From Chitinophagaceae bacterium (GTDB lineage: Bacteria; Bacteroidota; Bacteroidia; Chitinophagales; Chitinophagaceae), in assembly GCA_004322425.1 (NCBI GenBank), contig SCVJ01000029.1, forward strand, positions 1 to 35,132: a stretch of 35,132 nt of DNA, written 5' to 3'. Below are positions 1-35,132 of the stretch, piece by piece. Position 1 is the stretch's first letter. The number at the start of each line of letters is the position of its first letter. The notes under the pieces are model-generated. The model was not told where the DNA came from and did no database searches. It worked only from the letters and a program-made list of their open reading frames with translations. The position numbers were made by a program, and so were the translations under genes.

Positions 1-471
1 CAGAAAAAAACGCTTACTACACAAGTACCGTTTCAACCTGTTAAAGATTCGATTGCCAACTATTCAATTGATTTTTTTCCAAAAAAATTATTTAACGTGT
101 GGCCGATGGAAACAGCCGTAGGAGGAGGGCCTGTACTCGTTCAAAATAATGAAGTGAAAATAACCAATCTGGAAGAATTTAAATTTACAGGAAAAGCTAT
201 TCATGATAAACATCCCCGCACAGCAATTGGATATCTAAAAAAGAAAGAGTTGATTATTCTGGTCATTCAAGGAAGATTTCCATCAATTGCAGAAGGCGCA
301 ACACTTTTGCAAACTGCTCAAATTTTAAAAGAATTGGGATGCATCGAAGCCATGAATTTGGATGGTGGCGGAAGCAGTTGTTTGTTAATTAATGGTAAGG
401 GAACCATTCAACCTTCTGATAAAACAGGGCAAAGAGCTGTTCCTGCTGTTTTATTAATCAAACAAAACTAA
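1..471 (+). CDS. Phosphodiester glycosidase family protein (NAGPA domain), 5' end missing
   Basis: The reading frame is open from base 1, so this is the C-terminal 156 residues of a longer protein whose start lies outside the window; the in-frame ATG at 97 is internal. The visible part is the end of a NAGPA-type phosphodiester glycosidase domain, the family of the mammalian uncovering enzyme and of bacterial exopolysaccharide-related proteins. Seen in the sequence are the METAVGGGP segment, an HPRTAIGY segment and the hallmark NLDGGGSS motif, followed by a short terminal strand region. The family hydrolyses sugar-phosphodiester bonds, usually outside the cytoplasm, but the substrate here cannot be told and any signal peptide is off-window. 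Its stop overlaps the stop of the convergent ROK gene by 4 bases. Family assignment is firm; function is inferred. Confidence 0.85.
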   Translation, partial: QKKTLTTQVPFQPVKDSIANYSIDFFPKKLFNVWPMETAVGGGPVLVQNNEVKITNLEEFKFTGKAIHDKHPRTAIGYLKKKELIILVIQGRFPSIAEGATLLQTAQILKELGCIEAMNLDGGGSSCLLINGKGTIQPSDKTGQRAVPAVLLIKQN

Positions 472-1418
472 ACCAAAGCACTGGCACCTAAAATGGCTGC
501 ATCAGCTTCTTTTAATTGACTAAAAATCAAGGTTACTTTATTTTTAAATACTTTAATTAGATTTTCTTCCATTGACTTTTTTGTTGGATTCATAATTAAA
601 TCACCGGCTTTGGTGAGTCCTCCAAAAAGTACAATGGCTTCGGGAGAAGAAAACACTACAAAATTTGCAAAAGCTTCTCCCAAGATTTTTCCGGTAAACT
701 CAAAAATTTCGTTGGCAATTTTATCACCTTTCAAAGCGCACTCATAAACAGTTTGGCTGGTAATAGCGTTTGTTTTTAAAAAAGCACGCAACAAACTTTT
801 CCTTTTTGGATTTTGAGTAAGCAATTCAATTGCAGTATCTCGAACACCATTAGCAGAAGCATAAGATTCTAAACTACCTCTAATACCGGTGCCTGTATGA
901 AGTCTGCCACCGGGCCGAACCAACACATGTCCGAGCTCTCCGGCAAATCCATCATGACCTAATACTATTTTTCCATCAATCACAATTCCGCTTCCAACAC
1001 CTGTTCCCAATGTTATTGTGATGAAATTTTTAAACTTTTTTGCGCAGCCATACATCATTTCACCCATTGCAGCGGCATTGGCATCGTTGGTAAGTTTAGT
1101 GTGTATTTTAAATTTTTCAGAAATCATGTTTGCGATGGGAACTATTCCTTTCCACTTTAAATTGGCAGCATGTTCAATATTCCCGGAATAAAAATTTCCA
1201 TTGGGAGCTCCAATGCCAATTCCCCTAAAAGCTTTAGCTCCGCCATATTTCCGAATCATGGGTGACAATTTTTCACCGAGTGATTCTAAGAAGCCTTGAA
1301 TAGTATCGGTTTCATTGGTTAATATTCGATCTTGCACTAAAATTTTTCCATCACTATTAACAATTCCAAATTTTGTGTTGGTGCCACCAATATCAATTCC
1401 AATTGCAAATTCCTGCAT
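468..1418 (-). CDS. ROK family sugar kinase (glucokinase-like), zinc-site cysteines absent
   Basis: A 316-residue ROK protein, normal family length. The N-terminus carries the phosphate loop DIGGTNTKFG (9-18), then the catalytic NDAN (Asp112), the GTGVGSGIV loop (138-146) and AGELGH (Glu161, His164). The usual ROK zinc motif CxCGxxGCxE reads TGTGIRGSLE (175-184): all three cysteines are Thr, Thr and Ser, though His164 and the surrounding glycines stay. There is no DNA-binding N-terminal domain, so it is a kinase-type and not a repressor-type ROK. The ATG at 1418 is preferred to one ten codons upstream because family members begin just before the phosphate loop. It faces a sugar permease gene across a 146-base gap, suggesting coupled uptake and phosphorylation of a hexose. 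Exact substrate (glucose, GlcNAc, ManNAc or fructose) is unknown. Confidence 0.88.
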   Translation of the reverse strand: MQEFAIGIDIGGTNTKFGIVNSDGKILVQDRILTNETDTIQGFLESLGEKLSPMIRKYGGAKAFRGIGIGAPNGNFYSGNIEHAANLKWKGIVPIANMISEKFKIHTKLTNDANAAAMGEMMYGCAKKFKNFITITLGTGVGSGIVIDGKIVLGHDGFAGELGHVLVRPGGRLHTGTGIRGSLESYASANGVRDTAIELLTQNPKRKSLLRAFLKTNAITSQTVYECALKGDKIANEIFEFTGKILGEAFANFVVFSSPEAIVLFGGLTKAGDLIMNPTKKSMEENLIKVFKNKVTLIFSQLKEADAAILGASALV

Positions 1419-1564
1419 GTAACTATTTTTAATTTTGAAAGCCAGCAACAGTAGCTCCGAAATTACAACTTCAACTCGATAGATATTATAACAGAAAAGC
1501 CTTTATTAAAATACTTTGCCCTAATTACCAATTCTTCATTAAGTTCGGGAAACTTTTTATCATT

Positions 1565-2839
1565 ATGAGTACTTCAACAGTTGCATCTAACCACAGAAGA
1601 GATTTTATTTTACCACTTGTTATTATTGGCGCCTTATTTTTCATATTTGGATTCATAACCTGGGCCAACAGTCAGCTAATTCCTTATTTGAAAGTAGCAT
1701 GTGAACTTACTACTACACAATCTTTATATGTGACCTCTGCTTTCTTTGCGGCATATTTTATCATGGCACTACCATCTTCATTCATTCTAAAAAAAACTGG
1801 GTATAAAAAAGGAATGTCACTTGGCTTATTGGTGATGGCAATTGGTGCACTTCTTTTTATTCCAGCGGCACAGTCCCGTAGTTATCCAATATTCCTAGCT
1901 GGACTCTTTGTAATTGGTACCGGCCTTGCTTTATTACAAACCGCTTCCAATCCTTATGTAACGGTATTGGGACCGATAGAAAGCGCTGCGCAACGTATCA
2001 GTATCATGGGAATTTGTAATAAGGTAGCTGGCATATTGGCTGTTTTTGTATTAGGAGGAATTGTTTTGAAAGATGTAGATGCTTTTAATGCAAAACTGAT
2101 TGGGCTAACCGCTGATGCAAAAGCGGTGGAGTTGGATGCATTGGCTGCAAGAGTAATTAATCCCTATGTCACGATTGCAATAGTATTAACGATACTGGCG
2201 GTCATTATTTATTTTATAAACCTTCCTGAAATTCGGGAAGAGGAAGATACAATAGATACAGCACATCCAAAAGCACATTCCAGCATTTTTCAATTTCCTC
2301 ATTTGATATTGGGTGCATTAGCTATTTTCTTTTATGTAGGAGTAGAGGTAATTAGTTATGATACATTTGCCGGATTTGGGGAATCACTTGGATACCCGTT
2401 GGAACAGGCCTCAAAATTTGCATCATACACTGGTTATGGCTTATTACTGGGATATGTGCTCGGTATTATTTGTATTCCAAAAGTTATTTCACAACAAAAA
2501 GCATTGGTAGCTAGCACACTGCTAAGTATAGTACTTGTTTTATTTTCAATGTTTGTAGGAGGTGAACCAGCTATCGTTTGTTTTGCATTGCTTGGTTTTT
2601 CCAATGCAGTACTGTGGCCTGCCATCTGGCCTTTGGCTCTTGATGGATTGGGCAAATTCACAAAGATTGGTGCTGCATTATTAATAATGGGTATTGTTGG
2701 TGGCGCTGTGTTACCTCCATTATATGGGAAAGTATCTGAAATTATTGGCTCTAAACAAACAGGTTATATCCTCATGATACCCTGTTATTTGTTTATTCTT
2801 TATTATTCTGTTATTGGATATAAAGCGGGCAAAAAATAA
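1565..2839 (+). CDS. Sugar MFS transporter, FHS (fucose/glucose/galactose permease) family
   Basis: A 424-residue inner-membrane transporter with about 12 hydrophobic segments and a central hydrophilic stretch near 222-240. The N-terminal run GFITWANSQLIPYLK and the later TGLALLQTASNPYVT segment are typical of the FHS group (L-fucose:H+ symporter FucP and glucose/galactose GluP transporters of Bacteroidota). It would bring a monosaccharide into the cytoplasm by proton symport. The divergent ROK kinase upstream is the natural partner for phosphorylating the imported sugar; that pairing is inference from context. A weak promoter-like ATACTTTG lies at 1511-1518. The gene ends 14 bases from the stop of convergent argS. 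Family is clear; whether it carries glucose, galactose, fucose or an amino sugar is not. Confidence 0.88.
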   Translation: MSTSTVASNHRRDFILPLVIIGALFFIFGFITWANSQLIPYLKVACELTTTQSLYVTSAFFAAYFIMALPSSFILKKTGYKKGMSLGLLVMAIGALLFIPAAQSRSYPIFLAGLFVIGTGLALLQTASNPYVTVLGPIESAAQRISIMGICNKVAGILAVFVLGGIVLKDVDAFNAKLIGLTADAKAVELDALAARVINPYVTIAIVLTILAVIIYFINLPEIREEEDTIDTAHPKAHSSIFQFPHLILGALAIFFYVGVEVISYDTFAGFGESLGYPLEQASKFASYTGYGLLLGYVLGIICIPKVISQQKALVASTLLSIVLVLFSMFVGGEPAIVCFALLGFSNAVLWPAIWPLALDGLGKFTKIGAALLIMGIVGGAVLPPLYGKVSEIIGSKQTGYILMIPCYLFILYYSVIGYKAGKK

Positions 2840-2853
2840 TGTATTCCAAATTA

Positions 2854-4629
2854 TTACATTCTATCAGGAACTTTCATTCCCAATAAACTTGTAGCTGATG
2901 CAATAATATGTACAGTCATTTTACAAAGTTGAATTCGAAATTGTTTGTTACCCTCTGTTTCAGCATGCAGCACTGAATGCTCCGCATAAAAAGAATTAAA
3001 TAATTTGGCAACTTCAAAAGCGTAAATAGCCACCAAAGAAGGATTATGTTCTTTTGCTGCTTCTTCAAGAATTGTACCGTACTGTTCTAGTTTAATAATT
3101 AATTTTCTTTCTAATGGTAAAATTTCAGTGATGAGTAATTCAGATTCACTTTCCTCCACTTTACTTAGAATTGATTTAATTCTTGTATGAGTGTATTGTA
3201 CAAACGGTCCAGTAAATCCATGAAAATCGATGGACTCCTCAGGATTAAAAATCATTTTCTTTTTTGGATCAACGCGTAAAAGAAAAAACTTTAAAGCACC
3301 CAAGCTTATAGTGTTGTAAAGTTCCTTTAAGTTTTCAGCAGAAAGATCACTCACTTTTCCAATTTTATCAGTATGACTTGCTGCAATGGAAATCATTTCG
3401 TCAATTAAATCATCCGCATCCACAACGGTCCCTTCTCTACTTTTCATTCGGCCAGTTGGCAATTCTACCATTCCATAACTAAGATGGAAAATTCCATCGG
3501 CGCCTGGTAATTTAAGTTTTTGAGCAATCAGTTTTAAAACTTTAAAGTGATAATTCTGTTCATCGCCCACTACGTAAATACTTTCATCGGCACGATATTC
3601 TTCAAATTTTTGCTCGGCTAATCCAATATCCTGCGTTATGTAAACTGATGTCCCATCTTTCCGCATGACTATTTTTTTATCCAATCCATCGGAAGTAAGA
3701 TCAATCCAAACACTGCCATCTTCTATTTTATTGAAAACTCCACTAGCTATTCCTTTTTCTACAATCTTTTTACCGAGTAAATAAGTATCACTTTCGTAAT
3801 ATGTTTTATGAAAATCAGTGCCAATTCTTTTATAAGTAATCTCAAACCCGTCATAAACCCAAGAGTTCATCTTTTGCCATAAATTTATTACACCATCTTT
3901 TCCGGCTTCCCAATCAAGCAACATCTGCTGCGTAGCGAGCATAATTGGAGCTTCTTTTTCGGCATCCATTTTTTGCATTCCCTCCGCTACTAATTTTTGC
4001 ACTTGTATTTTATATTCATCATTAAATTTCACATAATAAGCACCCACAAAATGATCACCTTTCATATTGGCACTGCTTGGCGTTTCTCCTTTTGCAAAAA
4101 GCTGCCAAGCCACCATACTTTTACAGATATGAATTCCGCGATCATTAACAATACAAGTTTTTACAACTTCGTAGCCGTTAGCTTTTAGAATTTCTGCAAT
4201 GCTCCATCCTAAAAAATTATTTCGAAGATGTCCTAGATGAAGTGGTTTATTTGTGTTGGGTGAAGAATATTCCAACATTATTTTTTTTCCGTTTGAATTT
4301 TTCTTACCAAAATTGGAATCGGTACAATTTTTTTGCAAAAAATTAATCCAATACAAATCGTTTAATCGAAAATTTAAAAATCCACTAATTACATTATACG
4401 ATTTAAATAATTCTGGATGACTATTGATCATCAAGATCCCAATTTCATTTCCTAAAACCTCCGGAGATTTTTTTAGTGCCTTTATAAAGGGGAAAAGCAC
4501 CAACGTGTAATCACCCTCAAATTCAGGCTTAGTAGGAGTAATAAGTATATTTTTATTTTCAATTGAAAGTCCGGAAAATGATTCAATTGTTTCTTTTGCA
4601 ATTTTTTGTAATTGTTCCGCCGTGTTCAT
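2854..4629 (-). CDS. argS: Arginyl-tRNA synthetase
   Basis: Class I aminoacyl-tRNA synthetase charging tRNA-Arg in the cytoplasm. The 591-residue length matches bacterial ArgRS. The N-terminal region carries the additional Arg-N domain (about 1-90). The HIGH motif is HLGH (131-134) inside SPNTNKPLHLGHLRNN. The KMSKS position has the degenerate GRMKSREGTVV (393-403), as is usual in ArgRS. A C-terminal DALR anticodon-binding domain covers roughly the last 120 residues and ends in the typical LLGMKVPDRM. The gene is single, running away from the divergent GtrA gene, with a well-formed promoter upstream. The start ATG is the only sensible choice. Confidence 0.97.
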   Translation of the reverse strand: MNTAEQLQKIAKETIESFSGLSIENKNILITPTKPEFEGDYTLVLFPFIKALKKSPEVLGNEIGILMINSHPELFKSYNVISGFLNFRLNDLYWINFLQKNCTDSNFGKKNSNGKKIMLEYSSPNTNKPLHLGHLRNNFLGWSIAEILKANGYEVVKTCIVNDRGIHICKSMVAWQLFAKGETPSSANMKGDHFVGAYYVKFNDEYKIQVQKLVAEGMQKMDAEKEAPIMLATQQMLLDWEAGKDGVINLWQKMNSWVYDGFEITYKRIGTDFHKTYYESDTYLLGKKIVEKGIASGVFNKIEDGSVWIDLTSDGLDKKIVMRKDGTSVYITQDIGLAEQKFEEYRADESIYVVGDEQNYHFKVLKLIAQKLKLPGADGIFHLSYGMVELPTGRMKSREGTVVDADDLIDEMISIAASHTDKIGKVSDLSAENLKELYNTISLGALKFFLLRVDPKKKMIFNPEESIDFHGFTGPFVQYTHTRIKSILSKVEESESELLITEILPLERKLIIKLEQYGTILEEAAKEHNPSLVAIYAFEVAKLFNSFYAEHSVLHAETEGNKQFRIQLCKMTVHIIASATSLLGMKVPDRM

Positions 4630-4664
4630 TATTTGCTGTTGTTTTCAATGTTTTGCGACAATGA

Positions 4665-4698
4665 CAAAAATAGCTTTTTCTAACTAGCAATCTTCAAA
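4665..4698 (-). promoter_or_regulatory. Predicted argS promoter
   Basis: On the minus strand, TATTTTTG (4665-4672) is a perfect match to the Bacteroidota -7 element TAnnTTTG. A TTTG (4695-4698) lies 22 bases upstream of it, within the -33/-7 spacing known for Flavobacterium promoters. The -7 element is 35 bases from the argS ATG. Confidence 0.6.
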
Positions 4699-4701
4699 AC
4701 T

Positions 4702-4709
4702 TATCTTTG
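4702..4709 (+). promoter_or_regulatory. Predicted -7 element of the GtrA-family gene
   Basis: TATCTTTG matches TAnnTTTG exactly and ends only 6 bases before the ATG at 4716, so the mRNA would be leaderless or nearly so. No clear -33 TTG is visible. It rules out the in-frame TTG at 4707, which lies inside the element, as the start codon. Confidence 0.5.
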
Positions 4710-4715
4710 CACACG

Positions 4716-5216
4716 ATGAAAAGGCAAGTAGAAAATATTCAGAAAAGTTTACAAAACAGTATAGATTTTTTCTATCCTCCATTCAGCAATTGGATAAGTA
4801 AACAAAACTTTCGTTATGTCGCTTGCGGAGGATCGAATACACTAGCCGACATCGTTCTATATTTTTTGGCTTACAATCTTATTTTCAAAAAGCAAATTGT
4901 ATCACTCTATTTCATTGCAATTAGTCCACACATTGCCGCCTTTTTACTTGTTTTCCCAATAACATTTTTAACAGGATTTCTACTTTCACGATATATAGTT
5001 TTTCCCGAATCAGCAGAAAATAAAAAACGAATACAATTGGTTAAATATCTTTCAGTAGTATCCATTTGTATTTTACTGAACTATGGATTTTTAAAATTTT
5101 TTATTGAACAACTTCATTGGTGGCCACTGCCTTCTAAATTAGTAACAACCTTATTCGTGGTACTTTTTAGTTTTGGAGCCCAAAAAAAATTTGCGTTTAG
5201 AAAATCTGTCGCTTAA
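4716..5216 (+). CDS. GtrA family membrane protein
   Basis: A 166-residue protein with four predicted membrane segments after a roughly 30-residue polar N-terminus. GtrA hallmarks are visible: FRYVACGGSNTLADI before the first segment, FLLSRYIVF after the second pair, and the closing QKKFAFRK. Members are thought to move or hold polyprenyl-phosphate-linked sugars for cell-surface glycan modification; that role comes from the family, as no glycosyltransferase lies next to it here. The upstream in-frame TTG (4707) is rejected because it overlaps the -7 element, so the ATG at 4716 is used. The gene sits alone between argS (divergent) and dnaK. Confidence 0.85.
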   Translation: MKRQVENIQKSLQNSIDFFYPPFSNWISKQNFRYVACGGSNTLADIVLYFLAYNLIFKKQIVSLYFIAISPHIAAFLLVFPITFLTGFLLSRYIVFPESAENKKRIQLVKYLSVVSICILLNYGFLKFFIEQLHWWPLPSKLVTTLFVVLFSFGAQKKFAFRKSVA

Positions 5217-5259
5217 CTACGGTTTACTGCCAAAATTTCATTAAAGTTCCCGATGGCAT

Positions 5260-5267
5260 TATCCTTG
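5260..5267 (+). promoter_or_regulatory. Predicted -7 element of dnaK
   Basis: TATCCTTG differs from TAnnTTTG at one position and is 32 bases before the dnaK ATG. It lies within a 7-base direct repeat, GCATTAT, at 5257-5263 and 5267-5273, spaced about one helical turn. No CIRCE-type inverted repeat is visible. Confidence 0.4.
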
Positions 5268-5299
5268 CATTATGATACTGAAATAAAAAATCATAAAAA

Positions 5300-7207
5300 A
5301 TGGGAAAAATTATAGGAATAGATTTAGGAACCACCAATAGCTGTGTTTCCGTAATGGAAGGAGGAGAGCCGGTTGTTATTGCTAATGATGAAGGACGCCG
5401 TACAACTCCGTCAATTGTTGCTTTTCTTAAAAATGGTGAAAGAAAAGTAGGAGATCCTGCAAAAAGACAGTCAATAACAAACCCTCAAAACACTATCATG
5501 AGTGTTAAACGGTTTATGGGACGTCGGCATGATGAGGTAACAGAGGAAATTAGCCATTGGAGTTATAAAACTACAAAGGGTGACAATAATACCGTTCGTA
5601 TTGACATAGATGGCAGACATTATACACCTCAAGAAATTAGTGCGATGATTCTTCAAAAAATGAAGAAAACAGCTGAAGACTATTTGGGGCATGAAGTGAA
5701 CGAAGCCGTTATCACAGTTCCTGCCTATTTTAATGATGCACAGCGTCAAGCCACTAAAGAAGCGGGCGAAATTGCCGGGCTAAATGTTCGCAGAATTGTA
5801 AACGAACCAACTGCAGCTGCTTTAGCATATGGATTAGATAAAGGGAAACATGATCAAACTATAGCAGTATTTGATTTGGGTGGTGGTACGTTTGATATCT
5901 CAATCTTAGAATTAGGTGATGGTGTTTTTGAAGTAAAAAGTACAAATGGAGATACACATCTTGGTGGAGATGATTTTGATAAAGTAGTGATGGATTGGTT
6001 AGCGCTAGAATTCAAAAATGAAGAAGGAATAGATCTTCGTAAAGATCCAATGGCATTACAACGTTTAAAAGAAGCGTCTGAAAAAGCCAAAGTTGAACTC
6101 AGTTCTTCTTCTGAAACAGAAATCAATCTGCCATATATTACTGCTATTGATGGTGTTCCAAAACACTTAGTTAAGAAGTTGACAAAAGCCAAATTTGAAC
6201 AATTGTCCGATATTTTATTTGCACGCTGTTTAAAGCCTTGTGAACAAGCTTTAAAAGACGCAGGAATGAGTATATCTCAAATTGACGAAGTAATTCTAGT
6301 AGGCGGATCAACAAGAATTCCAAAAGTTCAAGAAATTGTAGAGAAATTTTTTGGTAAAAAACCTAATCGCAGTGTAAATCCTGATGAGGTTGTAGCTATT
6401 GGAGCAGCCATTCAAGGGGCAGTTTTAACAGGAGAAGTAAAGGATGTTCTATTGTTAGATGTTACACCGCTTTCTTTAGGAATTGAAACCTTAGGTGGCG
6501 TAATGACACATCTTATTCCTAGCAATACCACAATTCCTACTAAAAAATCTGAAGTTTTTTCTACAGCAGCGGATAATCAACCAGGGGTTCAAATCCATGT
6601 AATACAAGGAGAACGTGGAATGGCAAAGGATAATAAGAGTTTAGGAGTTTTTAATTTAGATGGAATTCCACCAGCTCCACGAGGTGTTCCGCAAATTGAA
6701 GTAATTTTTGATATCGATGCAAATGGTATTTTACATGTTACTGCAAAAGATAAAGGAACCGGTAAAGAACAAAAAATTCGTATTGAAGCTGGAAGTGGAT
6801 TGACGAAAGAAGAAATTGAGAAAATGAAGAATGATGCCAAAGTAAATGAAGAAGGTGATAAACTTGAAAAAGAAAAAGTGGAAAAATTTAACGCAGCTGA
6901 TAGTTTAATATTTCAAACAGAAAAACAGTTAAAGGAATTTGGAGAAAAAATACCTGCTGAAAAGAAAGTTGTTATTGAAACCGCCGTTGCAAAATTGAAA
7001 GAAGCGCATAAGTCTCAAGATCTTGCAGCAATCGACGCTGCTATGACTGAATTAAATACAGCGTGGACAGCCGCAAGCCAGGATATGTACAATGCTACTA
7101 ATCAAGCTGGACAAGCACAAGCAGATCCAACTAACGGTCAAGAACAAAAAACGGAATCAACTAGTACAGATAATGTACAAGATGTTCCCTTTGAAGAAGT
7201 AAAATAA
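5300..7207 (+). CDS. dnaK: Molecular chaperone DnaK (Hsp70)
   Basis: ATP-dependent Hsp70 that binds unfolded segments of client proteins in the cytoplasm with DnaJ and GrpE. The 635 residues are a full-length DnaK: ATPase phosphate loops IDLGTTNS (7-14) and FDLGGGTFD (191-199), the adenosine-binding LVGGSTRIP segment, the linker [13 protein letters not shown] (about 385-400), the substrate-binding beta domain, the helical lid, a Gln-rich low-complexity stretch and the terminal DVPFEEVK. dnaJ and grpE are not in the window, so dnaK is unlinked to its partners here. It is followed by a strong terminator and is probably monocistronic. Confidence 0.98.
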
Positions 7208-7230
7208 TAAAACCGGTTTAGTAAAATGAC

Positions 7231-7257
7231 AAATCCACCAATAAGGTGGATTTTTTT
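7231..7257 (+). terminator. Intrinsic terminator after dnaK
   Basis: Perfect 9-base-pair stem AAATCCACC (7231-7239) with GGTGGATTT (7245-7253), five-base loop AATAA, followed by more T residues. It begins 23 bases after the dnaK stop. Its U-tract favours the plus strand; the small minus-strand gene at 7278-7433 also ends just before it and could use it in reverse because of the A run. Confidence 0.85.
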
Positions 7258-7277
7258 ATTCAAAGAAGTTATTCTGC

Positions 7278-7433
7278 TTACATAATTTTCATTGCTTTCA
7301 CAAAAAAAGTAGTTACAAAAGGTAGCATAAGTGTTAGCCATTCGTTATGGGAATAAATCATCCAACCTAAAATTAAGGTTGAAACAAAAAATCCTAACCA
7401 ATATAATTTGTTTTTTTGTGGTTCCTGCATCAT
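7278..7433 (-). CDS. Small hydrophobic membrane protein, 51 residues, unrecognised
   Basis: Not recognised. The minus strand has an ATG ATG start (7433 or 7430) and encodes 51 residues. The product begins MMQEPQKNK, then a hydrophobic segment of about 17-18 residues (YWLGFFVSTLILGWMIY, about 11-27), a short polar SHNEW turn, a second hydrophobic segment (LTLMLPFVTTFFV, about 33-45), and a basic KAMKIM end. That shape suggests a two-span inner-membrane protein with both ends on the same side. Support for it being real: a perfect TAnnTTTG element 20 bases upstream, no longer competing gene on either strand, and placement so that the dnaK terminator serves both genes. No function can be assigned. 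Comparative data would settle whether it is conserved. Confidence 0.6.
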   Translation of the reverse strand: MMQEPQKNKLYWLGFFVSTLILGWMIYSHNEWLTLMLPFVTTFFVKAMKIM

Positions 7434-7453
7434 ACCAAAGCCATTTTTATTGC

Positions 7454-7461
7454 CAAAGCTA
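7454..7461 (-). promoter_or_regulatory. Predicted -7 element of the small membrane protein gene
   Basis: On the minus strand this reads TAGCTTTG, an exact TAnnTTTG match, 20 bases upstream of the first ATG (7433). A TTG occurs 14 bases further upstream (7476-7478), closer than the usual 17-23. Confidence 0.5.
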
Positions 7462-7560
7462 ACTGTCTACTTTAGCAAGGCATTTATTTTTAAAAACGTA
7501 GACGGGTGCAAAATTAAGGGACTATGAAATAGGATGCAATTTTATCTGCAATTTTGTAGT

Positions 7561-8586
7561 ATGAAAATAAGCAGTTTTAAATTTGATTTGCCATTTCAAT
7601 ATCCCTTTACAATTTCAAAAGCTTCTAAAAAAAGCCAACCCACTTTTGTTGTGGAATTGGATTATTTCGGAACAAAAGGGTACGGCGAAGCACCGGCCAT
7701 TAGTTATTATAATATTACCGTAGAACAAATGATGGAAGATCTTGAAGAAAAAAAAGAAATAGTTGAAAAATTTTCTTTTACTGATCCAGAACGATTTTGG
7801 CATTTTTTGCATCATCTTTTTCCAAAAAATCCATTTTTAGTTTGTGCTTTGGATATGGCTGGTTGGGATCTTCATGCAAAAAGAAAAGGGAAAAAAATAA
7901 CTGAATTATGGAAATTAGATGTTAACAAGAACGCACTTACAGATTATACAATTGGAATTGACAGCATTGAAACAATGTTGGATAAAATCAAATCTAAACC
8001 TTGGCCTATTTACAAAATCAAAGTAGGATTTGAAAATGATATTGAAATTTTAAAAGCAATCAGAAAAAATACTGATTCACTGCTTCGTGTTGATGCTAAT
8101 GGTGGATGGACTTTGGATGAAGCATTAGAAAAAATCCCATTACTGACTGAAATGGGGATTGAACTTATTGAACAACCACTTGAAAAAAATAATTGGGATG
8201 GAATGAAAATTCTTTTTGAAACTTCCGCAATTCCATTAATAGCTGATGAAAGTTGTGTTTTTGAAAAAGATTTGGAAAAATGTGTAACCCATTTTCATGG
8301 AATAAATATTAAACTTACAAAATGTAGTGGGATGACACCTGCTAGACAAATGATTTTTATAGCAAGAAAATTAGGATTAAAAGTAATGATGGGATGTATG
8401 AATGAAAGTACAATCGGATCTGCAGCTATTGCCCAGTTTCTTCCATTGGTCGACTTCGTTGATATGGATGGACCTTTATTATTAGCTAAGGATTTAGCAT
8501 CTGGAATTAGTTACAATTGCGGCAAAGTGGAAGTTGCAAATCTGCCAGGACTCGGTATCTCACCCTTTTCAGAAATGTTTCAATAA
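7561..8586 (+). CDS. Dipeptide epimerase (L-Ala-D/L-Glu epimerase-like), enolase superfamily
   Basis: A 341-residue muconate-lactonizing subgroup enolase. It shows the KxK pair YKIKVGF (Lys152, Lys154), three metal ligands in LRVDANGGW (Asp178), ELIEQPL (Glu204) and ADES (Asp229), and the distal lysine segment NIKLTK (Lys251/254). The DMDGP motif (301-303 DxD), typical of dipeptide epimerases, binds the substrate amino group. The usual role is epimerising L-Ala-D-Glu released from peptidoglycan peptides so they can be degraded; other dipeptides are possible. The start is taken at the ATG at 7561, since family members begin MKI.. just before the first strand; an ATG nine codons upstream (7534) is less likely. 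A poor promoter-like CAATTTTG (7549-7556) sits just before the chosen start. Confidence 0.85.
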   Translation: MKISSFKFDLPFQYPFTISKASKKSQPTFVVELDYFGTKGYGEAPAISYYNITVEQMMEDLEEKKEIVEKFSFTDPERFWHFLHHLFPKNPFLVCALDMAGWDLHAKRKGKKITELWKLDVNKNALTDYTIGIDSIETMLDKIKSKPWPIYKIKVGFENDIEILKAIRKNTDSLLRVDANGGWTLDEALEKIPLLTEMGIELIEQPLEKNNWDGMKILFETSAIPLIADESCVFEKDLEKCVTHFHGINIKLTKCSGMTPARQMIFIARKLGLKVMMGCMNESTIGSAAIAQFLPLVDFVDMDGPLLLAKDLASGISYNCGKVEVANLPGLGISPFSEMFQ

Positions 8587-8604
8587 TCTTTTTAGTGTTA
8601 AACA

Positions 8605-8612
8605 TAATTTTG
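8605..8612 (+). promoter_or_regulatory. Predicted -7 element before the UbiD-family gene
   Basis: TAATTTTG matches TAnnTTTG exactly in the 41-base gap, 15 bases before the ATG at 8628. It suggests the decarboxylase gene can be transcribed separately from the epimerase gene. No good -33 TTG is seen. Confidence 0.45.
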
Positions 8613-8627
8613 TAAAATAGATTTTAT

Positions 8628-10544
8628 ATGGCGTACAAAAACTTGAAGCATTTTATTGATGTCCTTGAAAATGAAAATGAGTTGATTCGAATTACAACTT
8701 ATGTCAATCCCATATTGGAAATGGCGGAAATTACGGATAGGATGAGCAAACAACCAGGAGGGGGGAAGGCACTTTTGTTTGAAAATACAGGATATGATTT
8801 TCCGGTTTTAATGAATGCTTATGGAAGTGAGAAGCGAATGTGTTTGGCATTAAAAGTTGAAAACTTAAATGATATTGCTGCAGAGATTGAAGCACTTTTT
8901 AAATTATTATCTGCACCAAAGGAAAATATTTTCGACAAACTAAATTTACTTCCACAGCTCAGCAAGTTTGCTTCTTGGATGCCAACAATAAAAAGAGGAA
9001 AAGGCGAATGTCAAGAAATTATAATGTCAGAGCCCGATATCACTAAACTTCCTGTGATTACTTGTTGGCCAAAAGATGGAGGTCCGTTTGTTACGTTACC
9101 AATCATTCATACAAAAGATCCAAATACCGGAATACGAAATGTGGGAATGTATCGTATGCAAGTGTTTTCTGAAAAACTTACTGGAATGCACTGGCATAAA
9201 CATAAAGTAAGCGCCAAACATTTTAATGAGTATAAAAAATTGAATCAACGAATGCCGATTGCTGTTGCATTAGGTGGTGATCCTGTTTATGCTTATGCTG
9301 CCACTGCTCCTTTACCGGAAAATGTTGATGAATATATGTTGGCCGGATTTCTCCGAAAGAAAAAAGTGGAATTGGTTAAATGCATTACTCAACCAAAAAT
9401 TGAAGTCCCCGCTGATGCAGATTTTATTATTGAAGGGTATGTCGATCCAAATGATGAATTGATTTGGGAGGGTCCATTTGGAGATCACACAGGCTATTAT
9501 TCTTTGCCCGATTGGTATCCAAGATTTCATATTACTTGCATCACGCATAAAAAAAATGCAGTTTATCCTGCAACAATAGTTGGTATTCCACCACAGGAAG
9601 ATGCGTGGTTAGGAAAAGCTACTGAGCGAATATTTCTAGCTCCCATAAAAATGACATTGGTTCCTGAAATTATTGATATGGAAATGCCGATTGAAGGAGT
9701 GTTTCATAATCTTGTTATTGTAAAAATTGATAAATCGTATGCTGGCCAAGGACAAAAAGTAATGAACGCCATGTGGGGAGCTGGTCAAATGATGTTTAAT
9801 AAAATACTTGTTTTGATTGATGGGAAAACAAAAATTACAGATTACCAAGATGTAGCGGAAACTGTTTTTAAAAATTTAAACCCTGCTACTGATATTTATT
9901 TCAGCAGCGGTCCAATGGATGTCCTCGACCATAGTTGCAGTAAGCTTGGCTTCGGAGGAAAAATGTGTATCGATGGAACTTTAAAGTTACCTGAAGAATT
10001 GGATGAATCTTTTCAATCAATTAAAGTCAACTCAATAGTAGAGATAGAAAATATTAAAAGCCAATTTTCTGAAATAAGAATTGTCAATACTTCATTAGTT
10101 TCAATAAATATTCCTTGCTTATTTATTTCAATCAAAAAAAACAGAAAAGGACATATTCGAGAATTACATCAACAGATTTGTTCTTTACGTGAAATGAATG
10201 GAATTAAGATGATAGTTTATGTAGAGCATACTGTTGACGCTAACGATTTACCAATAGCGCTGTGGCGCTTCTGTAATAATTTAGACCCAAAACGCGATAA
10301 TATTTTGTACAAAGCCACAACAAATTCTTGTATAGGATTTGATGGAACCCGCAAAACTGCTGAATTCGATAATTTTCAACGCGAATGGCCTAATGTAATT
10401 GTTTCAGATAATGCTACCATTGAAGCAATTGATCTTAAGTGGAATTCCTTAAACATTGTCGAATTTATTCCATCACCTTCCTTAAAATTTAAGAATCAGA
10501 TGTATGGAAATGAGGCCGTTGTTAATTCAGAAATTTCGAATTAA
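8628..10544 (+). CDS. UbiD family decarboxylase (probable menaquinone-biosynthesis type)
   Basis: A 638-residue member of the UbiD family, which reversibly (de)carboxylates aromatic or unsaturated acids using prenylated FMN made by UbiX. The cofactor/catalytic segments are visible: NVGMYRMQ (Arg176) and [12 protein letters not shown] (Glu281 with Asp286), matching the Glu-Arg-Glu/Asp triad of the family. It is longer than E. coli UbiD (about 500) and fits the roughly 600-residue group common in Bacteroidota and annotated as menaquinone biosynthesis decarboxylase. Since these bacteria use menaquinone, a late step in that pathway is the most likely role, but no ubiX or other menaquinone gene is in the window. 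The stop overlaps the ndk stop by 4 bases. Confidence 0.88.
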
Positions 10545-10957
10545 AATCTTTCTAAAGCAGAGAAGAAAAAGTCACCTTCAATCTTCGCATTTTCATCACT
10601 ATCACTTCCGTGAACTGCGTTTTCTCCAAGAGAAGTGGCATATTTTTTTCTGATAGTACCATCTTCAGCTTGAGCAGGATTAGTGGCTCCAATGAGTTTT
10701 CTAAAATCAGCAACGGCATTTTCCTTTTCTAAAATAGCAGCTATGATGATTCCACTACTCATGAAAGAAACCAATTCGCCATAAAATGGTCTTGCATTAT
10801 GGACTGCATAAAATTCTCCAGCTTTTTCAGCTGTTAATTTTAATTGTTTTAATGCAACAATTTTAAATCCAGCTTTGCTAATCATGTCAATAATTGCTCC
10901 CGCATAACCATTTTTCATGGCATCGGGTTTAATCATAGTTAAAGTTCTATTACTCAT
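10541..10957 (-). CDS. ndk: Nucleoside diphosphate kinase
   Basis: Moves the gamma phosphate of ATP to NDPs through a phosphohistidine, balancing (d)NTP pools in the cytoplasm. The 138-residue length is normal for bacterial Ndk. The N-terminal [14 protein letters not shown] and the active-site NAVHGSDS (phosphoacceptor His116) are intact, as are the RPFY and [13 protein letters not shown] segments that form the nucleotide site. The gene is divergent from nrnA and has a well-formed promoter. Convergent ubiD-family gene overlaps it by 4 bases at the stops. Confidence 0.98.
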
Positions 10958-10977
10958 TTTGTATATAATTTTCGCGG

Positions 10978-11008
10978 CAAAAGTAATTTCAAAAAGTTAA
11001 ACAGCCAA
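10978..11008 (-). promoter_or_regulatory. Predicted ndk promoter (-33/-7)
   Basis: Minus strand TACTTTTG (10978-10985) matches TAnnTTTG exactly. A TTG (11006-11008) lies exactly 20 bases upstream, ideal for the Bacteroidota primary sigma factor. The -7 element ends 20 bases before the ndk ATG. Confidence 0.65.
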
Positions 11009-11064
11009 TTTGAAAATGAAAACTCATCTTGTAAATCAATTATAAAATCTGATTCTTTCAATTT

Positions 11065-11090
11065 TGAATTGCACAATTCACTTAACTTCG
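11065..11090 (+). promoter_or_regulatory. nrnA promoter region: inverted repeat next to a -7-like element
   Basis: TAACTTCG (11083-11090) matches TAnnTTTG at all but one position and ends 9 bases before the nrnA ATG. Just upstream, TGAATTG (11065-11071) and CAATTCA (11074-11080) form perfect 7-base arms around a 2-base centre. The dyad could be an operator, but AT-rich palindromes arise easily by chance. Confidence 0.35.
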
Positions 11091-11099
11091 CAGCCGTTT

Positions 11100-12107
11100 A
11101 TGAAGCCCCTACAAGAAATATATTCTGTATTAAACAATCCAAAAAAGGTTTCCATTGTAATGCATCAAAAACCAGATGCAGATGCATTAGGTTCTTCTTT
11201 GGCTCTTTCCCTTTTCTTAAAAGATTTGGGGCATACCGTCTCGGTTATTTCACCTACCAATTGGGCAGATTGGCTACAATGGATGCCCGGTTGCAAAGAA
11301 ATTCTGAATTATGAAAGTCAGCAAGAAAATGCAGATAAAATTTTAGACGAAATTGATTGGCTTTTTTGTTTGGATTTTAATACGCTTTCTCGGACAAAGA
11401 GAATGGAAAATAAGTTAGCAAAAATTAGCTGTACAAAATTTCTAATTGATCATCACCAACAGCCCGATGTTGCTGCTTTTAATTATGGTAATAGTGATGT
11501 AAATAAATCGTCCACGTCAGAAATGGTTTATGATTTTATTACTGCTTCTGGTTATTCAAATAAGATTACAAAAGAAATTGCCGAATGTATTTATGCCGGT
11601 GTAGTAGCCGATACGGGTTCTTTCCGGTTTTCATCTACGAGCGCTTCGGTTCATCATTTGGTGGCTGAGTTAAAAAACAAAGGCCTTGAACATATGGATG
11701 TTCATAATAATCTTTATGATAATTTTTTAGAGAATAGAATGCGATTTATTGGGCACGTTTTATTGAACCGAATGGAAATTTTTTATGAATACAATACGGT
11801 TTTATTGACTGTTCCCAAATCCGATCTTATAAAGTACAGAATTAAAACGGGGGATACCGAAGGATTGGTAAATTACCCGCAAAGCATTCAAGGAATTAAA
11901 TTTGTTGCCATTGTAATTGATCGGGACGAAGAAAGGAAATGGAGTTTTCGCAGCAAAAAAGATTTTGATTGTAATAGCTTTGCTCGAAAATATTTTGAGG
12001 GAGGTGGACATTTTAACGCGGCAGGAGGCCGTAGTTCTGATGCTCTTGAAAAAACAGTTGCCGTGTTTACCACAGCACTACAGGAAAACAAACATTTACT
12101 TTTATAA
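11100..12107 (+). CDS. nrnA: DHH family phosphoesterase, bifunctional oligoribonuclease/PAP phosphatase NrnA-like
   Basis: A 335-residue DHH-DHHA1 protein. Metal-binding motifs are HQKPDADALGSS (Asp26, Asp28), the DFN segment (Asp92) and LIDHH (Asp117, His118, His119). The C-terminal DHHA1 domain has the GGGHFNAAGG substrate motif (301-310). NrnA enzymes degrade nanoRNAs to mononucleotides and dephosphorylate pAp; c-di-AMP or pApA breakdown is possible in relatives. The reading frame opens at a TTG 12 codons upstream, but the ATG at 11100 is chosen because the promoter-like element and the family start both support it. An FKBP lipoprotein gene follows after 9 bases, so the two probably form an operon. 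Confidence 0.88.
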   Translation: MKPLQEIYSVLNNPKKVSIVMHQKPDADALGSSLALSLFLKDLGHTVSVISPTNWADWLQWMPGCKEILNYESQQENADKILDEIDWLFCLDFNTLSRTKRMENKLAKISCTKFLIDHHQQPDVAAFNYGNSDVNKSSTSEMVYDFITASGYSNKITKEIAECIYAGVVADTGSFRFSSTSASVHHLVAELKNKGLEHMDVHNNLYDNFLENRMRFIGHVLLNRMEIFYEYNTVLLTVPKSDLIKYRIKTGDTEGLVNYPQSIQGIKFVAIVIDRDEERKWSFRSKKDFDCNSFARKYFEGGGHFNAAGGRSSDALEKTVAVFTTALQENKHLLL

Positions 12108-12116
12108 AAATCAAAA

Positions 12117-13049
12117 ATGAAAACAAGAATTATTTTATTTTTTGCAGTCGTTGTAGCCTTGGCTTTCACGAGTTGCAATTCGTACAAAAAATCGAAAACT
12201 GGAATGCCGTATAAAATCTACGCATCCAAAAATGGTACAAAAGTTGATTCGGGAAGTTTTATCAAACTTCACTTTTCTCAAAAACTGAATGACAGTTTGT
12301 TGTATGAATCGTACGGCAAATTGCCTATTTATTTTCAATATTTAGCTAATTCTCCAGGCTATGAAGTAACCGAAATTTTTAGCCAATTAAAAAATGGTGA
12401 CAGTGTAGTAAGTATTCAATTTATTGATACTTTATTAAAAAAGAACCCCATGGGAATGCCTCCGTTTATGAAAAAAGGCGACAAAATATTCACCTATGTC
12501 ACAATACTTGGTGTGTTTAAAGATTGGGAAGCATCAGCAAAAGATGAACAAAATGAAAAAAAGATTTTTTTAGACAAGGAGATAAAAGAAGTAGGTGATT
12601 CAATTGCAAAAAATAAAATCACAGCTATAAAAACTAAAAACGGTGCGTATGTACAATTTATAGAACCGGGCACAGGCACGGTTGTAGACTCAGGAAGTTA
12701 TGTTTCGATAAAATATAAAGGAACCAGTTTTTCAGGAAAAATATTTGATACAAACATGGACACCAGTTTTCATCATACGGATCCCATTGGTTTTACAGCA
12801 GGAACAGGTGGAATGCCCGGTGGAAGTATTATCGGACTTGATGATGCTTTGCTATTGATGCGTGTTGGAAGTAAAGCTAAAGTTTACATTCCTTCATTAT
12901 TAGGATATGGTGCAAGCCCTGGAACTCAGGATATCAAACCTTTTGAACATTTAATTTTTGAAGTTGAAATTTTGAGTGTAAACACAAAAGCTCCAACTGC
13001 TTCTAATGTTCCATCTATTCAAATTGAACAACCTCAAATCAAGAATTAA
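12117..13049 (+). CDS. FKBP-type peptidyl-prolyl isomerase, predicted lipoprotein
   Basis: The 310-residue product starts with a lipoprotein signal: Lys/Arg, a hydrophobic stretch and AFTSC, giving lipidated Cys20. The mature protein seems to hold two FKBP-like halves. The C-terminal one (about 175-290) is standard: SGSYVSIKYKGT, a GKIFDTN segment, IIGLDDALLLMRVG, AKVYIPSLLGYG and a closing HLIFEVEIL. The N-terminal one (about 35-135) follows the same layout (DSGSFIKLHFSQ, NDSLLYES, KKGDKIFTYVTIL) but lacks much of the active-site signature, so it is probably a chaperone or pairing domain. Likely role is folding of exported proteins in the periplasm. Last gene of the nrnA operon, followed by a terminator. 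Confidence 0.85.
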   Translation: MKTRIILFFAVVVALAFTSCNSYKKSKTGMPYKIYASKNGTKVDSGSFIKLHFSQKLNDSLLYESYGKLPIYFQYLANSPGYEVTEIFSQLKNGDSVVSIQFIDTLLKKNPMGMPPFMKKGDKIFTYVTILGVFKDWEASAKDEQNEKKIFLDKEIKEVGDSIAKNKITAIKTKNGAYVQFIEPGTGTVVDSGSYVSIKYKGTSFSGKIFDTNMDTSFHHTDPIGFTAGTGGMPGGSIIGLDDALLLMRVGSKAKVYIPSLLGYGASPGTQDIKPFEHLIFEVEILSVNTKAPTASNVPSIQIEQPQIKN

Positions 13050-13073
13050 AAATTTTAAACATATTTGAAACTT

Positions 13074-13105
13074 AAAATCTCGTTGCTTTTGCATCGGGAT
13101 TTTTT
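13074..13105 (+). terminator. Intrinsic terminator after the FKBP gene
   Basis: Stem AAAATCTCG (13074-13082) with CGGGATTTT (13095-13103), nine pairs including one G-T, a 12-base loop and a T run. It begins 25 bases after the FKBP stop. Confidence 0.65.
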
Positions 13106-13161
13106 AAATAAATAACATTTCATTCATTGACAAATCCAATTAAACATTCGTCATTGTTTGT

Positions 13162-13169
13162 TATTTTTG
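13162..13169 (+). promoter_or_regulatory. Predicted -7 element before the DUF1599 gene
   Basis: TATTTTTG is an exact TAnnTTTG match 45 bases before the ATG at 13215, downstream of the FKBP terminator. A -33 TTG at the usual spacing is not visible. Confidence 0.45.
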
Positions 13170-13214
13170 ATTTCGAAATAGAGTACAAATACACTATTAA
13201 CTGATTACTATAAA

Positions 13215-13757
13215 ATGAATACTGATTTACAATACGAAAAAATTATTCTTTCATCTAAAGAAATTTTTCTAAATAAAGCATCCGATTACGGTACTGCTTG
13301 GCGAGTATTGCGTACCATTTCTATTGTGGATCAAATTTTTATTAAGGCACAACGTATCAGAACTATTCAACAAAAAGGAGAGCAAAAAATTGCAGATGGA
13401 ATTGCTTCAGAATTTAAAGGCATTATTAACTATGCCGCCATTGGGTTAATGCAATATTCATTAACAGATGATGATCCCGAAGAAATTCCAATTGAACAAG
13501 TAGCGCGACTATTTGATGCTAATATTCAAGCTGCCAAAAAATTAATGTTAGATAAAAATCATGATTACGGAGAAGCTTGGCGCAGTATGAGTCAGGAAAG
13601 TTTTGTGGATTTAATTTTAATGAAATTGCAACGCATTCGACAAATTTTAGTCAATGACGGCAAAACCATTTTAAGCGAAGGAATAGATGCGAACTATTTG
13701 GATATTATCAACTACGCAGTTTTTGCACTTATATTGTTGAATGAAAATAGCTTGTAA
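13215..13757 (+). CDS. DUF1599 domain protein with two tandem copies
   Basis: A 180-residue soluble, helical protein of the DUF1599 family; biochemical function is not known to me. It is an internal duplication with a period of 93-94 residues: DYGTAWR (24-30) recurs as DYGEAWR (117-123), VDQIFIKAQRIR (38-49) as VDLILMKLQRIR (131-142), and IINYA (70-74) as IINYA (164-168). The shared Asp, Trp, Arg, Gln-Arg-Ile-Arg and Asn-Tyr positions in both halves suggest each keeps a working site. In many Bacteroidota this gene precedes a DoxX/BT_3928-type gene, as here after 33 bases, so an operon is likely. Confidence 0.85.
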   Translation: MNTDLQYEKIILSSKEIFLNKASDYGTAWRVLRTISIVDQIFIKAQRIRTIQQKGEQKIADGIASEFKGIINYAAIGLMQYSLTDDDPEEIPIEQVARLFDANIQAAKKLMLDKNHDYGEAWRSMSQESFVDLILMKLQRIRQILVNDGKTILSEGIDANYLDIINYAVFALILLNENSL

Positions 13758-13790
13758 TTTTAAGCCCATTCAGTAACAATATTTTCTATT

Positions 13791-14933
13791 ATGAAATTAT
13801 TAATTCCAATTGTTCGCATTGTCGTTGGAACACTTTTTATTTTTTCAGGACTAATAAAAGCTAATGACCCCATGGGGCTTAGCTACAAAATGCAGGAATT
13901 CTTTGAACTCTGGAATCTAAGCCAGTTCAATGGCTTGTCTCTTTTAATTTCTTTTACGCTGATTGCCTTTGAAATAGTTGTAGGTGTAGCTTTATTAATT
14001 GGTTGGAAAAGTCGTTTGATAAGTTGGATACTTTTGGTTCTTATTTTACTTTTTACGTTTTTAACCGGATATGCCTTTTTATCAGGAAAATTTAAAAATT
14101 GTGGTTGCTTTGGAGATTGTATTCCAATCTCTCCATTAACTTCCTTTGTCAAAGACGTTATACTTCTCGTATTGATTTCCCTTTTATTTATTGTTAGCAA
14201 TACAATAAAACCTTTGTTCTCAAAATCAATTAATGTCTGTTTATTAATTGGAACAACAGTTGGTAGTATTTGGATACAGCTTTATGTTTTAAATCATTTA
14301 CCACTTTTTGATTGCCTTCCATTCAAAAATGGAAATAGCATTTCAGAGAAAATGAAGATGCCTGCAAATGCAATTACCGATAGTGTGGTTGTAACATTTG
14401 TGTATGATAAAATAGGTACAAGAGTTGAATTTACAGCAGACAAATTTCCCGAAGACTTTAATGATTCAACTTATAAGTTCGTAGATCGCTATGACAAACT
14501 AATTAGAAAGGGGAAAAACAATGAACCTCCCATAAAAGGATTTTCATTGAAGACCCTTGATAACTTGGATGTAACTTATGAAATCTTGGAAAAAGAAAAA
14601 CCACTTGTTCTATTTTTCTCCGAACGCATATCTAAAATTAATCCCTCTTGGAATAAAAGCATTGCCGAAATGCAAGATTTACTTTTTGAAAATGATATTC
14701 AGATGGTTGTTGTTACTGCTGAAAGTGAAAATTCAAACTCATCGAAAAATAAATTTTCATACATTATAAATAACCCAGATATTCTTGTAGTGCGTTGCGA
14801 CGCAACGGCAATACGAACAGCAGCAAGAATAAATCCTACTATGTATTTACTAAAAAAAGGAATTGTAGAAGGGAAGTGGGCTCCAACAGATTTTGAGGCA
14901 GCCAAAAAAATTATTTTATCACAACGTTTGTAA
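13791..14933 (+). CDS. DoxX-family membrane protein with thioredoxin-like C-terminal half (BT_3928-like)
   Basis: A 380-residue protein. The N-terminal part (about 1-140) has four hydrophobic segments and the DoxX/MauE features RIVVGTLFIFSGLIKANDP and KNCGCFGDCIPI, the latter with three cysteines just before the fourth segment. A fifth hydrophobic segment near 145-170 precedes a soluble half (about 190-380) that looks thioredoxin-like without a CxxC pair: it has the KPLVLFFS strand and a late ARINPTMYLLKKG strand with the cis-proline position. This matches the BT_3928 family common in Bacteroidota. A redox or disulfide-related role at the membrane is a guess from MauE/DoxX relatives. Its 3' end overlaps the convergent DUF721 gene by 23 bases. 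The tpiA gene that I recall often following this pair is absent. Confidence 0.8.
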   Translation: MKLLIPIVRIVVGTLFIFSGLIKANDPMGLSYKMQEFFELWNLSQFNGLSLLISFTLIAFEIVVGVALLIGWKSRLISWILLVLILLFTFLTGYAFLSGKFKNCGCFGDCIPISPLTSFVKDVILLVLISLLFIVSNTIKPLFSKSINVCLLIGTTVGSIWIQLYVLNHLPLFDCLPFKNGNSISEKMKMPANAITDSVVVTFVYDKIGTRVEFTADKFPEDFNDSTYKFVDRYDKLIRKGKNNEPPIKGFSLKTLDNLDVTYEILEKEKPLVLFFSERISKINPSWNKSIAEMQDLLFENDIQMVVVTAESENSNSSKNKFSYIINNPDILVVRCDATAIRTAARINPTMYLLKKGIVEGKWAPTDFEAAKKIILSQRL

Positions 14934-15192
14934 TAGTTTTTTGCCCCAATGCTTCATTAACTCTTTGAATTATTTTATCTCTTTGATAAATAAGTTCCTG
15001 TTTTAAGGGAGCAACGTTTGTGGTAATAATTAATGTTTTGTCAATGATTTTAATCGACTCGGTATACTTTGAAATAGTACTTCCCATTATTTTTTCCCAA
15101 GCTTCTTGAACTTGTAGTGCTTGAACGTCTCCTTTTAATTTACTTCCTTCCAGAAATTGTTTTAAAGCGTCTCCAATTGAATATTCACTCAT
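14911..15192 (-). CDS. DUF721 (DciA-like) protein
   Basis: A 93-residue protein of the DUF721 family. Visible features are the N-terminal helix with IGDALKQFLEGSKL, the QEAWEKIMG segment and the strand LIITTNVAPLKQELIYQR, a KH-like fold signature. DciA proteins of this family load the replicative helicase DnaB in bacteria without DnaC/DnaI; this short form is only the core domain, so that role is inferred. It lies 37 bases downstream of recF on the same strand, a common arrangement, and is likely cotranscribed. It overlaps the end of the convergent DoxX gene. Confidence 0.85.
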   Translation of the reverse strand: MSEYSIGDALKQFLEGSKLKGDVQALQVQEAWEKIMGSTISKYTESIKIIDKTLIITTNVAPLKQELIYQRDKIIQRVNEALGQKTITNVVIK

Positions 15193-15229
15193 ATAACAAA
15201 GTTAACTTTCCTTTTGAAATTTGTTCAGT

Positions 15230-16309
15230 CTATAAATCTATAATTGCAAAACCACTTGTGAATTGTTTTAAATGTATTGCTAGTCGTTCACGATTGGTGT
15301 CTGTAATAAATACGTGTCCGTCTTTTGCTGTGCAAACCTCTTGAAGCAAATTGCCGATTCTGTCTTCATCTAATTTTTCAAATACATCATCCAATAATAG
15401 AATAGGAGAGAACCCTTTGTTTGATTTCAAAACTTCAAACTCTGTCAACTTTAGTGCAAAAAGTAAACTCTTTCTTTGCCCTTGTGATGCAATATTTTTA
15501 AAAAGTTGGCTATTAATTTTGAATATAATTTCATCACGATGAATTCCACCAGTAGTTCTAAGCGCAGCCAGATCTTTTTTGCGATTCCATTTTAATAATT
15601 CAGAAAATGGAGTGTGCAGTAACTCGGTTTCATATAAAATTTCAAGAGATTCGTCAACTGCACTTATCTTTTTGTAGTTGCTTAAAATTTCAGAAATCAA
15701 TAATTGCAACATGGAATTCCGCTTTTCAAATATATAATTTGTATGTGGTTGCATTTGCTCGTCCAATACATCTAAAAGTGTAAAATCGGTTACATTGTTT
15801 TCTGCAAAATTTCTAAGCAAGGAATTTCGTTGTTGGAGTAATCGGTTATAGGTTACCAAATGCGAAAGATAAACTGAGTCTAATTGGGAAAAAAGTCTAT
15901 CCATCCATCTTCTTCGATCTTCGCTAATGCCGGTAATAATGTGAATGTCATCGGGAGCAATCATTACGCAAGGGTAACGTCCAATATGATTAGCCATTTT
16001 TTGATACGGAACTTCGTTCAACAAAAAATCTTTTTTACCATCTTCACGAACAATACAAATAACGTTTTCTGCTTTGTCGTTTAATTGAATCGTTGCTTCA
16101 ATTCTAAATCCGTTATAACCGTGCAATGAATTCAATTGTTCAATTCTGTTAAAATGACTTTTTGCAAAACTGAGATAATGAATAGCATCCAATAAATTTG
16201 TTTTCCCAACACCATTTTTGCCACAAATACCAATAATCCTTTCATGGAATTGAAAAGATTGCTGGGAATAATTCTTAAACTGCGTTAACGTTATAGATTG
16301 AATTTGCAA
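15230..16309 (-). CDS. recF: DNA replication and repair protein RecF (TTG start)
   Basis: ATPase of the SMC-like ABC family that helps load RecA at single-strand gaps. It has the Walker A GKNGVGKT (30-37 from the chosen start), the N-terminal FKNY segment, the signature-like SQGQRKSLLFALKL and Walker B ILLLDDVFEKLD. The length, 359 residues, is normal. There is no in-frame ATG before the Walker A; the first one falls at about residue 105. Alignment with the usual RecF start puts initiation at TTG 16309 (one codon earlier, TTG 16312, is also possible). A TATCTTGCAG sequence, one T short of TAnnTTTG, lies just upstream. It is divergent from pdhA and followed by the DciA-like gene. Confidence 0.93.
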   Translation of the reverse strand: MQIQSITLTQFKNYSQQSFQFHERIIGICGKNGVGKTNLLDAIHYLSFAKSHFNRIEQLNSLHGYNGFRIEATIQLNDKAENVICIVREDGKKDFLLNEVPYQKMANHIGRYPCVMIAPDDIHIITGISEDRRRWMDRLFSQLDSVYLSHLVTYNRLLQQRNSLLRNFAENNVTDFTLLDVLDEQMQPHTNYIFEKRNSMLQLLISEILSNYKKISAVDESLEILYETELLHTPFSELLKWNRKKDLAALRTTGGIHRDEIIFKINSQLFKNIASQGQRKSLLFALKLTEFEVLKSNKGFSPILLLDDVFEKLDEDRIGNLLQEVCTAKDGHVFITDTNRERLAIHLKQFTSGFAIIDL

Positions 16310-16388
16310 CAAGAGGGCTGCAAGATAAAGGCAAAAACTTAGCAAGTCAAGTTTGAAAAATCTAAAGTAAAATTTACATTGATTATCC

Positions 16389-16396
16389 TATTTTTG
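16389..16396 (+). promoter_or_regulatory. Predicted -7 element of pdhA
   Basis: TATTTTTG is an exact TAnnTTTG match ending 20 bases before the proposed TTG start at 16417. No -33 TTG at ideal spacing was found. Confidence 0.45.
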
Positions 16397-16416
16397 CAAC
16401 TCAAATTTTTTAACTT

Positions 16417-17412
16417 TTGTCTATCAATTTTTCCAAAGAAACATACTTGTATTGGTACGAGTTAATGCAACTTATAAGACAGTTTGAACTGATCTCGGAG
16501 GAGAAGTACAAAATGGAAGGTAAAATTCGTGGATTTTATCATGCTTATGTAGGGCAAGAAGCTATTGCTGCAGGTTGCATGACCTCCACTCTTTCCGAAG
16601 ATTTATTTATCACTTCATATCGTGATCACGGTTTAGCAATTGCTAAAGGTGTTTCTGTAAATAGTTGTATGGCCGAATTGTACGGTAAAGCAACTGGTTG
16701 TGCAAAAGGCAAGGGAGGAAGTATGCACTTTTTTGGAAAGGATGTGAATTTTTATGGCGGACATGGAATTGTGGGAGCTCAAATAGGAACAGGAGCAGGG
16801 TTGGCTTTTGCTGAACAATACAGAGATTCTGAAAATGTGGTGTTATGTTTTTTTGGAGATGGAGCAGCTCGCCAAGGTATTTTGCATGAAACCTTCAACC
16901 TGGCTATGTTATGGAAATTACCAGTAATTTTTATTTGTGAGAATAATAATTACGCGATGGGCACTTCTATTGAAAGAACTAGCAATGTTATTGATATTTA
17001 TAAGTTGGCCGATGCCTACGAAATGCCGGCAGATGCTGTAGACGGAATGAGTCCCGAGTCTGTTCACGAAGCTGTTGACCGTGCAGTAAAAAGAGCAAGA
17101 GAGAAAGGTGGACCTACTTTGTTGGAATTAAAAACATATCGCTATAAAGGTCATTCCATTAGCGATCCTCAGAAGTATAGAAGTAAGGATGAAGTAGAAG
17201 AGTTTAAAGATCAAGATCCTATTCAACAAATTCGAACAAAAATTATAGCATCAAATATCGCCACTGAAGAAGACATTTTAGCAATTAACGCAAGAGTAGA
17301 TTCCATTGTTGCAGAATCGGTTAAATTTGCAGAAGAAAGTCCGTGGCCCGATGATAGCGAAGTTTTGAAAGATGTTTATGTCGATCAGAATTATCCATTT
17401 ATTATTGATTAA
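16417..17412 (+). CDS. pdhA: Pyruvate dehydrogenase E1 component, alpha subunit (TTG start)
   Basis: Thiamine-diphosphate subunit of the pyruvate dehydrogenase complex that decarboxylates pyruvate on the way to acetyl-CoA; it works as a heterotetramer with PdhB. Seen are FYHAYVGQEA (40-49), SYRDHG (67-72), GKGGSMHFF (98-106), the ThDP motif GDGAARQG (147-154) through NNNYAMGTS, and the regulatory loop YKGHSISDPQKYR. The N-terminal FSKETYLYWYELM matches other Bacteroidota PdhA proteins and is only included if translation begins at TTG 16417; the first ATG would cut 16 residues. 331 residues is a usual length. pdhB and E2/E3 genes are not adjacent, so specificity for pyruvate over branched-chain keto acids rests on sequence resemblance. 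Confidence 0.9.
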   Translation: MSINFSKETYLYWYELMQLIRQFELISEEKYKMEGKIRGFYHAYVGQEAIAAGCMTSTLSEDLFITSYRDHGLAIAKGVSVNSCMAELYGKATGCAKGKGGSMHFFGKDVNFYGGHGIVGAQIGTGAGLAFAEQYRDSENVVLCFFGDGAARQGILHETFNLAMLWKLPVIFICENNNYAMGTSIERTSNVIDIYKLADAYEMPADAVDGMSPESVHEAVDRAVKRAREKGGPTLLELKTYRYKGHSISDPQKYRSKDEVEEFKDQDPIQQIRTKIIASNIATEEDILAINARVDSIVAESVKFAEESPWPDDSEVLKDVYVDQNYPFIID

Positions 17413-17435
17413 TCTTTTTAATATTAAACAACCGT

Positions 17436-18116
17436 ATGGCAGTTAAGAATTCAATTTCAGAGAATGAGCACGATGAGAAAATTGTTTTGAAAGCAAAGCA
17501 ATTATGGAATTCCAATCAAAAATCAATTTCAATCGCAGTTGTAGCTATTGCAATAATCATTGGAGGTTATTGGAGTTACAATAATTTTATTCAAAAGCCA
17601 AAAGAAGCCAAAGCAGCTGATGCCCTATTTAAGGCAGAAGAATATTATCGTGTAGATAGTTTGCAAAAAGCTTTGCACGGTGACGGATTAAATATTGGAT
17701 TGATAAAAGTGCTTGATAAATTTAGTGGAACTAAAGCTGCAAATCTTGCACATTTTTATGCAGGTGATTGCTATTTACGAACCGGAGATTTTGCAAATGC
17801 CATAAAGCAATTAGAAGCATTTGACACCGATGCAGCACAAGTTCAGGCACGAGCCTATAAGTTATTGGCTGATGCTTATTCTGAGTTAAACAAAAATGAT
17901 GAGGCTATTTCCTATTATCAAAAAGCGGCTCATCATTTCACAGATGACACTTACAATGCAGCTGAATATCTTTTCAATGCAGCAGGACTTGCCGAAAAAA
18001 CTGGTAAAACTAAAGAAGCAATTGAACTTTATAAAGAAGTAAAAGATAAATTTCCCGGCACTCAACAAAGTAGTGAAGCTGACAAATATTTAGCAAAACT
18101 TGGAGTTTATAATTAA
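17436..18116 (+). CDS. Membrane-anchored tetratricopeptide repeat protein
   Basis: A 226-residue protein with a polar N-terminal stretch, a single hydrophobic span (about 29-46, ISIAVVAIAIIIGGYWSY) and a TPR-rich remainder. TPR-like units can be seen around 108-125 (AHFYAGDCYLRTGDF), 141-165 (ARAYKLLADAYSELNKNDEA) and 178-200 (AEYLFNAAGLAEKTGKTKEA). The layout resembles YfgM/TPR_21-type proteins, with the repeats in the periplasm after an uncleaved anchor. In relatives this gene often lies near recF, as here. It follows pdhA by 23 bases, so readthrough is likely, and ends at a strong terminator. Its role is unknown beyond protein-protein contacts. Confidence 0.82.
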   Translation: MAVKNSISENEHDEKIVLKAKQLWNSNQKSISIAVVAIAIIIGGYWSYNNFIQKPKEAKAADALFKAEEYYRVDSLQKALHGDGLNIGLIKVLDKFSGTKAANLAHFYAGDCYLRTGDFANAIKQLEAFDTDAAQVQARAYKLLADAYSELNKNDEAISYYQKAAHHFTDDTYNAAEYLFNAAGLAEKTGKTKEAIELYKEVKDKFPGTQQSSEADKYLAKLGVYN

Positions 18117-18137
18117 AATGAGATCTTAAATTATTTT

Positions 18138-18170
18138 AATGGCATTCACACAAGAATGCCATTTTTGTTT
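18138..18170 (+). terminator. Intrinsic terminator after the pdhA-TPR unit
   Basis: Perfect ten-base-pair stem AATGGCATTC (18138-18147) with GAATGCCATT (18154-18163), six-base loop ACACAA, followed by a T-rich tract. Confidence 0.9.
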
Positions 18171-18219
18171 TATAAAACCTATATTTTTATAGCTTATTAG
18201 TTTAAACAGTTTTTGTTGT

Positions 18220-18939
18220 ATGAACGTTCAATTATTTATACCTTGCTTTATTGATCAATTATATCCTGCCACTGCTTTTAATATGATTAAAGTGTTGGAA
18301 AAAACTGGATGTAGCATTACCTATAATGCAAAGCAAACCTGTTGCGGACAACCCGCTTTTAATGCTGGATTTTGGGATGAAGCCAGATCGGTTTGTATGA
18401 AATTTGTTGCAGACTTTAAAGGAAACGATTATATAGTTGTACCAAGCTCAAGTTGTGCTGGTTTTGTTCGCAACTATTATTTTAAACTTTTAGAAAATTC
18501 ATCAGTGCATAATGAAGTGAAAGAATTGAGTAAACGAATTTTTGAATTTTCGGAGTTTATGGTAAACATTTTACAAATAGAAAATGTAGGTGCAAAATTG
18601 AATGGCAAAGCAACCTATCACGACAGTTGTTCTGCATTGCGTGAATGCAAAATAAATAAAGAACCGAGAAGACTGCTTTCGCACGTTAAAGAATTGGAAT
18701 TAATTGAAATGAACGATACTAATACCTGTTGTGGATTTGGAGGATCATTTGCTGTAAAATTTGAACCCATTTCAATTGGAATGGCCGAACAAAAAGTTGA
18801 AAATGCATTGGCAACAAATGCCGACTATCTAATTTCCACTGATCATTCCTGCTTAATGCATTTGGATGGCTATATTAAGAATAAAGGATACAAATTAAAA
18901 ACCTTACACATCGCCGACGTATTGGCGAGTGGTTGGTGA
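18220..18939 (+). CDS. lutA: (Fe-S)-binding CCG-domain protein, LutA/YkgE-like
   Basis: A 239-residue protein with two CCG (cysteine-rich) domains as in LutA and heterodisulfide-reductase subunits. Conserved cysteine motifs are CFIDQLYP (Cys9), TCCGQPAFNAG (about 41-51), VPSSSC (about 70-75), YHDSC (about 133-137) and TCCGFGGSFAVK (about 168-179), with a last Cys in STDHSCLMH. LutA works with LutB and LutC in oxidising L-lactate to pyruvate. LutB and LutC genes are not beside it in this window, so the partner is either elsewhere or different. The EVE-domain gene starts 13 bases downstream and is probably cotranscribed. Confidence 0.85.
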   Translation: MNVQLFIPCFIDQLYPATAFNMIKVLEKTGCSITYNAKQTCCGQPAFNAGFWDEARSVCMKFVADFKGNDYIVVPSSSCAGFVRNYYFKLLENSSVHNEVKELSKRIFEFSEFMVNILQIENVGAKLNGKATYHDSCSALRECKINKEPRRLLSHVKELELIEMNDTNTCCGFGGSFAVKFEPISIGMAEQKVENALATNADYLISTDHSCLMHLDGYIKNKGYKLKTLHIADVLASGW

Positions 18940-18952
18940 CAAATAATTTTCA

Positions 18953-19366
18953 ATGGCTTATTGGCTTGTAAAATCAGAACCTTCTGTCTATTCTTGGGAT
19001 GATTTTGTAAAAGAAGGGCAAACTTCTTGGACGGGTGTTCGCAACTATACTGCTCGTCTTCATCTTCGAAATATGAAAATAGGGGATGAAGTTTTTTTTT
19101 ATCATAGTAACGAAGGAATAGAAATTATAGGCATTGCAATAGTGATTAAAGACTTTTATCAAGATTCCACAACAACAGATGAAAGATGGGTTGCCGTTAC
19201 GTTAAAACCAAAAAGAAAATTAAAAAATTCCGTTTCGCTTGCTGAAATCAAAAAAAGAAAAGAGTTGGCTACTATGGCTCTGATAAGAATTAGCCGACTT
19301 TCTGTTCAACCCGTTACGGATGATGAATATAAAATAATCATATCAATGGGAGCAGGGAATAGGTAA
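18953..19366 (+). CDS. EVE domain-containing protein
   Basis: A single-domain 137-residue EVE protein. It starts with the typical YWLVKSEPSVYSWDDF and shows WTGVRNYTARLHLRNMKIGDEVFFYHS, which forms the PUA-like base-binding pocket. EVE domains recognise modified bases in DNA or RNA; stand-alone bacterial versions are proposed to bind modified nucleotides in RNA. No modification or restriction gene is near. It is shorter than many homologues (about 150) but has the usual core. It follows the LutA-like gene by 13 bases and ends 2 bases from the convergent saccharopine dehydrogenase-like gene. Confidence 0.9.
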   Translation: MAYWLVKSEPSVYSWDDFVKEGQTSWTGVRNYTARLHLRNMKIGDEVFFYHSNEGIEIIGIAIVIKDFYQDSTTTDERWVAVTLKPKRKLKNSVSLAEIKKRKELATMALIRISRLSVQPVTDDEYKIIISMGAGNR

Positions 19367-19368
19367 TG

Positions 19369-20667
19369 TTAACTTCCTTCTTCTTGAAATTCAATTCCAT
19401 ATTTTTCTAACTCTTTAAGAACAGGCAAATATATTTTTGGATGAGTGGGAATATGAAGTCCATCTAATTTAATTTCTCCATTTAATATAAGTCGTGCGGC
19501 AATTCCCAAGGGCAAGCCTACTGTTTTTGCCATTGCTGTGTGCAAATGATTTTCTCCTTTTACAACTAAAGTACTGTTGCGTTTAAATTGTTTTGTTTCT
19601 ATTTTATATTCCAATTCATGCTTCATTACAATCATATCTTTATCTTGGTGTAATAACGATAATTTATTTTCTAAAATAAGCTGCATTACATCGGCAGCAC
19701 TTGAAGAGTCTTTTCCAATAATAGTTTCATCATCATCAAGTCCCAAGAATTGTAGTTGTTCCAATATGGTTTTGTCGAGAGTTGAAATATCAAACGCATA
19801 TTTTTGAAAATGATCTTGATAGAAACTTTTAAGTGATTTGTTTTTTGTGTTGTACAGAAATAGTTCGTCGGTTAGTTTCAATTGCACGATTTGATTCCAG
19901 CCTTTTATGAAATTCGGGTGGCGCAATGTAGTTCGAATAAAAGTCGAAGCTTGTTGTAAACCATAAAGTGTAGCGTAACTCCTCGAATCACGATTGGGAT
20001 ACCAATCATAAGAACCAAGGCCTGTTATTTCTATTTCCTTTCTAGTTTTAAAAAGTTGATCATAATTAATATTTACTGGCATTCCATTTTCTTGATAAGT
20101 AGCACCTGCTTTTCCCGCCATCACTACACTTTTCGTATTCCAACTAATTTTATAATGCCAAGGGTTATTGTCATTTTCAGGAGCTACTAGTCCTCCGCAA
20201 TGTGACTTAAAAGAAGAGATTTCACCTCCTTGATTTCGTATTTCATCAATTAATTTCATCGCACTCATGTGATCAATGCCGGGATCTAATCCCATTTCGC
20301 ATAGAAACAAAAGTTTATTTTTTTCAATGTCTGATTGGAGTTGACGAATGTTCTCGTCAATGTAGGAAGCCGTAAGAAGATTTTTTTTTGCTGCTATACA
20401 ATTTTTAGCAACAATAAAATGCAAGGCAGGAGGGAGTAATGAAATTACAATATCGGCTTGTTGAATGTGCTGATTTCTTAATTCAGAATTTTCGATGTCA
20501 AAAGAATGGGCTTCACCAAAAAACGAATTACCAACTTTTGATGTAGCTAATCGAGTATCTGCATCCACCACCTTTAGTTTCCAATTTTCGGTAGCTGCAG
20601 TATCCAATAAATATTCAATCAAAACTGTCGCCGACTTACCAGCACCAAATAAAAGAATCGTTCTCAT
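19369..20667 (-). CDS. Saccharopine dehydrogenase family protein
   Basis: A 432-residue NAD(P)-dependent oxidoreductase of the saccharopine dehydrogenase/Lys9 type. The N-terminus has the Rossmann loop ILLFGAGKSATVL (about 4-16), followed by the VVDADTRLA strand carrying the cofactor-discriminating acidic residue, and the segment EMGLDPGIDHMSAM (about 148-161) typical of saccharopine reductases. The C-terminal half includes the catalytic-domain pieces LVAPENDNNPW and TVGLPLGIAARLIL. Lysine degradation via saccharopine or reductive aminoadipate metabolism is the family role; no partner lysine gene is in view, so substrate is uncertain. Likely monocistronic, divergent from gyrA across 158 bases. 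Confidence 0.85.
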   Translation of the reverse strand: MRTILLFGAGKSATVLIEYLLDTAATENWKLKVVDADTRLATSKVGNSFFGEAHSFDIENSELRNQHIQQADIVISLLPPALHFIVAKNCIAAKKNLLTASYIDENIRQLQSDIEKNKLLFLCEMGLDPGIDHMSAMKLIDEIRNQGGEISSFKSHCGGLVAPENDNNPWHYKISWNTKSVVMAGKAGATYQENGMPVNINYDQLFKTRKEIEITGLGSYDWYPNRDSRSYATLYGLQQASTFIRTTLRHPNFIKGWNQIVQLKLTDELFLYNTKNKSLKSFYQDHFQKYAFDISTLDKTILEQLQFLGLDDDETIIGKDSSSAADVMQLILENKLSLLHQDKDMIVMKHELEYKIETKQFKRNSTLVVKGENHLHTAMAKTVGLPLGIAARLILNGEIKLDGLHIPTHPKIYLPVLKELEKYGIEFQEEGS

Positions 20668-20728
20668 AATTTATCATTAATTCCGAGTGGGAAATTAAGT
20701 ATTCGCCAACAAAATTCCCATTAAAAAA

Positions 20729-20751
20729 AGGGGATAAAATCCTCTATTTTT
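20729..20751. terminator. Terminator-like hairpin in the gyrA upstream region
   Basis: AGGGGAT (20729-20735) pairs with ATCCTCT (20739-20745) over a three-base loop, with one G-T pair, flanked by an A run before and a T run after, so it looks like an intrinsic terminator on either strand. It lies upstream of the gyrA -7 element with no plus-strand gene ending nearby, so it may insulate gyrA or be chance. Confidence 0.4.
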
Positions 20752-20776
20752 ATTCGATTTTGCAGCTTAAAATCGG

Positions 20777-20784
20777 TACATTTG
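20777..20784 (+). promoter_or_regulatory. Predicted -7 element of gyrA
   Basis: TACATTTG matches TAnnTTTG exactly and ends 41 bases before the gyrA ATG. A TTTTG run (20758-20762) lies 14 bases upstream, shorter than the usual spacing. Confidence 0.5.
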
Positions 20785-20825
20785 CCTTCCTTTTATTTTG
20801 AATATTAAAACAAGGGCAACAAGCT

Positions 20826-23363
20826 ATGGACGAGACTTTTCAAGCAAATCAAACTCAAGATAATGATCGTGTAATTTCTGTCAACATCGAGGAACAAATG
20901 AAGACAGCCTATATCGATTATTCGATGTCTGTAATTGTAGGTCGTGCTTTGCCTGATGTTCGCGATGGTTTAAAGCCAGTTCATCGTAGAATTTTATATG
21001 CGATGAATGAATTAGGATTGCACTACAATAAACCATTTAAAAAATCAGCCCGTATTGTTGGAGAGGTTTTGGGTAAATATCATCCTCATGGCGACACGGC
21101 AGTTTACGATGCTATGGTGAGAATGGCGCAAGATTGGAATATGCGTTATGCAATTATCGACAAGCAAGGAAACTTTGGAACACAAGATGGTGACGGTCCT
21201 GCCGCCATGCGTTATACAGAAGCACGTTTACATCGTTTTTCGGATAGCATGCTCAACGACTTGGATAAGGAAACAGTAAACTTTCAATCCAATTTTGATG
21301 ATACTGAAACTGAGCCTACGGTACTTCCTACAAGAATTCCGCAGTTATTAGTGAACGGCTCCAGTGGAATTGCTGTTGGAATGGCAACTAATATGCTTCC
21401 TCATAATTTAAGCGAAGTCATTGACGGTTGTATTGCTTATATCGATAATAAGAATATTACTATTGAGGAATTAATACAATTTGTAAAAGCCCCTGATTTT
21501 CCTACTAAAGGAATTATTTATGGAATGGAGGGTGTAAAAGCTGGTATGCACTTTGGTAGAGGCAGAGTTGTACTTAGAGGAAGATTATCCATAGAAACTA
21601 AAGCTAACGGAAAGGAACAAATCATTATTTCAGAAGTTCCTTATCAAGTAAGCAGAGATGTTCTTACCGAACGAATTGGTTTTTTAGTAAATGAGAAAAT
21701 TATTGTTGGAATTTCTCATGTAAATAATGAATCTAACGAAAAAGAAGGGACTCGAATTGTTATCGATTTAAAAAGAGATATAGCCGCTAATCTTATTGTT
21801 AACCAATTGTTTAAACATACAGAACTGCAAACTTCTTATGGCATCAACAATGTGGCATTAGTAAAAGGGCGTCCGAAAACTTTGAATTTGAAAGATCTGA
21901 TTTCGGAGTTTGTTGAATTTCGACACGAAGTTGTTGTTCGTAGAACACAATTTGAATTAAAGGAAGCTCAAAAGCGTGCTCATTTACTAAAAGGATATTT
22001 AATTGCATTGGATCATTTGGATGAAGTGATTAGGTTGATTAGATCTTCTTCCACTCCTGATATTGCCAAAACTAGTTTAGTAAATGCCGGTTGGGGTTTG
22101 GATGAAATTCAAGCCAAAGCAATATTGGAGATGCGTTTACAACGCCTCACCGGTATGGAAATGGATAAGATTAAAGCAGAGTATGAAGAATTGATGATAC
22201 TTATTGGTAAACTAACTGAGCTTTTGGCAAATGAAGGAATGCGATTTGAAATTATTAAGCAAGAGTTACTTGAAGTAAAAGAAAAATTTGGTGATGCTCG
22301 CAAAACTGAAATCACATACCTCGATGATGAAGTGCAAATAAAAGATTTAATAAAAGAAGAAGACGTTGTAATTACCATTTCTCATCTTGGCTATATTAAA
22401 AGAACAGCAGTGAATGAGTATCGTTCTCAAAGGCGAGGTGGAAGGGGTGTTTTGGGAGGAAGGACAAGAGAAGAAGATTGGATAGAACATTTATTTGTTG
22501 CATCCACACATCATACACTTATGTTTTTTACCGAAAAAGGAAGATGTTTTTGGTTGAACGCTTACGAAATTCCAGAAGGAGAGAAGACTGGCAAGGGACG
22601 TGCCATTCAGAATTTAATTCAGATTCCATCGGATGATAAAATTCGTGCAATTATTGATGTTAAGAATTTAAAAGATGAAGAATTTGTAACGTCAAATTAT
22701 ATTGTTCTTTGTACTAAAAAAGGAATTATTAAAAAAACACTTTTGGAAGACTTTAGTCGTCCAAGACAAACTGGTGTAAATGCAATAACGATTAATGAAG
22801 GGGATGAGCTCTTGGAAGCAAGAATGACTGATGGTAAATGTCAAATTATGCTGGCAGTTAAAAGTGGAAGAGCGATTCGTTTTTCAGAAGAAAAAGTCCG
22901 TGCAACTGGTAGAGGTGCCATTGGAGTTTCGGGTATTGATGTGGATGAAAACGGTGATGAAGTAGTGGGAATGCTATGTGTCAATTCAACTGATGATGCA
23001 ATGAAAACGGTGTTGGTAGTGAGTGAACGGGGTTTTGGAAAAAGAACTCCCGTTGATGAATATCGCTTCACAAACCGTGGTGGTAAAGGAGTTAAGACAA
23101 TTAATGTAACTGAAAAAACAGGTAAATTGGTGGGGATGCTTGATGTAGCTGAAAAAGAAGATTTACTAATTACTTGCAAAAGCGGTGTAACAATTCGTAT
23201 GAAAGTATCCAATATCAGTGAACAGGGCAGAGCAACTCAAGGTGTTAAATTAATACGACTTGATAACGAAGATGAGATAGCAGCCATTTCAAGAATTGAA
23301 GAGCAAGAACCAGAAACTTCTGACGAAGAAATTGCAGCAGAAAATAATGGAGTCCAATCTTAA
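20826..23363 (+). CDS. gyrA: DNA gyrase subunit A
   Basis: Subunit of the type II topoisomerase that introduces negative supercoils with GyrB. The 845 residues carry the winged-helix/tower breakage domain with [10 protein letters not shown] (86-95) and catalytic [10 protein letters not shown] (Tyr130), then the C-terminal beta-pinwheel. The GyrA box is present as QRRGGRG, which marks it as gyrase and not topoisomerase IV ParC. At the quinolone-resistance positions the residue matching E. coli Ser83 is Thr91 and that matching Asp87 is Asp95. The C-terminus is acidic, with many Glu. A TPR-protein gene follows after 37 bases and is probably cotranscribed. Confidence 0.97.
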
Positions 23364-23400
23364 TTTCCAAAAAATAGTTAAAACGATAAAAAAAATAAAT

Positions 23401-24660
23401 ATGAAAAAAGTTTATTCTCTTTTGCTAATTATGTTTCTAACCACTTCTTTAGTTGCACAAACTATTGATGATATTAAAGATTTAATTAGTAAAGCACAAT
23501 GGGATAAAGCCAAAACATCAGTAGATGCTTTTTTGTTAAAAGAAAAAAATGCAATTAAATGGGAGGGTTGGTATTACAAAGGAATAATTTATAATGAAAT
23601 TGCTAAAAGCGAAACCTATTCTGCTCTACATCCCGATGCAAGAATGACTTCTTTTGCTGCGTTTAAAAAATACTACGAAGTTGATACAAAAGCCATACAA
23701 GCTACGCTGGAACAGAATGTACGGTTATTTGAAATTTACAGTAATTACTTTGATTTAGCTGCTCAAAACTTCAATAAGAAAGATTATGCCGAAGCACTTA
23801 ATAATTTTAAAAACGCACATATCGTTGAATCTTTTATAGCATCAAAAGGATTTGATTATAATAATTTCACATTTCCGGAATTTGATACCACACTTATTCA
23901 AAACATAGCTTTGGCTGCTTTTATGGCGAAAAAAGAAGATGAAGCTGCTATCTATTATACAAAAATTACAGATCGTAAAATTGGTGGAAAAGGAAACGAA
24001 GATGGCTATCAGTTTTTAGTTGACTATCATTCTAAAAAAGGAGACTTACAAAATCGTTCCAAATATTTGCAACTGGGAAATGAAATTTATCCCGAAGATG
24101 ACTTTTGGTATTTAACAGAATTGGGTGAGATAGAAAATGAAATAGACAAGAAGAAAATTTTTGCTAAATATGAAGATCTCATTCCTAAATATCCCAACAA
24201 ACAAGTTTTACAATACAATTATGCTGTAGAGTTATTTAATTACGCATACACCAGTGAGGTAAAACCAGTTGAATACAAAGAAATTCAAAAGAAACTTGAA
24301 CAGAGAATAAAAACTATTTTGGAAAAAAAGCCAGATTATACTGAAGCTAACATTTTACTAGCTAAACATTTTTATAATTTAGCTTTTGACATTCAAGATG
24401 AGCAGCGACTTGTAAAAGGAACAAAGCCAGAGGATTTAAAAAAGAAAGCAGATTACAAAGCTTTGGTAAGTTCTACTTGTGATGAAATAATTAAATACGG
24501 ACTCATTGCTTTCGATTTCTATAACACAAAAACTACTTTAAAGACTTCCGAAAAGGGTAGTTTTAAAATGGTTGCTGATTTGCTTACCTCAGCCTATGAG
24601 ATGAAAGGAGATAATGTAAAAGCAGAGGAATACAAGAAGAAACAAGAATCAATTCAATAG
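23401..24660 (+). CDS. Secreted tetratricopeptide repeat protein downstream of gyrA
   Basis: A 419-residue protein starting at ATG 23401, where MKKVYSLLLIMFLTTSLVAQ is a classical signal peptide with likely cleavage after VAQ or SLVA. An upstream in-frame ATG at 23296 lies inside gyrA and would hide the signal, so it is rejected. The mature part is helical, with TPR-like units seen near 20-60 (KAQWDKAKTSVDAFLL), 115-140 (AAQNFNKKDYAEALNNFKNA), 185-205 and the C-terminal YEMKGDNVKAEEYKKK. It is probably periplasmic or outer-membrane associated. A TPR gene after gyrA recurs in Bacteroidota, from memory. No specific function is known. Confidence 0.82.
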   Translation: MKKVYSLLLIMFLTTSLVAQTIDDIKDLISKAQWDKAKTSVDAFLLKEKNAIKWEGWYYKGIIYNEIAKSETYSALHPDARMTSFAAFKKYYEVDTKAIQATLEQNVRLFEIYSNYFDLAAQNFNKKDYAEALNNFKNAHIVESFIASKGFDYNNFTFPEFDTTLIQNIALAAFMAKKEDEAAIYYTKITDRKIGGKGNEDGYQFLVDYHSKKGDLQNRSKYLQLGNEIYPEDDFWYLTELGEIENEIDKKKIFAKYEDLIPKYPNKQVLQYNYAVELFNYAYTSEVKPVEYKEIQKKLEQRIKTILEKKPDYTEANILLAKHFYNLAFDIQDEQRLVKGTKPEDLKKKADYKALVSSTCDEIIKYGLIAFDFYNTKTTLKTSEKGSFKMVADLLTSAYEMKGDNVKAEEYKKKQESIQ

Positions 24661-24665
24661 AAACT

Positions 24666-24697
24666 AACCACTTACTTTTCAGTAGGTGGTTTATTTT
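24666..24697 (+). terminator. Intrinsic terminator after the gyrA-TPR unit
   Basis: Eleven-base-pair stem AACCACTTACT (24666-24676) with AGTAGGTGGTT (24681-24691), one wobble pair, loop TTTC, followed by TATTTT. It starts 6 bases after the stop codon and lies between this gene and convergent serA. Confidence 0.85.
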
Positions 24698-24748
24698 AAA
24701 AACATCTATTTAACATAATATCAATTATGGGATATTTTTATTAGTCAG

Positions 24749-25990
24749 TTAATACAGCAATCTGAGTTTAATAGAATGCTTCACTTCCTTTAAAAGCTGA
24801 ATAGCTCTTTCTGATAGTAACCTATCCACATCCAAAACAACATATCCAATGTCGTCGTTGGTTTTTAGATACTGTCCTAAAATATTAATATTATTCTTAG
24901 AAAGTTGTGTGTTTATTTCAGAAAGTACACCAGGTAGATTTTGGTGAATATGCAAAATTCTGTGCGAACCTTCTTGTGGCGGCAAAGCCAATGATGGAAT
25001 AGTTTGTGATCCAAAACTGCTTCCCTTCTCTAAAAATTCAAAAAGTTTAAGACTCACATCATTGCCAATATTTTGCTGTGCCTCTTCGGTAGAACCACCA
25101 ATATGTGGAGTAAGAATTACATTTGGCAAACCCTGTAATGGACATAAAAAAGAATCTCCACTTTTTTCGGGCTCAATTGGAAAAACATCAACGGCAGCTC
25201 CGCTAATTTGGTTGGATAGAATTGCATTTCGCAATGCTACTAAATCTATCACTTCACCTCTTGCATAATTAATTATAATAGCGCCTTTCTTGCAAAGTTT
25301 GATATTAGTTTGATGAAGTAAATTTTTTGTTTGTTCAGTTTCAGGAACGTGCAAAGTAATTATATCTGAAAGTTTCAAAATATCTTTTAGCGATTTTATT
25401 CTAGCCGCATTTCCTAATGGCAGTTTTGTTTCAACATCATAAAAAATAACTTTTAATCCAAGCGATTCTGCCAAAACACTAACCTGACTACCAATATTTC
25501 CATATCCAATAATTCCCAAAGTTTTACCCCGTAATTCATAGCTACCATTCGATTCTTTCAGCCACACTCCTTCATGAGCAGCTTTATTTTTTTCAGAAAT
25601 ACGACGAATGAGCATTATTGCAGAACCAATAACTAACTCAGCAACCGATCTTGTATTGGAATACGGAGCATTAAAAACAGCAACACCTTTTTTGGTGGCT
25701 TCATTCAAATCAATTTGATTTACACCAATACAAAAGCAGCCAATCGCCTGCAATTTAGTGGCAGCATCCAATACCTTTTTTGTGATTTTGGTTTTGGAGC
25801 GAATCCCTAAAATATGAACGCCTTTAATTTCTTTTATTAATTCTTCATCAGATAAAGCTCTTCCAATCCTTTCTATTTGTGTATATCCATTTTGTTTAAA
25901 CTTTTTAATGGCGGTATCACTAATATTTTCAAGAAAAAGAATTTTAATCTTTTCTTTCGGATAACTTGTTTTGGATTCTTTCCGCTTCAT
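24749..25990 (-). CDS. serA: D-3-phosphoglycerate dehydrogenase
   Basis: First step of serine synthesis, oxidising 3-phosphoglycerate with NAD. The 413-residue length fits the E. coli-type enzyme (about 410) with an ACT domain. Motifs: NAD loop GIIGYGNIGSQV (159-170), catalytic Arg244 in NYARGEVID, Glu273 in DVFPIEPE, His296 in TPHIGGS, and a C-terminal ACT domain (about 343-413, RILHIHQNLPGVLSEIN) for serine feedback control. The frame is open upstream to 26107, but the ATG at 25990 is preferred: a perfect -7 element ends 5 bases before it and the longer reading would run into the divergent nnr start. serB and serC are not in the window. Confidence 0.95.
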   Translation of the reverse strand: MKRKESKTSYPKEKIKILFLENISDTAIKKFKQNGYTQIERIGRALSDEELIKEIKGVHILGIRSKTKITKKVLDAATKLQAIGCFCIGVNQIDLNEATKKGVAVFNAPYSNTRSVAELVIGSAIMLIRRISEKNKAAHEGVWLKESNGSYELRGKTLGIIGYGNIGSQVSVLAESLGLKVIFYDVETKLPLGNAARIKSLKDILKLSDIITLHVPETEQTKNLLHQTNIKLCKKGAIIINYARGEVIDLVALRNAILSNQISGAAVDVFPIEPEKSGDSFLCPLQGLPNVILTPHIGGSTEEAQQNIGNDVSLKLFEFLEKGSSFGSQTIPSLALPPQEGSHRILHIHQNLPGVLSEINTQLSKNNINILGQYLKTNDDIGYVVLDVDRLLSERAIQLLKEVKHSIKLRLLY

Positions 25991-25995
25991 TGGTA

Positions 25996-26003
25996 CAAAT
26001 ATA
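25996..26003 (-). promoter_or_regulatory. Predicted -7 element of serA
   Basis: Minus strand TATATTTG is an exact TAnnTTTG match, separated from the serA ATG by only 5 bases (TACCA), which implies a leaderless or near-leaderless mRNA and decides the start. No clear -33 TTG. Confidence 0.5.
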
Positions 26004-26083
26004 GACTTACTAATAAAGTCTTTTAAGAAGCGGCTCTCTATTTCTTTCGATTTTCGTACCTTGAAATAGATAATTAAAACCGA

Positions 26084-27637
26084 ATGAAGATTCCTACTTC
26101 CGAACAATTAAAGGCTTGGGATCAGTTCACTATTCAACAAGAACCTATTGCTGCCATTGACTTAATGGAGAGAGCTGCGGAAAAATGTTGCACTTGGATA
26201 ACAGAAAACATGGGAGCAAAACAAGAGTTTAGCATTTTTTGTGGCAAAGGGAATAATGGAGGTGATGGTTTAGCTATAGCAAGATTGTTGCTAAAAAAAG
26301 CGAAAGTAGTTGCGGTGTACATACTCGAATCTGATTCAAATGGAACAGAAGAGTTTCAGAAAAATTTTCTCCGACTGAAAGAAATAGATTCTTCCAATAT
26401 ATTTTTTATAAGTCAAAAAAATGATTTCCCAATTTTACCAAATGATATAATAATTATAGATACTTTATTAGGTTCTGGTTTGAGTAGGCCAATAGATGGA
26501 TTGGCAAAAGATGTAATTGAAAATATTAACAGTTCGAACTGTACAATTATTTCTATTGATATTCCAAGTGGTTTGGCAGTTGATCAAAACTCTAATGGGA
26601 ATACAACTATTAATGCAACTGATACGTTAAGTTTTCAATGTTATAAACCTGCTTTTTTAATTGCTGATAACAAAGCTGCAATAGGAAATGTTCATATTCT
26701 TGAAATTGGTTTAGATCCCACGTTTCTTGATTCAATTGAAACAGAAAGTGAATTGGTAGATGAAACTCTTATAAATGCAATTTACAAACCGAGAAATCGT
26801 TTTGCACATAAAGGAAATTTTGGACACTCACTTCTTATAGCCGGAAGTTATGGAAAAATGGGAGCTGCTTTACTCGCAGCAAAAGCTTGTTTGCGAAGCG
26901 GAGTGGGGCTCCTCTCCTGCTTTATTCCAAAATCAGGTTACGAAATAATGCAATCACAACTACCTGAAGCAATGGTGCAAACTGATATCAATTCTTCTCT
27001 TCTTACTAAAATAGATTTAAACAACTCCAATTTTTCAGCAATTGGAATTGGTCCAGGAATTGGAACAGCTTCAGAAACAAAGCAAGCTCTAAAAAAGTTT
27101 TTGCAAATAAATTCTAACCCTTTGATTGTAGATGCAGATGCTTTAAATATTATTGCAGAAGAAAAAAAATTACTCGAAGTCCTATCCTCCTTTTCAATTA
27201 TTACTCCCCATCAAAAAGAATTTGAAAGATTATTTGGAATCTGTACAAATGATTACGAACGCATCAAGGTTGCATCACAAAAAGCAAAAGAGTTTAATCT
27301 GATTGTCGTTTTAAAAGGACATCATACTTTAATAGCAACACCCGATGGTAAAAAATTCTTTAATACTACTGGCAATGCTGGAATGGCTACGGCTGGCAGT
27401 GGCGATGTGTTAACTGGAATAATTACAGGATTATTAGCTCAAGAATACAACTCGCAACAAGCTGCACTATTGGGTGTTTACCTTCATGGACTTGCCGGAG
27501 ATATTGCTGCTGAAAAATTTACTCAAGAAGCACTGTTGGCAACTGATATTGTCAATAGTATTTCTTTGGCATTTAAAGAAGTTTCAAAAAAAGCGTTATC
27601 CAATCACCTCAACACTTCTCTCAACAAAAGCAGTTAA
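26084..27637 (+). CDS. nnr: Bifunctional NAD(P)H-hydrate epimerase / ADP-dependent NAD(P)H-hydrate dehydratase
   Basis: Repairs hydrated NADH and NADPH. The 517 residues contain an N-terminal YjeF_N epimerase domain (about 1-215) with GKGNNGGDG (54-62) and LGSGLSRP, fused to a C-terminal ribokinase-like dehydratase domain (about 225-505). The latter shows HKGNFGHSLLIAGS, GKMGAALLAAKACLRSGVGL, IGPGIG, the VDADALN segment and the ATAGSGDVLTG nucleotide-binding motif. The fused arrangement is common in bacteria. The start is the ATG after a 93-base gap from serA. Its 3' end overlaps the convergent htpG gene by 42 bases. Confidence 0.95.
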   Translation: MKIPTSEQLKAWDQFTIQQEPIAAIDLMERAAEKCCTWITENMGAKQEFSIFCGKGNNGGDGLAIARLLLKKAKVVAVYILESDSNGTEEFQKNFLRLKEIDSSNIFFISQKNDFPILPNDIIIIDTLLGSGLSRPIDGLAKDVIENINSSNCTIISIDIPSGLAVDQNSNGNTTINATDTLSFQCYKPAFLIADNKAAIGNVHILEIGLDPTFLDSIETESELVDETLINAIYKPRNRFAHKGNFGHSLLIAGSYGKMGAALLAAKACLRSGVGLLSCFIPKSGYEIMQSQLPEAMVQTDINSSLLTKIDLNNSNFSAIGIGPGIGTASETKQALKKFLQINSNPLIVDADALNIIAEEKKLLEVLSSFSIITPHQKEFERLFGICTNDYERIKVASQKAKEFNLIVVLKGHHTLIATPDGKKFFNTTGNAGMATAGSGDVLTGIITGLLAQEYNSQQAALLGVYLHGLAGDIAAEKFTQEALLATDIVNSISLAFKEVSKKALSNHLNTSLNKSS

Positions 27638-29488
27638 GTCTGCACCTTTGAGCATTCCTTGTGCTAATAACGCCAAATCAAAAGCTTGTTTAGCGATGAT
27701 TGTTTGTTGTGCTTCGTCAACAGTTAATATTTTAGCTATTAGTTTATGATTAGCATTCACAGCAACTTTATAACTATCGGGCATAGTACCGTAAAAATTC
27801 ATGGGTCCACCCCCTCCCATTTTTGACATGTCTTTCATTCTTCTCATCCATTCTTCCATCGTAATAGAAACAGGAAGTGATTCGGAAGTCAAACTTTCCA
27901 CTTCAACTTTCATATTGGAATTGTTAATAGCTTTTTCAAAAACAGCTTTTACTTTACTTATTTCATCTTCAGAAAGTTGATGAGAAAGACTTTCATCTTT
28001 TTCAATTAATTTTTCAAGGACATCTGCATCCACACGTTTTAATGCTGTTTTTTCCAATTTCATTTCCAACTGCTGAATGAAATGAGTATCAATTGGAGAG
28101 TTCATTAACAGCACATCATAATTTTTCTTTTGCGCTGCTTTTACATAACTGTCATGAAATTCAGTATTTGCAGTGTACAACCAAATTAATTGACCATTTT
28201 TATCGGTTTGAAAATCTTTTACTTTTAATTTATACTCTTCCGCTGTAAAATGCTCTTCAGCAGTATTGGTCAGCAATAAAAAATCTTTGGCTTTTTCATA
28301 AAATTTCTCATCGGAGATGGCTCCATATTTTACAAACAAACCAATATCGTTCCACTTCGATTCATAAACCTTTCTATCTTTTTTAAATAATTCACTCAAC
28401 TTATCGGCCACTTTTTTACTGATATAACTATTGATTTTTTTTACATTACTATCGGCTTGTAAAAAAGATCTACTTACGTTCAATGGAATATCTGGCGAAT
28501 CAATTACACCATGAAGTAGCAGTAAAAATTCAGGAACGATATCTTTCACTTCATCTGTGATAAATACTTGACGACTGAAAAGTTTTATTTTATTTTTTTG
28601 AATTTCAAAGTCATTTTTCAACTTTGGAAAATATAACACGCCTGTTAAATTAAACGGATAATCTACATTTAGATGAATCCAAAACAAGGGCTCTTCTGTA
28701 AAGGGATACAGTTCTTTATAAAATGATAAATAATCCTCATCTTTTAAATCGGCTGGAGTTTTCGTCCAAATTGGGTTTGTATTGTTGATGATATTATCAA
28801 CATCAACTGATTTGTATTTTGGTTTACCGTCTTTATCTTCTCCATCGGGTACGGATTGTTTTTTAGTTCCAAACTGTACAGGAACAGGCAAAAATTTTGC
28901 ATATTTATCAAGAATACTTTGCAATTTATGTTCTTGCAAAAACTCGATCGACTCTTCATTAACATACAGAATAACATCCGTACCTCTTTCTGTACGTTTG
29001 CCTTTGCTTATCTCAAAAGAAGTGCTACCATCACAAATCCAACGAGCGGCTTCAGCTCCATCCACATATGAAAGAGTTTGAATTTCCACTTTATCGGCTA
29101 CCATAAAAGAGGAATAAAAGCCTAATCCAAACCGGCCAATAATTTCATTGGCATCTTTCGCTTCCTTGAATTTTTCCATAAACTCAGTAGCACCAGAAAA
29201 AGCAACTTGATTTATGTATTTTTTAATTTCATCAGCTGTCATTCCAATTCCGTTATCCGAAATAGTAATTGTTTTTGCCTTTGAATTCACAGCAACTTTT
29301 ACCAATGGCTCGCCAATTTCTCCGCTAAAATGTCCCAATGAACTGATACGTTTCATTTTTTGCGAAGCATCAACAGCATTGCTAACTAATTCTCTTAAAA
29401 AAATTTCGTTATCGGAGTATAAGAACTTCTTAATGATGGGGAAAATATTTTCTGTATTAATCGAAATGGTGCCTTTTTCTTTTTGCAT
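27596..29488 (-). CDS. htpG: Molecular chaperone HtpG (Hsp90)
   Basis: ATP-dependent Hsp90 dimer that remodels client proteins in the cytoplasm. The 630 residues are full length. N-terminal GHKL ATPase features are FLRELVSNAVDASQK (Glu and Asn for ATP hydrolysis and Mg), ISDNGIGM and GRFGLGFYSSFMVADKVEI. The middle domain has LFSRQVFITDE and the SRSFLQAD catalytic-loop segment. The C-terminal dimerisation domain is normal, without an MEEVD tail. Upstream lies a promoter whose start region carries a strong palindrome, so specific repression is likely. No heat-shock partner gene adjoins it. Confidence 0.96.
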   Translation of the reverse strand: MQKEKGTISINTENIFPIIKKFLYSDNEIFLRELVSNAVDASQKMKRISSLGHFSGEIGEPLVKVAVNSKAKTITISDNGIGMTADEIKKYINQVAFSGATEFMEKFKEAKDANEIIGRFGLGFYSSFMVADKVEIQTLSYVDGAEAARWICDGSTSFEISKGKRTERGTDVILYVNEESIEFLQEHKLQSILDKYAKFLPVPVQFGTKKQSVPDGEDKDGKPKYKSVDVDNIINNTNPIWTKTPADLKDEDYLSFYKELYPFTEEPLFWIHLNVDYPFNLTGVLYFPKLKNDFEIQKNKIKLFSRQVFITDEVKDIVPEFLLLLHGVIDSPDIPLNVSRSFLQADSNVKKINSYISKKVADKLSELFKKDRKVYESKWNDIGLFVKYGAISDEKFYEKAKDFLLLTNTAEEHFTAEEYKLKVKDFQTDKNGQLIWLYTANTEFHDSYVKAAQKKNYDVLLMNSPIDTHFIQQLEMKLEKTALKRVDADVLEKLIEKDESLSHQLSEDEISKVKAVFEKAINNSNMKVEVESLTSESLPVSITMEEWMRRMKDMSKMGGGGPMNFYGTMPDSYKVAVNANHKLIAKILTVDEAQQTIIAKQAFDLALLAQGMLKGADLTAFVERSVEVIG

Positions 29489-29520
29489 TGTTTAATTTTT
29501 TCAATTTTATGATAATACCC

Positions 29521-29541
29521 TTGTAACAAGACTTGTTCCAA
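29521..29541. promoter_or_regulatory. Candidate operator: 21-base palindrome at the htpG start site
   Basis: Arms TTGtAACAAG (29521-29530) and CTTGTTcCAA (29532-29541) mirror each other around a central A with nine of ten positions paired. It overlaps the downstream end of the predicted htpG -7 element and covers the likely +1. Shape and position fit a repressor site; the regulator is unknown. The pattern was not seen upstream of dnaK. Confidence 0.6.
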
Positions 29542-29569
29542 AGAAAATAAATTGTCAGATTGACAGCAA
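29539..29569 (-). promoter_or_regulatory. Predicted htpG promoter (-33/-7)
   Basis: On the minus strand TTTCTTTG (29539-29546) matches TAnnTTTG at all but one position. A TTG (29567-29569) lies 20 bases upstream, the preferred spacing. The -7 element is 50 bases from the htpG ATG. Confidence 0.5.
29553..29565. promoter_or_regulatory. Second small dyad inside the htpG promoter spacer
   Basis: TGTCA (29553-29557) and TGACA (29561-29565) form perfect five-base arms around GAT, lying between the -33 and -7 elements. It could be a regulator half-site pair; arms are short, so chance is possible. Confidence 0.35.
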
Positions 29570-29631
29570 GAAAATTATTTTTGAAACCAAATTCTTGATC
29601 AGCTTCCTATCTCAAAAAAGGCATTTTCCCC

Positions 29632-29639
29632 TATCTTTG
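29632..29639 (+). promoter_or_regulatory. Predicted -7 element of the pyrophosphatase gene
   Basis: TATCTTTG is an exact TAnnTTTG match ending 36 bases before the ATG at 29676. No -33 TTG at ideal spacing. Confidence 0.5.
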
Positions 29640-29675
29640 CCGTCCTTAAAAATAATCATCGAAAGTTAAAAAATT

Positions 29676-32054
29676 ATGGAAAAACTCTTCTATCTCGTCC
29701 CTGTTTTTGGTGTTATCGGACTGATTTATACTTTGGTAAAATACAATTGGGTAAACAAGCAAGACGCGGGAAATGATCGAATGAAAGAAATCAGTAATTA
29801 TATTGCTGAAGGCGCTATGTCGTTTTTAAAAACAGAGTGGAAAGTACTTGGATATTTTGTAGTTATTGTTGGTATTTTATTGGCAGTAATGGCAGCTGCA
29901 AATCCTCATTCGCACTGGTTTATTGCAGTAGCTTTTGTACTAGGTGCAGTGTTTAGTGCAACTGCCGGGTTTATAGGAATGAAGGTAGCTACTAAAGCAA
30001 ATGTAAGAACTGCTCAAGCAGCCAGAACAAGTCTTCGCAAAGCCCTTTTAGTTTCGTTTACGGGTGGTTCAGTAATGGGACTTGGTGTTGCAGGTTTGGC
30101 GGTTTTAGGTTTAGGTTCTTTATTCTTGATATTAAAAATGTATTTCGTACCTGATGGATCTTCAGTAAATGGAAAAGAGATGTTGATGATGATTGAAGTA
30201 TTAACTGGATTTTCATTAGGAGCAGAATCAATAGCATTGTTTGCCCGTGTGGGTGGCGGTATTTATACAAAAGCAGCAGACGTTGGCGCTGATCTTGTTG
30301 GAAAAGTTGAAGCAGGAATTCCTGAAGATGATCCAAGAAACCCGGCTACAATTGCAGATAATGTTGGTGATAATGTGGGTGATGTAGCAGGTATGGGTGC
30401 CGATCTTTTTGGTTCCTATGTGGCTACTGTTTTGGCAACAATAGTATTAGGACAACAAACAATTGTTATAGGAGATGATGGTCTTGGTGGTTTGTCTCCA
30501 ATTCTTTTACCTATGTTGATTGCAGGCTTTGGCATTTTATTTTCAATCGTTGGAACTTGGTTTGTTAAAATAAGTGAATCAGCTAAAATTGATACTACAA
30601 CTGTGCAGAAGGCATTGAATATGGGCAACTGGGGATCAATTGTTCTTACTGCTATTGCTTCTGTCGGCCTTGTTTATTTTATTTTACCAGAAACAATGTC
30701 GCTTCGTGGATTTGAATTTACAAAATGGGGGGTTTTAGGAGCCATTGCTGTGGGATTGGTTGTTGGAACTTTAATGAGCATTATTACAGAATATTATACT
30801 GCCATGGGAAAGCGCCCGGTTATGTCGATTGTTCGTCAATCTGCTACTGGTCATGCTACAAATGTCATTGGTGGATTAGCTGTGGGAATGGAATCAACTT
30901 TTTTACCCATTTTAGTTTTAGCAGGTGGAATTTGGGGATCCTATGAGTGTGCTGGACTTTATGGAGTAGCAATTGCAGCAGCCGGTATGATGGCTACAAC
31001 AGCAATGCAATTAGCTATTGATGCTTTCGGCCCAATTGCTGATAACGCAGGGGGAATTGCTGAAATGTGTGAATTACCCAAAGAAGTTCGTGAAAAAACA
31101 GATGTACTCGATGCTGTGGGAAATACAACAGCTGCAGCCGGAAAAGGATTTGCAATTGCATCTGCAGCATTAACGGCGCTTGCATTGTTTGCAGCGTTTG
31201 TTGGTGTAGCAGGAATAGATGGAATTGATATTTATAAAGCCGATGTTTTAGCCTCTTTATTTGTTGGTGGAATGATCCCATTTATATTTTCTGCTCTCGC
31301 CATTCGTGCTGTTGGAGAAGCAGCTATGGCAATGGTGGAGGAAGTGCGTCGCCAGTTTCGTACGATTCCTGGAATTATGGATGGAACAGGCAAACCTGAA
31401 TATGAAAAATGTGTTGCGATCTCAACAGAGGCTTCTATTAAAAAAATGATGCTGCCCGGTGCTATAGCAATTCTTTCTCCGCTTTTCATTGGATTTATTT
31501 TAGGCCCTGAGGCATTGGGTGGTTTTCTTGCTGGTGCTACAGTTAGTGGTGTTTTGATGGGAATGTTTCAAAATAATGCCGGTGGTGCTTGGGATAATGC
31601 TAAAAAAAGTTTTGAAAAGGGTGTTGAAATTAATGGTGAAACTTATTACAAAAAATCGGAACCACACAAAGCATCTGTTACCGGTGATACAGTTGGTGAT
31701 CCTTTTAAAGATACTTCAGGCCCCTCAATGAACATTTTAATTAAGTTGATGTCCATTGTTTCCTTAGTAATTGCACCTTCGCTTGCGCAAATAAATACGA
31801 ACAATGCTACTCAATTAAAAAGTAATGAACATAAAATTGAAATGACGGTTACTGCAGATAATGATGCTGCGCCATTTATTGAAGCTTTGAAAACCGATCA
31901 GTTAATTGATGGGAAGAATTTTAGTATTGAGTGGAGTGGAGATTCTCTTTTGATTAATGGAACACTTTTATCAAAAGAACAGCTTGATAAATATCGCCCA
32001 CTTTTAAAAGGGCAACAAAAATTTAAGCTTGTCAGTAAAGAAGAAATAAAATAA
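29676..32054 (+). CDS. hppA: Membrane-bound ion-translocating pyrophosphatase (K+-dependent class)
   Basis: Couples PPi hydrolysis to H+ and/or Na+ pumping across the inner membrane. The 792 residues include about 16 hydrophobic segments. Active-site motifs are [13 protein letters not shown] (202-214), DNVGDNVGD (228-236) and the late GGAWDNAKK (637-644) and [13 protein letters not shown] (671-683). [11 protein letters not shown] (481-491) has Ala486 and Gly489 where K+-independent enzymes have Lys and Thr, so K+ dependence is expected. Glu184 in GAESIALF is at the position seen in Na+-pumping, dual-ion and Flavobacterium-type H+ enzymes, so ion choice is open. The canonical protein ends near 701; a further 91 residues form a soluble tail. 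Single gene, ending at a bidirectional terminator. Confidence 0.95.
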
Positions 32055-32072
32055 GCAACGCAAACTATATCT

Positions 32073-32102
32073 AAAAAAACCTCACTGTTGTGAGGTTTTT
32101 TT
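32073..32102. terminator. Bidirectional intrinsic terminator between hppA and the PorP/SprF gene
   Basis: Perfect 13-base-pair stem: seven A plus CCTCAC (32073-32085) with GTGAGG plus seven T (32090-32102), loop TGTT. A run on one side and T run on the other serve both convergent genes. Confidence 0.92.
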
Positions 32103-32103
32103 A

Positions 32104-33141
32104 TTACCAAACATTACGAGGACAGGTATCTCCCCAGTTATTTCCTAATAAAAATCCAATTACAATTTCGTGTGTACCTCTACTCATGGTATTTAAATGG
32201 GTTGTGGTATAATCATAAGAATAACCCACATTAAATAAATTAGCAACATTCAAACCCAGCATGCCGGCATAGCCATCTTCGTATCGATAAGATCCGCCCA
32301 GCCATACTAAATCGCGGTACTGCAATTTTAAATTCCCTTCCGGTTGAAAGTCGTTTGTAGAAGTTCCTTTTACATATTTCAACATAAAAGATGGAAGAGC
32401 ATTAATATCATTGCTCAACAAAAAGCGATATCCTCCGGTAAGAAAAAGATGAGGTACAAATGCTCCTTTTTGAATGATAGCCGCATCATCCACAAACATT
32501 AATTTATGCGGAATGATTTGCTGTGCAGAAATTCCCAGAAAATAATTGGCGGAATAAAGCCAAACTCCGGCTCCTATTTCGGGTTTTATTTTATTTAATT
32601 CATTACTTACTGAATAAGTTGCCGGATCATTAGAACTTCCGGTACCTGTAAAATCTTGTTTCGTTTTATCGATGCTCACCATTGTGATGCCTCCCGAAAA
32701 ACCCGCTGAAAGATTGGTTCGCCCACTTAATCCAATATGATAGGCATAAGTTCCACTAAGCGAAAAACGATTGAAACTTCCTGCTTTATCATTTAAAAGA
32801 ATCATTCCAATTCCGTGATGGGGATCGGAAGCAGTATAATTCTCCCAATAGGAATTTCCTCGTGGATTTTCGCCGGGAACATTATATGAAGTGGCCGATG
32901 TTTTATAATCAGCTTTACCCAATGGTTTATGAATTGATAAATAATTTGTTTTGGGAGCACCGTTCAATCCAACCCATTGATCACGCGTACTTATTTTTAA
33001 ATCGGTATAATTTTCAATTCCACTTAAAGCCGGATTTAAAACATAATTATTAAGAATATATTGGGTATAATGAGGTCGTTGCTGCGCAACAACTGCTCCG
33101 GTAAAAAAAAGAGTTCCCACTAATACTAAAAATCTTTTCAT
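32104..33141 (-). CDS. PorP/SprF family type IX secretion-associated outer-membrane protein
   Basis: A 345-residue protein with a signal peptide (MKRFLVLVGTLFFTGAVVAQ). The mature start, QQRPHYTQYILNNYVLNPALSG, is the family hallmark. The rest is a predicted beta-barrel with alternating strands, for example SGTYAYHIGLSGRTNLSAGF and the repeated G/Y/R-rich strands up to EIVIGFLLGNN. In Bacteroidota many PorP/SprF paralogues are encoded directly after a large T9SS substrate and help attach or present it at the surface. That holds here: the PKD-repeat protein ends only 3 bases before this start, so the two are cotranscribed. Confidence 0.92.
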   Translation of the reverse strand: MKRFLVLVGTLFFTGAVVAQQRPHYTQYILNNYVLNPALSGIENYTDLKISTRDQWVGLNGAPKTNYLSIHKPLGKADYKTSATSYNVPGENPRGNSYWENYTASDPHHGIGMILLNDKAGSFNRFSLSGTYAYHIGLSGRTNLSAGFSGGITMVSIDKTKQDFTGTGSSNDPATYSVSNELNKIKPEIGAGVWLYSANYFLGISAQQIIPHKLMFVDDAAIIQKGAFVPHLFLTGGYRFLLSNDINALPSFMLKYVKGTSTNDFQPEGNLKLQYRDLVWLGGSYRYEDGYAGMLGLNVANLFNVGYSYDYTTTHLNTMSRGTHEIVIGFLLGNNWGDTCPRNVW

Positions 33142-33144
33142 AGT

Positions 33145-35132
33145 TTATCGAATTACATCCACATAACCAGCCGTTACTTTTCTTCCGTTTTTCGGATCAA
33201 TTATATAATAATAGGTACCTATCGGCACAGGTTTTCCATTAACAGTTCCATCCCATGGATTTTGATAACCGACAGAATAAAAAATCTTTTGTCCATAGCG
33301 ATTAAAAATTTCAACCGTACAACCTACATACTGATTGAGATAACCGATAAACCATTTGTCGTGAATTCCATCTCCATTAGGACTGAAAATATTGGGCACC
33401 AACGGATACTTTAAAACTTTTACAAAAACCTGATCAGAAGTAGTACAACCTTTATCTGAAGTTACAGTTAATGTATAAGTGATGTCGTTGAGAGGTGATG
33501 TCATTGGATTTAATTTGGTCACAGTATCCAACGCTATTGCCGGTGTCCATAAATAAGTAATGGGATAAGTGACATTGGGATTTATAGCATCCAATGAAAT
33601 GGTAGCCCCTTCTAATAAAATTTTATCCGGTCCTGCGTTAGCAATCGGTGTTGGATATATTAAGATGGATTGTTCAAGAAAATTAACACAACCATTTGTA
33701 CCAGTATAAGTATAACGGATAATATGTGTTCCTGCACCTGCTGTATTGGGATTAAAAATTCCGGTGGTCGATACACCTGCTCCTGTAAAAATTCCTACAC
33801 CCGGTAAAGCGTTTGTAATTCCTGCTTGCAAAAATTGATATGGTGGTATATTACTACACACATCACTTAACGGCATAAACTGTACGGATGGAGTAGCTAA
33901 CACTGTTATAACTTTTGAAATTACATTTAAACAGTTGTTTCCGGAATACGAAACCATTCGAATGGAATAAGTTTTTGTAAATGGATTTCCAAACTCACCA
34001 TACGAATGAGAATAATTTTTTCCAAATGACGGAAAGTCATCCGTAGTTTTTATCGTTGGATTATTTAAATAGTCCCAATAAATTTCAACTTTTACAATTG
34101 CTCCAAAGTCCACAGATGAATTATCAGTAATTACAACATCATCGCTACTACATAACAAATTTGCATTTTGCACGGTAAAATTCGCAACAGGAATTGAACC
34201 ATTTACAAAAAACGATTGAATCACTGTATCTGTACAACCCTGATTGGAAATTACGATTAGGCTTGCTGTATAATTTCCAATAGTTGTATAACGATGAGTT
34301 GGATTTTGCAACAGTGAGGTATTCGGATTTAATATTGTTGCATTAGGATCTCCGAAATTCCATTGCCATGAAGCGATTGTTCCAACAGCAATAGTCGATG
34401 TATCGACAAATGGAGCAAAAGGATCGACAAGACAAATTTCTGGAGAAATAAAACCAGCAACTGGAAGCACAAATACGGTAACAGGTTTTGTTAGAATGGT
34501 ACTAATACATCCTTTGTTTGTTTCAACTTGTAATGTAACATTATAAGTTCCTGCAGTTGCATAAGTATGAATGAATGGATTTCCTGTAGTAAGAACTGTA
34601 TTCGTCGCATCTGCAAAATCCCAAGTCCATTTTACAATTGAACCAGCATTGGCAGAAGAGATATCTGTAAATGTAATATTGCGAGTTGCACAAGAAGGTA
34701 AAGATGTATTGAAATTTGGAGTAGGCAATGGATTCACAACAATAGTTCTGGTAGCAACTGTAGATGGACAGCCAATGGCAGATGTACAAGTAAGTGTTAC
34801 AGTGTAAGTTCCGGGAGCTGAATAATTTTTCGTAGGATTTTGAAGTATTGAAGTCGTGCCATCACCAAAATTCCAAAGCCATTGTGTAACCGTACTATTA
34901 GCTGCTGTACTATTATCTGTAAAGTTTGCAGTAGTTCCAAAGCAAACTTCCGGAAGTGAAGTAAATGCCGCTAGAGGTTGCGAATAGACAGTATTTAATA
35001 TTCGAATCGTATCATCCACACAACCATTATTCGATGTAACCGTTAAGGTAACATTGAATGGTCCGGTTGAACTATACGTTGTTGCCGCTGTTTGTGTAGT
35101 TGCTGTTTGACTGTTTCCAAAATTCCATAAGT
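33145..35132 (-). CDS. PKD-repeat cell-surface protein with gliding-type T9SS C-terminal domain, 5' end missing
   Basis: The frame continues through the right edge, so only the C-terminal 661 residues are visible; the in-frame ATG at 35019 is internal to a PKD repeat. The part seen is an array of PKD-type domains of roughly 85-95 residues with motifs such as WLWNFGDGTTS, WTWDFADATN and WQWNFGDPNA, each ending in a YTVTL-like strand and a GC turn. More degenerate repeats follow, one with a Gly-rich GVGIFTGAGVSTTGIF stretch. The end is a CHU_C/gliding-motility-associated domain (about the last 85 residues): PNIFSPNGDGIHDKW, VEIFNRYGQKIFY, WDGTVNGKPVPIGTYYYII, a type B T9SS signal. It is an exported, probably adhesive surface protein, made with the PorP/SprF protein downstream. 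Confidence 0.92.
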   Translation of the reverse strand, partial: LWNFGNSQTATTQTAATTYSSTGPFNVTLTVTSNNGCVDDTIRILNTVYSQPLAAFTSLPEVCFGTTANFTDNSTAANSTVTQWLWNFGDGTTSILQNPTKNYSAPGTYTVTLTCTSAIGCPSTVATRTIVVNPLPTPNFNTSLPSCATRNITFTDISSANAGSIVKWTWDFADATNTVLTTGNPFIHTYATAGTYNVTLQVETNKGCISTILTKPVTVFVLPVAGFISPEICLVDPFAPFVDTSTIAVGTIASWQWNFGDPNATILNPNTSLLQNPTHRYTTIGNYTASLIVISNQGCTDTVIQSFFVNGSIPVANFTVQNANLLCSSDDVVITDNSSVDFGAIVKVEIYWDYLNNPTIKTTDDFPSFGKNYSHSYGEFGNPFTKTYSIRMVSYSGNNCLNVISKVITVLATPSVQFMPLSDVCSNIPPYQFLQAGITNALPGVGIFTGAGVSTTGIFNPNTAGAGTHIIRYTYTGTNGCVNFLEQSILIYPTPIANAGPDKILLEGATISLDAINPNVTYPITYLWTPAIALDTVTKLNPMTSPLNDITYTLTVTSDKGCTTSDQVFVKVLKYPLVPNIFSPNGDGIHDKWFIGYLNQYVGCTVEIFNRYGQKIFYSVGYQNPWDGTVNGKPVPIGTYYYIIDPKNGRKVTAGYVDVIR

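Follow-up and report, generated by a model that had tools for sequence, protein, structure and literature searches.

A conserved symmetric site beside the sigma-54 promoter of htpG probably helps to switch on heat-shock chaperone genes in a Chitinophagaceae bacterium and many of its relatives

Introduction

In Flavobacterium psychrophilum, 5' ends of the sigma-54 type were mapped before htpG, dnaK, groES, grpE-dnaJ, lon and clpB (PMC9723704), and a genome-wide prediction found chaperones, Hsp90 among them, to be enriched for sigma-54 in this phylum (PMC12316311). Promoters of this kind require an AAA+ activator (PMC9723704). The main text of the F. psychrophilum study left the activator open among three, and its table of mapped 5' ends also includes a sigma-54-type regulator, listed with LptE, whose promoter is of another type (PMC9723704). 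The promoter class is therefore not new: one species has mapped 5' ends, the phylum has genome-wide predictions, and the activator was left open. In a term look-up limited to main texts, an adjacent symmetric operator is not mentioned in PMC9723704 and PMC12316311, nor, under sigma-54 and heat-shock terms, in PMC12596196 and PMC3162934; being limited to main texts, this absence is weak. Literature searches, which covered few subscription papers, likewise returned no report of a promoter-proximal operator, again a weak absence.

Inverted repeats that control chaperone genes are familiar from the CIRCE/HrcA system. Among sigma-54 systems, the NorR sites of Proteobacteria, GT-(N7)-AC, are 11-base inverted repeats upstream of the promoter, where three tandem sites are read by a protein with a GAF sensor domain (PMC1274295, PMC4987338). 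PspF is a sigma-54 activator without a regulatory domain, consisting of an AAA+ domain followed by a helix-turn-helix (HTH), and is controlled by PspA (PMC4987338).

Here, we describe the region upstream of htpG in a Chitinophagaceae bacterium, within a stretch of 35,132 nucleotides (the window; assembly GCA_004322425.1, contig SCVJ01000029.1). An earlier reading of this DNA from its letters, referred to below as the original prediction, placed a sigma-A promoter there, overlapped by a large palindrome and with a smaller dyad in its spacer.

Results

The gap between htpG and the divergent hppA (29676 onward, plus strand) contains both dyads (Table 1). It also contains GG-N10-GT at 29539-29526, which agrees with the sigma-54 promoter form TGGCAC-N5-TTGC, in which a GG and a GC-type element lie ten bases apart; the -12 element has GT where the consensus has GC, and a T is found at that place in 20 of 95 upstreams. 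The pattern TGG-A-A-C/T-N5-TTG, directed towards htpG, is kept at 26 of 29 loci in one set of relatives and at 74 of 80 in the other (simple pattern), with TGG, A and TTG being the conserved parts. This resembles the SM4 (sigma-54) promoters of F. psychrophilum, which likewise have -24/-12 elements before htpG, dnaK and grpE-dnaJ and were derived from 5'-end mapping (PMC9723704). Since TGGAACAAGTCTTGT lies at 29540-29526, the transcription start is predicted near 29514, with a predicted leader of 26 bases up to the ATG at 29488, instead of at about 29530 as originally proposed. The -7 element on which that sigma-A promoter depended does not hold: the 8-mer at its position is TTTCTTTG, not TAnnTTTG, and TAnnTTTG is found there in only 2 of 95 box-bearing upstreams (this locus included in the 95), so the element is neither in the sequence itself nor conserved. 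By its letters and those of its relatives, the conserved core promoter of htpG is of the sigma-54 type, not sigma-A.

Table 1. Positions of the genes, promoters and symmetric sites discussed in the text
Feature	Position	Strand	Remarks
htpG (Hsp90)	27596..29488	-	PF00183
Sigma-54 core promoter of htpG, TGGAACAAGTCTTGT	29526..29540	-	-24 GG, -12 GT, ten bases between; conserved in relatives
Predicted htpG transcription start	29514	-	Counted from the -24/-12 elements
Conserved operator TGTCAATCTGACA (core GNCA-N3-TGNC)	29553..29565	-	12 nt upstream of TGG
21-base dyad	29521..29541	.	Real, not conserved, judged accidental
dnaK (Hsp70)	5300..7207	+	PF00012
Sigma-54 core promoter of dnaK, TGGCATTATCCTTGC	5254..5268	+	Same layout as at htpG
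dnaK operator variant, TGCCAAAATTTCA	5228..5240	+	13 nt upstream of TGG
lptE-linked sigma-54 activator	L235:787-2034	-	Own genome, outside the window

The smaller of the two dyads, TGTCA-N3-TGACA, is present as originally described. As the single copy of TGNCANNNTGNCA in the window compares with 0.70 expected, the case for this site rests on its conservation, not on its rarity. For the comparison, htpG upstreams were taken from 29 of the best 30 loci in a search of 59 genomes (52 of which have htpG) and from the best 80 of 524 relatives, which included Chitinophagaceae, Pedobacter, Mucilaginibacter, Algoriphagus, Niabella, Taibaiella, Terrimonas and others. These 109 upstreams comprised 103 distinct ones after removal of 6 duplicates, with L017, whose gene start is missing, left out. 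The core GNCANNNTGNC was present within 300 nt in 98 of the 103, without any promoter being required, compared with a mean of 4.5 and a largest value of 9 in 50 Markov shuffles. In 95 of the 103, TGG followed 23-25 nt after the first base of the core, and the T, T and G of the -12 element, which were not part of the query, were found in 95, 93 and 95 of those 95 upstreams. An alignment of 94 promoter-box sequences keeps the six core letters in 93-94 of them, while the columns before the core are almost without information; as box and gap were picked by score in this alignment, the core-to-TGG test on the 103 upstreams is the fairer one. The second and tenth letters of the 11-base core vary among relatives, and a stricter 13-base form stands at the right distance at 61 of the 80 loci. 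The spacing between the operator and the -24 element is near-fixed at 12-13 nt.

Among the eight upstreams failing the strict test, two (L012 and L014) keep the core exactly, with CGG replacing TGG 24 nt on. Inspection by eye shows L008, L019, L163 and L165 to have, at the usual distance, a core with one letter changed, and L021 to have a core about 45 nt before TGG, while L027 has no core upstream of htpG.

To the breadth of this layout, a phylum-wide sample adds 198 genomes, 50 of which carry htpG at E <= 1e-100. Three of these (G000, G009 and G052) were already in the earlier set, 46 were newly read genomes of the same class, and the fiftieth (G064) lies outside the class. The strict layout was found in 43 of the 46, covering 10 families, and the remaining three carry CGG in place of TGG at an unchanged distance, giving 46 of 46 under a relaxation chosen after seeing them; one of the 46 duplicates one of the 103 upstreams (L310 = L221). 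Upstream of htpG in G064 there was neither a sigma-54 box nor the operator-promoter layout, although a single match to the core lies about 30 nt ahead of the start codon. Searched against the 59 genomes, the strict composite pattern gave 26 matches in 25 genomes compared with 1 for the reversed pattern, and by their coordinates 24 of the 26 lie before htpG, 1 before dnaK and 1 was assigned to no gene.

A conserved dyad upstream of a -24 element has the sequence form of a sigma-54 activator (enhancer) site, and the core in this genome, GTCAATCTGAC, fits the NorR consensus GT-(N7)-AC. We put the probability that htpG has a sigma-54 promoter together with a genuine conserved operator at about 0.88. 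The symmetric site beside the core promoter is likely to be a point of direct control; of the two symmetric sites for which such control had been suggested, this is the one for which the suggestion stands.

The larger dyad, TTGTAACAAG-A-CTTGTTCCAA, is real, with 9 of 10 arm positions complementary. At its position, however, 93 relatives pair at a mean of 3.35 of 10 and a maximum of 6, against 3.32 (sd 0.06) when the second arms were shuffled among the sequences, so it was rejected as an operator; footprinting in relatives was the check that the original prediction itself had named. Dyads with 10-base arms, a loop of 0-1 and at most one mismatch occur 3 times in the whole window, where 40 Markov sequences gave an expectation of 5.25. 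For the 187-base intergenic stretch by itself the expectation is 0.028, which makes one unusual there, for a stretch chosen post hoc. We judge the palindrome to be an accident of the sigma-54 promoter, arising by chance pairing.

The original prediction also stated that dnaK lacks the site. This is correct for the 21-base palindrome but not for the layout, since TGCCAAAATTTCA, 13 nt and TGGCATTATCCTTGC follow one another at 5228-5268. The grpE gene of the same genome has GACAATTTGTC, 13 nt and TGGCAGAATTATTGAG, the latter 24 nt on from GACAATTTGTC, and upstream of its groES the operator-promoter layout is absent. Among the listed loci of relatives, the composite was found at 23 of 30 for dnaK, 27 of 29 for grpE and 4 of 28 for groES (one of the four, L099, is doubtful), loci cut by contig ends (2 of 30 for groES and 1 of 30 for grpE) being left out. 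At grpE the strict core is present in 26 of 29 compared with 2.2 in shuffles. The dnaK copies have a degraded second half-site, with the strict core in 2 of 30 compared with 1.6 in shuffles, while the form GNCANNNTNNC is found in 30 of 30 compared with 6.5. The low counts of a strict sigma-54 pattern (2 of 28 for groES and 2 of 29 for grpE) should not be read as absence of the promoter, as the letters show TGGCAA or TGGCAG and weaker -12 variants.

With a looser pattern, 19 genomes gave 40 matches compared with 3 for the reversed pattern. Of the 40, 22 lie before htpG (7), dnaK (9), grpE (4) or groES (2), 1 duplicates, on a different contig, a dnaK site, and 17 were assigned to no gene; in the genome studied here the only two matches are those of dnaK and htpG. 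On these counts, the operator is shared in variant form by htpG, dnaK, grpE and a few groES genes. As a separate observation made by eye, several TGACA/TGTCA half-sites lie farther from the start upstream of groES in L101 (reverse strand) and some others, and these may represent the same operator in a looser array.

CIRCE is also an inverted repeat at chaperone genes, but TTAGCACTC-N9-GAGTGCTAA finds no match in the window even when up to 3 mismatches are allowed, and no CIRCE-like match was found before 30 listed groES loci, two of them cut by contig ends. CIRCE was rejected on these results, in agreement with the original remark that the symmetric sites do not resemble CIRCE.

What a sigma-54 promoter requires is encoded in the genome, namely RpoN (rpoN is present in 59 of 59 genomes, this one included) and an AAA+ activator. 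Four places in the genome match the sigma-54 activation domain; two of them are full activators, the third is a Clp-type ATPase and the fourth matches at 20.4 bits. The first full activator, with 415 residues and no sensor domain, has a Sigma54_activat domain from residue 12 and HTH_8 at 375-411, which is the PspF-like form, and lies between lptE and a gene that we take to be miaB-like. The second is an NtrC-type response regulator adjoining a histidine kinase (L236). In a domain search, neither had a GAF domain. The lptE-linked activator was found in 58 of 59 genomes at E <= 1e-90 (this one included, G001 having no match) and in 46 of 46 genomes of the class at E <= 1e-60, with best matches of 1.8e-131 or better in each. 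The protein was read at 55 of 59 loci (L302, L303, L356 and L361 were left out), and an LptE-like gene follows it in 47 of the 55. The HTH sequence LGISERTLYRK is identical in 55 of 55 loci, compared with a mean identity of 40% to the protein of this genome in the linker before it. A side observation is that the usual GAFTGA loop is replaced by GSFTGA in 45 of the 55 loci; a search for GAFTGA caught 10 of 59.

Discussion

Promoter, operator, their near-fixed spacing and conservation, and the presence of rpoN and an activator gene are read directly from the DNA. In the mechanism we propose, htpG would be transcribed from the minus-strand sigma-54 (RpoN) promoter at 29540-29526, with the dimer-type 11-base operator GNCA-N3-TGNC twelve nt upstream of it. 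The sigma-54 polymerase would sit closed at this promoter, to be opened by an AAA+ activator that uses ATP. During folding or envelope stress, the operator would most likely bring this activator to the promoters of chaperone genes, and we regard it as probable that the operator is an activator site.

The lptE-linked PspF-like protein is the most likely candidate for the activator, and its C-terminal HTH could dock on the operator. That HTH is invariant and the protein near-universal, which suits a near-invariant operator; this is an agreement of patterns based on co-occurrence only, and HTH recognition helices are similar across many activators. We see about an even chance that this protein binds the operator. 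Being without a sensor, it is perhaps held by a partner protein, as PspF is by PspA, although this is a guess.

Several observations count against this explanation. Sigma-54 enhancers are usually farther from the -24 element and less rigidly spaced than the 12-13 nt seen here. The groES genes mostly lack the layout, and groES of this genome lacks it although that of F. psychrophilum has a sigma-54 promoter; the degraded half-site at dnaK, the 17 of 40 looser matches without a gene and the coreless L027 add to this. It seems possible, though we hold it only tentatively, that htpG, dnaK, grpE and, rarely, groES are run throughout the class by one receiver-less lptE-linked activator reading a single 11-base operator 12-13 nt from the -24 element.

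A different dimeric regulator, either a repressor or a co-activator, could instead occupy the operator and gate the sigma-54 promoter, with the AAA+ activator acting elsewhere or without a site. A protein bound at the fixed distance of 12-13 nt upstream of -24 could obstruct the polymerase or make contact with it, which would suit such a regulator, as would the lack at htpG of the several distal sites that are common for sigma-54 activators. However, the size and symmetry of the operator fit activator sites such as GT-(N7)-AC of NorR (PMC1274295), and overall we consider this unlikely. A dedicated heat-shock repressor had been favoured in the original prediction; direct control at the small dyad is indeed likely, but because sigma-54 promoters need an AAA+ activator, a repressor site is the less likely reading of it. 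It is more improbable that the operator is an extended part of the promoter, read by the sigma-54 polymerase itself with no regulator involved: the near-fixed spacing to -24 would be expected of such an extension, but the strong 11-base dyad symmetry suggests binding by a dimer. Slightly less probable again is a reading of the operator by the NtrC-type response regulator, which has its own histidine kinase. The genome encodes just two full activators and this is one of them, but its recognition helix differs, and near-universality was shown for the lptE-linked protein instead. A repressor operator formed by the 21-base palindrome over a sigma-A start retains next to no probability, its nearly complete pairing within the core promoter being outweighed by shuffled-level pairing in relatives, the chance frequency of such dyads in the window and the rarity of the -7 element.

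The preferred reading, in which the lptE-linked protein activates from the small operator, can be set against the described activators. NorR reads three tandem sites and carries a GAF sensor domain (PMC1274295, PMC4987338), whereas here a single site lies near -24 and no sensor domain is present in the candidate activator. PspF is likewise without a regulatory domain (PMC4987338); unlike it, the candidate has chaperones as its presumed targets and lptE as its gene neighbour. If the more tentative class-wide proposal is correct, the activator would touch the polymerase at close range and not via looping, the supply of chaperones would be coupled to envelope assembly, and the heat-shock switch would operate without a sigma-32-type factor and without HrcA at these promoters. 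With a conserved 11-base operator, few target genes and one near-universal candidate, the questions of activator and signal become directly testable.

Two further features of the window concern the neighbour of htpG. Upstream of hppA, TATCTTTG at 29632-29639 (plus strand) matches the TAnnTTTG -7 element of the phylum, and therefore hppA is likely to depend on the main sigma factor, with the divergent htpG on sigma-54. At the other end of hppA, between it and the convergent porP/sprF genes, the perfect hairpin AAAACCTCACTGTTGTGAGGTTTT at 32074-32101 is terminator-like.
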